NCBI RefSeq assembly: GCF_018873765.1
Contig: NC_057926.1
Location: 38,486,946 to 38,550,945, forward strand
Direction: 5' to 3'
DNA: 64,000 bases
Origin: Telopea speciosissima
Taxonomy: Eukaryota; Streptophyta; Magnoliopsida; Proteales; Proteaceae
Positions 1-64,000 of this stretch are shown one piece after another. Positions within the stretch are counted from its first letter, which is position 1. The number at the start of each line of letters is the position of its first letter. Position numbers and translations under genes: made by a program. The notes below the pieces were generated by a model that searched no databases, had not been told where the DNA came from, and was given only the letters and a program-made list of their open reading frames with translations.

Positions 1-757
1 AGCAATTTAGGGTTCTTAAATTGAACAATTCAGCTAGGGATTGGGTTCATATGGGGCTGTTTTCAGGTCATTGCCATGTCTGAATCAAAATTTGGTTCAA
101 AACAGTAATTAGTTGGGCAAAATTTTATTATCCAAGCTTGGTTTACAACCTTTAATGGCAGTCAAGTGATTAGGCTGAACTTAGACAGAATTAGAGAAGA
201 GATTAGGGAAGAATTAGATGGGAGCAGCAAGGATTTGAGGCCTACCTATCTACAGCAGCAGGGATAGGAGATGCAGCCTTGTTCTTATGCTCCAAAGTTG
301 TCAAATTCAGTCCCAAATCAGCAATACCAGGAGGAGAAGTGAAGCCCTAAGGTAAGGCTCCTTCCTTTCCTCCTGTTCTTCTCTTTTCTCCTTTCTTTTC
401 TTTCTTCTCTAAGGCAGATTCGTTTCTCTTAACTTTGGATATGTGAATAGTGAAATGGTTTAATTATATATAGTTGTAATGACTAAGGTGTGTTTGGTTT
501 ATTAAAACTAAAATCAATTTTTAAAACTAATTCTTAAATCTGATTTTTAATAGAATTTTGTACCTATTGGTTAATTCTAATTAAATAATGATGTCATATG
601 ACATCAAGGGTAATCCGGGTTCGGATAAATGTTGGAAATAGGATTCACCACTGGGGATGTGAGTCCCACAGAGGTAAATTGACTAAAATACCCCAATAAC
701 TCTAATTGGTCGTACAATACTTTATAAAATACAAGTAACTTCATACTTACAACGGGT
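1..757. other. Intergenic DNA, no gene seen
   Basis: AT-rich sequence without a convincing coding frame. Because a minus-strand chromovirus pol remnant follows at 1050-2032, part of this stretch could be the 3' non-coding region or LTR of that element, but I find no matching second LTR in the window. Confidence 0.4.
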
Positions 758-1049
758 TTAATTGAGGGAGAGGTTCTGCATGCTATCCAGGCAGCAGACC
801 AGGCACAAGTAGCTCAGGTGCGGGGTTCCATCGGGGTCCTCTGACTCCAGAAGGGCAAGTTGGGAAGAATCCCTGGAATCCTCCATAGGTGTATCGAGTG
901 ATTCATCTGTATCCTCGACCGATGCAGCCCATAGCATTGAAGCTACCATAGACTGAGAGCTGGAACCTGAAATCACACAAGTTCCAAAATTTTAAATTTG
1001 TTTCGATTTTCACACTCCACCCTCCTTATTAGAATTTCGTCCTCAAAAT

Positions 1050-2032
1050 TGACGTACCTGGGAGACCGAAGAGATAAGGGTATCTCTCTTTCATCAAGTC
1101 TTCGCTTTCCCAAGATGCTTCAGCAGTAGAGTGGTTACTCCACCTGACCTTGACAAAAGAGATGGTTCGATTCCTCAGGTTATGCTCCTTTACATCAACA
1201 ATCTCTTCTGGCACCTCTTCATAGATTAGATTAGCAATAAGCTCAACTAGTTGCTAAGGATGGAATACATCGTGTACGCTGGCAAGTGATGGGGACAGTG
1301 CAAGCTGATAGGCCACTGCACCAACTCTGGCTACAATCTCATATGGGCCGATGTATCGAGGACTCAACTTCCCTCTCTTCGCAAATCTCACAACATCCTT
1401 GATTGGGACACCTTCAAGAATGCCTTCTCACCAACTCTGAACTGAATTTGATGTCTTCTTCTATCTGCATAGGTCTTATGTCTGGACTGTGCAGCCTTGA
1501 TCTTCTCTCTTATCAAATCAATCTTCTCACAGGTCCTCTGGATCAATTCAGGGATATGTCACTCTCCAACTTCATCCCAATACAATGGAGTACGACATGT
1601 CTTGCCATACAGGGCCTTGAATAGAGTCATATCAATAGACGCATGGTAGCTATTATTATAAGCAAACTCAATCGGGGATAAATGCTCATCCCAGCTGCTA
1701 GTCATCTCAAGCACACAAGCCCTGAGCATATCTTCTAAAGTCTGGATTATCCTCTCTATCTGTCCATCCGTCTCAGGATGATGTGCTGTACTATGGTTCA
1801 ACTCAGTACCCATAGCCCGCTGTAGACTCTTGGGATCTCTATCAGACACAATGTTCACTGGTATTCCATGTAGCCTGATAATATTATCCACATAGAGTTT
1901 AGCCAATTGATCCATAGAATAAGTGATCTTCATTGGAATAAAATGGGTTGTTTTGGTCAATCTGTCTACAATTACCCAGATTGTATCCATTCCCTTCCTA
2001 GTGCGAGGAAGGCCAGTGACAAAGTCCATAGT
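1050..2032 (-). pseudogene. Ty3/gypsy chromovirus pol remnant: integrase core, integrase C-terminus and chromodomain
   Basis: Read on the minus strand, 2029 to 1559 encodes about 156 residues of retroviral-type integrase core. It starts with a DFVTGLPRT block (first catalytic Asp), then has SDRD (second Asp) and HPETDGQIER (catalytic Glu), followed by an AYNNSYHASI block typical of plant gypsy integrases. The reading frame then breaks, and further down (1214 to 1050) a chromodomain follows with the NRTISFVKVRW, WESE and KERYPYLF blocks. An integrase followed by a chromodomain is the signature of the chromovirus branch of Ty3/gypsy. Frame breaks between 1559 and 1214, and the absence of RT and RNase H, make it a dead fragment. 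I cannot pair it with LTRs. The gag piece at 2495-2917 is on the opposite strand, so it is either rearranged or from another element. Confidence 0.85.
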
Positions 2033-2494
2033 TGTGTTCTCCCATTTTCACTCCGGAATAGCTAAGGGTTGCAGAAGTCCCTAGTCATCAAGGACTTGCC
2101 GTCATTCCAGAGAATTGACTGAAGGTACAGTCGATCATTGGTGAGTAGCTCGAGTACTCGATTCAACTCATCGATGTTTTCAGGATTGTAATTGTACTCC
2201 TCGATTGACCTTAACACATAACTCATTTTGAAATGCAGTCATATGTTAAGCCAACGTCTCGAATTCCTAAAAAGAAACACGCAATTATATAACATAATAT
2301 TGTATAATTTAATAATAATAGGATATATATGTATAATATTTACACAGCATTCAATACTTATGCATAAGTAAGATTGAGCATATTTATAAGCCAAAAACCA
2401 ATATAAAGTGCAACATGTATTATTTTTATACTATATACGTATACATATATGCATAAGTACATATAAATCATTTACATATTACATACACGTATTT

Positions 2495-2917
2495 TTAAAG
2501 AGGCTTTCTTTGCAAATTACTTTCCCACCAGTGTAAGGAAGAAGAAGGAGATTGAGTTGGCTGAGTTGACACTGGGACCAAAATATGTGTTAGAGTATCA
2601 GCAAAAGTTTGAAGAATTGTTCTTCTTTGCTCCCCCACATCTGAACAATGATGAAGCAAAATCTCAGAAGTTTGAACCATGGGTATTCTGAGACAGTGCA
2701 AATGGCTAAGAAGATCGAGGATAAGCAAAGGGATGCTTATCATGTCAGTCAGTCATCCGGAAAGAGAGCAGCACCCTTCTTCGACAAAGGATTCAGCAAG
2801 TTCACCAAATCTTCTGGATCTAGTGCAGCTCCAGCTCTACCACAAAGGAGTCAGTCGGAGTCATTAGTGTCTGGACCGGTGTATGCTAACCCCAGTACCA
2901 AGGCTTCACTAAGGTAA
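2495..2917 (+). pseudogene. Retrotransposon gag fragment (Ty3/gypsy type)
   Basis: The plus strand encodes a gag (Retrotrans_gag-like) segment with the blocks FFANYFPTSVRKKKEIEL and YQQKFEELFFFAP, as in plant gypsy capsid proteins. A stop lies near 2690. It continues in a shifted frame (2648-2917) through an AKKIEDKQRD block into a Ser/Ala-rich linker like the region that precedes the zinc knuckle. The zinc knuckle itself is not reached. It is interrupted by at least one stop or frameshift, so it is non-functional. It lies directly before the LTR-like repeat cluster at 3060-6480. Confidence 0.75.
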
Positions 2918-3059
2918 CCCAAAAACCCCAAAAGACTTATATACAAAACGAGGTAGCCTGTCAGCCAGGCGGCTCAGGAGAACGCACAGTCGTCATAAGA
3001 ACACGAAGCATCGTGTTCCTCTAAGAGAGGAGTGTCAACCCCAAGAGCTGAAGGAGTGT

Positions 3060-3485
3060 CCTGAGTAGAGCAGACTCCCACAGAAGCACTAGAAGCAGTA
3101 GTAGATATATCATCTGAAAAATAAGGTTAACCACGGGGGTGAGCTCCACTAAGCCCAGTAAGGGAAACACACAAGCAAGTGCAAATAGTCCATGATGAAT
3201 GACCTAGATCTAAGAATGCATCTAACATCAATACTAAGTCTCATGAGGTATAAGTGCTACTGTAGCAGCATACTAGCCTCGATCCCAGAATATCATAACC
3301 AGCCGTCGGTCACCCGAGCGAAAGCATTCTACTACGGTGAAGACCCACCAGTTTCGACATGAACCATTGGACCCTAGCAGACCCCAAAGACTAACCCTAC
3401 TGTTGTTCCCACAGCGGAGCGGATCGCTAACATGGGGACAGTGAATGGCATCCCGTTATTACCCTTCGTACCTACCATATATCCT
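3060..3485 (-). repeat. LTR-like repeat, copy A (reverse orientation)
   Basis: This block is the reverse complement of the repeat at 3780-4190 and 6060-6470, and is parallel to the one at 4510-5000. Shared landmarks are a GGAGCGGATCGCTAACATGG block, an AGTCTCATGAGGTATAAGTG block and a CATGATGAATGACCTAGATC block. Four copies in mixed orientation next to gag and pol remnants are best explained as rearranged LTR fragments of a gypsy element. Confidence 0.7.
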
Positions 3486-3559
3486 TGGATTTTGACCTTA
3501 ATTTTAGTGTGTTTGTTCTATTAATTTCTATTTGTTAAATTCCGCCATACCATGCATCA

Positions 3560-4310
3560 TAATAATACTCTGAACATGTAGTTTTATAGCTTTCTTCTTC
3601 TTTGCATTAGATGTGCATGTTATTGGGCTGCATTTCCATATTGCATTTGCATTTATTACTTGATTTCTTGGAAGTTATTACGATGATGATGTTGTTGGAC
3701 AGAATTACTGTATTATCTTATGTTGATTCATATGCCATCATGTTAGTATGCATATGGTTAGGATTTATCAGGAACCCAGTGCTACGACCCTTACCAATAG
3801 GGGTTAAGGTGTTGGATAACCCGTGGTAGGTCCGAAGGGTAATACCGGGATGCAATTCACTGTCCCCATGTTAGCGATTTGCTTTGCTATGGGAACAACA
3901 GTAGGGTTAGTCATTGAGGGTCTGCTAGGGTTCGATGAGTTCATGCCGGAACTGGCAGGTTTCCACCGTAGTAGAATGCTTTCGCTCGGGTGATCGACGT
4001 CTGGTTATGTGTTTCTGGGATCGAGGCTAGTATTCTATTACAGTAGCACTTATACCTCATGAGACTTAGTACTGTTGTTAGAAGCATTCCTAGTTCTAGG
4101 TCATTCATCATGGACTATTTGCACTTGCTTGTGTGTTTCCCTTACTGGGCTCAGTGGAGCTCACCCCTGTGGGTATCCTTATTTTTCAAATGACTTGATT
4201 ACTTCTGGTGGTGGAGTTACGGCGCTGGAGTATGAAGTGCACGATGCTTCGTGCGCACGTGATGATTGCGCATTCTCTTGATCTTGGCCTGACAATCCAG
4301 GCTATCTCCC
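3560..4310 (+). repeat. LTR-like repeat, copy B (forward orientation)
   Basis: Matches copy D (5830-6475) in the same orientation, beginning upstream at a motif near ATGCATGTTATTGGGCTGCA and running through the block around 3790-3830 (ACCCTTACC... GATAACCCGTGGTAGG). It is in inverted orientation to copies A and C. No open coding frame with a family match was found. Confidence 0.7.
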
Positions 4311-4509
4311 CACTCTTTTGTGTTTATAACACTTTTGTATAGTTATATTATGGTTCTTGTATAGTTTTATCTTGTGGTACTTTTGAGAACTATATAGTTG
4401 TATCACAAGCTTATCATTTATATAAATGAAATATCACTTAGACTTCTCTTACTACTGATGTTACCTCTATTATTTAAATTATTTCCGCTGCCTCTGTTAC
4501 TGTATTTGT

Positions 4510-5005
4510 GAGATATGTTGAGCTGAAGGAGCATCCTGAGTAGAGGAGACTCCCACAGAAGAACCAGAAGCAGTAGTAGATATATCATCTGAAAAATAAG
4601 GTTAACCACGGGGATGAGCTCCACTGAGCCCAGTAAGGGAAACACGCAAGTAAGTGCAAATAGTCCATGATGAATGACCTAGATCTGAGAATGCATCTAA
4701 CAGCAATACTAAGTCTCATGAGGTATAAGTGCTACTGTAGCAGCATACTAGCCTTGGTCCTGGAATATCATAACCAGCCGTCGGTCACCCGAGCTAAACC
4801 ATTCTACTACAGTGAAGACCCGCCAGTTTCGGCATGAACCATCGGACCCCCAAAGACTAACCCTACTGTTGTTCCCACAACGGAGCGGATCGCTAACATG
4901 GGGATAGTGAATGGCATCTCGGTATTACCCTTCGGACCTACCACGGGTTATCCAACACTTCAACCCTTGTCGGTAAGGGTCGTAGCACTGGGTTCATGAT
5001 AAATC
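4510..5005 (-). repeat. LTR-like repeat, copy C (reverse orientation)
   Basis: Parallel to copy A and inverted relative to B and D. It includes the same ATGGGG / GCGGATCGCTAAC region and ends near GTAGCACTGGGTTCATG at about 5000. Confidence 0.7.
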
Positions 5006-5829
5006 CTAAGTTCCAGCATAGAGAGCCTTAGAGAAAAAGGGAGAAAAGAGAAGAAGAAGAAGGGAAAGGAGGGCTTACCTTGGAGTCTTGATCTTGGAGT
5101 TGAGTTGGAATCTTGGAGACCTCCATTAAAGACCTTGGAACATAAAAGCAAGACTATCATCTATCAATTCCTACTACTGTAACAGGTAGGCTATGAATCC
5201 CTGTTGTACTCTTCCCCTTCCTCTCTTTTCTCTTATCCCTAATTAGGTCTTAGACCCAATTCAACCTTTAAACCATAGATTAGCTTGGGAATTGACCAAA
5301 CCTTATATATTACCCTTGAAATTAGACCAATTATGGTTCTGGTTGTGATGTAACCTGTATATTACATGTTAATTTTTCAATTCACAACTGAATTATGTAA
5401 TCCATTAACCCTAGATTGATAAATTAGGTAAACTAGAAAAAATCCCCAAATTAATGTATGATTTTGAGTTTAATATATACAAAACCACTTACCCATATTG
5501 GAATTACCCAAAAACCTGAAATTGGATCCATGCATTTAGAACAAAACCCCCAAATCTACCTTTTGGATCGGATGCAGTTGCAGGCTTGCAACCAGTCGAC
5601 TAGTTGGGTCAGAGCCTGAATCCAGTTCACTATTTTGTGATGGTTTTGAACCTAATTACTAGGGGTTTGACCTAGGGTTTCTTCTATGTCTAATTTATGT
5701 TATTTAATGTCTATATAGGGTTGTTTTCTCTCTTTTTGGTGAGGTCTATGTTGGAGTTTGGATCTCTGTTGTCTAGTTAGTTCTCCAACTCGGGTAAGGG
5801 GATTTTTTTTGTGATAATTAATTTTGGTA
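5006..5829. other. Inter-repeat DNA, no gene seen
   Basis: Purine-rich tract near 5030-5090, otherwise AT-rich. Only short, unconvincing open frames. Probably internal or LTR-flanking sequence of the same degraded gypsy element. Confidence 0.4.
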
Positions 5830-6480
5830 TATTATGATTGCCATGTTATGATATTAATAACACTGATCATGTACTTTTGTTAGCTTTAACTTCTTTGCAA
5901 TAGATATGCATGATTTTAGGTTGCATTTCCATATTGCATTTTGCATTTATTACTTGCTTCTTGGAATTTATTATGATGATGATGTTGTTGGACAGAATTG
6001 TTGTATTATTTATTGTGATTCATATCTCATCATGATAGTATGCATATGGTTAGGATTGGCATGAACCCAGTGCTACGATCCTTACCAACAAGGGTTGAGG
6101 TGTTGGATAACCCGTGGTAGGTCCGAAGGGTAAATTTCGAAATACCATTCACTGTCCCATGTTAGCGATCCGCTCCGCTGTGGGAACAAACAGTAGGGTT
6201 AGTCATTGGGGGTCTGCTGGGGTCCGATGTGTTCATTCCGGAACTGGCGGGTCTTCACCGTAGTAGAATGGTTTCGCTCGGGTGACCGACGTCTGGTTAT
6301 GTGTTTTCGGGACCGAGGCTAGCATTCTATTACCGTAGCACTTATACCTCACGAGACATAGTATTGTTTCTAGAAGCATTCTTAGTTCTAGGTCATTCAT
6401 CATGGACTATTTGCACTTGCTTGTGTGTTTCCCTTACTGGGCTTAGTGGAGCTCACCCCTGTGCCTTTGTGCTGCCATAA
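5830..6480 (+). repeat. LTR-like repeat, copy D (forward orientation)
   Basis: Direct repeat of copy B over roughly 640 bp, including a GATGATGATGTTGTTGGACAG block (about 5970) and the CGGGTGACCGACGTCTGG block near 6280. It shows base differences throughout from copy B, so the two are not a recent duplication. Confidence 0.7.
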
Positions 6481-7429
6481 TAAGCTAAACCCCAGTACCA
6501 CATGCATCACTACCCCTATTGTGGTTGTAAAGAGCAAGACTAAGGATTAAATGGATGGAGACACCAATTCCTCGAAGATAAGGAGGTCAAGGAAGTCAAG
6601 GACCTTTAGCGAGGGTAACATCAACTTCAAGAGCTTGTCAGTTATAGGTTCATTTGGGAAGATGGATGGCAGTGGGTTAATTTGGAAAGAGTAACAATAT
6701 TGGTATCGTTGAAGTCATGAATATTGCTGTTATTGGTTATTTCAACAAGTATCACAGTAGATAAAAAGGTTGGAAGCATGGTCATGGACAACCCACTTTG
6801 ATAGATGATGTAATATACAGACCAATAGTCTATGTATGTAATCATGTTTACAAGGTATTCAATTCTTTAATGGAGATGGATATAAGACAACATCGAAGAG
6901 AGAACAAACATGATGTTATTTGAATTAAGTCATTGAGGTCTCAACTCTTAAGCAGTTTTGAATTTGTTGAGCCTTTTTTAGAGAGAGAGAGAGAGAGAGG
7001 GTGGGAGTGAGTTTTAAGTGTAAGTGTTGGGTTCTGCACTACAGAATATCAGAGGAATATGGCAATCCTGATTCGCAAGAACTCTTTATGGAAAATGAAA
7101 TAAATTTAAGCACTGGTGCTTGTTGATTTGCAAACATCTTTTATCTCAGCTCAGTTTCTTGTCGAAATGGAAGTTACAAACATGTTTTTGTTTTACTCCA
7201 TAGGTGTTTGTTGATTTGCTTTTGCTAATTTGTTGGTTAGCTTGATGGCACAATATGAATTGCAGAATTGGATGGTTTCAGTAATGATATGGTTATAGTG
7301 TAATTGGCTCATGGTCTGTCAATTTCTTATGAAATGTTACTAATAATTTCTTATGGCATGGAATCTTTTATGTTTAAATATATTTTCAACCTATTATAGT
7401 CACTTAGGACACTTAATACTAATATTTTT
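6481..7429. other. Intergenic DNA with a short (GA)n run
   Basis: No protein with a recognisable family match on either strand. A GA microsatellite lies at about 6979-6999. The rest is AT-rich. Confidence 0.4.
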
Positions 7430-7478
7430 CACACACGACTTTCTATTTTCTTTCTCATCTCACTAATCTCTCTCAGTA

Positions 7479-7514
<36 letters not shown>

Positions 7515-7606
7515 ATTGCTCCCATGTTTACGAATATTTCTCACACAAGTATCTCTCTCTCTCCAACGTAATGCTACACGTGCAAATGCACGTGTGAGTT
7601 TACTAG
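7430..7606 (+). mobile_element. Probable Helitron 3' end
   Basis: At 7575-7606 there is a strong palindrome, ACACGTG-CAAATG-CACGTGT, followed about ten bases later by CTAG and then a T. A hairpin just upstream of a terminal CTRR with insertion before T is the known 3' signature of Helitrons. The preceding 140 bases are CT-microsatellite-rich. The 5' end (TC after an A) could not be fixed. The CTAG coincides with the left edge of duplicated unit A, so the insertion may have cut off the original left border. Confidence 0.5.
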
Positions 7607-7738
7607 TTATTTAAAATAATTTTCATGCATCAGATTGGAGTAATGATCATTATTTTCTAAAATTTTGAATTGTTTAAATAATAATTGTTCACTCAAGATG
7701 ATAGTTTTACTATAAATCTCTTGGACGGGAACCATTAA

Positions 7739-7890
7739 GGTTGTGTTTGGTTGACAAAATTTTTTTTTTTTTGGGAATTTGAAGAAAAAGAAAAACATAT
7801 AAATCAATCATTGTATCATCATGGTTTTTGTCTCATTATGTGTTTTTTTTTTTTCTTTTTCTTTTCATTTCCTAACAACCAAACAAAGCC
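7739..7890. mobile_element. Tourist-like MITE (copy in unit A)
   Basis: Terminal inverted repeats read GGTTGTGTTTGGTTG on the left and, reverse-complemented, GGCTTTGTTTGGTTG on the right. TAA flanks both sides (7736-7738 and 7891-7893). A three-base TAA target duplication fits PIF/Harbinger-derived Tourist MITEs. The same insertion is present in unit B, so it predates the duplication. Confidence 0.7.
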
Positions 7891-8739
7891 TAATGGTGCA
7901 ACTTGAGAAAGTTGGGCTTAGAATTTTGAGAGCCTAGGTTCACCTAAGGATTAGTAACTTTGTCCAAAGATTGACCCAACCTTCATAAGTTTGTGTATTA
8001 TACGCGTATCTAAACGGTTATTAAAAAAAACATATTTTATCGTATTCAATCATAAATCTGGCAAAAAATGTATTTTTTACTTGGTTTTGTATTATACATG
8101 TATAATAATGAATTATACAGATAAAATATAGTTTTACTTTACAATTAGTTAATGTAATAAAAAAAAAAAAGGCAAGAGATCTCTACTTGGTCACATGGTC
8201 TTTGTACAAGAGTTTGGGCAATGGGGGAGCACGCTTGGGCCATTAGTGTACCATAACCCACAATGTAACATTGTAACGATAAGGATCTCTCAGGTCAAAG
8301 GATCACTGGTGACGGGTATAGATCTGTCCATAATATGACAGATAGTAATACATGTGAGAATTTATATCACATTCTTTTTTATACACACAAATAATGTGTA
8401 CTTCCTTTTATGTCCTGAAAATAACTTTTCTAGTGACATACAATGTAATGACCATGTGAACAAGATGTCCAAGCCTATCCCTAGTCAAGAACTGCTTTGG
8501 ATAAAGACCCATGAAACAAATTTATAATACCGTAAATAAATTCATATATTAATAATAAAAATAAAATTTATTTATTCCAAAATTATACGAGTTTGAGGTC
8601 TGAGGTCTGATCTTCCACATGGTTTCCTTAATTAAGTCAAGTCATGCTTTGGATGAGAATGACTTCTTTAATTATCCGTCTACTTTGAATTGACTATGGT
8701 GTGAATGGGTGGAGTTTGCATTTTTTTTTTTTTTTTCTT

Positions 8740-9000
8740 TTTTATTTTCTTGACACTGGAGTGAGAATGAATGGAGTTTGCTTTTTTAATCTTTTAACTT
8801 TCTTGACATTGGGGTGGCAATGAGTGGAGTTTGCTTTTTAATCTTTTTGATTTTCTTGACATTGGAGTGAGAATGCGTGGAGTTTGCTTTTTAATCTTTT
8901 TAACTTTCTTGACATTGGGGTGACAATGAGTGGGGTGTGCTTTTTAATCTTTTTAACTTTCTTGACATTGGAGTGAGAATGAGTGGAGTTTGCTTTTTCC
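8740..9000. repeat. Minisatellite, about 53-bp period, five copies
   Basis: The block TTCTTGACATTGG followed by GTGAGAATGAGTGGAGTTTG and CTTTTTAATC recurs with starts near 8750, 8803, 8857, 8910 and 8963. The matching place in unit B (about 17370-17440) holds only one copy, so the array expanded in A or collapsed in B after duplication. Confidence 0.85.
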
Positions 9001-9816
9001 TGTATTTTTCGTTTTAGTTTTAGACTGGAGTTTGCGATTAAATATTCCAATTCCATAGATAACCTAAGCGCCAATGAGCTAAGAAGCCATAGGGTAAGGA
9101 TCCTTAATTAGTGAGAATGACTGAAGTAATTAATAAGTTGGAGATCATGGAACTGAGGAGGAGCCCTTCCATAATCACCAACTTGAAGTTGAGATCCATT
9201 GCAATTTGCAAGTAACCCTGAGTAATAAAGTTATAATTTCATTCCTAGTATAGAATAGAACATGGAGAAACCTTGCTAGATGGTGATGGGGAGATGAGGC
9301 TTTCTAAGTTACTGGTTGGGGTTGAACTTGAAGTGTGTGGGATGGTGAGGGGGTCTGAGATGCTGTTTAATTGGAATCGAGGTGATGGTGGTGGGACATT
9401 ATGATTGTTTAAACATATGTGATCATGAATTTATAATTATGAAATCAAATACTAAGATTAATCCAAGTAGAAAATTCTACAAGTGCCGTCAATACACTTC
9501 TTTTTTTATGTGGATGGACCACTTTAAAATATGTGACTGTGGAAAAGACAGTGCAAGGTAACTAAACAATTTTTCAAATAGATTCAGGATGGATCTACTT
9601 GAGTCGGGGTAATCAAACCGTTTTTCAAGAAGGAATCAAGTCATAGAATCAAAGTAACCAAACAGTTATTCAGAAAGATTTATATTACAGAATCAAGGTT
9701 AATCAAACAGTTAATCATTCAAAATTATGAATCCACAAAAACTAATTTCATGGAATCTAATCCAAAATCAGAATCTGGACCAATAGATTTACGCAATCAA
9801 ACACGTAACTTAAACT

Positions 9817-10198
9817 AGGGATGTAAACGGATCGGATTCGGACGGATGTGATCGGAGCGGATATTCCTGGCGAATACGGATACCTCTAACGGATTGATTT
9901 TCACCATCCGTACATATCCCTGTTAACCGACCTTCCTCCCTAGCGATACAATTCTCTCCAATCCATATCTCTTAGATCATGATTCTCTTCATCATATTCT
10001 GAACTTGTTTAATCTTCAAAACCCTAAAATCATTATTTACTTAATTTTTATTATTAAGTATTCGGATTTTTTCGGACGGATTTTAATCGGAGTATTCGGA
10101 TTTTTTCCGGATATCTCTAAACGAATATGCCCCTAAACGAATACGGATGCGAATTCGGATTCGGATTCGATTATCCATTTACATCCCTAACTGAAACC
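9817..10198. mobile_element. hAT-like MITE private to unit A
   Basis: Terminal inverted repeats begin AGGGATGTAAACGGAT on the left and AGGGATGTAAATGGAT when the right end is reverse-complemented. The interior is rich in CGGAT/CGGATTCG motifs. Unit B (near 18235) lacks the whole block, so it inserted after the duplication or was lost from B. The flanks do not give a clean 8-bp duplication. Type assigned from TIR style only. Confidence 0.65.
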
Positions 10199-10248
10199 CT
10201 ACCAAAAAAAAAAACAAAAAGTTGATTGACTGAAACATTGCAGTTGCC

Positions 10249-10260
10249 AATTATATATAA
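10249..10260 (+). promoter_or_regulatory. Candidate TATA box of the DC1 gene
   Basis: TTATATATAATCT lies about 70 bases before the DC1 start codon. This segment belongs to a ~138-bp stretch deleted from the pseudogene copy in unit B. Confidence 0.45.
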
Positions 10261-10325
10261 TCTCTGCAAGGCTGCAATGCTGCAATACAACATTCAAGGA
10301 AAGGACAAAAGAAGTAACAAGGAAG

Positions 10326-11081
10326 ATGAACAAAGAGAGAGAGATGAAGTATCACTTTAGCCACCCCCATCCTTTAACTCGTTATGAAGCCCTTGAACAT
10401 GAACAAATCCAATGCTCAGGTTGTAAACTGCCCGCCTCAGGTTTATTGACTGGGTGCAATCAGTGTAGATACTTTCTCCACAAGCAATGCCGAAACACAG
10501 GTCGTTGGATGGAGCACCCATCTCACCCCAAACATGCCCTCACCCTTCTTCCCAAACCAACTTACTCCGGCGGCTCATTCAAGTGTAATGGGTGTCGTTC
10601 CTCTGGTCAATCATTTAGCTTAAGCTGTGCCCCTTGTGAATTTGATCTCCACATTCAATGTGCCTCCTTGCCTCGCACCATAGTCCATAAAGATCACCCC
10701 AAACATGCTCTAACCCTCTGTTTTGAATTCCCTGTCGATAAATCAAAGACCTTCTGGTGTGATGTTTGTCATTGTGTCGTTGACAGGGAATGCTGGGTCT
10801 ACTTTTGTCAAGAGTGTGACTATGGAACCCATTTGGGTTGTGCCAAATTTGACGCAGGAGAAGCTTCAAACAAGCCTTTGAGCCATCCGGCGAGCCTTGC
10901 TGAGAAAAGAATGGAGACACAGGTACCTGTTCAAACAGTTGGCGGCGGTCTGAAAGATGAAGAAGAGAAACCATTAAAGCAAGAGGCACAGCAGATGATG
11001 GATACTCAGCTTGAGATTGTGAGGCTTCAGAATGAGCTGACTAGCCATATTGCACAACTGATGAGTAGGGCTTGTCGTTAA
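10326..11081 (+). CDS. DC1 (cysteine/histidine-rich C1) domain protein
   Basis: Single-exon protein of 251 residues. Three zinc-binding C1-like repeats follow each other: residues ~14-55 (HPHPLTRYEA, then CSGC, CNQC, HKQC), ~65-110 (HPKHALTLLP, CNGC, CAPC, FDLHIQC) and ~120-170 (HPKHALTL, CDVC, CQEC, HLGC). This His/Cys spacing is the plant DC1 family pattern (divergent C1 domains; many members are stress-related, exact ligands mostly unknown). The C-terminal ~45 residues are charged and heptad-like (EEEKPLKQEAQQMMD... EIVRLQNEL), suggesting a short coiled coil. A second in-frame Met at residue 7 could also start. It converges on the ABCB remnant, with about 925 bases between stop codons. Its paralogue in unit B (19835-20224) is broken, so this is the only open copy here. 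Confidence 0.85.
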   Translation: MNKEREMKYHFSHPHPLTRYEALEHEQIQCSGCKLPASGLLTGCNQCRYFLHKQCRNTGRWMEHPSHPKHALTLLPKPTYSGGSFKCNGCRSSGQSFSLSCAPCEFDLHIQCASLPRTIVHKDHPKHALTLCFEFPVDKSKTFWCDVCHCVVDRECWVYFCQECDYGTHLGCAKFDAGEASNKPLSHPASLAEKRMETQVPVQTVGGGLKDEEEKPLKQEAQQMMDTQLEIVRLQNELTSHIAQLMSRACR

Positions 11082-12006
11082 TGACTTCATTCCTTCTCAT
11101 CTGGGCTTGCAACAAGATGGACTACAGGACTAGGCTTTAAAGGCCTTGCCTTCTTTGTTTTATTGTCTTGTTGTGTAAGTAAGAAAAAGTTGGATTTGGG
11201 CATTTTTGTGTTAGGGTTTGACCTTTGGGTGTTCTTGAGAGAACTCTATTGTATTTTTTTTAATTCATCTTTAGGTTCGTCCATGTATGTATCATATCAA
11301 TTTAGTGTGTAAACCACGTTAAATCTCTGTGTTATCCTTGCTTATATCTGTTTTGTTTCTTCCTGCTTCTTGGTGTTTACATTAACAATATCCACTCCAA
11401 GGAAAGATTCTTAAAGGCTTCAGAAAGAATGAACTTAGGAGTTAAATTGTGAAGGGCATAAACCATATGAAACATGATAAAATAGTGACTTTACACCACG
11501 ATCGTTTTTTTTTTTATAAACACCATGATTATCCAGGATAAGGGTATCAATTGGTGAGTTGGGTCTGGTTTTGGTATGTTTCTGACTTATTTGTTTCTAG
11601 AGGTATCCAAAAAAGGAAAGGGGGGGGGGGGGGGAGCTGAATGCTGATTTTGGAGTTCATGATTCTGTAAGTACTCTTGCAATGCTACTTGGCTATTACA
11701 CTTGCCTTTCAAATGTTTGTAATTATTACGTTAAGAATTTCCATCTTTAGTTTTTCCAAGAACACTTCTATAATGTAATTACTGTGCTGAAGATCAGTAT
11801 TAGTAATGGTTAATATTCTTCATTTACTCTTAAAATATTTAATTTGATAATATTTTAACTTTCTAAGATGTTCATGTATACACTTATTCATTGTTAAGAA
11901 AAACAATAAATCCCACATAGCTGAAGGAGTAAATAGTCAAAAAAGGAAAAAGAATACAAGTTCAATTGTAACCAGTTATCTTGGTCATTTACTCCTTTTA
12001 TTTCTG
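11082..12006. other. Intergenic DNA between the DC1 gene and the ABCB remnant
   Basis: Collinear with 20225-21175 in unit B. It contains the DC1 3' UTR and a poly-G run near 11620-11636 (interrupted in B). No other coding frame. Confidence 0.6.
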
Positions 12007-14630
12007 TTATTGTTGCAGTTGCTGTAAATTGATAAGCTTATAATAGGCTCCCTTCTTGTTCTCTATTAGAGTAGAGTGGTTCCCTTGCTCTAAGATCTTT
12101 CCATTTTGCAAAACTGATATGTGATCTGCATTTTGGATGGTAGACAACCGATGTGCCACCATAACCGTTGTTCGATTCTTCATTAGCCTATCAAGGGCTT
12201 GTTGAACGGCATGCTCAGACTCCACATCGAGAGCGCTGGTAGCCTCATCAAGAAGCAAAATTGCTGGATTCTTGAGAACAGCTCTTGCAATAGCGACCTG
12301 TTGCTTCTGGCCACCTGATAGTTGCACCCCTCGCTCTCCTACTTTGGTCGAGTAGCCCTCAGGGAGGCTACTGATGAAGTTATGTGCATTAGCAAGCTTG
12401 GAAGGCCTCAATGACCTCTGTTTCAGATGATCCATCTTTGCCATAAAGAATGTTTTCATAGATTGACGTGGCAAATAGCGCTGGCTCTTGTTGGACAAGG
12501 CCAATGTGTTTTCGAAGGGACTTGAGCTTGAGTTTCTTAATGTCTTTTCCTGCAGGAATCCATGACAGCTCATGTATAGAGAAGGGTTAACCATTTGACT
12601 TCTAAAATTTTATACATTAGCCTTCTTTGTTAAACCTTTTCATGATTTGGCCATTTTTTAAGGTTACTGATCTATAAAGTTCAAAGGTTTACAAGGGTGA
12701 GGCACCATGAATGTAATTGTGCTTGGGCCAAACTGTCTCCAACCCATGAAAGAAACCATAAGGTGGGTCGAATCATTCAACTGTAGGAAATGCTTACCAT
12801 CAATCATCACCTTCCCTGCTGTTGGATCGTAGAACTGAAGTACAAGGGGGAGCACAGAGCTCTTACCAGATCTACTAGACCCTACTAATGCCCTGCTCTT
12901 CCCCACAGTTACTTTGAGATTGAAATCCTTGAAGATCACAATGTCTGGCCTTGAAGGGTAACTGAAATCAACATCCTTCAATTCTATTGTACCCTCTACT
13001 CTTGTCCCTTCCTCTCCAACATCCCCTGCAACCTCTGTCTTCCTGTCCAATACATCAAAGACTGAAGCCAACATCTGTCTACCTTTTAGAAGATCTGGTG
13101 CCAATGCTGTTACAATTAAAACCATGAATGATTTTATCACCGATTTAAAGCTGGAGATTTCCTTCCCCATCAAAACAGAACCATACCTGCACAAATTCTC
13201 TTATGGCTTTGGGCCTTAAAGCTTTTGTAGTTGATACTAAGCTTACAACAGAAACTTTTTCACCATTCTGAAAACCCAAAAGACATACCACAAGGCTAGG
13301 CCATAGGATGAGAAGATGAAGAATTGGGAGACACCATATGCAATGTCGGCGATCTGGCCACAACGGAAGGAGCATTTGGAGGGGTCTTCAAGCTCATGTG
13401 CATATAAATCAATTATCTAATCCTCAGAACAGAATGCAGCAATGGTGCGAATATTGCTCACTGCCTCACGTGCAAGCATGTTAGCTTTGAGGTAAGCCTT
13501 GTTCAGGTTACCACCATAACCTTTCATGAAGAGTTTTTGTAACATATATTTAGGTTCTTATGCTAGTTAGACAGGATTTAATGTGAAGTCAAACAATGCA
13601 TCATATGATTAGCAGCTAAACAAGAGGATGGAAAAAAGAGAAACCTCACTGATGTGGCCGCTAACAATCAGAGGATGTGTGGCAATGACCACTAGTGTGA
13701 TCCTCCAATTCAAGAGGAAGCCAATGATGAATGAGGTAATAACAAGAAATATGTTCTGTAAGAGAATTGTAGATCGATCGACAACCATTCCTCGCAGTAG
13801 AGTTGCATCAGTTTCTAGGCGTGATGAGAGCATTGAACTCTCAAGATGGCTGCAATCACAGATCTGAAAGATTAAGTTATACATAAAAAAGTGCAGGGAA
13901 CATGGAGAAGAGAAATTAAATAAATTTCACCCAGGTAACCCAGGTTCAACTGCTGGCAATCGAAGATATGTTCTTAATTGTTCCCCAGGAATTGTTGCAG
14001 TTATAAGAGACCTATAAGGCCATACCCAGTGCACAAGGCTCCCGCGTTTAGCAGGGCCTGGGGAGGGTCAAATGTAAACAGCCTTACCCCTGTTTCTAGA
14101 GAGGCTGTTTCCAGGATTTGAACCCATGAAAAAGTGTTCAGCAAGTGAGCACTTGACCAACGCGCCAATCACGACCTTCTTGTGACAAGTTATAAGAGAC
14201 CTATCAACTGCAATTACTGTCATATCACTGCATTATTCTATCCCTTTTTTTAGGACAATTATATCTGCTGTCCGAAATCCGGATCGCTTATCTATCTACT
14301 GAGGCACTGGTTTGTGAAATTCTAAAAGACAGATTGAATTTGTTCTCTGTCTATGATTGTATGTGTATGATTTCAGTCATGATTGGTATATGATAGTTAT
14401 TCCTGCAAACATCTTCTCTTGCACCCTCAGAGTTAGTCGCTGTCCGATGATTCCGAAACTAAGGTTCTCAATGGTGTGAAAGATGACAGTCAAAACAGCA
14501 CCTCCGCAAAATAGAAAAGCAACCTTCTTGATTTCTCTGCGTGTCGTGTCCCAGTCAATGTAATAGGAAACGAGCATCTGTAACCCCAAGAGCAAACAAT
14601 GGCATCTGGGCACCAGCAAACATAGCACCA
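12007..14630 (-). pseudogene. ABCB transporter 3' fragment, pseudogene (unit A copy)
   Basis: Homologous to exons 8-12 of the intact ABCB gene at 21176-28084, with introns in the same places: remnant exons about 14630-14401, 13856-13652, 13535-13285, 13186-12796 and 12549-12007. It begins abruptly inside exon 8, where unit A ends. Lesions against the intact copy are: a 2-base loss near 14573 (exon 8); loss of about 37 bases near 13834 (exon 9); a TAG stop replacing a Val-Lys stretch near 13423 (exon 10); a 24-base loss between GCCAATGCT repeats near 13105 (exon 11, removing the MGETLALA block); a Gly to Arg change in the second Walker A (SSRSGKSS); and an extra base near 12400 (exon 12). The signature is also altered (LSGGQKQQ). 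It cannot make a transporter. Confidence 0.92.
14016..14188 (-). mobile_element. tRNA-derived SINE (Au-SINE-like) with 16-bp target duplication
   Basis: The 173-base insert reads on the minus strand as an Au-type SINE: an A-box-like GCGCGTTGGTCAAGTG, a B-box GGGTTCAAATCC, then GGAAACAGCCTCTCTAGAAA and a tail with CTCCCCAGG / GCGGGAGCCTTGTGCACTGG. It is flanked by perfect copies of GTTATAAGAGACCTAT at 14000-14015 and 14189-14204. Unit B has one copy of this motif (near 23243) and no insert, so the SINE arrived in an ABCB intron of unit A after the duplication. Confidence 0.93.
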
Positions 14631-16310
14631 TTGATTTGGGTCTACTTGCAAAGGAAACCAGACCTGGTTTCAGACCTTGAAGCTCTCCAATGGTGGGAAG
14701 GAGGGAAGGAGATGAACCGCGAGAGAGAGAGAGAGAGAGAGGGAAAGTCGAGGTCTGAAAGTGTATACCCTTTCTGTGTTTTTTTTTTTTTCTGTCCTAC
14801 TCTGTGGTTTGGGTTTAGAATCTCATCGGATTGAGATTGATCCGGAAGCCAAATTGGGTTGGGCTTCATGAAATGGAGCAATTCAATCTCCACCATAGGA
14901 TCTTTTAAGGCTACGTGTTGTGCAGGGAAGGTGATAATGCCAAGACCTACCAGATTAAAGAATTGAAGAGGATCTTTATCCGTTCTATCAATATCAATGA
15001 ATGTGTCCATTAATGCATAGCTGGGACCATGCATGGTTGGAGAGGTTGAGATTAAACTATGGGATAGGTTTAAACACCTTATTTGAATTTATTTGAAATG
15101 ATTACACCTCAATCGTTAGAAGCAGCCAAATCCATGTGGCGCACTAGTTATCGTGGGCAACACGATGGTCACTCACACCCAGACCGCAGACGAGCCAAAT
15201 CTAATTTGCTTTGTTCATGTAAACATGCATGTTTTGGATGATCGAGAATGCCATGTTTATGTGATTACTTTGAATTGACTGTATAGTGTCTTCTCTATCA
15301 TATATTCCAATTCTATGAACAAACTAAGTGTCAAAAATAAGCTAAGTAGCATCCTCTATTCCTCGTCATAAATTAGCCACCCATCTTCATATGATTTGTA
15401 TACCTCTCTGTTTTCTTAATCTTCAGAAACCCTAAGACCGAAGACTGTATTTTGAGCTTAGTCCTCAGTAATACAATCAAGAGATGAATAGCCCATAAAT
15501 TGAAAGAACCTTTTTTTTTTTTTTTTTTTGTTTTTTGGTAGAAATTGAAAGAACCTTTTAGTCCTCAATAAGTAGTTTCTTTTGACTTCTTGATCAACCA
15601 AATCAATCTTGGACGGTGTCTAGATGAATAGCCAGCCCAGTATACACCGAAGTCCTAATTCAATTGCAATTGTTGGAACTTGGAATATGCACCACTCGGG
15701 AGCTCAGATTGTGATCGTCTACGATGTGCTGCCTGTAGCAGCCATAGTAGCCCAGACACACCACCTTGCACAATGTCTGCCTTACCCCTGCCCGAGCACC
15801 TTGCTCGAGTAGGGGTAAGGCGGATATTGCACACAGCGGTATGTTTGGGTCACTATGGCCGCTATGGGCCACACACCATAGAGGATCTAAATTGCGGGAG
15901 CTCGGATCATGTCCATGTACGAGGACTGACCTTATTGGGACCTGATCAGTGCTCACATGGAATCCACTGCCCCCTTTGTGGGCCCCCTGGATTCCATGTT
16001 GCTGTGCTCCACCCTCAGTACTTTTTCATTCCAAATTAACCTATTGACTAAGAGAACTCATTAGTCCTCTACTGGTTTTGATTGGTGATCCAATATTCCA
16101 CTTCTAAAACTTGTGCACAATTAAGTAATTTTTTTAACTCTTATGTCCCATAGGGGACCTAATTAGTTGCAGAATTGCAACAGAAAGACAAGGACTTTGC
16201 TAAGATAACTAGAAATTTGATCAAAGGTAGCTTACAAATCCAATGTAGAAATGTCTTTGGGCATTGCAACAGCACCTCTCTTAATTAAATAAGGAGTTGA
16301 GAAATAAAAA
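14631..16310. other. Spacer between the two duplicated units
   Basis: Not shared with the two units except for a short stretch near 15265-15350 that resembles sequence near 8690 and 9030-9080 (ATATTCCAATTCTATG... AAGCTAAG), possibly a remnant of an older copy. It holds a GA microsatellite at 14720-14742 and a T/A-rich run near 15510-15530. A minus-strand frame from 15034 to 14642 (130 codons) starts with Met and is neither clearly repeat nor recognised. It could be a gene fragment but I have no family for it. Confidence 0.5.
15685..15930. mobile_element. Foldback MITE
   Basis: Long imperfect inverted repeats of about 115 bases surround a small centre at ~15805. The inner arms CTGCCTTACCCCTGCCCGAG and its near-complement CTCGAGTAGGGGTAAGGCGG pair closely. 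The outer arms contain CGGGAGCTCAGAT and its mirror near 15900. Confidence 0.75.
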
Positions 16311-16442
16311 TTATTTAAAATAATTTTCATGCATCAGATTGGAGTAATGACCATTATTTTCTAAAGTTTTGAATTGTTTAAATAATAATTGTTCACTCAA
16401 GATGATAGTTTTACTATAAATCTCTTGGACGGGAACCACTAA

Positions 16443-16583
16443 GGTTGTGTTTGGTTGATAAATTTTTTTTTTTTGAAAATTTGAAGAAAAAGATAAATAC
16501 ATAAATCATTCATTGTATCATCATGGTTTTTGTCTCAATATGTGTTTTTTTTTCTTTTCATTTCCTAACAATCAAACAAAGCC
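16443..16583. mobile_element. Tourist-like MITE (copy in unit B)
   Basis: Orthologous position to the MITE at 7739-7890, flanked by TAA on both sides, slightly shorter in its A/T runs. Confidence 0.7.
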
Positions 16584-18272
16584 TAATGGTGCAACTTGAG
16601 AAAGTTGGGCTTAGAATTTTGAGAACCTAGGTTCACCTAAGGATTCGTAACTTTGTCCAAAGATTGATCCAACCTTAATAAGTTCGTGTATTATACGCGT
16701 ATCTAAACGTTTATTAAAAAAAACATATTTTATCGTATTCAATCATAAATCTGGCAAAAAACGTGCTTTTTACTTGGTTCTATATTATACATGTATAATA
16801 ACGAATTATACAATAAAATACAGTTTTACTTTACAGTTAGTTAATATAATTAAAAAAAAAAAAGGCAAGAGATCTCTACTTGGTCACATGGTCTCTGTAC
16901 AAGAGTTTGGGCAATGGGGGAGCACACTTGGGCCATTAGTGTACCGTAACCCGTAATGTAACATTGTAACGATAAGGATCTCTCAGGTCAAAGGATCACT
17001 GGTGACGGGAATAGATCTATCCATAATACGATAGATAGTAATACATGTGAGAATTTATATTACATTCTTTTTCATACACACAAATAATGTGTACTTCCTT
17101 TTATGTGCTGAAAACAATTTTTCTAGTGACATACAATGTAATGATCATGTGAACAGGATGTCCAAGCCTATCCCTAGTCAAGAACTACTTTGTGTAAAGA
17201 CCCATGAAACAAACTTATAAGACCGTAAATAAATTCATGCATTAATAATAAAAATAAAATTTATTTATTCCAAAATTATACGGGTTTGAGGTCTGAGGTC
17301 TGATCTTCCACATGGTTTCCTCACTTAAGTCAAGTCATGCTTTGGATGAGAATTACTTCTTTAGTTATCCATGATTGCTTTTTAATCTTTTTAACTTTCT
17401 TGACATTGGAGTGAGAATGAGTGGAGATTGCTTTTTCCTGTTTTTTTTGTTTTGATTTTAGACTTAGAGTTTCCGATTCCAATTCCATAGAAAACTTAAG
17501 TGCAATGAGCTAAGAAATCATAGGGTAAGGAACCTTAATTAGTGAGAATGAGTAATAAATAAGTTGGTGATCATGGAACTGAGGAGGAGCCCTTCCATAA
17601 TCACGAACTTGAAGTTGAGATCCATTGCAATTTGCAAGTAACCCTGATTAATAAAGTTATAATTTCATTCTTAGTATAGAATAGAACATGGAGAAACCTT
17701 GCTAGATGGTGATGGGGAGATGAGGCTTTCTAAGTTACTGGTTGGGGTTGAACTTGAAGTGTGTGGGATGGTGAGGGAGTCTGAGATGCTGTTTAATTGG
17801 AATCGAGGGGATGGTGGTGGGACATTACGATTGTTTAAATATATGTGGTCATGAATTTATAATTATGAAATCAAATACTAAGATTAATCCAGGTAGAAAA
17901 TTCTACAAACTACTGCCAATACATTTCTTTTTTGATGTGTATGGACCACTTTAAAATGTGTGACAGTGGAAAAGATAATGCACGGTAATTAAACAATTTT
18001 TTATATAGATTCAGGATGAATCCACCTGAGTCAGGATAATCAAATCATTTTTCAGGAAGGAATCAAGTCATAGAATCAAGGTAAGCAAACAGTTATTCAG
18101 AAAGATTCATGTTACAGAATCAGAGTAATCAATCAGTTAATCATTTAAAATTATGAATCCACAGAAACTAATTTTATGGAATTTAATCCAAAATCAGAAA
18201 CTGCATCAATAGATTTACACAACCAAACGCTTCTGTAACATGATTGACTGAAATCCAACCAAAAAAAAAAAG

Positions 18273-18763
18273 GGCAAATTTCACGGACACCCTCTAAAAG
18301 TATCTAATAACTCAAAAGCTTACCATATTAGGTCAAAATGTCACAGACACCTCCTGTTTTTATGAATTTGTATCAATTTAGTCCACTCTGTTAATCTCTG
18401 CAGTTAAGTGTCTGTTAATTCTTTTTAAATGGCAAAATTACCCTTACCACAGTGAAATCCCTATAATACCTTGTTTCATTCCTTTTTTTCTCCCCTTCTT
18501 CTTCTCCTTTTCACCACCACCACCGCCACCACCTCCAGCCTCCTTCTCTTGCTTCCCTTCTGCTTTCGGAAACTTCCAATTTATCATTCACTTTCAGGTA
18601 ATAAAAAAACCTAGAACCCTTTCAACCTGGAATTGTCCAAAACCTTATGATGAAAAAATGGACCAGAGAGAGAGAGAGCGATTGTTTTCGGAATCACCCA
18701 TATATAAAGGGAATCGATCCACTCGTCCAATTACTCCAAAACTTAAGATGGAAAGAAGGACCT

Positions 18764-18795
<32 letters not shown>

Positions 18796-19792
18796 GAATC
18801 TGGCAAGAACAACTGCAGAAGCAGAAGAAGAAGAAGCAACTTGGTATTGAATTAATTCAATTCATTCTTCCAATCCTATATTTGGTGTTTATTTTGTTCT
18901 TTCTAATTCTGAGATTTTGGATCCTCTTTGACTGATTTTGCTTCTCTTGCTGTTCTTATTATTGGGGGTTTGACACAAAAAAAAAAAAAAAAAAAGGAAT
19001 GGAAGATTTCAAGCAATCTGAGAATAGGCGAGAGACTGTGCGTAGTGGTCATACCTTTTATCACCTTAATCGAAGTTGTGGTATTCGCCGTAAGTAGTTG
19101 CTTCGACTGCCGGCCTCAGAGAAGATATCGCTTCCGAACCCCTGACATTGCTGGACTCGCCAGTGGTGATACTTCATGTGGGTTGGGTTCCTTGTTTCCT
19201 TCTTTACTCAGCCCTATACAGACTTCGAATTCGCTTGTTGTCTTCTCGAGTTTTCCTTTATTTATTGAACTAAAACTTCTCTCTTTTGCTCTCCACGGCG
19301 GGGGTTTGCCTTTGAAGTTACAATTAACGAAGTACAAGCACTGTACGAACTGTTCAAGAAGCTGACTAGCTCCATCATTGACGATGGCTTAATCCACAAG
19401 GTAACTTCTTATTCTACTTCCCTGCTGCCATCTCTTTCTCTCTTCCCCCCTTCTCTGGGAAATCCATCCTTGTTTCAGACTTTTTTCTCCTTGCCTAGCC
19501 GCTGGTAATGGTCGCCGGAGTAGGTGATGGTCGCCGGAGCCGGAGTCATAGAGGGAAGAAGATAAATGACAGTTTTGTCCTTTTATTTAAATAACTAAAA
19601 GGTAAAATGGATATTTAGGAAAGAAGATGAAATGACAGTTTAATCCTTTTATTTAAATGACTAAGGGGTAAAATGGATATTTCATTGTTGGGTACTAACT
19701 GTGCTTAACGTTTGGGGTGCTGTGCCATTTTGACCGAGTATGGTAAGTTTCTGAGATATTGGATACTTTTAGGGGTGTCCGTCAAATTTTCC
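18273..19792. mobile_element. MULE-like element carrying a captured gene fragment (Pack-MULE)
   Basis: The ends form long inverted repeats: GGCAAATTTCACGGACACC at the left, and GGAAAATTTGACGGACACC as the reverse complement of the right end, with pairing continuing about 75 bases (CTAAAAGTATC..., TTACCATA..., GGTCAAAATG). It interrupts an A-rich run next to the DC1 pseudogene. Unit A lacks it. Target duplication cannot be read because both flanks are poly-A. No transposase is encoded. Inside is a piece of a CBL10-like gene. Capture of host exons between MULE TIRs defines a Pack-MULE. Confidence 0.85.
18985..19400 (+). pseudogene. Captured fragment of a calcineurin B-like (CBL10-type) gene
   Basis: Within the MULE, 18990-19158 encodes an N-terminal segment like the CBL10 subgroup (IGERLCVVVIPFITLIE, a hydrophobic stretch, then CFDCRP). 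After a ~150-base intron-like gap, 19305-19400 encodes [14 protein letters not shown]-type sequence (here [14 protein letters not shown], then [11 protein letters not shown]) ending at AAG|GTAACT, a normal splice donor. CBL proteins are EF-hand calcium sensors that activate CIPK kinases. CBL10 has this hydrophobic N-terminal segment. Only the first exons are present, with no EF-hand core, so it is not a working CBL gene. Confidence 0.85.
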
Positions 19793-19834
19793 AAAAAAAA
19801 AAAAAAAAAAAAAAGAAGTTGATTGACTGAAACA

Positions 19835-20224
19835 TTACTCCTCATGAAGCCCTAGAACATGAATAAATCCAATGCTCAGGTTGTAAACTGCCCCGCCTCA
19901 GGTTTATTGTATGGGTGCAATCAGTGTGGATACTTTCTCCACAAGCAATGCCGAAACACAGGTCGTTGGATGGAGCACCCATCTCACCCCAAACATGCCC
20001 TCACGCTTCTTCCCAAACCAACTTACCCCGGCGGCTCATTCGCTGAGAAACAAATGGAGACACACGTACCTGTTCAAACAGTTGGCGGCGGTGTGAAAGA
20101 TGAAGAAGAGAAACCATTAAAGCAAGAGGCGGAGCAGATGATGGATTCTCAGCTTGAGATTGTGAGGCTTCAAAATGAGCTGACTCGCCATATTGCACAA
20201 CTGATGAGTAGGGCTTGTTGTTAA
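19835..20224 (+). pseudogene. DC1-domain gene, broken copy (unit B)
   Basis: Copy of the gene at 10326-11081. About 138 bases covering the TATA box, start codon and first 17 codons are missing (junction near 19838). A Gln codon has become TAA at 19864. One extra C near 19893 shifts the frame. Finally 318 bases matching 10581-10898 are missing (junction near 20041), which removes the second and third DC1 repeats and happens to be a multiple of three. A 121-codon open frame remains from 19862, but it lacks most zinc ligands and any promoter. The 3' UTR is still well conserved. Confidence 0.9.
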
Positions 20225-21175
20225 TGACTTCATTCCTTCTTATCTGGGCTTGCAACAAGATGGACTACAGGACTAGGCTTTAAAGGCCTTGCCTTCTTTG
20301 TTTTATTGTGTTGTTGTGTAAGCAAGAAAAAGTTGGATTTGGGCATTTTTGTGTTAGGGTTTTCTGGGGAGAGTTCTTTCTGCGACCTTTGGGTGTTCTT
20401 GAGAGAACTCCATTGTAATTTTTTTTAATTCATCTTCAGGTCTGTCCATGGATGTATCATATCAATTTAGTGTGTGAACCACGTTAAATCTCTGTGTTAT
20501 CCTTGCTTATATCTGTTTTGTTTCTTCGTGCTTCTTGGTGTTTCCGTTAACAGCATCCACTCCAAGGAAAGATTCTTAAAGGCTTCAGAAAGAATGAACT
20601 TAGGAGTTAAATTGTGAAGGGCATAAACCATATGAAACATGATAAAATAGTGACTTTACACCACGATCGATTTTTTTTTTTATAAACACCATGATTATCC
20701 AGGATAAGGGTATCAAATGGTGAGTTGGGTCTGGTTTTGGTATGTTTCTGACTTATTTGTTTCTAAAGGTATCCAAAAAAGAAGGAAAGGGTGGGGGGGG
20801 GGGGGAGCTGAATGCTGATTTTGGAGTTCATGATTCTGTAAGTACTCTTGCAATGCTACTTGGCTATTACACTTGCCTTTCAAATGTTTGTAATTATTTC
20901 GTTGAGAATTTCCATCTTTAGTTTTTCTAAGAACACTTCTATAATGTAATTACTTTGCTGAAGATCAGGTTTAGTAATGGTTAATATTCTTCATTTACTC
21001 TTAAAATATTTAATTTGATAATATTTTAACTTTCTAAGATGTTCATGCATACTTATTCACTGTTAAGAAAAACAATAAATCCCACATAGCTTAAGGGGTA
21101 AATAGTCCAAAAAGGAAAAAGAATTGAAGTTCAATAGTAACCAGTAATCTTGGTCATTTACTCCTTTTATTTCTG

Positions 21176-24100
21176 TTATTGTTGCAGTTGCTGTAAATTA
21201 ATAAGCTTATAATAGGCTCCCTTCTTGTTCTCTATTAGAGTAGAGTGGTTCCCTTGCTCTATGATCTTTCCATTTTGCAAAATTGATATGTGATCTGCAT
21301 TTTGGATGGTAGACAACCTATGTGCCACCATAACTGTTGTTCGATTCTTCATTAGCCTGTCAAGGGCTTGTTGAACGACACGCTCAGACTCCACATCGAG
21401 AGCACTGGTAGCCTCATCAAGAAGCAAAATTGCTGGATTCTTGAGAACAGCTCTTGCAATGGCGACCCGTTGCTTCTGGCCACCTGATAGTTGCACTCCT
21501 CGCTCTCCTACTTTGGTCGAGTAGCCCTCAGGGAGGCTACTGATGAAGTTATGTGCATTAGCAAGCTTGGCAGCCTCAATGACCTCTGTTTCAGATGATC
21601 CATCTTTGCCATAAAGAATGTTTTCATAGATTGTCGTGGCAAATAGCGCTGGCTCTTGTTGGACAAGACCAATGTGTTTTCGAAGGGACTTGAGCTTGAG
21701 TTTCTTAATGTCTTTTCCTGCAGGAATCCATGGCAGCTCATGTTTAGAGAAGGCTTAACCACTTTGAGTTCTAAAATTTTATACATTAGCCTTCTTTGTT
21801 AAACCTTTTCATGATTTGCCCATTCTTTAAGGTTACTGATCTATAAGTTCAAAGGTTTACAAGGGTGAGGCACCATGAATGTACATGTGCTTGGGCCTAA
21901 CTGGCTTCAAACCATGAAAGAAACCGTAAGATGGATCGAATCATTCAAGTGTAGGAAATGCTTACCATCAACAATCACCTTCCCTGCTGTTGGATCATAG
22001 AACCGAAGTATAAGGGAGAGCACAGAGCTCTTACCAGATCCACTAGACCCTACTAATGCCATGCTCTTCCCCACAGTTACTTTGAGATTGAAATCCTTGA
22101 AAATCACAATGTCTGGCCTTGAAGGGTAACTGAATTCAACATCCTTCAATTCTATTGTACCCTCTACTCTTGTCACTTCCTCTCCAACATCCCCTTCAAC
22201 CTCTGTCTTCCTGTCCAATACATCAAAGACTGAAGCCAACATCTGTGTCCCTTTTAGAAGGTCTGGTGCCAATGCTAGTGTCTCTCCCATGGCCAATGCT
22301 GTTACAATTAAAACCATGAATGATTTTATCACCGACTTAAAGCTAGAGATTTCTTTCCCCATCAAAACAGAACCATACCTGCACAAATTCACTTATGGCT
22401 TTAGGCCTTAAAGCATTTGTAGTTCGTACTAAGCTTACTACAGTAAGTAATTAACAAAACTTTTTCACTGTTCTGCAAGCCCAAAAGACATACCACAAGG
22501 CTAGGCCATAGGATGAGAAGATGAAGAATTGGGAGACACCATATGCAATGCCGGCAATCTGGCCACGACGGAAGGAGCGTTTGGATGGCTCTTCAAGCTC
22601 ATGTGCATATAAATCAATTACCTTAACCTCAGAACAGAATGCAGCAATGGTACGAATGTTGCTCACTGCCTCACCGGCAAGCATGTTAGCTTTGAGGTAA
22701 GCCTTGTTCAAGTTACCACCATAACCTTTCATGAAGAGTTTCTGTAACATATATTTAGGTTCTTGTGCTAGTTAGACAGGATTTAATGTGAAGTCAAACA
22801 ATGCATCATATGATTAGCAGCTAAACAAGAGGATGAAAAAAAGAGAAACCTCACTGATGTGGCCGCTAACAATCAGAGGATATGTGGCAATGACCACTAG
22901 TGTGATCCTCCAATTCAAGAGGAAGCCAATGATGAATGAGGTAATAACAAGAAATATGTTCTGTAAGAGAATTGTAGATCGATCGACAACCATTCCTCGC
23001 AGTAGAGTTGCATCGGTTTCTAGGCGTGATGAGAGCATTGAACTTGTGTTGCTTATGTCATCAAACCATCCAATTTCATTCCTCAAGATGGCTGAAATCA
23101 AAGAAAAGAAGGATTAAGTTTATACATAAGAAAGTGCAGGGAACATGGAGAAGAGAAATTAAATTGATTTCACCCAGGTAACCCAGGTTCAACTGCTGGC
23201 AATCGAAGATATGTTCTTAATTTTTTCCCCAGGAATTCTTACAGTTATAAGAGACCTATTAACTGCAATTACTGTCATATAACTGGATTCTTGTATCCCT
23301 TTTTTTAGGATAATTACATCTACTGTCCGAAATCCGGATCACTTATCTATCTACTGAGGCACCGGTCTATGAAATTCTAAAAGACAGATTGAATTTGTTC
23401 TATGTCTATGATTGTATATGTGTATGATTTTCGGTCATGATTGGTATATGATAGTTATACCTGCAAACATCTTCTCTCGCACCCGCAGAGTTAATCGCTC
23501 TCCAATGATTCCGAAACTAAGGTGTTCAATGGTGTGAAAGATGACAGTCAAAACAGCACCCCCGCAAAAGAGAAAAGCAACCTTCCTTATTTCTCTGCAT
23601 GTCGTGTCCCAGTCCATGTAATAGGAAACAAGAGCATCTGTAACCCCAAGAGCAAACAATGGCATCTGGGCACCAGCAAACATAGCACCAATGATGCCAA
23701 ACACCCCATAGATCCAGTCAGGAGCCACCATGGAATATATGCTTCTCCATGAAATGCTCTTCGGTTTTATTGTCTCAGATTCATCAACAGAGCATCGACC
23801 TAATGATAATTCCTTGTCAGATTGAGCACTGGCCCGAAAACTTGAGGTCGCGCTTGATACTTCTCGAGAAAGCTTCATACTGCCAGAACAAGAAAGCAGA
23901 TAATAATGATACTCTGTATCTAATTGATGGGATATAGAACCAAATTTGCCCTGTTTATGTGATTCTAAACTTTGTGAGAAATTGTAACAGCAGTGATGGT
24001 AATAGTTAGTATCCACCAATGATGATCATTTAATCTGTGTTAGATTTTGTGTCAATGGATAAGAGTACCTAAGATGTCGTCCCATGACAGGGCCTTGTGA

Positions 24101-27100
24101 AGCTTGATGCTGCAAGGGATCAGCTTTCCCTTGGAGCTGCACAAGTGTTGCATAAGCACCATTTGGGTTTGAAATCAGCTCCTCATGGCTCCCTATTTCA
24201 ACAATCTTCCCACCTTGGACGACAGCAATCATATCTGCATTCCTAATTGTGGAGAGCCGATGCGCCACCACAACAGTGGTTTGTCCGACCATGACACGAT
24301 CTAATGCCTCCTGGACACTCTTCTCAGATTCAGCATCAAGTGCACTTGTTGCCTCATCGAGGAGAAGTATCGAAGGATTCTTTAGAATCGCCCGAGATAT
24401 TGCAATTCGTTGCTTCTGTCCACCAGATAATTGTATCCCTCTTTCACCAACCTGTGATCAGACAAGTGAGGTGATGCATAATATCCTTTGCAAATGGTAA
24501 AACTTTGACAACTAAAAAAAGCAGAGGAATACCTGAGTGTTATATCTATCAGGAAGGTTGTTGATGAAAGAAATGGCCCCAGAGAGCTTTGCAGCACGAG
24601 TTATCTCATCAAGTGTTGCATCATCTTTGCCATATAGGATGTTTTCAACAATTGTTGTGGCGAAGAGGGCGGGCTCCTGATTAACTAACCCAATTTGACT
24701 CCTAAGCCACTTGAGCTCAAGATCTCTAATGCCATTACCATCTAATAGTATCTGTCCACCGAAGGGCTCATAGAATCTCTCGATCAATGAGATCACAGTA
24801 CTCTTCCCAGAACCACTTCCTCCAACAAGTGCTACAATTTTCCCCGATGGTATGTCGAGAGAAAGCTTATCAAAGATCACTACATCAGGGCGAGATGGAT
24901 AACTGAAACATACATCCTTAAACTGTATGTGCCCCTCCACTTTTCTGAGGGTCCTGCCCACTTTGGAGCTGACATTGCTAACTGTATTCCTCTCTATCAT
25001 CTTGAAGATGGGGTATGCAGCAGCTCTAGCTTGGACAAAAGTTGAGATGTTTGGGCCAGCTAGTCCCAGTGATCTGAGAGAAGGAATCAAGTCTTCTCTC
25101 AAGTGAGCAACTTGGGGTTGTTTATGTTAATAGTTTGTTATGTGAAGGTTAGATATGTTGAAACAAATGAAAATTAAAGCTGTTCTAGCATCTTGTAATG
25201 ATTGAGTTTCAGTTAAAATATAGTTAAAACTGCTGCAAGGCCATAGATTTAAATTAGTTAGGGGTTTAAGCTAGGGGCTTACAGTCCGGCTATAACGACA
25301 TTGAGCATGGTGGTGAAGGATTGTCCACCATTTGATATCTCCTTGTGGACAACAATGCTAGTGAACCATATGAGCAGTGCCCAAGACAAGAAGAGAACAC
25401 AGTGTACAGAACCAAGTCCCATACCCTTGGCTAGTCCTCCCTTCTTCCCATACTTATATGTGTTTTTGAGAGCTCTCTTGTATGACAATACTGCCTTCTC
25501 TTCACCGACAAATGCTTGGACCGTTCGGATATTGGCAATAACCTAAACATTATAGACAACTCAGTGAGTTCTGCGAGAGCTTATTCAAAATCTAAAGTTC
25601 AATTCAGTACTGCTACATTGCCTGGCTAAGATCACAGGTTTGGCTGAAACTTTAATGTGATTCTTAGAAAGCAACTAACCTCTTCTGCAATTTCACCAGC
25701 CTTGACATAGGATTTCCTCACTCTAGCAATAAGACCTGTTGCTACATAAGCATAGACACCACCAGCAATGGCAATCAGGGGGACTATAGACAGGGTCACA
25801 AGACTGATCTGCCAAACTTGAGAGAACCCAATTGCAAATCCTGTAATAAAACGGCTTAAGTAATGCAAGAAATTCCCCACCTGCATAGTCATTTGTCCAA
25901 GATTAGTCATTGAAGGGTTTTTGTTTTCTTTTTTATTTTTTGGTACAAGCAAAATCCCCCCTTCCCCCCACACCCCACCTCAATCTAGCTCTCCCTAGTG
26001 ACCCAAAACCCCTATGCTTTTCATCAACAAGTTCAAGCCTTACAACATAAGATTGATACGTTGCATCAACAATCTATGGATGTTGTATCTCAAGGAAACC
26101 TGAAAGCTCACTTTTTCCAGTTCTCTCAATTAGAGAAAGAAAAGAAATTTCTTGAGCAGAAGCTGTCTCAATTGCAGCCTCAGACAATTTCTACAGCATC
26201 TTTGTCCCCACCATCTTCGTCTAGGGTATCTTTTCTTTCAAGATTTTCAAGGTATTATCCTCCAAATTATCATTAGCCATTGATTGCTACTTCGACGTCT
26301 CCATTTGGCTCTCTTATTCCTTCAATTTTTAAATCAATGAAGAGATCAACATCGCCTGATCTAAATTCTTCTAAGGGAAAAGCAAAGACCATATAAATGG
26401 TAACTAAGGAGACTTAAACCATCGATCAAACTCCTGACGTAATTCTCCCAAGGGAGTAGCAAACCACCAAGGCATATGAGTTAACGTATAAGTATCTTCC
26501 TTATATTTTTATGCTTTAATTAGCCTTGCAAGTTCCACTAGTAATGAAACCATAGAAGCCCACAAACTCTATTCAAGTGTGAATATGCCGATGGGCTTAA
26601 CAATGGCAGTAAGCCCAATAGCCAAAACTACAAACTATAATTGCCCAACAGTTACAAGTCCAAGCCCATAATTGTTAACAAACTACTAGTGGGAGTTACG
26701 TGGGATCTTTTATAACATGAAACTACCCATCTATGCCACGTGGTAAAGTGGTGGCAAGTGTGAATCGAATTTTTATATGCTGCTGTAACTGGAGCGCTGC
26801 TGTGCACATTATGTGGCGCAGCAGCGGCCATGTGTGCACAGTGGATCCTATTGTACACATTTGACCGCTGCTCACGATGCCCACAGCGGCACTCCAATTT
26901 TTTTTTGTTTTGTTTTGTTTTGGTAAAACAGCAGCACTCCAGTTACAGCAGAGGATCCGTGTGACTCCCACAACACTTTACCCAAAAGATAAAAAACAAA
27001 CACTTTTAGTAAGACAAAGTCAATATCCTCTGTCCCACCAATCCTGTCCATTAGTTTATAAGATGGAACCCACAAAACAAATAGGTCCTACTTACTTATT

Positions 27101-28084
27101 TTGTGGGTCCCACCTGACCAATTTGACAATTAATTCTCTCTTTCAAGAGTCGAGACACCAGACAGAAGCAGGTGCATCCATGTGGCCTTAAAGCTCAATT
27201 TTGAGGACCATTCAAATTCCTCTTCATTGGATCTGAATTTCATTTAATGGCTTCTTTTCTTCCAAATGGGCCCCACTATTATCAACTGAAATTAATAACA
27301 AAGCGCTTTCATTTTCATTCGGATGTGTTTGGATTTTGTTACATACCTTCTCAGAGATGGCATCTTGAACTACAATAATGTCACTAGTGATTGCAGAGAT
27401 CACTTCTCCTGTCGATGCTTCAGTATCGAAGAGACTGATATCTTGATTCAACATCGATTTCAAATACGCCAATCTCATCTTTGCTGCTTGCCTCTCTCCC
27501 GTATGCATCCAACAAGCAACCTCTAAAATACTCTCCAAACAGACCCCATAAATTAGTCAAAATCACAACTTTAATTACATAATTATAAGAGGCACTTAAA
27601 AATTAAACCCATTAAAATTCTTACCAACCCATGAAGAGAACATCACAACAATGCTCAAATAGACGAAATCCAATGAGTACTGAAGCAAACAAACCAAAAA
27701 AAAACCAGAATTAAAGTTATCTATCAAATTAAACTTAAATTTAGTGATTAAGAACTCTAATAGTCTAATTATAATCACAAATGTTCATACCTTGGCGACT
27801 TTATGTGAAACAGAGGCTGGGAAGAGATAAGCAATGCCTATAATGTTTATTAATTTACCAAAGAAAACGAAGAAAACAGGAACTGAAGCTCCATGAACAC
27901 AAGCACCGATGGATCCTATAAACATTAAGATGTAATCTTGTAAGTCTGCAAAAGCAAAAAGCTTCATGAATGGGACTTTCTTCTGCTTCTGTTCTTCTTT
28001 TTCTTCTTCTTCTTCTTTTTCATCTTCTGAATCTATCTTTTTCTCTTCTTTGGCATTGTCAGGGAGAGGACTTTGGAAGCTCAT
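21176..28084 (-). CDS. Full-length ABCB (P-glycoprotein type) transporter, ABCB2/ABCB10-like, 12 exons
   Basis: Minus-strand exons: 28084-27791, 27679-27625, 27522-27347, 25880-25680, 25542-25283, 25073-24533, 24451-24069, 23879-23461, 23091-22850, 22741-22494, 22378-21966, 21717-21176. All introns are GT/AG and the frame is kept throughout: 3774 bases, 1257 residues, the normal length of plant full-size ABCB proteins. Order is TMD1-NBD1-TMD2-NBD2. NBD1 has Walker [10 protein letters not shown] (~413-421), LSGGQ (517-521) and Walker B ILLLDE (537-542). NBD2 has GSSGSGKSS (1050-1058), LSGGQ (1154-1158) and ILLLDE (~1174-1179). The N-terminus has a Lys/Glu-rich tract before the first membrane segment. 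Blocks such as [16 protein letters not shown] and [20 protein letters not shown] place it near Arabidopsis ABCB2/ABCB10. The substrate is not inferable. Expected location is a membrane, most likely plasma membrane. Its 3' half lies in duplicated unit B. Confidence 0.94.
25998..26480 (+). mobile_element. Possible reverse-transcribing element fragment, type unresolved
   Basis: A 92-codon open frame (25998-26276) encodes a Gln/His-rich, coiled-coil-like segment ([16 protein letters not shown]), a serine-rich tail and a stop. A degenerate continuation to about 26480 has several stops. The composition recalls capsid or accessory regions of plant retroelements or integrated caulimovirid DNA, but I see no diagnostic RT, protease or movement-protein motif. 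Broken and non-functional either way. Confidence 0.25.
26780..26952. mobile_element. Foldback MITE in ABCB intron 3
   Basis: The left end TGCTGTAACTGGAGCGCTGC and the right end (reverse complement TGCTGTAACTGGAGTGCTGC, at 26928-26951) are nearly identical. The interior is GC-rich with repeated CAGCGG motifs and a T/G-rich run. Confidence 0.8.
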
Positions 28085-28090
28085 CTTGGC

Positions 28091-28110
28091 AAGAGAGAGA
28101 GAGAGAGAGC
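28091..28110. repeat. (AG)n microsatellite in the ABCB 5' leader
   Basis: Ten dinucleotide units immediately upstream of the ABCB start codon (CT-rich on the coding strand). CT-rich tracts are common in plant 5' UTRs. Confidence 0.7.
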
Positions 28111-28349
28111 TTGATGCAGAGCTATCCTACGTACTAATTTCTGCAACATGGAGGGTTCAAAAGGGGCAGAGGACATTAAGTAGTGGCCAACAATAAAAGT
28201 GACTCAGTAATGTGAACATTTAAGTAATAGAAGAGGAGAACATGATGGGTTCATTCTTGTTTTACCACATTAATCCAGTAAATGAAATGTAGTTGAAGGA
28301 GAGAGTTTTCAAAGTTATCACGACCCACGAAAGGAAATACCAAGAGATG

Positions 28350-28351
28350 TG

Positions 28352-28388
<37 letters not shown>
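28350..28388. repeat. (ATT)n microsatellite upstream of ABCB
   Basis: Thirteen consecutive ATT/TTA units about 270 bases upstream of the ABCB start codon. Confidence 0.85.
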
Positions 28389-28544
28389 GAAGGTTGAGGG
28401 GAAAGCAGTTGGACCAGAGATGGTACTTTGCATTGAATGCTGTTGCTTAAGCTCTCGCTCGGACCGTTTCGATTGGGTTGGCAAGGAGTCATCATCTTGT
28501 GGGAAAGTTTATTTTGTTTAGAAACATAAACAAGAAGAAGAAGA

Positions 28545-29170
28545 AGTCAACAACAACAACTCAGTCCCAATTAAATGGGGCCTGCTGCTACATTGATGTT
28601 GGGAAAATGAAATATTAAAAGTATGAGTAAAAGAAAATGAACACAACAACAACGGTAACTACAACTACAACTACAACTACAAAATAGTCTTTATATAAAT
28701 TAATTGGGGTTGGGTACATGGATCATTATTACACTCCAATCAACTTTATTTGACGTCATACCAGAAACAAGATTTAAACTATGCATGTTTGTCATTAACA
28801 CTTCTCTTAGGGTCATTTTAGGTCTGCCTTTAGCTCTTTAGTACTTTCAATCTAAATCAAGTCACTTCTCCAAACTGGAGCAATTGAAGATCTTCATTGA
28901 ACATGGCCATGCAACCTCAAACGACTTTCTCATAGCTTATCTTGAATCGGTGCTACTCCTAAACCAGCTCTAATATGGTCATTCCTTATTTTATCCTTCA
29001 TCGTTTTTTCGCTCATCCATTTAACACCCTCATCTCCATGACACTTAGTTTATCTATTTGGTGCTTCTTAACTGCCCAACATTTTGCACCATACATCATA
29101 GCTAGTCTTACGAGTATCTTGTTAATACTCTGGTTGCATCTCTCCACTTCATCTACCATACTTTAATTAT
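28545..29170 (-). pseudogene. RTE-type LINE 3' ends, degraded (two tails)
   Basis: Read on the minus strand from 29170, broken frames give the C-terminal part of a plant RTE-clade reverse transcriptase (blocks like KTMKDKIRNDHIRAGLGVAP and ESRLR.HGHV), then a non-coding tail ending in (GTAGTT)n and (GTT)n repeats near 28640-28680. A second short tail of the same kind lies at 28545-28590 (CAACAACAACAACTCAGTCC on the plus strand). RTE elements end in short tandem repeats rather than poly-A. Many stops, dead. Confidence 0.75.
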
Positions 29171-30683
29171 TTGTGAGATATCATCTTCTATATCACGTTC
29201 CATACTGATGATTGATCCTAGATTCCTAAAATGACCACTTTACAGAATCTCCATCTCATCACCTTTTACCCCCTCATATTATTCTTTAGGGAAAATGACC
29301 TAATAAATACCATTTAGGGAAAATGGTTCTTACATGCCTTGTAATGGGAATCAGTTCCCACACGCCTACCATTCTTTTGGCATGAAAATAGATGATGTGG
29401 CTATCCTGACAGTTAAATAGAGAGTTTATGGTTTAGAATAACCATTAGTATTTTAGAGTCTAACTTAATCAAGTAACCCTCCCATGTGTTGACATGCATA
29501 GCCATGTATATATGTGTATGCATACCTTTTTTTCTCCGACAACTACAGGGCACACTCCCATATCTGTGGATTTTCAAAGATTTGTTTTTTGTTGGCTGAC
29601 TGTGAGTAGGGGCGAAAATTGATGTGAGCAAGGTACCTAGGGGTCTATCTGTCCATAAAAATTGGGCTCCATTTTATTTGCAATTTGGCAATTGTTGGCA
29701 TTTAAAGTAGAGGTGTAAGAAAGGTTCTTACCATTGGTGTGTATGACCTGACTCCTTATGACCCATTTTCTTACAAAAAAGAAAGTTAACTAATTCAACT
29801 TGAACATAATAAGATAAATAACTCAAATGAAATGATCTCACTACCCTTCTATGTATGAAACCGTTTAGTTGCACCTTAGTCATGCGCTCCGCTATACCGC
29901 TTGCTTAGAGAACCCTGTCCCTTGAAGTAAATGTAAGTATGTGTTTGATCTTGAGCTTTTGAGTTGAAGAAGAGAGAAGAAGGAAGAAGATGACACAAGG
30001 ATCTTTTTTGCTTTCATCAGATCAGAATCATTAAGGTTATGCCATTGAAATAAAAACACATGTGTAAAATCATGTACTATACCGATTAAATATGTATATG
30101 ATGAGTTGTCTTGTAATGTACATACAAGACTAATACATATACAATTTCTTTTTCTTCTACCTTCATCTAACTATACAATACAACCCAATTACGAATTCAA
30201 ATCTAGTAAATACTATTACAAATCATGTTTGAAGGGGGTTGTATTGAAATTTAGGGGATCACTAGAAAAGAGATATGATTGAGATTGTTATTGGAGAAGG
30301 AAATTATTTACGAAGTAGAATAGCCAGAGAAGGAGATTGTTGACGAAGAAGAAATCAAAGTTCTTCTTCTTCTCCTCTCTATCTTACATATCGTGCATTC
30401 TTATCTTTTTATGTATGTCCATATGGATGTGCAAGTCTCACTAATCTCTCTTGGTCTCTTGTATGCACAAGACAGCAACCGTATAGGTCACATACATATG
30501 TTAGACGTATCTCATGTATGGTCAATTTCAAAATGTTGTTTTCCTATCTTTTTCCATGGTTTTCACCGTTAAAATAGGAATTTTGTTAATGGTTTTTAAG
30601 GTTTTCTTTTAATTATTATTTTACATTAAAAAAATCTACATTTTCAATATTTTCTCGTTGAAGATTTTTCGTAGGTGTTCTCT
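29171..30683. other. Intergenic DNA, no gene seen
   Basis: AT-rich, only short open frames without family resemblance. A GAAGAAG-rich patch is near 29960-30000 and 30340-30370. Confidence 0.45.
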
Positions 30684-30870
30684 GGATCCGACTCGTCTAC
30701 TTCTAAAGCGGGTTGTACTTCCGTGCACCCCACATACAAGGCGACAGAAAGTACCGCCTTGCCCCTGCCCTAGCGGGGGCAAGGCGGTACTTTCCGCACG
30801 CTTTGTATGTGGGGCAATGTGGGACGCACGAAAATACAACCCGCCTTGAAAGTAGAAAAGTCTCTTCCGG
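30684..30870. mobile_element. Foldback MITE with GC-rich hairpin
   Basis: Arms pair almost completely: AAAGCGGGTTGTACTTCCGTG (30705-30725) with its mirror near 30820-30848, and GTACCGCCTTGCCCC with GGGGCAAGGCGGTAC around the centre at 30770. A near-perfect hairpin of about 70 bp per arm. Confidence 0.85.
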
Positions 30871-31039
30871 TGTTCTCTAGCCTTTTGTGGACGTTTTGAT
30901 CATTTTAACCTTATTTTTCTTGTACACAAATTTCAATGCATAATTTTTTTTTTTGTCTTGTTAATTAGGTTTTTCTTGCTATTTTGGGTGTAGTTGACAT
31001 TTTCACGATTTTTTTTTTATTTTGCATGCATACATTCAT

Positions 31040-32633
31040 GGGTAGGCGGTAGCAGCGCTTGAGCACTGCCATTATAAAGTGATGTTAGCAGTGCTCCATC
31101 AATCTCAGCCATTGAATTATTATCATTTAATCTAGAACGTACATTTGATTAAACACATTACCTGTTCTTTACCCATATAGCCGGTGAACTTTTCATCTCT
31201 CTTTTTTTTTTTGGGAAAATTACATCCTCGTCCCCTGTGCGTTACCTTAATTACACATCCCTCCACATAGTATAATTAGTTTTTTGATAATGTCCAAATT
31301 AACCCTGGGTCATTGTGAGATGACTTGAGATGACCCATTTACCCTTTTGATTTAATCCAAAACTAACCCTTGGTCCATGTGAATAGACCATTTTACCCTC
31401 CTTTTCTTCTTCTTCTCCCGCAACCCCTTTCCTGCAAATGGAACCCACCAAAATCCACTTCAATGGATTCAGATTCATGAAGTTAATGGTAAGATCCACT
31501 CTGGAGTACAGGGTGAAGATCTCACGGACTCTGGAGATCTTATATCTGATCTCTCCTCTCTCATTATCTGAAACTCAAGAATTGTGAAGAGATGGAGGAG
31601 TAATTTCTGATGGCGAGATGGGCCTCCCATGGATCTCTTCTCCTTCAGATGCAGAAATACTACTCTATAGCTGATGTTGCCTTGGAACTTAGGAAGGTTG
31701 CGGCAAAAAAAATGAAGATGAGAAAGGAAAGAAAAAAGAAGAAGATTGAGGGAGCTAGGGTTTTTTTTCCAGAGGACACTTGCAAAGTGCAAACACTGTT
31801 CAGGTCGCGAATGGAGCATGGACAACTTGTAGTGAATCCTTCACAGAGTCATTTTCGGAAGCAGCAGGCTCTGAATTATGAGAACCACTAATGGATGTTT
31901 CTTGAGTTCCAAGCTGAAATGAGAAAAAGCAGGGAAAGAAAATCGGAAAAAGAAAAATGAAAAGATTTGAGTCCCAACTGAGAAACTAAAATGTAGGCAA
32001 AAAAGTTGAATCTGAAACCTATGCAATCAGATTATGAACATGAATTACAACTAATTATTTTGCTCATTCCTGTAGTAAGAATTTAAGAATTAAATGGGGC
32101 TTTTCCTTCTTATTTTTTCCTTTAGTTTAAAGCAGAATTTCACGGAAAAACTTGAATTCGTTTTGCATTTCAAATTCTCGAAATTAGAGATCATCAACCC
32201 GTCGGAAGTTGGAACGATCGGCGTCTTTTACGACTGATTCTATTTCCTTCTTTGGCGGTGGAGGAGGAGGCGGCAGTGGTGGCGGTGGTGCTGGTGCTGG
32301 CTGTGGAGGAGGAAAATAATGGGTGTTTTAAGGTTGAAGATGATGAAAAGGGTATCATTGTAATTCTACTTTTGGTGTTTTAGAACAAAGGTAATAATGT
32401 CTTTTTAAATCATTAACTAATAGCACCGTAACACCGTGAGCCATAAGGGGACAAAATGTAAGGTGGAAAAATCAAAGGGAGGGATATGTAATTTTAAGTA
32501 ATTTTTTTGAAGAACAAGTAATGTGTTTAATAAAATAAACGTTCCAGATTAAATGATAGTAATTCAATGGTTGATGGAGTACTGCTAACATTTTAAAGTA
32601 ATGGCAGTGCTTGAACGCTCCGACCTTTTGGCC
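31040..32633. mobile_element. MULE-type element with long TIRs and 9-bp target duplication
   Basis: TACATTCAT flanks both ends (31031-31039 and 32634-32642). The ends GGGTAGGCGG... and GGCCAAAAGG... pair, and the arms stay inverted for about 130 bases (31040-31170 against 32511-32633), including ACTGCCATTA, GTTAGCAGTGCTCCATCAA and TTGAATTATTATCATTTAAT blocks. A 9-bp duplication and long TIRs fit Mutator-like elements. No transposase. The interior (31213-32505) has a second, weaker inverted pair (ATTACACATCCCTCC near 31248 and its mirror near 32480), which may be a nested element. Confidence 0.85.
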
Positions 32634-32740
32634 TACATTCATTAAATTCAGGGTTTGCATAACATAGGTCCTTCTCATTTTGCATGTTCTTGAATGCTAA
32701 TAAAAAAACGTAGGCCAGTGGCCAGTCCCTTCATCCTTCA

Positions 32741-33190
32741 AAGGTAACCACGGTTCCACCAGTGACTGGTTATTCCACCCTTAACTGTGATGCGCCTTAT
32801 GTGAAGAATGGACACCGGTCAGGGGTGGGCTACCTGCTGCGCGACCAGCATGTTAAATTAAGGAGGTGAACGTGGGTGAAGCCCTTGCTGTTCGGCAAGG
32901 GATGCTTGAGGCCATATCCGAAGATGTCAGGAAATAAAGGGTGGAAAGCGACAGCGAAGAGACCATACTAGCTCTGAAGAACCATATTACCAACTCAAAT
33001 TTAGCTACCAGATCAGTGCTAGAGGACATTCTTCATATTGCCACATACTTTGATGATTGTCAATTTTTTTATGTTTCAAGCTCTGCTAATACTGTTGTAG
33101 ATAGGCTTGCCAAGAGGGCACAATCCGTTACGGATACGATTGTTTGGCCAATTCCGATCCCTGCCTGGCTACCTTGCCTGTGGTAGACGG
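32741..33190 (+). pseudogene. L1-type LINE 3' region: RNase H domain remnant
   Basis: Plus-strand frames, shifted once or twice, encode an RNase H-like (RVT_3) domain as found at the end of plant L1 elements: a CDAPYVKNG block with the first acidic residue, GVGYLLRD, an EALAVRQGMLEA block (catalytic Glu), VESDSEETI (catalytic Asp) and the C-terminal ANTVVDRLAKRA motif. It ends in an A-run at about 33235. Stops at ~32780 and near 32938 show it is dead. Confidence 0.8.
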
Positions 33191-33442
33191 TAGGAGCTTA
33201 CCCGTCGATTTGGAATGAGATTTGCACACTTACCAAAAAAAAATTATTAAATCTCATAAATATGTTATATTTTTCTTTTGTTTTACATTCCTATATATTA
33301 ACTTTGCAGTCAAACCTACGGGTATGCCTTTCTTATCCCCCTCCTTTATTCAAACTCTGTATACTAACTTCTATTTTGTAATCAAATGCTTCGGGTATGT
33401 GCCCTAAACCCTAACTTGTTACATTATTATACTTTATTTATT

Positions 33443-35344
33443 GGGTAAAGTACACGTACCCCCTTATAATGCACCTAATATTCCTCATACCCCCCTAAGC
33501 GGCTCAATATTCCACGTACCACCCCTGCTTTATCTTCCTAATGCCACTTAAATCCTCACTAAGTGTTAAATGCTAAAAAATGATCAAACTACCCTTTGTT
33601 TTATCTTTTCTACAATTTGAAAAAACTTAATTGCCCTGATCTATTTGTTAAAATTTGAAAATACCAAAATGCCCTCATCTTCCCCAAATCATTATTTTCT
33701 TTTACATACCCAATACCACCACCACCACCACCGTGAAAACTTAATTGCCCTGACCTATTTGTTAAAATTTGAAAATACCAAAATGCCCTCATCTTCCCCA
33801 AATCATTATTTTCTTTTACATACCCAATACCACCACCACCACCACCACCACCATGAACGGGTTGGAAGGAGAGTGGGAGATAATAGGGGAGCAGATCTCT
33901 GCCCGCCCATCTTCTGTACTCTACCCTTTTCCAACTCCACCTCCACCATGCCCTTCCGCCCCTTTCTTCTCCGACAGTTCTGTATCATTTACATTGGGGT
34001 GTGAGCAGATTCCTGGAGCACATTCATCCACCCTTGAACCAACTCTGCAAGACCAGCCAAAGGGTCCAGCTCAAACATTCTTGCAGAAATTCCAGCCAAA
34101 GAATCTCTCCACTCTTCAGGACCAACCAAAGAATCTCTTCACCTGCAAATCTGAAGGCAGGGACCATATGGGAAAGTATATGAATGTGCTCCAGGAATCT
34201 GGAAATAGGATTTACTCCCATTGTCTGGGCGTCTTTGGAAAATGTTCCTGATCTGTGTCAATCGGTTACCCAAAATCACTAATCACTTCTTTTATAATTT
34301 CAGAAAAAGAAATCCAAAAAAATAAAAGACTGTAAATGACGAGAAAGTTTTGTCCTCCCAGACCTTCGTTGCATCGCACTACTAGTCCTTACCATTCCCC
34401 ATTTCTTCATTCTTCTTCATCATCTTTCGGCTTTCTTCAAAAAAGAAAAGGGGTTTAAACTTTGAACAGAGGGGAAAAAAGGTTTTCTTGTTTTTGACTT
34501 TTCCGTTTAAGAGAAAACGATGGAGAGAGGAGGAGAAACAGTTACAGAGAGGGAAAAGGGGGGGGGGGGGTTTCTTGATTCGATTTCTACTGGTTTAGGA
34601 TATTTTCTCAAATCTTTTGGGTTTCAAGAGCAAAGATTCTTTGAGGCAGCATGATGAAGAAAAAGAACGAAATAGTGTACAGGAAGGGATTCTTTGAATT
34701 AAAGGTAAAAAACCACCCACCTCCTTTTGTCTTGCTTTATCCATAGTGTTTTACAATTTATTGTATAGTCGTAGGGTATTTCAGTGACAAGGTTTTTTTG
34801 GCTTTGGATTTCATCTTCGGAGCTTGATTTAGGAGATTGGAAGTTCAAGGAAGAGACCTGATTTTTTCACAGGCGGATCTAGATTCTGGGTTGTGAATTG
34901 CAAATTGCAATACCCCACACCTGTCGTTTGCAACTCTCTCCCCGACTTCACAACTACAACAAACCACCCACCTCTTCTCTCTCTCTCCTATTATCTCCCA
35001 CTCTCCTTCCAACCCGTTCGCGGTGGTGATGGTGTTAATTGTGAGTGGTGGTGGTGGTGGTATTAGGTATGAAAAAGAAAGTAATGATTTGAGAAAGATG
35101 AGGGCATTTTGGTATTCTCAAATTTTAACAAATAAGTCAGGATTTTTAAATTTTAGAAATGATAGAAGAAAGGGTAGTTTGACCATTTTTTAGCATTTAA
35201 CATTTAGTGTGGACTTAAGTGGCATTAGGGGGGTAAAGCAAGGGTGGTACGTGGAATATTGAGGGGTGGTACGTGGAATATTAAGCCGCTTAGGGGGTGC
35301 GAGAAATATTGGGTGCATTATAAGGGGGTACGTGTACTTTACCC
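33443..35344. mobile_element. MULE-type element, 1.9 kb, with 9-bp target duplication and very long TIRs
   Basis: The target duplication TTATTTATT lies at 33434-33442 and 35345-35353. The left end GGGTAAAGTACACGTACCCC matches the reverse complement of the right end exactly. The inverted arms extend about 400 bases (33443-33895 against 34985-35344), to the pair AACGGGTTGGAAGGAGAGTG / CACTCTCCTTCCAACCCGTT. The left arm is longer because of an internal tandem duplication. The interior 33896-34984 may be captured host DNA: an exon-like piece near 34650-34705 ends at AAG|GTAAAA, but I do not recognise the gene. No transposase. Confidence 0.9.
33621..33857. repeat. Tandem duplication of about 117 bp in the left TIR
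   Basis: The block beginning AAAACTTAATTGCCCTGA occurs at 33621 and again at about 33737, each copy ending in a (CCA)n run. The right TIR (35030-35150) has one copy, so the duplication arose after or during element mobilisation. Confidence 0.85.
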
Positions 35345-35592
35345 TTATTTATTTTACTTTGTTGTATTTTAGTTTATTTGCATGTATTATATTGAATTTG
35401 GCCAAGTAATACGAAAACTAGTTTAACCGAGCTAGACTAGGTTGCCTAACACCTTTCCTAGACCGTAACATTGACTCGTACTTAGACAAACAATTCGCAT
35501 AATTTTCTGTTGAGTGCTCATGGAATCAATTTTGCTTTGTATGGGTCTAAAAAGAAATGTTGGTCATAAGAGAGGTGTTCCAAATAATTATC
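35345..35592. other. Short intergenic DNA, nothing seen
   Basis: AT-rich, no open frame of note and no inverted structure. Confidence 0.4.
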
Positions 35593-35734
35593 ACCTCAAT
35601 TTGCTTGCCCGTCAATTTCCTCAATTCCCTCTAATAGATGGAGGTGGATTCCACCTGGGCAGGGGGTAAGATGATCATTTATGCCCCCTATTAGATGAAA
35701 TTGAGGAAATTGAGGCGTAGGTAAATTGAGGGGA
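35593..35734. mobile_element. Foldback MITE
   Basis: The left arm CCTCAATTTGCTTGCC... GTCAATTTCCTCAATT pairs with the right arm AATTGAGGAAATTGAGG... AAATTGAGG. Both arms also carry mirrored CTAATAGATG / CCCCTATTAGATG cores. Short (about 140 bp). Confidence 0.7.
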
Positions 35735-36962
35735 TAAAGATCCATCCATATTTTGAATTTAGGACAAATTTGAAGGGAAAGATTAATAGGCAAAATCCAT
35801 AATTGAATGGAAACTGTATTGGAAAGGTATCTAAAACCAAGAAGATCCATCTTCCATGGTGGAAGAAATCAGCAACCGTAGAAGGTGAGTTCAATGGGAC
35901 AGTTGAGCTGAAAATAACAAGAAGCGGTGATTATGATTCCCACCGCCCATATTTAATACACTTTTAAGTGCAGCACCGTCAGAATAAACCTTGAATTCAT
36001 CTCTTTACTTCTTTGGTCAATAACTACAAAAAAATCCATTGAAGGGTGGGGAAAGGAAAAAGAAATTTCTGATTCGATTGGTGTTCTAAAATCCTGAATC
36101 GAGATGGCTCTAGAGAAAGATTACCCTTCTAAAATCCTGAATCGAGATGGCTCTAGAGGAAGATACAAGAAGAATAAGAAGAAAGTACAGGTAGAAGAAG
36201 ACAATGTCGGGTTGGACTGTATTGAGCTCAACCTAAGGCCTCAACCTTGATCCGGCCTTGACGTAGGGTCAGAAATTCTCAACCCTGACCCACCCTCAAG
36301 GCCAGGGTATCTCAACCCAACCCTGTTTGGCTCAGGATGGGCTCAGGCTGTCAGAGCCTAACTTGGAAGCATTGCTTCCATATTTCAATTTTTTTCCCCT
36401 CTCCAAAATCTAAATAAAAAGTACATCGAAGTGTCAAATTGTACTTGTTTATCCTTGTACTAATTTTGCTACAAGTCTGAGAGCCGTTCAATGGATTTCT
36501 ACCAATAGTGTTGGCCTTAGAAATTTAATAGCATGGGAATTTATGAGAATTTATGATCATCTAAAGTATGTCACAGAATTTTAATCATCTAAAGTATGTC
36601 ACAAGATGAAAATTGACACTTATGATCATCTAAAACTAACTTTTGATTAACATCCAAAGAGAGGATAAGATGGGGTAGGGCCGTAAAGGGATGATGGTGG
36701 CGGTGGTGGTGGGGCAGACAAGGGGCGAGACAGGGTTGGGTTGGGCTGGGCTGAGCTGGAAGAGGGGGTGAGGAGCAGGGCAAGGGATAGAGTTGGGGCG
36801 TGGTGGTTTAAATTGGGTTAGTGGTGATAGGGGTTAGGGGCCGGGCTGGGGAGGGTTTGTCGTATAGGGAAGATAGGGTAGGGCTGTGGGTGGTGGTGGC
36901 AGTGGCGCATGCAAGGGGCAGGACTGGGCTGGGTTGGGAAGAGCTAGTAGGGAGTGGAAAAA
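35735..36962. other. Intergenic DNA with small tandem repeats
   Basis: A 32-base block (TTCTAAAATCCTGAATCGAG...) is duplicated at 36083 and 36128. The segment 36200-36370 is rich in CAACC/GGGTT motifs like a degraded hAT-type MITE. 36660-36960 is G-rich (GGGTTGGG, GGTGGTGG). No gene recognised. Confidence 0.5.
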
Positions 36963-37177
36963 AATCCTCATTCAATTCCTCCATGGTGCAGTGCGGTGTA
37001 GTTCTGGGTAGAGATGTCGACACCTGACAGGCACGATATCTAATAGTGCCGAGCTTGAGAAGAAAAATAAAAATTGGGGCGGTGCAGCTCGGACCGTTGG
37101 ATGTCGTACCTGCTAGGTGTTGACATCTCCACCCCGAACTGCACCTCACTACACCATGGGAGAATTGGAGAGGATTT
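36963..37177. mobile_element. Foldback MITE, same family as the one split by the LTR retrotransposon
   Basis: The left arm AATCCTCATTCAATTCCTCC-ATGGTGCAGTGCGG pairs with the right arm, whose reverse complement reads AATCCTCTCCAATTCTCCC-ATGGTGTAGTGAGG. Pairing continues through GTTCTGGGTAGAGATGTCGA. It closely resembles the arms at 39387-39482 and 51120-51224. Confidence 0.85.
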
Positions 37178-37260
37178 TAATCCGGAGGGAGCAGGGTGAC
37201 AGAAGGGGTAGGGGGTTGTGGGGATGGGAGCGGGTAGTGTGGGAGGTAGTAGACGTGAGT

Positions 37261-37640
37261 TGATTTTTTTTTTTTTTTTTTTTTTGATGAAATAAAAACT
37301 AGATTAATTAAAGAAAGAGGGAGATATCTACATTGTCCTTTGTATACCAAAAATTCTTATGACCTTGGACTGCTAGACGAGCAATCCTGGGGTAACCAGA
37401 AAAGTAATGGAGTTATCAGGAGATATCAAAAATTTAGTTTCATCCTTTACAAGAGATTTAAGTTAGAGAAGAGCAAGTAAAATAACCCACGACGAAGCAT
37501 CCTAAGAAGGCTGAGGAACATATTGTAGAATTGCCTCGTTTGAACACAAAATCTCTCTCTTAGACCTATCTTGATTGCTTGTTTGAGACCATTGATTATC
37601 GGCATCACTTCCGGCTCCAACTCATGATGTGAAGATCAGT
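37261..37640 (-). pseudogene. L1-type LINE 3' end with RNase H remnant
   Basis: The plus strand begins with a run of about 22 T at 37264-37285, the poly-A tail of a minus-strand insertion. Upstream on the minus strand broken frames give an RNase H tail (ELEPEVMPIINGLKQAI, GLREI.CVQT) of the kind at the 3' end of plant L1 elements. 5'-truncated, with several stops. Confidence 0.6.
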
Positions 37641-38162
37641 ATACAGCAGCTACCAAAATGAAATGTCGTTATAACAAAATGCAAAAAGCCGAGGCTAGGG
37701 AGCCTATACCTGGTTTAAAGATTCTTGTGCATAGTAAAACATGAAAATTTAAATAAGGTAAAAAGGAGAAATTGCAAAGGTTAGGATAATCCATAAAAGA
37801 TGAAATATGATCAGCATAAGACAATAAATTGGGAGGTTGAATATTTAAATAAGTGATCCAGCGATTAATGATTAAAATCGTTCTCAAAGGATCAACCTTA
37901 GCTTTCCGAAAAAACAACTTTGTTTCTTGCATCTAGATAAAAGTTGGGTTTTCTTTTAAGAATAAAACTATTACATATAACGGCAATGATATAATACCGT
38001 TTGTAATAGAAAGTACTTGCTATCTAATAGTGGCTGTTTTTATTACAGTGGCTAAAACTAATCAATTAATAGGCAAGAGAATGCTAACAGGTTGTGAAAC
38101 AAATTTTTCTTGAACATGAGACCATCAGGTTGCAATAGAACAACTTTACCTAAGCAGTCATT
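37641..38162. other. Intergenic DNA, no gene seen
   Basis: AT-rich. A minus-strand open frame of 87 codons (37932-37669) has no family resemblance and could be more LINE-derived sequence. Confidence 0.4.
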
Positions 38163-38354
38163 GATGAATTTTTTTCTGTTCGGTTTCCTATCCGGTACAG
38201 TTGTCCAGTTCCTTTCATAGGGAGACAGAAATGACAGCTTAACCTCACTCAGATAGTGTGTTTGGTCAGGGGGTTAGGTCATCATTTCTGACCCCCTATG
38301 AGAGGAATCGGACAACTGTACTAGGCAGAGAACCGGAGAAAATAATGATCCGTC
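38163..38354. mobile_element. Foldback MITE
   Basis: Arms GGTACAGTTGTCCAGTTCCT (38194-38213) and their mirror near 38302-38325 pair, as do the adjacent CATAGGGAGACAGAAATGA / TCATTTCTGACCCCCTATG blocks. The outer ends TTTTCTGTTCGGTTTCC and GAGAACCGGAGAAAA also pair. Confidence 0.8.
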
Positions 38355-39221
38355 ATTAATAGAGATAAAAAAAAAACATCAATGAATAACGCAGAAGTAA
38401 ATTACCCAAAATGAGAAGCGTATGAACCGGCTCTCTCATAAATGGTGACATGAAATCAAATAAAGATGCGCACCTGTCTTTCTTTGATACAATTAAATTA
38501 TGCTTTTCTGATGGTGACATGAAAACAACCAGACTATGACTACAAATTATTACATTATTTATGAAAAGCAGAAGTGCCAAGAGCTCCTTTCAAATTTGAG
38601 TAATTAATTTAGGAACCTAAAGTCCTAAGACTGTTTTCAGTCCATAACTAGGTCTTTCTTAGGAAAATAGTTGGATGTGAGGACCCATATAATTAATAGG
38701 AAAATAAATTAAGGGAAAAAGAATGCTACTTGGTCACATTGCATAATTCTTACGTTCACACACAAGAGTGTACAAAAGTACTGCTCTATCCCTCATGAAA
38801 AATGTTCGAGAATAAGTCAGCTTCCTTTTATCATTTTCCTTTGAATAAATAAAATAAATAAAAGAGAAAAGAATGTTACCTGATAGCTTGGCTTTCATGG
38901 CTCATGTGTCTAAACACAGAAGCATGCAAAAGTACCATGCTACCTCATGAAAAGGTGAAAGTCTTGCCTAGGCCGATGTTTACGTGTGTGCTCTCACTTG
39001 CCAACGTGTGTGCAAGCTATAGAGGCCTATGCAACAATCTCTTCCCAATAAATAAGAGATGGAGAACGCCCACACCAGACCTAGAGGGGGTGAAATGACT
39101 GCCCCCCCCCCCTGAAAGACGAAATCCCATCCCTAAGCCCACCTGGAAAAGTGCCCAGCACATGTACTCATTTGCTTTCAAAAATCTCTAAGCATTCGAT
39201 GGTTACAAGCGTTTTGCCTGT
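38355..39221. other. Intergenic DNA, possible degraded MITE at 38715-38940
   Basis: Contains GGAAAAAGAATGCTACTTGG and ACACAAGAGTGTACAAAAGT, resembling the ends of elements at 8170, 16865 and 58617. No coding frame. Poly-C run at 39101-39111. Confidence 0.4.
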
Positions 39222-39378
39222 AGAATTCAGATCCTCTTCAATGACATTTACCATCAGAATCAATCTCCCACCATCCATGGGGTGTGAACATCACCTCTGG
39301 TATGTGGGGACCATACCCCATGGATAGTGGGAGATCGTCTGGTGGTTAAATATCATTGGAGAGGATCCGGACTCTTAC
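39222..39378. mobile_element. Foldback MITE
   Basis: The left arm CAGATCCTCTTCAATGACATT, then AATCTCCCACCATCCATGGGG, mirrors the right arm CCCCATGGATAGTGGGAGAT followed by AATATCATTGGAGAGGATCC. About 60-bp arms. Confidence 0.85.
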
Positions 39379-39487
39379 TTAGAATATTAATCCTTTCCAA
39401 TTCTCTAAAGTGTGCAGTGCGATAGTTCAGGGTGGAGATGTTGACACATGGCAACTCGCACATCCAACAATCTGAACTCATTGATTT

Positions 39488-40276
39488 TGATACATCCAAT
39501 ATTCACCGGGCCAATCAACGACCGCCATGTGTCACAGACGACCTGCTCCATAGCCAAGGGGAACGAACCGGGGTCCCAGCACCCGGGCGCGGCCAACACC
39601 CAGGCATGGCCTCACCCAGGCGCGGCCACCACTCGAGCGCGGCCTCACCTAGGTGCGGCCACACATCAGGGCGCGGCCTCACCTAGGCTCGGCCTCACCC
39701 AGGCGCGGCCACCACTCGGGCGCGGCCTCACCTAGGCGCGGCCACACATCCAGGCGCGGCCTGCACCCAGGCACAGCATCGTGGGCACGTGAGGTGGGGG
39801 CTACCCATCTACGACCCGATCGTATCGCTAAGACTCATGTCACCACCAGGACTCTAGACCGCCTCTTAGAGGTCACGTCACCTAGACGGATTCAAGCACC
39901 AAGGACGTTATCCCCACACGCGGGTATTTATCCACCAAGGATCCTGATGCCACCAGGACACTCCCTCCCACGAGGAGATGGCCAATCAGGATAGAGCCCC
40001 GTTACCCAGGGCCTCTATCCACTCAACGGGACAATCGCCATCAAACTGGGACTCTCCACACCGCCATACGCTACTATAAAAGGCAAGGTACACAACCCCA
40101 TCGGGGAGATCAAAACTCATACTGAATAATCACTATTCATCTATTTGCGCCAGGAGATCTAACTTTGGCATCGGAGAGCCCTAGGTCGGAACCACACTGG
40201 TTCTCTCTATTGACCCCTTGGTCCACTTGTAGGTGACGGCACTCGCAGGACCGCTCGATGATTTCTTGACGCAACA
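39488..40276 (+). repeat. 5' LTR
   Basis: 789 bp, starts TGATACATCC and ends CGCAACA (TG...CA). Contains a GC-rich minisatellite at about 39590-39775 and a TATA box at 40075 (ACTATAAAAGG), from which the genomic RNA would start. Confidence 0.95.
39590..39775. repeat. GC-rich minisatellite in the 5' LTR (GGCGCGGCC type)
   Basis: Irregular tandem units around CAGGCGCGGCCTCACC / CGCGGCCACC with 14-27 base spacing. The same units recur in the 3' LTR and at 49365-49660 upstream of the antisense gene. Confidence 0.85.
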
Positions 40277-40279
40277 GAT

Positions 40280-40296
40280 TGGCGTCGCCTGTGGGA
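40280..40296 (+). promoter_or_regulatory. Primer binding site
   Basis: TGGCGTCGCCTGTGGGA lies three bases after the 5' LTR. A TGG start is required for pairing with the tRNA 3' CCA. The exact tRNA is not assigned. Confidence 0.75.
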
Positions 40297-40342
40297 ATGA
40301 CACTAGCCATTACAACTACTAGCTCGCTTCCATACTCATTCA

Positions 40343-42450
40343 ATGGCACGAAGGAAGACTACCACCACCAACAACGGAGCAAGGAATGGATCACCACCCC
40401 CAGAGTGCTCTCGCCGCAGAGCCAACGACCAGGACCATGTCCCTCTGGAGGAAGAGATCCCCCTTAATGACCAGTTCGTGGTCGACGAGCCTAACAATGA
40501 CGAGGCCGACGATGTGGGGGTGGAGGTGACACCTGACCCCAATGCTCCAGCCACTGTGGGTCAGATCAACGACCTGCAACGACAGATCCTCGATGAACAA
40601 CGACTCTTTCGAGAATACTTGACGCAGCGTGTGATGTCTCATTGTCGAAGGACTTCACCATCAGGAAGGGTGGAGTTCGTACTTGACAAGAGCCGAACCC
40701 TAGGAGATCATCTCCCAGGGGCGTGAGATCAGAGAGACTTGCGCGACAGGCAACCCCCACTCCGCAGCGGGGGGAGCCTTCCCAGCATCCCAGGAGAACA
40801 AGAGACCTCTCGCCATGGTCAGAACGAGGGAGGACCCCAACACCCAAGGCGAGGGTGTCTAGCCCGCAGAGATCGGTCCGGAGGTCTGTGTTTGATGGAC
40901 GACTGGAAGAAGGTCACATACCACGACGAAGCCGGACCTACAGAGAAGAAAGCCCCTCACCTTCACGACAGGGTTCATCACGGCGTGACCATTCCCCATC
41001 CCACCAACACTCAAGGCGGGAGGGGACATCCAGGAGAGAGCATGAACGGGGTCGCAGCGAACGTCCGGCCAGGCATGGGGGGCAGACACGGGACGAGGAG
41101 CTTGATCAAAGACTCCGCGACCTGGATGAGAAGCTGGAAGGGTTGAAGAAGCAGACCAAAGGCGAGACGCATTCCATACCTGGGCAACACCCCTTCTCGG
41201 CAGAGATCATGTCAGCCACACTACCTTCCAGGTTTCGACTACCCACCTTTGAACTCTACAGTGGTACCACTGACCCCAATGACCACATCAACTACTTTAA
41301 TGGCATGATGACGCTGTATGGGGGGTCGGACGTGGTCTCCTGTCGGGCATTCCCGGCATCCCTCAAAGGAGCAGCCACATCATGGTTCTCCAGGCTACGA
41401 TCGAGATCTATAGGCTCGTTCGCAGAGCTATGCGAACAGTTCGTCACCCGCTGCCAAAGCAGCGTCAAGCAGAAGAAGACCACCGTCAATCTACTGAGCG
41501 TGGTACAGAATCCTGGGGAATCTCTCAGGGAATACGTTACCAGGTTCACCAAAGAGCCCCTGGAGGTTCGAGACTTGGATGACCAGACACAGCATGTAGC
41601 CCTAGCAGGAGGTATTAGGGACCTAGACCTGATCAAGGACCTAGCACGTCATGAGACCAGGACTATGAAAGAGCTCTTGGAGCGGTGCAACGAGTTTGCA
41701 AATATGGCCGAGGTACTACAAGCTAGAACGAAAATAATCGAGGCCAAGCCACAAAACAACAAGAGGTCAGCACTTGATGACCGCAAAGAGGGTAAGAGGT
41801 CGAGGACAGAGCGCCGACAAGAGAAGAGCGACTGCCCATCTAGGAGGACAGACCGCCGCCCAGAGAGGAGTGAGAGGGCAAGCACCCCCGAGTTCACACC
41901 ACTGAACACCATCAAGTCCCAGATACTCATGCAGATCCAGGACCGTGACCTACTCCATTGGCCACCACCCATGCTAGCAGGACCAGAGAAGCGGAACCCT
42001 AACAAATACTGCCTCTTCCACAAAGAGAATGGGCACGACACAGAGGAGTGCTATCAATTAAAGAGAGAGATAAAGCAACTGGTAAGAGCAGGAAGCTTGA
42101 ACAAGTATGTGAAGGGGAGACGTGACAACCGCTCAGGCCAAGGAGATAGAGGTCGCGACGGAGACAGAGTGGAACCAAGACGAGAAGAAAGAAGAACAGA
42201 TCGAAAGAGAGACCGCCCAGAAGAGTGGAGAGATGCAACAGAACCTAGTGGCACCAAGGGACCTACTATCCTCACCATACTTGGAGGACCGGGGCAAGAG
42301 TCCACCAGAAAAGCTAAAGCTCATGCCAGGTTCGTGGGAGTGGCAGAGAAGCCCAGCAAGATAGCCAGCACCAAGGCGGTGATCTCCTTCTCGGATGAAG
42401 ACCTAGAAGGACTAAACTTCTCGCATGAAGATGCCCTGGTAGTACGGTAG
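40343..42450 (+). pseudogene. gag polyprotein, split by a frameshift
   Basis: First frame 40343-40726 (127 codons, starts MARRKTTTT, acidic middle) ends at a stop; the second frame continues to 42450. The second part is Arg/Ser/Pro-rich at first, then has the capsid domain (about 41210-41730: LPSRFRLPTFELYSGTTDP, CRAFPASLKGAATSWF, LREYVTRF). A zinc-knuckle-like CLFHKENGHDTEEC follows at about 42010, flanked by basic Arg/Glu tracts. The frame switch near 40.7 kb suggests a one-base indel. Structural protein of the virus-like particle. Confidence 0.88.
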
Positions 42451-42453
42451 AGG

Positions 42454-42808
42454 TAGCCAATCGACTGCATACGAGTGCTTGATAGACACTGAGGGCATCG
42501 TTGACGTACTCTCCTTGGATGCCTATCGACAGTTTGGGTTCGGGGACGATCAGCTCAAACCAGAGCCCACTTATCTTCATGGATTCTCAGGTGCCACCGC
42601 CTCCATCAGAGGTACCATAGAACTACCCGTCACCTTTGGAGTACACCCTCAACAAGTAACGATCATGGTGAATTTCATGGTAGTCAGGTCCGTGGTGTCC
42701 TTCAACGGCCTCTTAGGGCGACCATCACTGACAGCCCTTAGAGGAGTCATATCGCCACTTCACCTAAAGATGAAGTTCCCCACCGAGAATGGGGTAGGCG
42801 AAGTCTAA
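42454..42808 (+). pseudogene. Retroviral-type aspartic protease region, degenerate
   Basis: Encodes a pepsin-like retroviral protease segment (VDVLSLDAYRQFG, a Gly-rich HGFSGATASIRGTIELP, and FNGLLGRPSL matching the family's N-x-(I/L)LGR motif). The catalytic D-T-G is here D-T-E, so it would be inactive. It is out of frame with gag and closed by stops at 42806 and 43028 before the RT frame. Confidence 0.8.
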
Positions 42809-43063
42809 GGAGATCAGAAGAAAGAAAGGGAGTGCTATGCCACCTTCATGAAAAAGAACAATGGCAACACCCGTGGAATGGCACTCTGCCTAGAGAGCAT
42901 GATTAGTGACCAGAGAGATGAACTGACAGAGAGAAGGGGAAGGCCAGTAGAAGACCTTATCCCCTGGTCCCTCAGCCAGGAAGACCCCTCCAAGGTTGTT
43001 CAGGTTGGCTCGCTGCTAAACAAGGAATAGAAAGAAGGGCTTAGACACCTCCTCCAAGCGAAC

Positions 43064-44857
43064 ATGGATGTCTTTGCATGGTCGACCTCCGACATGCCAG
43101 GAATACCACGTTCCATAGCGGAACACCGACTACATGTCGACCCAACCAGGAAGCCTGTTCAACAGAAGCGGCGTAACTTCACCCTCGATCGACAAGCAGC
43201 AATCAAGGAGGAGGTCGAGAAGTTAAGCCAATCAGGGTTCATCAGAAAGGAGAAGTTCCCAACCTGGCTCGCCAACGTGGTCATGGTACCAAAGCCAAAT
43301 GGGAAGTGGAGGATGTGTGTCGACTATACCGACCTGAACAAGGCATGCCCAAAAGATGAGTACCCACTGCCTAGGATCGACCTACTGATCGACACCACCG
43401 CCGGCCATGAGATGCTGAGTTTCATGGATGCCTACTCCGGATACAACCAGATCCTCATGTGTGAGGATGATGAGTCTTACACCGCATTCCGGACGGACAA
43501 AGAGAACTACTACTACCACGTTATGCCGTTTGGGTTAAAGAATGCAGGGGCCACCTATCAGAGGATGGTCAACAAGATGTTCGAGGAGCAGATCGGGCGC
43601 AACATGGAGGTATATGTGGATGACATGCTCGTGAAAAGCATCCACGCCAACCAACACCTAATCGACCTAGAGGAGGCATTTGCAGTACTGAGGAGGAACC
43701 AGATGAAGCTAAACCCTACAAAGTGCGCCTTCGGCATAACATCAGGAAAATTCCTGGGGTTCATGGTTTCAGTCCGTGGAATAGAAGCTAACCCATCCAA
43801 GATCAAGGCCATCCAAGAAATGGTACCTCCTCGAACGGTCAGGGAAGTGCAGAGGTTGAATGGAAGGGTCGCCGGCCTTTCCAGGTTCGTGTCACGATCA
43901 GGTAATAAGTGCTTACCATTCTTCAAAACATTGAAGAACCTTCGAAGCCCTAAAGATTTCACATGGACGGAAGAGTGCCAGAAGGCATTCGGAGAATTGA
44001 AGGAGTACCTAGAGAGCCCACCACTGCTTGGGCGACCAGAGCCTAACGAAGGGTTACAGCTCTACCTGGCCGCCACCCCTATCGTGGTCAGTGCAGTACT
44101 GCTGAAGGAAGAAGACAAAGTCCAGAGGCCCATCTATTACGTCAGCCATGTCCTGATCGATGCAGAGACCAGGTACACTAGGATCGAGAAGGTAGCCTAT
44201 GCATTGGTAACGGCAGCCAGGAAGCTACGACCATACTTCCAAGCCCATACCATCATAGTCCTCACAGACCTACCCCTGAAGAAGATACTGCACAAGTCGG
44301 ACATCTCCGGGCAATTGATAGCATGGGCGGTGGAGCTAAGTGAGCATGACATCAGGTTCCAACCAAGGATAGCCATCAAAGGCCAGGCTCTTGCAGATTT
44401 CATTGCAGAGTGTACCCTATCTGAGATCGAGTCAGAAACAGGGGAGCCGGAAGAGAAGGATCACGGATCGTGGGACATGTTCGTGGACGGGTCAAGCAAT
44501 GCGGCAGGAAGCGGTGCGGGTCTCATATTAACCAGCCCCGAGGGATTTTGTATCCAATATGCTCTCCGATTCACCTTCCAAGCATCCAATAATGAAGCAG
44601 AGTACGAGGCATTGCTAGCTAGACTCCAGGTGGCCAAAGCCATCCAAGTCACACACCTATCCACCAGGAGCGACTCCCAGCTCGTGGTGAATCAGGTGAA
44701 TGAAGAGTATGAGGCGAAAGATGAAAGGATGGCATCATACCTAGCACGTGCTCAAGCATTGATCGAGGGTTTCGTGAAGTTTGAGATGGTTCGAGTTCCC
44801 AAGGAGGAGAACGCCGTCGCTGACGCCCTATCCAGGCTAGCCAATGAGGAACTCTAA
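43064..44857 (+). CDS. Reverse transcriptase with two RNase H domains (Tat-type pol)
   Basis: Open for 597 codons. [19 protein letters not shown], a [13 protein letters not shown] block, [14 protein letters not shown] and the catalytic YVDDM at about 43613. First RNase [16 protein letters not shown]... IYYVSHVL... [11 protein letters not shown] (about 44060-44260). Second RNase [17 protein letters not shown] (Asp), [11 protein letters not shown] (Glu), RSDSQLVV (Asp) and [10 protein letters not shown] (about 44480-44850). The second, archaeal-like RNase H is known from Tat elements. Continuous frame with all catalytic residues in place. The natural start is upstream as part of a gag-pol polyprotein, so the first Met here is not a true initiator. 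Confidence 0.9.
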
Positions 44858-44860
44858 AAT

Positions 44861-46172
44861 TTGGCCAGCGCAGTCTATGTTGAGATCCTGCATGAGCCAA
44901 CGTATAAGGAAAAGCAGGTTAACGAGATCATGGAGGGACCTAGCTGGATGGACCCTCTACTCAACTACCTCCAGAACGATGTCTTACCAGAAGACAAGGC
45001 CGAGGCAAGGAAGATCAAGATGAGAGCTGCAAAGTACACCATCCTAGATGGGGTACTGTACAAGCGGGGGGCAACAACACCACTACTCCGGTGCCTAGGA
45101 CCCAAGGGGGCAGAGTACGCCCTAGCCCTAGCCGAAGTCCATGAGGGGATATGTGGAAGCCACATGGGGGGACAAGCCCTAGCCTACAAAATCCTCCGCC
45201 AGGGACTATACTGGCCACGAATGCAAGAGGAGGCCATCCAATATGCTAAGAAGTGTGAGCAATGTCAGTTGTTCACCCCAGTACCCCATCTACCCGCCAC
45301 CAAGCTGCCATCAATCCTCAACCCCATACCTTTTGCCATGTGGGGACTAGACATCTTAGGCAACTTCACCGCAGCACCGGAAAATAGAAAGTACCTGGTC
45401 GTCGCGATCGACTACTTCACCAAGTGGGTTGAAGCTAAACCCTTGGCCAAGATAACAGAGACAGAGATGGAGAAGTTCGTCCGCGACGACGTCATCTGAG
45501 TTCGGTACCACGGATCCTCGTCTCGGACAATGGAAAACAATTCAACAACCCCAAATTCCAAGCATTCTCATCACGCTACAACATCGACTATCGGCCGTGT
45601 CGGTAGCATACCCACAGCCAATGGTCGGTGGAGGTCACCAATGTAACGCCATGGAAGGAGTCAAGAAAAGGCTAGAAGGAGCCAAAGGCAAGTGGGTAGA
45701 AGAGCTACCAAGCGTCTGTGGGCATACCGAACTACATGACAGATGCCCACAGGAGAGAGCCCATTCCGCCTAGCATATGGCATCAAGCATTGGCGCCGGT
45801 AGAGGTCTCGCGCCATGTCCCATAGGGTTCTCGCACTTCAATGAACGTACCTATGTCGACGGATCGGCGAACCTAGACTTTATAGATGAGGTCCGCGAGA
45901 GAGCACTACTAAGGAACGTCGCCTACCAGCAACGTACTGCCAGGTACTATAATGCCAGGGTCAAGGAAAGGCTATTCCACCAGGGAGATTTAGTACTACG
46001 GAGGGCAAGTGCATCACAACCACAGAAGGCGGGGAAGCTGTCACCCAACTGGGAAGGACCCTACATAGTCTCCAAGCAGATACGCCCAGGGACTTACCGC
46101 TTGAAGACTCCAGGGGGCAAGAAGGTAGACCATACCTGGAACTCAGAACATCTGAAGAAGTGCTACCAATAG
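44861..46172 (+). pseudogene. Integrase, broken
   Basis: A frame to 45499 holds the zinc-binding part (H-x3-H: HEGICGSHMGG region; C-x2-C: CEQCQ) and the start of the core (WGLDILGNF, first Asp). A TGA at 45497 and at least two further frame changes up to about 45770 (second Asp seen out of frame in VSDNGKQF) destroy the core. A C-terminal piece is open at 45777-46172 (QRTARYYNARV, GDLVLRR, WEGPYIV, HTWNSEHLKKCY). No functional integrase from this copy. Confidence 0.88.
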
Positions 46173-46334
46173 AAGCATAGCAGTAGTGGTAGTGATAACA
46201 GAAGCAGTAGCAATAAGAGTAGTAGTAGACGACATCACTGTTTCAAGGACAATGTGAATTTCATTCAAAATAAAGAGATGTTGCAAGAATACTTGTCTTC
46301 TTCTACCACTCAATCGAATCATGGCCACTACATT

Positions 46335-46840
46335 AAGGCGATATGCCAACACTGAGGCTTCATGCCTAAGGCGATATGCCAACACTGAGGCTTCATGCCT
46401 AAGGCGATATGCCAACATCGAGGCTTCATGCCTAAGGCGATATGCTAACACTAAGGCTTCATGCCTAAGGCGATATGCCAACACTGAGGCTTCATGCCTA
46501 AGGCGATATGCCAACACTGAGGCTTCATGCCTAAGGCGATATGCCAACATTGAGGCTTTAGACCTAAGGCGACATGCCAACATGAGGCTTTATGCCTAAG
46601 GCCACATGCCAACATCGAGGCTTCATGCCTAAGGGGACATACCAACATGAGGCTTTATGTCTAAGGCAATATGCCAACATCGAGGCTTCATGCCTAAGGC
46701 GATATGCCAACACTGAGGCTTTATGCCTAAGGCAATATGCCAACATCGAGGCTTTATGCCTAAGGCAACATGCCAACATCGAGGCTTCGTGCCTAAGGCG
46801 AGAGGCCAACACTGAGGCTCTACGCCTAAGGCGGTAACCA
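46335..46840. repeat. 33-bp minisatellite, about 15 copies
   Basis: Unit AAGGCGATATGCCAACACTG plus AGGCTTCATGCCT, tandem without spacers, with growing variation toward the 3' side. Because 33 is a multiple of three, repetitive open frames appear on both strands; these are not genes. It lies between the integrase end and the antisense gene. Confidence 0.95.
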
Positions 46841-47052
46841 ACCAAGGTCCGAGGATCACCAAGGCACGACGCCACTACCAAAATCCCATGACTATCAAGG
46901 GCCAGAGAGTATCAACGCGCAAACAATCACCAGGAGACAATGCAGTCAAAGAAAATCAAAAGCGATCACACAGAAAACTCATAGTAGTTACAAACTCAAG
47001 TTCAAAAAAGGAAAAAGGTTGAGACGTCTACAGGATCGGTACAGCCGTGGGG

Positions 47053-49199
47053 TCAAGGGATCACAGAGGGATGGGTCACCTCCGACCCAGCAGGGGACAT
47101 CATGTCCACCTCAAGAGGACGCGCAGCAGCACCCCCCTCAGGCAGGACAGCCTCCACCTCTGACACCGGGATGCTCTCCACCACAGCTACACTCGGAAGC
47201 GCCGCAGCAAACTCAGAGAACCCCAAAACAGAGAAGTCATAATCGGGGGTCACCTCCAGGACACAAGCGGCTAAGTCCCGGACCCCTCCCTCATAGGCGG
47301 GCTGAAGCTGCGCCTGATACAGCGTCGAGAACGCAGGGGATGCCTGGAACTCAGCCACAGCTCGCTCACCTGCAGATGCCAGCTCCGCCTCATGCCTTCC
47401 CCTCAATGAATGAAGCTCCTCCTCCAAGGCAAGAACCCTAGCCGAGCTCTCGGCCGCACCAGTAGAGGTCGCACGCAGCTCCTCAGACACCTCCAGGAGC
47501 TTCCCGGACGCCACCGTAAGCTCCCCCGACACCCTCTGTGCGTCGGCCTCGGCTCTCTCACAGGCATCAATCTGTCCCTGGAGCTCCCTCTCCACGTCAC
47601 GCAGGGTGCGCTGTATCTGCACCTCACGAGAAGCATGACCCTCCAATCGAAGCACCGCCTCAGCAATACGATGATGGACCTACAATCAACATGGCAGGCG
47701 GTAAAACAATCTAAAAATAAAGGGAGCAATGAACATGACGAGACAAAAAAAGGGATAACTCACCGAGGCTATATCATGGTAGAGGGTCTGAGCCAGACAA
47801 GCATCGCTAAGCCTCTGCAAGGCCATCCTCGCGGTAGGGAGCCTGCCCCTATCCACCCACTCCCGCGACACGCCGGCTTCGGCCAAGGTAGAGCCCTCCG
47901 GCATGCCCAGGGTGATCACCAGGGACTCACCCAGCGGGGGAAGATCAGTGGCAGTACCGCCAGAGGAACTCACACCTTTCCCCTTGGAAAGGGGCAATAC
48001 AGAAGATCCGGAAGGAACGACAGAGGGAGGTAGAGGCACAGAGCTAAAAATGCCATCATCATCAGGAGAAGTACGGGGAAGGAGGACACGCACACCAGAG
48101 CTGGTCACGCGGGCATGTCCTGGTCCCCCCTTCCGCTTCGCTCCAACAACCACAAGCGCAGAAGCGCCACTAACATTGGTCCCTCCAGCAGACGGACCAC
48201 CCTGAGAAGCGGCCTTCCTCCGCAGATTACCACGGAGCAAACTGAAGTCCGGACGCGTATCCACTGCATAGACCGCCCAACCAATCAGATGACATATACA
48301 TTCAAATACCAACATGCTAATCAAGTACAAAAGATAATGCTCTTACCAGGACTCAGCTTCCAGAGAGACAGGAAGGCCTCCGAGTCCAACTCCTGGACGT
48401 GGAACGGATCACGACCCAGGCACAGCTTGAGGGAGTCACCCTCAAAATCACTCAGCTCAAGCCCCTGATTGACCCTCTTAAGGTCAATAACTTCCCTAAC
48501 AGTCCGTAATGGGCATCGGGGGACCGTGGCAAAAAAGAAGCGATCCCTCCAATACTTCACGTGACTAATGATCCCCGTGAGAAGCTCCACAGAGGCATAG
48601 GACCCCTTGAGCACGCGGTGAGCAAAGTGATAGCATCCATGGTTCCCCTTCTTCAACAGATAAAAGTGAGAGAAAAGGGGAACAGTGGCAGCAAGCCCCA
48701 AGCGGGCGAAGAAGACATAGAAACCCAAGATCACCCTCCAAGAGTTGGGCAACACCTGCCCAGGGGTGAGGTGCCAATGCTCTAACACTAACTCGACGAA
48801 GCGAGGGATAGGAAGGCGACGGCCCTGGAGAAAAAATGAACGGTAGAGACAGATCTCACCCGCACGGTGAGAGAAGGCATACTCGCCAGGCCCAGGAGCA
48901 CGTAACATGACCTCGACGGGAATATGGAACTCCTCACGGAGGGAGACCAAGTCAGAAGGTAACAAGATGCTAGCAACAGGGCCTAACCTATCAGCAGGAC
49001 CGACAGCTGAGGATGCCGCCCCAGAGGGCTGACGATCCCTACGGGGACCGGAGACACTAGAAGGTCCCACTCCTCCATCAGTATCACTAGGGGAGGGTAT
49101 AGAGGAGGGAGTACCCACAGAAGAAGGCGATCCGGGGGAACGCTCCTCTGAAGATCCAACCCCGACTGAAGCAGGACCAAGGTCACCCGGGAACGACAT
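47053..49199 (-). CDS. Antisense spliced gene inside the retrotransposon (Transposase_28-like protein)
   Basis: Exons on the minus strand: 49199-48347, 48263-47764, 47679-47053, with introns GTAAGAG...CAG and GTGAGT...TAG. The frame is kept (phases 1 and 0): 1980 bases, 659 residues, no internal stop. Residues ~1-75 are Ser/Pro/Gly-rich. About 85-280 matches the plant 'putative gypsy type transposon' domain (Pfam Transposase_28): LREEFHIPVEV, GEICLYRSFFLQGRRLPI, LTPGQVLPNSWRVILGF, YYFAHR-type and WRDRFFF blocks. Next come a low-complexity basic linker and, at ~450-560, a long heptad-rich coiled coil (RDVERELQGQIDACERAEAD). Tat elements such as maize Grande are known to carry antisense reading frames of unknown role. 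Met chosen as the first ATG in frame. The function is not known. The gene is intact while the sense integrase is not. Confidence 0.8.
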
Positions 49200-49364
49200 G
49201 AAGGACAAGAGGGGAACGAACTACTTACTCGAGAAAGCAATCTCCCCGAAGCTGGCAAGAAAAATGAAAGGAATGCCACCTGCAAAATATAAACAGCAGA
49301 TCCATCACATACAAAAGGAAGAACAGGGAAGAAGAGCGAGGGTCCATCACACCCACGCCGCGGC

Positions 49365-49660
49365 CACCATAGGCGCGGCATCACCGGTAAGGCGCGGCCA
49401 CACCCGCAAGGCGCGGCCACACCAAAGCGCGGCCACACCCAGGCGCGGCCACCCAGGCGGCCACACTCGCAAGGTGCGGCCACACCCAGGCGTGGCCACC
49501 CCAAGCGCGACCGCCCCAGCGCGGCCACCCTAGGCGCGGCCACCCCAGTGCGGCCACCCCAGGCGTGGCCACCCCTGCACGGCCACCTAGGCACGGCCAC
49601 ACCCGTAGGCGAGGCCTCACCGAGGCGCGGCCACACCCGCGGGCGCGGCCTCACCAAGGA
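49365..49660. repeat. GC-rich minisatellite upstream of the antisense gene
   Basis: Tandem GGCGCGGCCACACC-type units like those in the LTRs, starting about 170 bases upstream of the antisense gene's ATG. May serve as its promoter region or simply be spread by recombination with the LTR. Confidence 0.85.
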
Positions 49661-50230
49661 GCCACCCTACCAAAAAAAAAAAAGAAAAAGAAAGAAAGGG
49701 GATCGATTTACCTCAGAAAAAAGGCGACCGCACGGAAAGACAGGCACACGGCGATGACGTAGCCACACCACGAGGCACAATAAAGTGATAGAGGTCACAA
49801 GAGACAAGGCATTCAAGCCAAGCACCACTCAAGCCTTCCAAGCAAACCAAGGCACCAAGAGAACACAAACCAAACACAAGGACCCAAAATCAAGCAAAGT
49901 GGATACTAGTGGAGGTGACCCAAAAACAAGCACATGGTGGGCACCAAAGAGAGGACAAAAGACAAAAAGGGGAATGCAAAGGGGGAATTAAAGGAGAGCA
50001 AAAGGGGAGACAAAAAGTAAGAAAGAGAAATGAGAAGTGAAAGAAGAGAAAGTGAGAGGAAGGAACATATACCTACAAAAAACAAAAGAAGAAAAAGTGC
50101 AGGAGGAAAGGTTTGAACCCCCAACCTCTCCTACCTCATTAGTGGATTTACAGGCAAACCCCACAAGGAAAGTCTATTCACAGCGGACCCCTCACTATGT
50201 AAAGGCATCTACTCTCATGGACATCCTATC
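49661..50230. other. Retrotransposon 3' untranslated region
   Basis: Purine-rich, AAG/AGG-rich DNA with an A-run near 49673-49695. No gene. Confidence 0.6.
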
Positions 50231-50250
50231 CCAAGAGAGTGGGGGGCAAA
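50231..50250 (+). promoter_or_regulatory. Polypurine tract
   Basis: AAGAGAGTGGGGGGCAAA ends at the first base of the 3' LTR, the position where plus-strand DNA synthesis is primed. Confidence 0.85.
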
Positions 50251-51107
50251 TGATACATCCAATATTCACCGGGCCAATCAACGATCGCCACGTGTCATAG
50301 ACGACCCGCTCCATAGCCAAGGGGAACGAACCGGGGTCCCAGCACCCGGGCGCGGCCTCACCCAGGCGTGGCCACCACTCGGGGGCGGCCTCACCTAGGC
50401 GCGGCCACACATCAGGGCGCGGCCTCACCCAGGCTCGGCCACCCCTCGAGCTCGGCCACACATCCGGGGCGCAGCCTCACCCCAGGCGCGGCCTCACCTA
50501 GGCACGGCCTCACCCACCCGCAGCCACCACTCGAGCGCGGCCTCACCTAGGCGCGGCCATACATCCAGGCGCGGCCTCACCCAGGCGCGGCCTGTACCCA
50601 GGCACAGCATCGTGGGCACGTGAGGTAGGGGCTACCCATCTACGACCCAATCGTATCGCTAAGACTCATGTCACCACCAGGACTCTAGACCGCCGCTAAG
50701 AGGTCACGTCACCCAGATGGATTCAAGCACCAAGGACGTTATCACCACACGCGGGTATCTATCCACCAAGGATCCTGATGCCACCAGGACACTCCCTCCC
50801 ACGGGGAGATGGCCAATCAAGATAGAGCCCCGTTACCCAGGGACTCTATCCACTCAACGGGACAATCGCCATCAAACTGGGACTCTCCGCACCGCCATAC
50901 GCTACTATAAAAGGCAAGGTACACAACCCCATCGGGGAGATCAAAACTCATACTGAATAATCACTATTCATCTATTTGCGCCAGGAGATCTAACTTTGGC
51001 ATCGGAGAGCCCTAGGCCGGAACCACACCGGTTCTCTCTGTTGACCCCTTGGTCCACTTGCAGGTGACGGCAGTCGCAGGACCACTCGACGATTTCTTGA
51101 CACAACA
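50251..51107 (+). repeat. 3' LTR
   Basis: 857 bp, same ends as the 5' LTR; longer because the GC-rich minisatellite (about 50345-50600) has more copies. TATA motif at 50906. Confidence 0.95.
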
Positions 51108-51224
51108 GATTTCTTTTTTTTTTTCTTCTCAAGCTCGGCACCATTGGATGTTCAAGCTGCCACGTGTTAACATCTCCACCCCAAACTGGCACACTACACA
51201 CTTTTAGGGAATTGGAGAAGATTA

Positions 51225-51662
51225 TTTTCCCTCTTACTCATCTCTTGTGACAGGAGAGACTACGATTCTCAGTTGCTTCATTTAATGGGCCTAATGGGTT
51301 TTCTTATCCTTCATATTTTCAGATCCATGACCAGGTTAGGGCCCATAATCTATTTCATGAATACCTGAAACTGAATTTTACATTATTTGAAGTCAAGAAA
51401 AGTCAACTATCCCCATTCATCCAATAATGATTTTCTTGTGACGCATAGGGCAATATTGGCCAATGACCAGACCCACGCCAGTCTCCCCTTATAAAATCCC
51501 CACTTTGGGCTCACAAGACTGGCCAATCACTGGAGCCCATGAGAGAGTTTTTTTGTTTTTGTTTTTTGGAGATATAAGCCCATGGCTTCATTACTTCCTA
51601 ACATGACCTCAACCAACTAACCCATCTTCTTCTTCGTCTTTTGCTTTCTCTTCCTTTCTAGT
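51225..51662. other. Intergenic DNA, no gene seen
   Basis: No open frame of note. A T-rich run near 51548-51567. Confidence 0.4.
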
Positions 51663-52158
51663 TCTCTCTGTTGAGGATAAATGTGCAATCACAAGGAAAA
51701 ACTCAAACAAATAATTACATACAACCCGAGAAATTTAACGTGATTTGACAAGAGTGCATACATACATTTGAGAGATTCAAAGATTTTCCACTAAACTAGA
51801 AAAACTCTCCACATCACAATGTGATCCTCACTTGTGTCTAGGGCCTTTCACACAAAAACAATATATAGGACAAACCACTAACCCTAATGCCCACACAATT
51901 GTAATGTTATTCTCTCTGTTGAGGATAAATGTGCAATCACAAGGAAAAACTCAAACAAATAATTACATACAGCCCGAGAAATTTAACGTGATTTGACACG
52001 AGTGCATACATTCATTTGAGAGATTCAAAGATTTTCCACTAAACTAGAAAAACTCTCCACATCACAATGTGATCCTCACTTGTGTCTAGGGTCTTTCACA
52101 CAAAAACAATGTATAGGACAAACTACTAACCCTAATGCCCACACAATTGTAATGTTAT
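51663..52158. repeat. 248-bp tandem duplication, probably copia LTR sequence
   Basis: Two nearly identical copies, 51663-51910 and 51911-52158, each starting TCTCTCTGTTGAGGATAAAT. TGTTGAGGATAA is a typical copia LTR start, and a minus-strand copia pol remnant follows at 52410-52830. Only a few base differences between copies. Confidence 0.75.
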
Positions 52159-52409
52159 CCTCATACATGTAATGGTCCAAAACTTGACCCAATTACAAAT
52201 ATGGTCCCAAATAATGATTATGTGGTGTCATAGAACACAAATACACACCTAACCAAAATAATCTTCATATTGGCATGGATTTTGCAAGCCATCATGAAGA
52301 AGACCATTGTTGCTGTCAATTATGTAAACTCCATCATTGTCTGTGCTTGTCTGTCATACCCAATCGACATAGTCCATACCCCTACCTGGAGTTTTCGTAT
52401 GGTTTATCA

Positions 52410-52830
52410 TCATCCCACGATGTAACGTGTCTCCATCTCTTCTACTGCTACAACTCGCTCTGAGAGATCACTGCCACTCACCAAATCCGAATTGAAAGAC
52501 ACTTGCTTTTTTTCAGACTTGCACTTATTCATTGCCTGAACTATTTGTAGCCTCTGTCGTCCACCAGTACCTCTTGCCTGAGTTCCAATATTTGCTACAT
52601 CTATTTCAAGACTTCTTGCAAGTCTGTACATGTTCCCAATCATCTGTCCCTACATCACAAGTATAGCCCCTCTTGAAACCCTAAGAACTCCATCGTTAGA
52701 TGAGCATTTGAAACCTCTTGAATTCAATGCTCTCGGTGACATCAGATTCTTCCTTAGATCCAACACATGCTTCATCCCATTCAAAGTTCGCACATCCGTA
52801 AAGTCCTAATCCTGACAATCTTGATTTCTG
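52410..52830 (-). pseudogene. Ty1/copia pol remnant (gag-pre-integrase region)
   Basis: On the minus strand from 52830: a MKHVLDLRKNLMSPRAL block, FKCSSNDGVLRVSRGAILVM, then after a stop GQMIGNMYRL. This is the conserved gag-pre-integrase segment upstream of copia integrase (usual form DGVLKVSKGALVVMKG...GNLYRL). Followed by a frame to 52410 with linker sequence. Stop-containing and isolated, so dead. Confidence 0.8.
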
Positions 52831-53738
52831 TATTGTTTGCTATGTTGACAGTACTATTATTACATGTATGATGTGTAGCCAATTAATCCCTAACTCAACA
52901 CATATGAAATGAACCACAAAAATCTAAAATCCAATTTAAAATTTTCGTACCTAATGAAATAGTGAGAAAGATATCTTCATCACTCCGGAACTTTGCTGGC
53001 GCTAGACAAGACAAGTGAATGTAATGGACTCCTACAATGTCAAGCGTATGGTAAACAACCCCTCTCCCCCCCAACACCTTAGCCGAGTATACTTTAAACC
53101 AATACAAATACTTAAATTTCTTCGATATCTTGGTTGTTGATGGTTTTAAGAACCCCAAGGACTTCGGCCCAACAACTGGTACTAATTATAGGGTTTTGCT
53201 TTGTCCATGAAACTCTAGAGTTAATTAACTAGTGGTATAGAATCCATCCTATGATAAAACGTTCAGTTCCAATAAAGAAACATTTCAATTCGCTGATTTA
53301 GTGGGAAGTAAATTAGAGTAGATAAAAATGCTATGAAAAATGTGTATGCCCACAGCATAGAGAAAATATCATGAAGAAATTTTCTTTAATATTTTTTTTA
53401 GCATAAAATGAAAAATAGTTATTTTTAATAAAATTCTATGCAAAAAATAAGAAAAATGGCAAAGCAACAACATTTTGCATTCATGGAAAACTATATTCGG
53501 ATTAAGATTTTTCAATTTTCTTCTCAATGGTAAAACTACTTCTAAGGGAAAAAGTTTTATAAGTAGACGATAGAGAATGTACCAGCACCCTCCCTCTCTT
53601 CTTACATGAAATGACTTCTCCCCTATTTTTATGAAACGTTTCATTGCTTCTCATTTCGCTTCCCCTATGTTGGTCGCTCTGAGAACCCTCTCCAAACTTT
53701 TTATTTGATTTTACGTTACTTTTAACTTACCATCCTAA
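52831..53738. other. Intergenic DNA, no gene seen
   Basis: AT-rich. Part may belong to the copia remnant, since short frames near 52900-53160 cannot be assigned. Confidence 0.4.
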
Positions 53739-54386
53739 GGCTCCGTTTGATTGTCAGAGAAATTGAATAGAATGAAGTGAAATTTTCAAACCTAGTAAAG
53801 AAACTTTTGGAATCATTATTGCACATAGATATGTCACTAACTTCAAATCATTCTATATTTGGTTATTAAATTTACCTTTACTTTATATCTAAATCCCTTG
53901 AATTGAAAAATAAAAATTAAAAATTACATCTAAAATGTATAAATTATTGCATATGATAAGAGATTTAAATAGTTTATGTAATCCAATTCCTCATTGACAA
54001 ATCTCATATTCCCTCCCACCTGAAACCCCCTGTAAATGATATAATGTATTTGGTTTCCAATTACCTACAATCATGTGGGTTCTCTCACATTCCCAAAGCT
54101 GATTGTAATAGCTTGACTGACACTTTGGCAAGGAAGGCCCTCTCCGTGTCGGGATAGAGTCTGGCCATTGTCCATTCCGTGGATTCAGAATAGTTGTATC
54201 TCTGAATGTGTGAGCTTCTCTCGAATGAATAAAAATTAAGCCTTTTTCTATAAATAAAAAAAAAAAAAAGAAAGAAAGGTTTATGTAATCATGTTGGGTA
54301 ATGATTACAAAAGTTTTTTTTTTTTTTTTAAGTTTGAAAATTTTCACCTTCTTTCCCTTCAATTTTCCCTGTAACTAAACGGATCC
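53739..54386. mobile_element. Tourist-like MITE with a nested LINE
   Basis: The left end GGCTCCGTTTGATTGTCAGA and the right end (reverse complement GGATCCGTTTAGTTACAGGG) pair. TAA flanks both sides (53736-53738 and 54387-54389). A 295-base L1 fragment is inserted inside. Confidence 0.85.
53984..54278 (+). mobile_element. 5'-truncated L1 LINE with 12-bp target duplication
   Basis: GTTTATGTAATC flanks it at 53972-53983 and 54279-54290. It encodes the end of an RNase H domain (SHIPKADCNSLTDTLARKAL, compare the family motif AD-x-LA-x-x-A), a stop, a short 3' UTR, and an A-rich tail at 54257-54278. Confidence 0.92.
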
Positions 54387-54599
54387 TAAGCTCGTCGTAG
54401 TGTGATACATAGGGTCAGAGGAATCATGCAAAAGCTCAAATAAGCTCTGCATGATAACACTTTTGTTTCTCTATCTGTTCTTCTATTCTTGAGAACCAAA
54501 AAAAAAAAAATGGAAATCCATTTGTTATCGTCGATTCATTTTTGTTTTTGAAAATGATCCAGTTACAAAAAGTTGCTGAGAAAAAGAGAAACAACAGCT

Positions 54600-55070
54600 G
54601 TAATCTAGAATCTTTCTATTCCATATACATAAAGAGAAATAGGGGGGTTGCTCTTTAATGAGTACATGATTAATTTGATGGGCAAAGCAATAATTTCATG
54701 TTCAAAATAAAGCACCACCTCCAAAGCAATTTCAAGCCCCTCTACTGCCACCACCACCACCTCCATCTCCACCACCTCTAGCACCAACACCACCACCTCC
54801 ACCACTGCCACCACACCAGCACCACCTCTTTTTCCACTACCACCCCTTCCTCTTCCACCACCACCTCCACCACTGCCACCACCTTCTCTATCATCACCTC
54901 CTCCTCAACTACCTCCACCAAAATTTTGGGTATTAAATGACATTTTTAAAATTTATATAAGTTTCAGAAATAGAAATCACTATGCATAACAAACTTGTTT
55001 TCATTTCTTTTTAGTCAAAAAAATAGAATAAATTATGGGTAACCAAACAGGTTCTTTTCGTAAAAAAAAA
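54600..55070. mobile_element. MITE-like repeat related to the one in the peroxidase intron
   Basis: GATTAATTTGATGGGCAAAG... AATTTCATGTTC at 54668-54705 matches 57030-57075, and both are followed by long (CCA)n/CCACC stretches. Boundaries here are unclear. Confidence 0.5.
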
Positions 55071-55133
55071 AAGACCGAATAATAGAAACATGCCCAGGAA
55101 TAGAAGTGTTATCATGCGACCATAATGACTACT

Positions 55134-55352
55134 AGGGTGTCAATATCAGGCTTGACCCGACAAGCCCGACTGAGCTCACCCGATTAAAGTCTGACCCAGC
55201 CCAGCTTAGCTCGATTATTAAACATGTTGGGCGGTTCCGATGTGGGGTCCTAGTCCGTCGGGTATCCAACCGGATCAAGCAATTCAAGATCTGACCTAGC
55301 CCACCCAGCTAGGCCCAATCGAGACGAACCGAGCCCGACTGGTTGATACCCT
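55134..55352. mobile_element. hAT-like MITE
   Basis: Ends AGGGTGTCAATATC and, reverse-complemented, AGGGTATCAACCAG, with CCCGAC/AGCCCGA motifs inside. A target duplication could not be confirmed. Confidence 0.6.
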
Positions 55353-55711
55353 ATTGATTACCATGGTATTGATGGGTTGACCGTTGGATTAGGAAACAAA
55401 GTTCTATCTAAGAGTGGAAGTGGGTCCGAACCTGATCGCGGTGAGGAATAGAAAGCAAGGCAGGCCTATTGATGGCTGCCAACATGAGAAAACCTCTAAA
55501 AGGAAACCCAGCCCAGACACCATTTTTAGTTGATTTCCAACGCTCTCTTCAATTGTTGATACCTTCAATTTGTAATCGAACAGGTTTCTGGTTTGCTAGT
55601 CCTTTAAACCAATGGGTTTGAAATTAGACCGGCCAGCATATCTAACCAATTTAACCACAACTGACCTCTTTTTGGATTTGTCTCTCTAAGGGACCATTTA
55701 GGGTGGGTTCA

Positions 55712-55872
55712 ACCGAGTTGGGTTCACATTCTCGTACGTGAACGGGTTCCAACCATCCAGATGGCATCCACATGGTGGGACCCACACATAGAAGATGCCA
55801 TCTGGATGGTTGGAACCCATTCTCGTATGTTCATAGTTCACGTACGAGAATGGGAGACCGCCTCGGACCGCC
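55712..55872. mobile_element. Foldback MITE with a 25-bp perfect stem
   Basis: GTTCCAACCATCCAGATGGC (55748-55768) is mirrored exactly by GCCATCTGGATGGTTGGAAC at 55797-55818. Outer arms with TTCTCGTACGTGAAC and GTTCACGTACGAGAA also pair. Confidence 0.85.
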
Positions 55873-56206
55873 TCGGTTCAAACTGGCTAAAAAATCAGAT
55901 GGTCCGGCTTTTATAACCATTAAAACTGTCCTTGTAGCCGGCCTAGCACTGTTCTTTTTCCCTTTCCTCTCCAACAAAAGCAAGGTTATTTCCGTCTTTT
56001 TGTAAAATAATTCTCACCCCCACATGGAGAACACCACAAGAAGAACCCAAGAGTGAAGATTCCAATTCTCTTTTTTCTGGTTTGGGAACTGCAAGGCTGT
56101 AGAGAATCGTTTCTTACTCTGTTTAACAATCACCATTTCGTTATAAAATCCACAGAACAAGAAAACTTAAGAAACAATTAAAGAGACTAAAAAGAAAAAA
56201 GAGGAG

Positions 56207-58036
56207 ATGGGTTCTCTGGTTTTCTGGGTTCTTCTGTTGGGTTCTCTGGTTCTACCCTTGAATTCTTCCCCTTTTAACCCTTTTGTGTTCTCACACAGAC
56301 CTCTCTCGTCTTCTTTTAATGGCCTTTCTGAAAATTTCTACGCAAAATCATGCCCAAAAGTCGAAAAGTTAATCTGGAATGCTTTGGTAGAGAACATGAA
56401 CGATCCTAACAAGCCTAACATTACTCTCCCTGGCACTCTTCGCCTTTCTTTCATGACTGCTTCGTTGAGGTCTCTCTCTCTCTTTCTGTCTCTAATTAAT
56501 TTTTTCAAATTCCAAAATTACCTTTTATTGTTACTGTACTACACTGCCTATTCTACAGGGTTGCGAGGGCTCGGTGTTGATCACATCTACGGCGCATGAT
56601 GCAGAGAGAGATGCTGATCTTAACCTGTCTTTGCCCCCAGATGGCTTTGATCTTGTCATCCGGGCCAAGAAGATTGTTGAAGCAGCGTGTCCTGGCGTGG
56701 TTTCCTGCGCTGACATACTCGCCATTCTAGCCCGTGATGTTGTCTACTATGTGAGCTGATCATGTTGCACTATTCAACTATTCAACCATTTCCCTAATTT
56801 TTTCACCAAAAAAAACAAAAACCATTTAATTTATAAAATCTAAGCCTGATTTGGTATGATTTTTTTATTTCAATTTCATTGGATCAGTTCTATTTAGGAA
56901 TTTGTTTGATTTGATTTTTGCACTTTATTTTAATAAAACAAAAATCAAAGGGAATAGAAATTCTATAATAACTGCCGAAGTGTTTTAATTTTGAAATTGA
57001 AATTGTTTACACTCTTGCTCGTTAATGAGCACATGGTTAATTTGATGGATAAAGCAATAATTCATGTTAGAAATAAACATCACCTTTCTTCTCTTGATGG
57101 TCTCACCACCACCTTCCTGCCACTATCGTGACCAACACTGTTGCTACTGCCACCATCACCACCACTACCGCCACCACTACTACACCACCACCTCCTTGCC
57201 CACCATCGCCGCCGCCACCACCATCCTCTTCCAAATTAATATAAATGTATTCTCAGAAATTGAACAATCAAATGGATTTCTTATTTATGAAATATTTCAG
57301 AATGATGCAACCAAAACAATTTCAATTTCTTGACAAAAATTTATATTTCATGAAATCAGTCCGGAATCAAAATAGAAATCATACCAAATATGGCCCTAGC
57401 TTACAAATAAACTGGGCTTGATTGTGAATAAACCAAAAGATTATTTATTATATGGGCTTTGTGTTTTAAACGCAGGCGAAGGGTCCATGGTGGCCGGTTG
57501 ACAAGGGGAGGAGGGATGGAAGGAATTCCAAGGCTGCAAACGTTGCTGCCAACGTGCCAAGTGGCTACTCCAATTTGACCGATCTTATTGAAAGGTTCCA
57601 ATCCAAGGGCCAATCTAAATTTGATCTCGTGACACTCTCTGGGGCCCACAACCTCGGTTTAACCCATTGCAAAGAATTTGCCAATCGCCTTCGCCAACCT
57701 GATCCTACAATGAATGAAACGCTCCGGACGGGTCTTATAAATGGGTGCCCGTATCCGAAGATCGACCCGCTGGTTGTGGTACCATTCGATGAAACGCCGG
57801 CTCAGTTTGATAACGGGTATTACGAGAACTTAAGGCTGCACAGAGGAGTGTTGACGTCCGATCAAGCCCTGTTTTCAGGCGGCGACGAATATATCCGAAA
57901 AATGGTTTTACGGTTTGCCGAAGACAAGGAGCAGTTTTTCAAGTTGTTTGGTTATGCCATGAAGAGGTTGGGAGCTGTTGGAGTTAAAACTGGAACTGAA
58001 GGAGAGATTAGAAGGGAATGTACTAGCTTCAATTGA
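56207..58036 (+). pseudogene. Class III peroxidase gene with a frameshift in the distal-His motif (peroxidase 19-like)
   Basis: Three exons: 56207-56469, 56559-56750, 57476-58036, all GT/AG. A signal peptide (MGSLVFWVLLLGSLVLPLN) points to secretion. Secretory heme peroxidases oxidise phenolics with H2O2 in the cell wall or vacuole. The family's F-HDCFVE motif is encoded except for one missing base near 56452: after codon 82 (LRLSF) the frame reads ATG ACT GCT instead of CAT GAC TGC. With that base the coding region would be 339 codons including the stop, a normal size. Otherwise all eight Cys positions (SCP, DC, GCEGS, ACPG, SCAD, THCKEF, GCPYP, REC) and the proximal His (LSGAHNLG) are present. 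CDGS has become CEGS. The HCKEF and DNGYYENL blocks resemble peroxidase 19. It may be a young pseudogene or a sequence error. Confidence 0.85.
56843..57395. mobile_element. Tourist-like MITE in peroxidase intron 2
   Basis: The ends (A)GCCTGATTTGGTATGATTT and, reverse-complemented, GGCCATATTTGGTATGATTT pair; CTA flanks both sides (56840-56842 and 57396-57398). The interior holds a CCACCACC-rich tract. It accounts for most of the 725-base intron. Confidence 0.8.
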
Positions 58037-58390
58037 TTCTTCTATTGGCTGTTTGAAACAATAGAGAGATAATGTGTAGAACAAACAGGCCCTTATGGAA
58101 TATCGCTGGAATGTAATTATCATCATAGATTAAATGATATTGATATATAGCTGTGAGCTTAAGATTATAATTCTTAATATGTTTCTATGATTACATAATT
58201 ATGTTGGTTAATGCTAACTACAAAAATTTGTTTTGAGTTTTGTTTGTTTGAGTGGAAAAATTGGGACCTTAAAGGTATCTCCCAAGCCCAGCCCAGCCCA
58301 ACCCACTGAAGCTTTAAGCTGGACGGGCCAGAGTATATGCTGGATCGAGGAAGTCTTGGACAGGGCACTCCATTTGTGTAGTTAAAGCTA

Positions 58391-59639
58391 AGGGTATCAA
58401 TCGGTACGGTTTCGGTTCGATGCACGAGACAGGAAGGAGAAACCAAAAACTTATCGTACCGAGAACCCAAATGCCCATTTTCATTATCGAAACTGTACCG
58501 ATTTGATTCAATTTTGGTACGGTTTTTATTCGATTTCATAAACGGTTTCTTATTTGGTTTTAGTTTGATTTTTATACGGTTCATAAATCATATTTCATAT
58601 CTCATATATAATATATGGGCAAGAGATTGTTGCTTGGTCGTGTAGCCCCTGCATTAGTGCAGAGGCCAATGAGAGCACGCACAAGGGCACCGACATAGAT
58701 GGTTTTTTTTTTTTTTATTTCACAGTGGGTAGGGTAGTAAATTCGTGCACTCTTGTGTCTGGGCGCAAGAGCCCGCGAACAAGAAACGTTCTTTTTCCCA
58801 TAATATGTATTGACATACATAATTTACAATTACTATACATGTGTATACTCGGTTCGTTTCAAGAATAAGTAATGCGGAATGATACGGATCGTACCGAATT
58901 GTTTGTTTTTGCCTTAAATACCGAATAAGATTCATTTTATCAATATCAAAGTCATATCGATTCTTATTTGATTTGGTTTGATGAGATTTTAATCAATTAG
59001 TTTTGGTAAGGGTGTCAATGGGTCGGTTTGGTCCAGTTTTGGTTCGGGTTTTTCTGTTTTCGGTGTGGTTTTTAGAGAAACCGAGACCAATCCAATAAGA
59101 ACTTTTCGGTTTCGGTTCTGTTTCGGTTTCGATTTATGATAACGGGTTGATATCGGTTTGGATTCGGTTTGGTACCGGGTTTTTTTAAACAAGTTGGGTC
59201 CGGTTTGTGCCTATTTTCTTCTCTCTCTTTTCAACTATATAAAATATTTCATTAGCCCCACACTTAAAAAGGAGATCATGGAACAAGCATTGTTACAAAT
59301 CAAGTTCCCTATTTTCATAACCTCATACTCATTAATTTGTAACAATTTACCTTACAACCATAAATTTGCTCACTAATATTGAAATCAATTCAATTATTCA
59401 TAACCTTATACTCATTATTTTCTTATCGATTTCATTCGGTTCAGTTTTCGATTTGTTATCGGTCGGTCTGGTGCGATCCGGTTTTCAACCGGTCCCGTCA
59501 TACCCCAGTCCAAAACCAATCCAATAAGGATCAGTTCGGTTCGGTCTCGGGTTTTTTCAATCGATTTCGGTCGATCTTAATAGTTCGGGCTAGGTTTTGA
59601 CACCCTTAAATTTTGGTTTCGGTTCCAAATTACCACTCT
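58391..59639. mobile_element. hAT-like element with two nested MITEs
   Basis: The outer ends AGGGTATCAATCGGTACGG and AGAGTGGTAATTTGGAACC (reverse complement) are similar. Inside lie 58617-58799 (ends GGGCAAGAGATTGTTGCTTGG and GGGAAAAAGAACGTTTCTTG) and 59009-59606 (ends AGGGTGTCAATGGG and AGGGTGTCAAAACC). The sequence is full of CGGTTTCGGTT motifs. No transposase. Confidence 0.65.
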
Positions 59640-61389
59640 TAGCTACAACTCTACTGATTTGTGTAGCAATTATGTTTTACACTTGTACCCATAAAAACAA
59701 GTTTGAGATCTGTTGAAGGAACTAGAAGCATGATCTCCATTTGGAGAGAGTTTCCCTTTACTCACGAAAACAAGACTTAAGCTATGTTTTGAAGCCAAGA
59801 AAAAAATATTCAAAAAATTTTGAATTTGAAGAAAGAGATAGACACATAAATCATTATAGGGTTGTTTGCTTTTGTTAAACTAAATAATCGTCAAAAAAAA
59901 AAAAAACCATTGTGTTGTCTACTTTTGTAAAACCAAACTCAGTTTTATTTAATTTTTTTAAACTAAATAATAAGTGAATAGTTTGGTAAAGAGACACCCA
60001 AAAATGTATAGTCTTGTAATTTTTCCAAAAATCTATCCAAATTCCTTGACTGCAAGCAAGGTAGGAGGAATATTCCTGCTACAAGTGTAGCCGCAAAATT
60101 TGTAAGGCCATGATATCATTTTCTATAAATTAAAGAGCAAGTCTTATGCCAGGCAAGTTGCTATGTAATACTTGTAAAAAAAACCCAGGATAGGTTTGGC
60201 ATAACGACTTATGAAAGATATTTCATATTTTAGAGTTTTTTTAAGATCACAAGAAACTTGAAAAATGTCCTCTATGATTCCAATAAAATGTATCTTGCAG
60301 CATCCTATTAAATGATGGGTAAGAAGGTAAATAAAAATTAAGATTAAATTTTTCTTCAATCACTGAGAAGAGAGAATATCTTTTCCATCAGTGATGTGAT
60401 CATGTGATTGTACTCTCGTATAGTCATTATTAAACTCTTGTTTTCTATTGTAGATCTCCGTGGTGTGAAGTTCTCTTTTCATCGTGGGTGATAGAAGAGT
60501 CTGACCACATAATCGCATCGGTTAATTTCAATACGTAACACAACTGTGAAAAAAAGGTTAAAATGTGAATATAAATCAAGGGAAAGTTTTCCTCCACTTC
60601 GAGCATACCTCTCCCCCCCCCCCCCCCCCAACATCTCAACTATTACGGATACACTGTTGTGTCCATCTGAAAGCCGCGATCAAGAGATTCCCCTTCACTC
60701 TTTAAATTGAAGTTCAAAAAATCACAAAATTTTGTGAAAATCTCAACCTAACTGTATAACTATTTTGTACTTATTTTGAATTTTGACCTCCAAGATGAAT
60801 GTAGATCCTTTATCACATGAATCCACCAGCATTCATCCAAGTATACCATATGACTAATAGTTAATTAAATACCAAACGTAATATGTCATTTGGGCCCATA
60901 GGTCAATTCAATCACCACCACAAGGGCGGATATGTCCAAAATTTATATATATAATTGAGGTAGCTAGGAAATATAAATAAATAAAATGGGAATTTAATAT
61001 GATATGTTTGATCATGATTTATTTATTTTGATAAGCCTTGTGTATGAATTATTGGGCTATATGGATAACAATATGACATAATATTCTAACTCTTTTTTTG
61101 TTTTTTTTGATAAAATACATAATATTATATTGAAATGCTTTCATATAAATTTTCTTATATGCCCTTGAGTGTCAGCAAAGTAACTTATTAGCGTCTTATA
61201 AGTTATAACAAGAAAACTAAAAATGTATAATAGTTCACGAGAGTTGGCTGGATTATATTGCCTGGGCCTGGGCTTGGGCTGACTGAACCCTGCCCAACCT
61301 CAGTCCTCCAAATCACAGATGGGCCTCAACCATTCAAGAAGGGAAGTCAAACCCAAACCCAAACCCTCACCCTCCAAATTCCAGCATAG
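59640..61389. other. Intergenic DNA, no gene seen
   Basis: AT-rich. A poly-C run at about 60612-60629. Only short open frames with no family match. Confidence 0.45.
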
Positions 61390-62020
61390 TTGGAAAATCA
61401 GGTTTTTCTATTCGACTCGGCTTTTCTAAGGTCTAGTGACCCGGGTAAGTCAAAACTGGTCACCGCGAATCAAATTTTTTTTTTTTTTTTTGAATATTTT
61501 CTTACTTCTCTTTCTCTGAGTGAGGATTAACTGAAGCTATAGTTTCTTCACACGTGGAAAGAAAAAGGGGGGACTAATATTGAAGATGGGGGAGTGCAGG
61601 GGCCTTGTGCACACAGGGCCATTGAGAGCACATGCGGAAACACCTTGGGGGGTGGGATTTCCACCTTTCATAGGGGATGGGACGATCATTTTCCCCGGGG
61701 GCAGTAAGTGTTTGGGTGTGGGTAGTACACTCCCCCATAGAGAACTTTTCTCTTGTAATGAACAATAATTCTAAGGTTTTGTTCAGTTGTAAACAATACT
61801 TATGGTCTGTGAATAGTATATAACCTAAAAAATAAATAAACTAAACTCGGTGAATTTCAAATGACTCTGGCAAAAACACCAAGTAGTGAAAACTCGAACC
61901 GACTCAAACCTGGTCTGATCATTTCTTAAACTTGGGCGAGTCTTCATGATTTTTTTTATCCGATTTAATATTTTTTTGACTCGACTCAGGCGATTCGTCC
62001 TAATCAAAACCTGATTTTCC
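61390..62020. mobile_element. Foldback element with GGAAAATCAGGTTTT ends
   Basis: The left end TTGGAAAATCAGGTTTTTC and the right end (reverse complement TTGGAAAATCAGGTTTTGAT) pair. GACTCGGC / GACTCGACTC motifs are repeated inside. A G-rich stretch at 61560-61745 (GTGCAGGGGCC, GAGAGCACATG) resembles the inner MITE at 58617 and may be nested. Confidence 0.6.
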
Positions 62021-62462
62021 AAGTATGGATTCCACTAGAGTAGGTTGAAGCTAAAATTTGGAACCCAAAGCAAAAAATTTAGGACATGATGATGCTTTAC
62101 AAGAAAAAAGACAGAAATGAAATCCAAAAAGTCCCATTGACTTAAGTGGTCAGTTACTTAGGGGACAACGTTCTCTAAACGTTTTCCAAAGGATAATAAG
62201 ATTACCCTATTAGCATTAAAAAACACAATTGATTCTTCTTCCGGATCACAATCAAGTATGAGTCACCATTGGGAAATAGTGACAAAAGACAATTTGTTTT
62301 GTTGCATTTGGTAAATAAACAAAAGCCCATTTGAAATCATCTATAAATTTAAGAAGAAGAAGAAGAAGATAATAGCTAACTGATCAAATCATTTAAGAGT
62401 CTGGAGATAGGCCTTTATTGATTTGTTTCTGTTGGGAACTAATCAGAAGGACAATCATCAAA

Positions 62463-63155
62463 ATGCATGGACAAGTTTCAAACGATGTAGAGGTAGGAGT
62501 GCCAGTTGATATGGTTTGGGATATCTATGGTACTCTCAAATTAGCCAAGGTTTCCGCTGAACTACTCCCCGGCATCGTCGAAAAGATCGAAATTCTTGAA
62601 GGCGATGGAGGGGTTGGCACCATGATGAAGGCTACGTTTCCTCCAGGTATATATACATATATACTTTTTGTTCTAAATATATCTTTTTTATTAGGCTGCG
62701 TTTGATATGCATTCTATGTCGATTTTTGCATTCTTGGACGATAAAAACAACTATTTTTATCATCTAGAATGCGAAATCAACTTAGAACGCATTCCAAGAA
62801 TTTCTTTCTTCCTTGTCTATCTCTTTGGGAATTTAATTGTTTGATTATGTTATGTTTAGGAAGTGGTTTTGATTACACTATAGAGAAATACACAATACTT
62901 GATCATGACAAACACTTGAAGGTAGCCGAGATCATTGAAGGAGGTCCATTAAAACTTGGGTTCAGCTTGTATCGAGTTCGGATTGAAACAATAGAGAAAG
63001 ATGACAATTCAACTATTATTAGATCAACCATTGAGTACGAAATCAAAGAAGAGTTTGCCTCCAATGCTTCTTTCGCCACTACCGCACTTTTAGATCTCCT
63101 TGCTAATGCAATTGGAAAGTATCTTGTTGTTGATCAAAAGAAAGCTGATGAGTAG
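62463..63155 (+). CDS. Bet v 1 / PR10 family protein, S-norcoclaurine synthase-like
   Basis: Two exons, 62463-62646 and 62860-63155, GT/AG, phase 1; 480 bases, 159 residues, the usual PR10 length. The start MHGQVSNDVEVGVP fits the family; an upstream in-frame ATG at 62418 adds a non-homologous extension and was not used. Features: the glycine-rich loop EGDGGVGTMMK (~45-55), the beta-sheet segments GFDYTIEKYTILDHDKH and GFSLYRVRIETIEKDDN, and a C-terminal amphipathic helix (FATTALLDLLANAIGKYL). Bet v 1 folds bind hydrophobic ligands in an internal cavity. Norcoclaurine synthase joins dopamine and 4-hydroxyphenylacetaldehyde in benzylisoquinoline alkaloid synthesis. Many relatives with this name lack the activity, and I cannot align the catalytic Lys/Tyr/Asp here with confidence. 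Cytosolic; no signal peptide. Confidence 0.88.
62694..62800. mobile_element. Small foldback in the Bet v 1-like gene intron
   Basis: GGCTGCGTTTGATATGCATTC and ATTTTTGCATTCTTGGACGAT are mirrored by ATCATCTAGAATGCGAAAT and CTTAGAACGCATTCC. Hairpin of about 45-bp arms, MITE-like. Confidence 0.55.
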
Positions 63156-63173
63156 AATCTCTCACTTTTTTAA

Positions 63174-63195
63174 TCTCTCTCTCTCTCTCTCTCTC
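63174..63195. repeat. (TC)n microsatellite in the 3' UTR
   Basis: CT/TC run just after the stop codon of the Bet v 1-like gene. A second run at 63616-63640 is followed by CACAAACTGTGTAAGTTTTGG, which resembles the sequence after the first run (CACAAACTATGTAGGTTTTGG). The 3' flank is therefore partly duplicated, about 440 bases apart. Confidence 0.75.
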
Positions 63196-63347
63196 ATCAC
63201 AAACTATGTAGGTTTTGGCAAAGATCGTGAAATGATGTATTCAGAACTTAATTTGTATTATTTATAATAAGGATTGAATGGCTTCCACCTTAAAATTAAT
63301 TAGTGTGTGCTTTTGCAGTTTTACACTTGGGTTGATTTGTTGAATTT

Positions 63348-63505
63348 AGCTCGTCTCCGGGGAGCCCAGCATTCCCAACGTGCTGCCAGCCGTTGGGTTG
63401 TGCTGCACACATCCTTAGGCGTGCGCCGAAATATGTGCAGCACAGCTCAACCGCTGGATGCCCCCTGGGTGCCCTCTGGGCGGTGGGCTCCCTAGAGACT
63501 ATCCT
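63348..63505. mobile_element. Foldback MITE
   Basis: The left arm CGTCTCCGGGGAGCCCA... CCGTTGGGTTGTGCTGCACACAT mirrors the right arm ATGTGCAGCACAGCTCAACCG... TGGGCTCCCTAGAGACT. Arms of about 65 bp around a centre at 63425. It sits between the two similar CT-repeat 3' flank segments. Confidence 0.85.
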
Positions 63506-64000
63506 GATCCTGATTTGTTTTAGTTAGTTATTATTTTGTGCATAATTGATTATTGTTTTTTATCTCCAATAATTTACAAATTGGTCAGAAAAGGGTTGTT
63601 TTTCCAACACCGTTGTACTCTCTCTCTCTCTCTCTCTTTCTCTTCACAAACTGTGTAAGTTTTGGCAAAGATCATGAAAAAATGATGTGATGTGGGTGAA
63701 AACTGTCCGATGATGCTGGTCATCAGATGCAAAAAGACTTGCAAACACAAAGTATAAACACTAGAGCATCCTCTTGAGTGAGTTTTTCTGGTCATAAAGA
63801 GACGGAAACTAGGAATAAGTTAACATTTCATGACTTTTTGATTTTTTCGGAGACGAGAAAGAGAACAGATAAACGAACTGAATTGAAAGGGATTGGGGTA
63901 GATAGGTGGCATCGGCCTATCCAACTACTTCTCGATCGGCCCAACTACTAGTCGCTGTGGAGAGGCTCGACCAGTTGCTTCAATGATTATTTCCTAATAA
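63506..64000. other. Downstream intergenic DNA
   Basis: Contains the second CT-repeat segment (63616-63640). No coding frame recognised to the end of the window. Confidence 0.45.

What the first reader, a model, noticed from the sequence alone, without database searches (positions are those of the whole stretch)
47053..49199. Intact three-exon antisense gene inside a Tat retrotransposon
On the strand opposite gag-pol, three exons join through canonical introns into an uninterrupted 659-residue protein with a Transposase_28-like domain and a coiled coil. The element's own gag, protease and integrase are broken, yet this gene has no stop. Antisense frames in Tat elements are known, but an intact spliced one with unknown function is worth describing: it could affect element silencing, packaging or transposition, or be a captured host gene.
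Basis: partly seen in the sequence, partly recalled or inferred. Interest (0 to 1): 0.78.

Follow-up and report, generated by a model that had tools for sequence, protein, structure and literature searches.

The report
Spliced antisense gene in a retrotransposon
A common plant jumping gene carries, on its opposite strand, what looks like a three-exon gene of a family so far described as single reading frames; related copies suggest that the protein was kept working while the elements spread, although this copy may be intact only by luck.

Summary
In detail: minus-strand exons 49199-48347, 48263-47764 and 47679-47053 join through two GT-AG introns into 659 residues with a Transposase_28 (TRP28) domain and a long C-terminal helix. 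The gene lies between pol and the 3' LTR of an 11.6-kb Tat element, not opposite gag-pol. Antisense TRP28 frames there are a known hallmark of Retand elements (Vicient 2025). Copies in the same genome add: introns at the same positions in divergent subfamilies although intron sequence is saturated; deep dN/dS 0.20, 0.38 and 0.39 for exons 1-3 (one pair); and, in 30 close copies, shared changes enriched for synonymous ones only in the spliced frame (p=0.005; exon 2 alone shows none), private changes neutral. So selection acted on transposing lineages. This insertion is one of few intact copies (2 of 29 others), and chance can explain it (P 0.04-0.13). Leads: a GTAAGT site upstream of the start codon (15 of 16 loci) and a repeat array shared by the LTRs and the gene's upstream region. 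Best reading: a nuclear regulatory accessory protein. Splicing and function remain unproven, as no RNA data exist here.

The parts
39483..39487 (.). target-site duplication GATTT, left
   Evidence: matches 51108-51112
39488..40276 (+). 5' LTR (789 bp) with GC-rich 16-bp repeat array at 39580-39772
40687..42450 (+). gag frame (Retrotrans_gag PF03732)
43031..44857 (+). RT, RNase H and additional RNase H (RVT_1, RT_RNaseH, RVT_3), open 608 aa
44858..46172 (+). integrase pieces (H2C2 zinc domain, C-terminal SH3-like), frame broken about 45499 and 45773
46334..46833 (.). 33-bp tandem repeat array, about 15 copies, downstream of the antisense gene
47053..47679 (-). exon 3 of the antisense gene (627 nt with stop): long helix, likely coiled coil
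47680..47763 (-). intron 2 (84 nt, GT-AG, phase 0)
47764..48263 (-). exon 2 (500 nt), with a basic AKRKGG motif (NLS-like, by eye)
48264..48346 (-). intron 1 (83 nt, GT-AG, phase 1, splits a Val codon)
48347..49199 (-). exon 1 (853 nt) with start codon and Transposase_28 domain at aa 116-183
49223..49228 (-). conserved GTAAGT 5'-splice-donor-like site upstream of the start codon (starts 29 nt before the ATG)
49348..49659 (.). GC-rich about 16-bp repeat array upstream of the antisense gene, same kind of unit as in the LTRs
50251..51107 (+). 3' LTR (857 bp) with GC-rich repeat array at 50343-50603
51108..51112 (.). target-site duplication GATTT, right

Best explanation
This is the antisense accessory (TRP28) gene of a Retand-type Tat retrotransposon, and it is a three-exon gene rather than a single ORF. 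Shown by sequence: the exon-intron layout is conserved across subfamilies, and the joined frame carries the mark of purifying selection from the time when the elements transposed (clear in exons 1 and 3; in exon 2 only in the deep comparison). Also shown: the window copy is one decaying insertion among many, which happens to remain open. Inferred: the gene is transcribed from its own promoter between the ATG and the 3' LTR and spliced; the protein enters the nucleus (basic motif in exon 2), oligomerises through the exon-3 helix, and contacts DNA through the TRP28 domain to regulate the element's own expression or silencing. I put a nuclear regulatory role at about 0.5, and action on the repeat array shared by the LTRs and the gene's upstream region at about 0.2. 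Introns can persist because they lie on the strand opposite the RNA that is reverse-transcribed, so splicing never removes them from the genomic copy.
For: Intron positions: splice sites GT/AG/GT/AG in 27 of 29 nearest copies. L056 and L057 share both intron positions (L056's first acceptor has decayed to CAA), while intron sequences align no better than shuffled ones (z -0.0, 0.1, 0.3 and 1.8). In subfamily B (about 35% identical in exon 1) the motif at the end of exon 1 with the donor after it was found in 12 of 13 loci (not in L048), with GT at the same place (in L040 the exon-end G is mutated). The first acceptor was found in 5 of those 12, splitting the same codon (L040 now reads Met), and both introns in L041 and L049. 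In subfamily C the first acceptor precedes TGGA in 4 of 5 loci (L052 not located). Selection: group A exon-1 dN 0.14-0.19 against dS 0.77-1.27 (3 pairs); group B w at most 0.15 in 29 of 36 pairs of 9 loci. Window-L057 w is 0.20, 0.38 and 0.39 for exons 1, 2 and 3. Among 30 close copies, private S/N 39/97 and shared 44/49, p=0.005; without CpG/CHG 30/60 and 26/12, p=0.0004; five other frames p=0.31-1.0. By exon: E1 p=0.004, E3 p=0.010. Setting: aRH order, TSD, 4.1-kb pol-3'LTR region and TRP28 fit Retand (PMC11963269). KRK in exon 2 in 28 of 30 copies.
Against: No RNA data, so splicing, promoter and translation are unproven. Exon 2 on its own shows no excess of synonymous shared changes (11/18 private, 6/16 shared, p=0.55). 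DNA binding rests on a published prediction, not on a test here. Exon 1 could not be modelled (pLDDT 38), and no solved relative was found. The far loci were chosen mostly for longer open frames. RT, the expected positive control for selection, points the same way but is not significant with 13 copies (p=0.20). In subfamily B 7 of 12 first acceptors were not found with my pattern; in subfamily C the donor is ambiguous: candidates in 3 of the 4 loci located, none in L050. In L057 intron 1 is itself open and in frame, so an unspliced product is possible there. Four group B pairs have w 0.20-0.50, and three have saturated dS.
Confidence: 0.77

Rival explanations
1. Only exon 1 is the gene: an unspliced antisense ORF of about 294 aa with TRP28, as described in ORF-based surveys. 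The other two exons are separate or fortuitous ORFs.
For: Published surveys treat them as ORFs (PMC11963269, PMC6317226). Exon 1 alone is the best conserved part (w 0.20 against 0.38-0.39), homology to subfamily B ends near its 3' end in 11 of 13 loci, and exon 2 shows no selection signal among close copies.
Against: Exon 3 shows the signal in its spliced frame among close copies (p=0.010), and exons 2 and 3 have w about 0.4 against L057. The donor position, phase and split codon recur between subfamilies. Introns are saturated beside conserved exons.
Confidence: 0.14
2. The antisense RNA, not the protein, matters: it pairs with genomic RNA to make dsRNA and siRNAs that restrain the element.
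For: Proposed as a possibility for antisense aORFs by Vicient and Casacuberta 2020 (PMC7264820, read).
Against: Selection is specific to one of six reading frames and strongest on amino-acid changes in the TRP28 exon, which RNA pairing does not need. The two roles can coexist.
Confidence: 0.06
3. A host gene captured by this element, or an insertion co-opted by the host in place.
For: The window copy is fully open while gag, protease and integrase are broken, and with the whole-LTR divergence chance intactness is only 0.04.
Against: The same gene is in all 40 scored of 988 candidate places (39 besides the window), the exon1-intron1 junction is found 323 times genome-wide, and divergent relatives exist. 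Window-private changes are 4 nonsynonymous to 1 synonymous. Other estimates of chance intactness are 0.09-0.13.
Confidence: 0.02

Closest known systems
Antisense TRP28 (PF04195) ORFs of Retand elements (Vicient 2025, PMC11963269; parts 1-3 of 5 read)
   Same: Position between pol and 3' LTR, antisense orientation, TRP28 domain, long pol-3'LTR region, tandem arrays. This is a member.
   Different: There described as ORFs, mostly of at least 600 bp; the word intron does not occur (count). Here a TRP28, basic-motif and coiled-coil gene of three exons with introns at the same places in several subfamilies. The separate antisense ORFs with Smc-like matches listed there could be downstream exons of such genes (my inference, not tested).
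Maize Grande gene23 (Gomez-Orte 2013, not read; as cited in PMC7264820 and PMC11963269)
   Same: Antisense gene between pol and 3' LTR, own promoter, nuclear protein (as cited).
   Different: Sequence not compared here; whether gene23 has introns was not checked.
HBZ and APH antisense genes of HTLV (PMC10186651, passages read)
   Same: Works-like comparison: antisense, spliced, nuclear regulator made by a retroelement.
   Different: No bZIP match in Pfam here; another host; the promoter there is in the 3' LTR.
VANC anti-silencing proteins of VANDAL transposons (PMC5735166, abstract and outline read)
   Same: Works-like comparison: element-encoded accessory protein with element-specific tandem-repeat targets.
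   Different: No direct sequence comparison with VANC was made; Pfam showed no family besides TRP28 over its cut-off. VANDAL is a DNA transposon (recalled). Binding not tested here.

Membership tests
Retand lineage of Tat Ty3/gypsy elements | additional RNase H between RNase H and integrase | tested here: met
   RT, RT_RNaseH, RVT_3 in order in 43031-44857, integrase zinc domain after it
Retand lineage of Tat Ty3/gypsy elements | pol-3'LTR region of 2.9-6.6 kb | tested here: met
   46172 to 50251, 4.1 kb
Retand lineage of Tat Ty3/gypsy elements | antisense ORF with TRP28 in that region | tested here: met
   PF04195 41.6 bits over cut-off 26.2
Retand lineage of Tat Ty3/gypsy elements | LTR of 315-1194 bp (range in Vicient 2025); 5-bp target-site duplication | tested here: met
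   789 and 857 bp; GATTT on both sides
Retand lineage of Tat Ty3/gypsy elements | RT clusters with Retand RTs in a tree | not tested
   no reference RT set was fetched
Transposase_28 (PF04195) protein family | score above the curated cut-off | tested here: met
   also frames of L047, L054, L058 and L057
Spliced protein-coding gene | GT-AG introns at conserved positions between divergent copies | tested here: met
   for groups A and B; group C only partly
Spliced protein-coding gene | spliced transcript observed | not testable with these tools
   no RNA data; no genomic copy of the joined exon1-exon2 junction found
VANC anti-silencing proteins | protein sequence kinship | tested here: inconclusive
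   only Pfam scans: no family besides TRP28 over cut-off; no direct comparison with VANC
VANC anti-silencing proteins | binds the element's own repeats and removes methylation | not testable with these tools
   needs DNA-binding and methylation data
HBZ-type antisense bZIP factor | bZIP domain | tested here: not met
   no such family in Pfam at E up to 1

The most novel reading that the evidence does not exclude
The antisense locus of Retand elements is one multi-exon, alternatively spliced regulatory gene, and its separate 'antisense ORFs' are its exons. It has a conserved strong donor (GTAAGT) just upstream of the start codon, laid out like the major splice donor of retroviruses, that could skip the TRP28 exon. 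Its nuclear product acts on a repeat array that the LTR promoter and the gene's own upstream region share, as a retrotransposon counterpart of HBZ or VANC.
Probability: 0.13. Interest if true: 0.75.

Novelty: new variant of a known kind. Interest (0 to 1): 0.45.

Why it matters
Surveys of plant LTR elements score antisense reading frames by length and domain and leave their function open. If the frames are exons of one spliced gene, ORF-based surveys underestimate the protein and split it into unrelated-looking pieces. That could help explain why TRP28 was found in 23% of Retand elements in one ORF-based survey (PMC6317226) but in 97% of young clusters in another (PMC11963269). A retroelement gene that keeps introns because it is antisense to its own genomic RNA would also be a clean example of how such genes can stay spliced through reverse transcription. 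The frame-specific selection test gives a concrete reason to study the full three-exon protein rather than the first ORF.

Tried and rejected
Protein search of 5.8 billion sequences: the 7991 candidates sharing most words were scored, none at E 0.001. Solved structures: two prefoldin coiled-coil matches, E 0.31 and 0.46. Exon-1 structure from one sequence: useless, pLDDT 38; no fold search was made. Relation to other domains: Pfam at E up to 10 on five frames of relatives gave TRP28 for the four exon-1 frames, and otherwise only hits below cut-off. Fossil cDNA: the joined exon1-exon2 junction (up to 3 mismatches) has 0 genome matches, while the exon1-intron1 junction has 323. The matching control at the intron1-exon2 border and the exon2-exon3 junction did not complete, so the zero is only half controlled. 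Fewer stops in the gene than in RT (14 in 23.7 kb against 27 in 20.4 kb over the same 12 copies) was set aside: stop opportunity is 0.023 against 0.035, and the copies were chosen by likeness to an open gene. One search is discarded: copies on the other strand were not turned round; one search replaces it. Literature on spliced antisense genes in plant LTR elements: searches (listings; one search was not run); the papers opened do not describe introns in TRP28 genes. Gomez-Orte 2013, Kejnovsky 2006 and Steinbauerova 2011 were not read. PMC6317226 was seen in passages only; PMC7264820 in parts 1-2 of 3. The species was not established; a guess from recall was not confirmed (listing only).

Full report
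What is there. The minus strand of 47053-49199 holds exons of 853, 500 and 627 nt separated by introns of 83 and 84 nt with GT-AG ends; joined they give 659 residues without a stop. Transposase_28 (PF04195) matches residues 116-183 with E 1.5e-10. Exon 2 carries a basic AKRKGG motif; KRK is kept in 28 of 30 copies. Exon 3 is modelled from its single sequence as helices within residues 2-143, mean pLDDT 63, which fits a coiled coil but does not prove one.

The element. LTRs are 39488-40276 and 50251-51107, flanked by GATTT on both sides, with a purine-rich tract just before the 3' LTR. The sense strand has gag, then RT, RNase H and an additional RNase H in one open 608-codon frame, then broken integrase pieces. 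The antisense gene lies in the 4.1 kb between pol and the 3' LTR, so it does not overlap gag-pol. A 33-bp array (46334-46833) lies between it and pol. The layout fits the Retand lineage as described by Vicient 2025; an RT tree was not made.

Is the intactness special? Not clearly. The DNA search scored 40 of 988 first-look candidates (39 besides the window); 30 were fetched as loci, 29 besides the window. Of these 29, 23 carry a premature stop and 2 have neither stop, frameshift nor lost splice site. LTR substitutions are 24 in 583 sites outside the repeat array (K 0.043) and 49 in 789 over the whole LTR (K 0.065). These predict about 2.2 or 3.3 stops in the gene since insertion, P 0.11 or 0.04 for none. 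Six or seven frame interruptions in gag-pol, counted by eye, give P 0.13 or 0.09. Changes private to the window copy are 4 nonsynonymous and 1 synonymous.

Was the protein ever constrained? Yes. Among the window and 29 close copies I took codon columns with exactly two codon states one base apart. Changes seen in one copy were 39 synonymous to 97 nonsynonymous or stop, close to the neutral expectation of 28-31% synonymous. Changes shared by two or more copies were 44 to 49 (p 0.005). Leaving out CpG and CHG positions, the counts were 30 to 60 and 26 to 12 (p 0.0004). The two shifted frames of the joined exons and the three frames of the opposite strand (introns included) showed nothing (p 0.31-1.0; the CpG/CHG filter was applied to the two shifted frames but not to the opposite strand). 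By exon the excess is in exon 1 (p 0.004) and exon 3 (p 0.010) and absent in exon 2 (11/18 private, 6/16 shared, p 0.55). The same test on RT in 13 copies points the same way but is not significant (56/88 and 20/19, p 0.20), while the gene in those same 13 copies gives 51/110 and 31/18, p 0.0001, or p 0.03 without CpG/CHG. Shared changes can include recurrent hits, which is why the filter was applied.

Deep comparison. L056 and L057 resemble the window over the whole gene. Thirteen loci form subfamily B: 11 match at 32-38% over residues 84 to about 280-294, where exon 1 ends, and L048 and L053 match over shorter stretches (L053 also holds a piece of a close copy). Five loci (subfamily C) match at 29-33% over shorter stretches ending at residues 195-230. 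Exon-1 dN/dS is about 0.15-0.19 between window, L056 and L057. In B, 29 of 36 pairs of 9 loci are at most 0.15, four are 0.20-0.50, and three have saturated dS. In C the three pairs give 0.07, 0.07 and 0.22. Window against L057 gives 0.20, 0.38 and 0.39 for exons 1, 2 and 3.

Introns. L056 and L057 have both introns at the same place with other lengths (103 and 105, 77 and 77 nt) and no alignable sequence (z -0.0, 0.1, 0.3 and 1.8 against shuffles); L056's first acceptor reads CAA. In subfamily B the exon-1 end motif with a donor after it was found in 12 of 13 loci, not in L048; in L040 the exon-end G is mutated. My acceptor pattern found the first acceptor in 5 of these 12, splitting the same codon (L040 now reads Met), and the full second intron in 2 (L041, L049). 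For the other seven the pattern failed and I did not search further. In subfamily C the first acceptor precedes TGGA in 4 of 5 loci (L052 not located); candidate phase-1 donors were found in 3 of these 4, not in L050, and they are weak or ambiguous. A genome scan for the joined exon1-exon2 junction found none, against 323 matches of the exon1-intron1 junction. This is expected if only sense RNA is reverse-transcribed; it neither proves nor refutes splicing. The control at the other intron border could not be run.

Two leads. First, a GTAAGT site lies 6-77 nt before the start codon in 15 of 16 loci whose start I could place. Five of 21 could not be placed, the start of L051 was placed by peptide because its ATG is changed, and the 16th, L049, has GTTAGT. 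I looked 200 nt upstream; 15 of 914 background windows of 106 nt hold the motif. An acceptor-like site often lies upstream of it. Used as a donor, it would remove the start codon and the TRP28 exon, so it may mark an alternative form or a U1-binding site; this is unexplained. Second, a GC-rich unit of about 16 bp forms arrays in both LTRs and at 49348-49659, upstream of the antisense gene. On the plus strand GCGGCC occurs 30 times in these three arrays, once elsewhere in the element and once in the other 52 kb of the window, where its reverse complement occurs 3 times. All 29 near copies keep such hits both 100-520 nt upstream (4-17) and at 1000-1500 nt, where the 3' LTR lies in the window (3-16); tandem-repeat scans were run on three of them. 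Within the 0.65 kb held upstream, L057 shows no array of this unit and L056 a related 40-bp one, so the array appears to be specific to the subfamily.

How it may work. Published work on relatives reports a nuclear product and an own promoter for Grande gene23 (as cited in PMC7264820) and predicts DNA binding for TRP28 (PMC11963269). With the basic motif and the long helix, the simplest model is a nuclear, oligomeric DNA-binding accessory protein that regulates its element. HBZ of HTLV (PMC10186651, passages) and VANC (PMC5735166, abstract) are works-like models for repression and for anti-silencing; kinship to either is not shown. None of these steps was tested here.

Novelty. The kind is known. 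The spliced three-exon structure with conserved introns, and the frame-specific selection, are additions that I did not find in the searches. Key older papers on Grande, Retand and extra ORFs were not readable, so earlier mention of introns cannot be excluded.

Noticed in passing
window 49223-49228 and L039, L041, L044, L045, L047, L048, L050-L052, L054-L058: A GTAAGT donor-like site lies just upstream of the antisense start codon in 15 of 16 loci placed, across three deep subfamilies, with an acceptor-like site often further upstream; its role is unexplained.
   Followed up: partly
window 39580-39772, 49348-49659, 50343-50603: The same kind of GC-rich repeat unit forms arrays in both LTRs and upstream of the antisense gene, possibly a shared control region.
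   Followed up: partly
window 46334-46833; L056 3024-3186; L057 3016-3427: The array between the antisense gene and pol keeps a 33-bp period in three subfamilies although the unit sequence differs.
   Followed up: no
L057 635-2131: In this relative intron 1 is open and in frame with both exons, giving a 499-codon frame, so both spliced and unspliced products would be readable.
   Followed up: no
window 51662-52157 and 33503-35263: A 248-bp direct tandem duplication at 98% identity, and large imperfect inverted repeats outside the element.
   Followed up: no
window 56171-58036: Frames that read like a plant secretory peroxidase gene in pieces, by eye from the translations (recalled motifs, no family search).
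   Followed up: no
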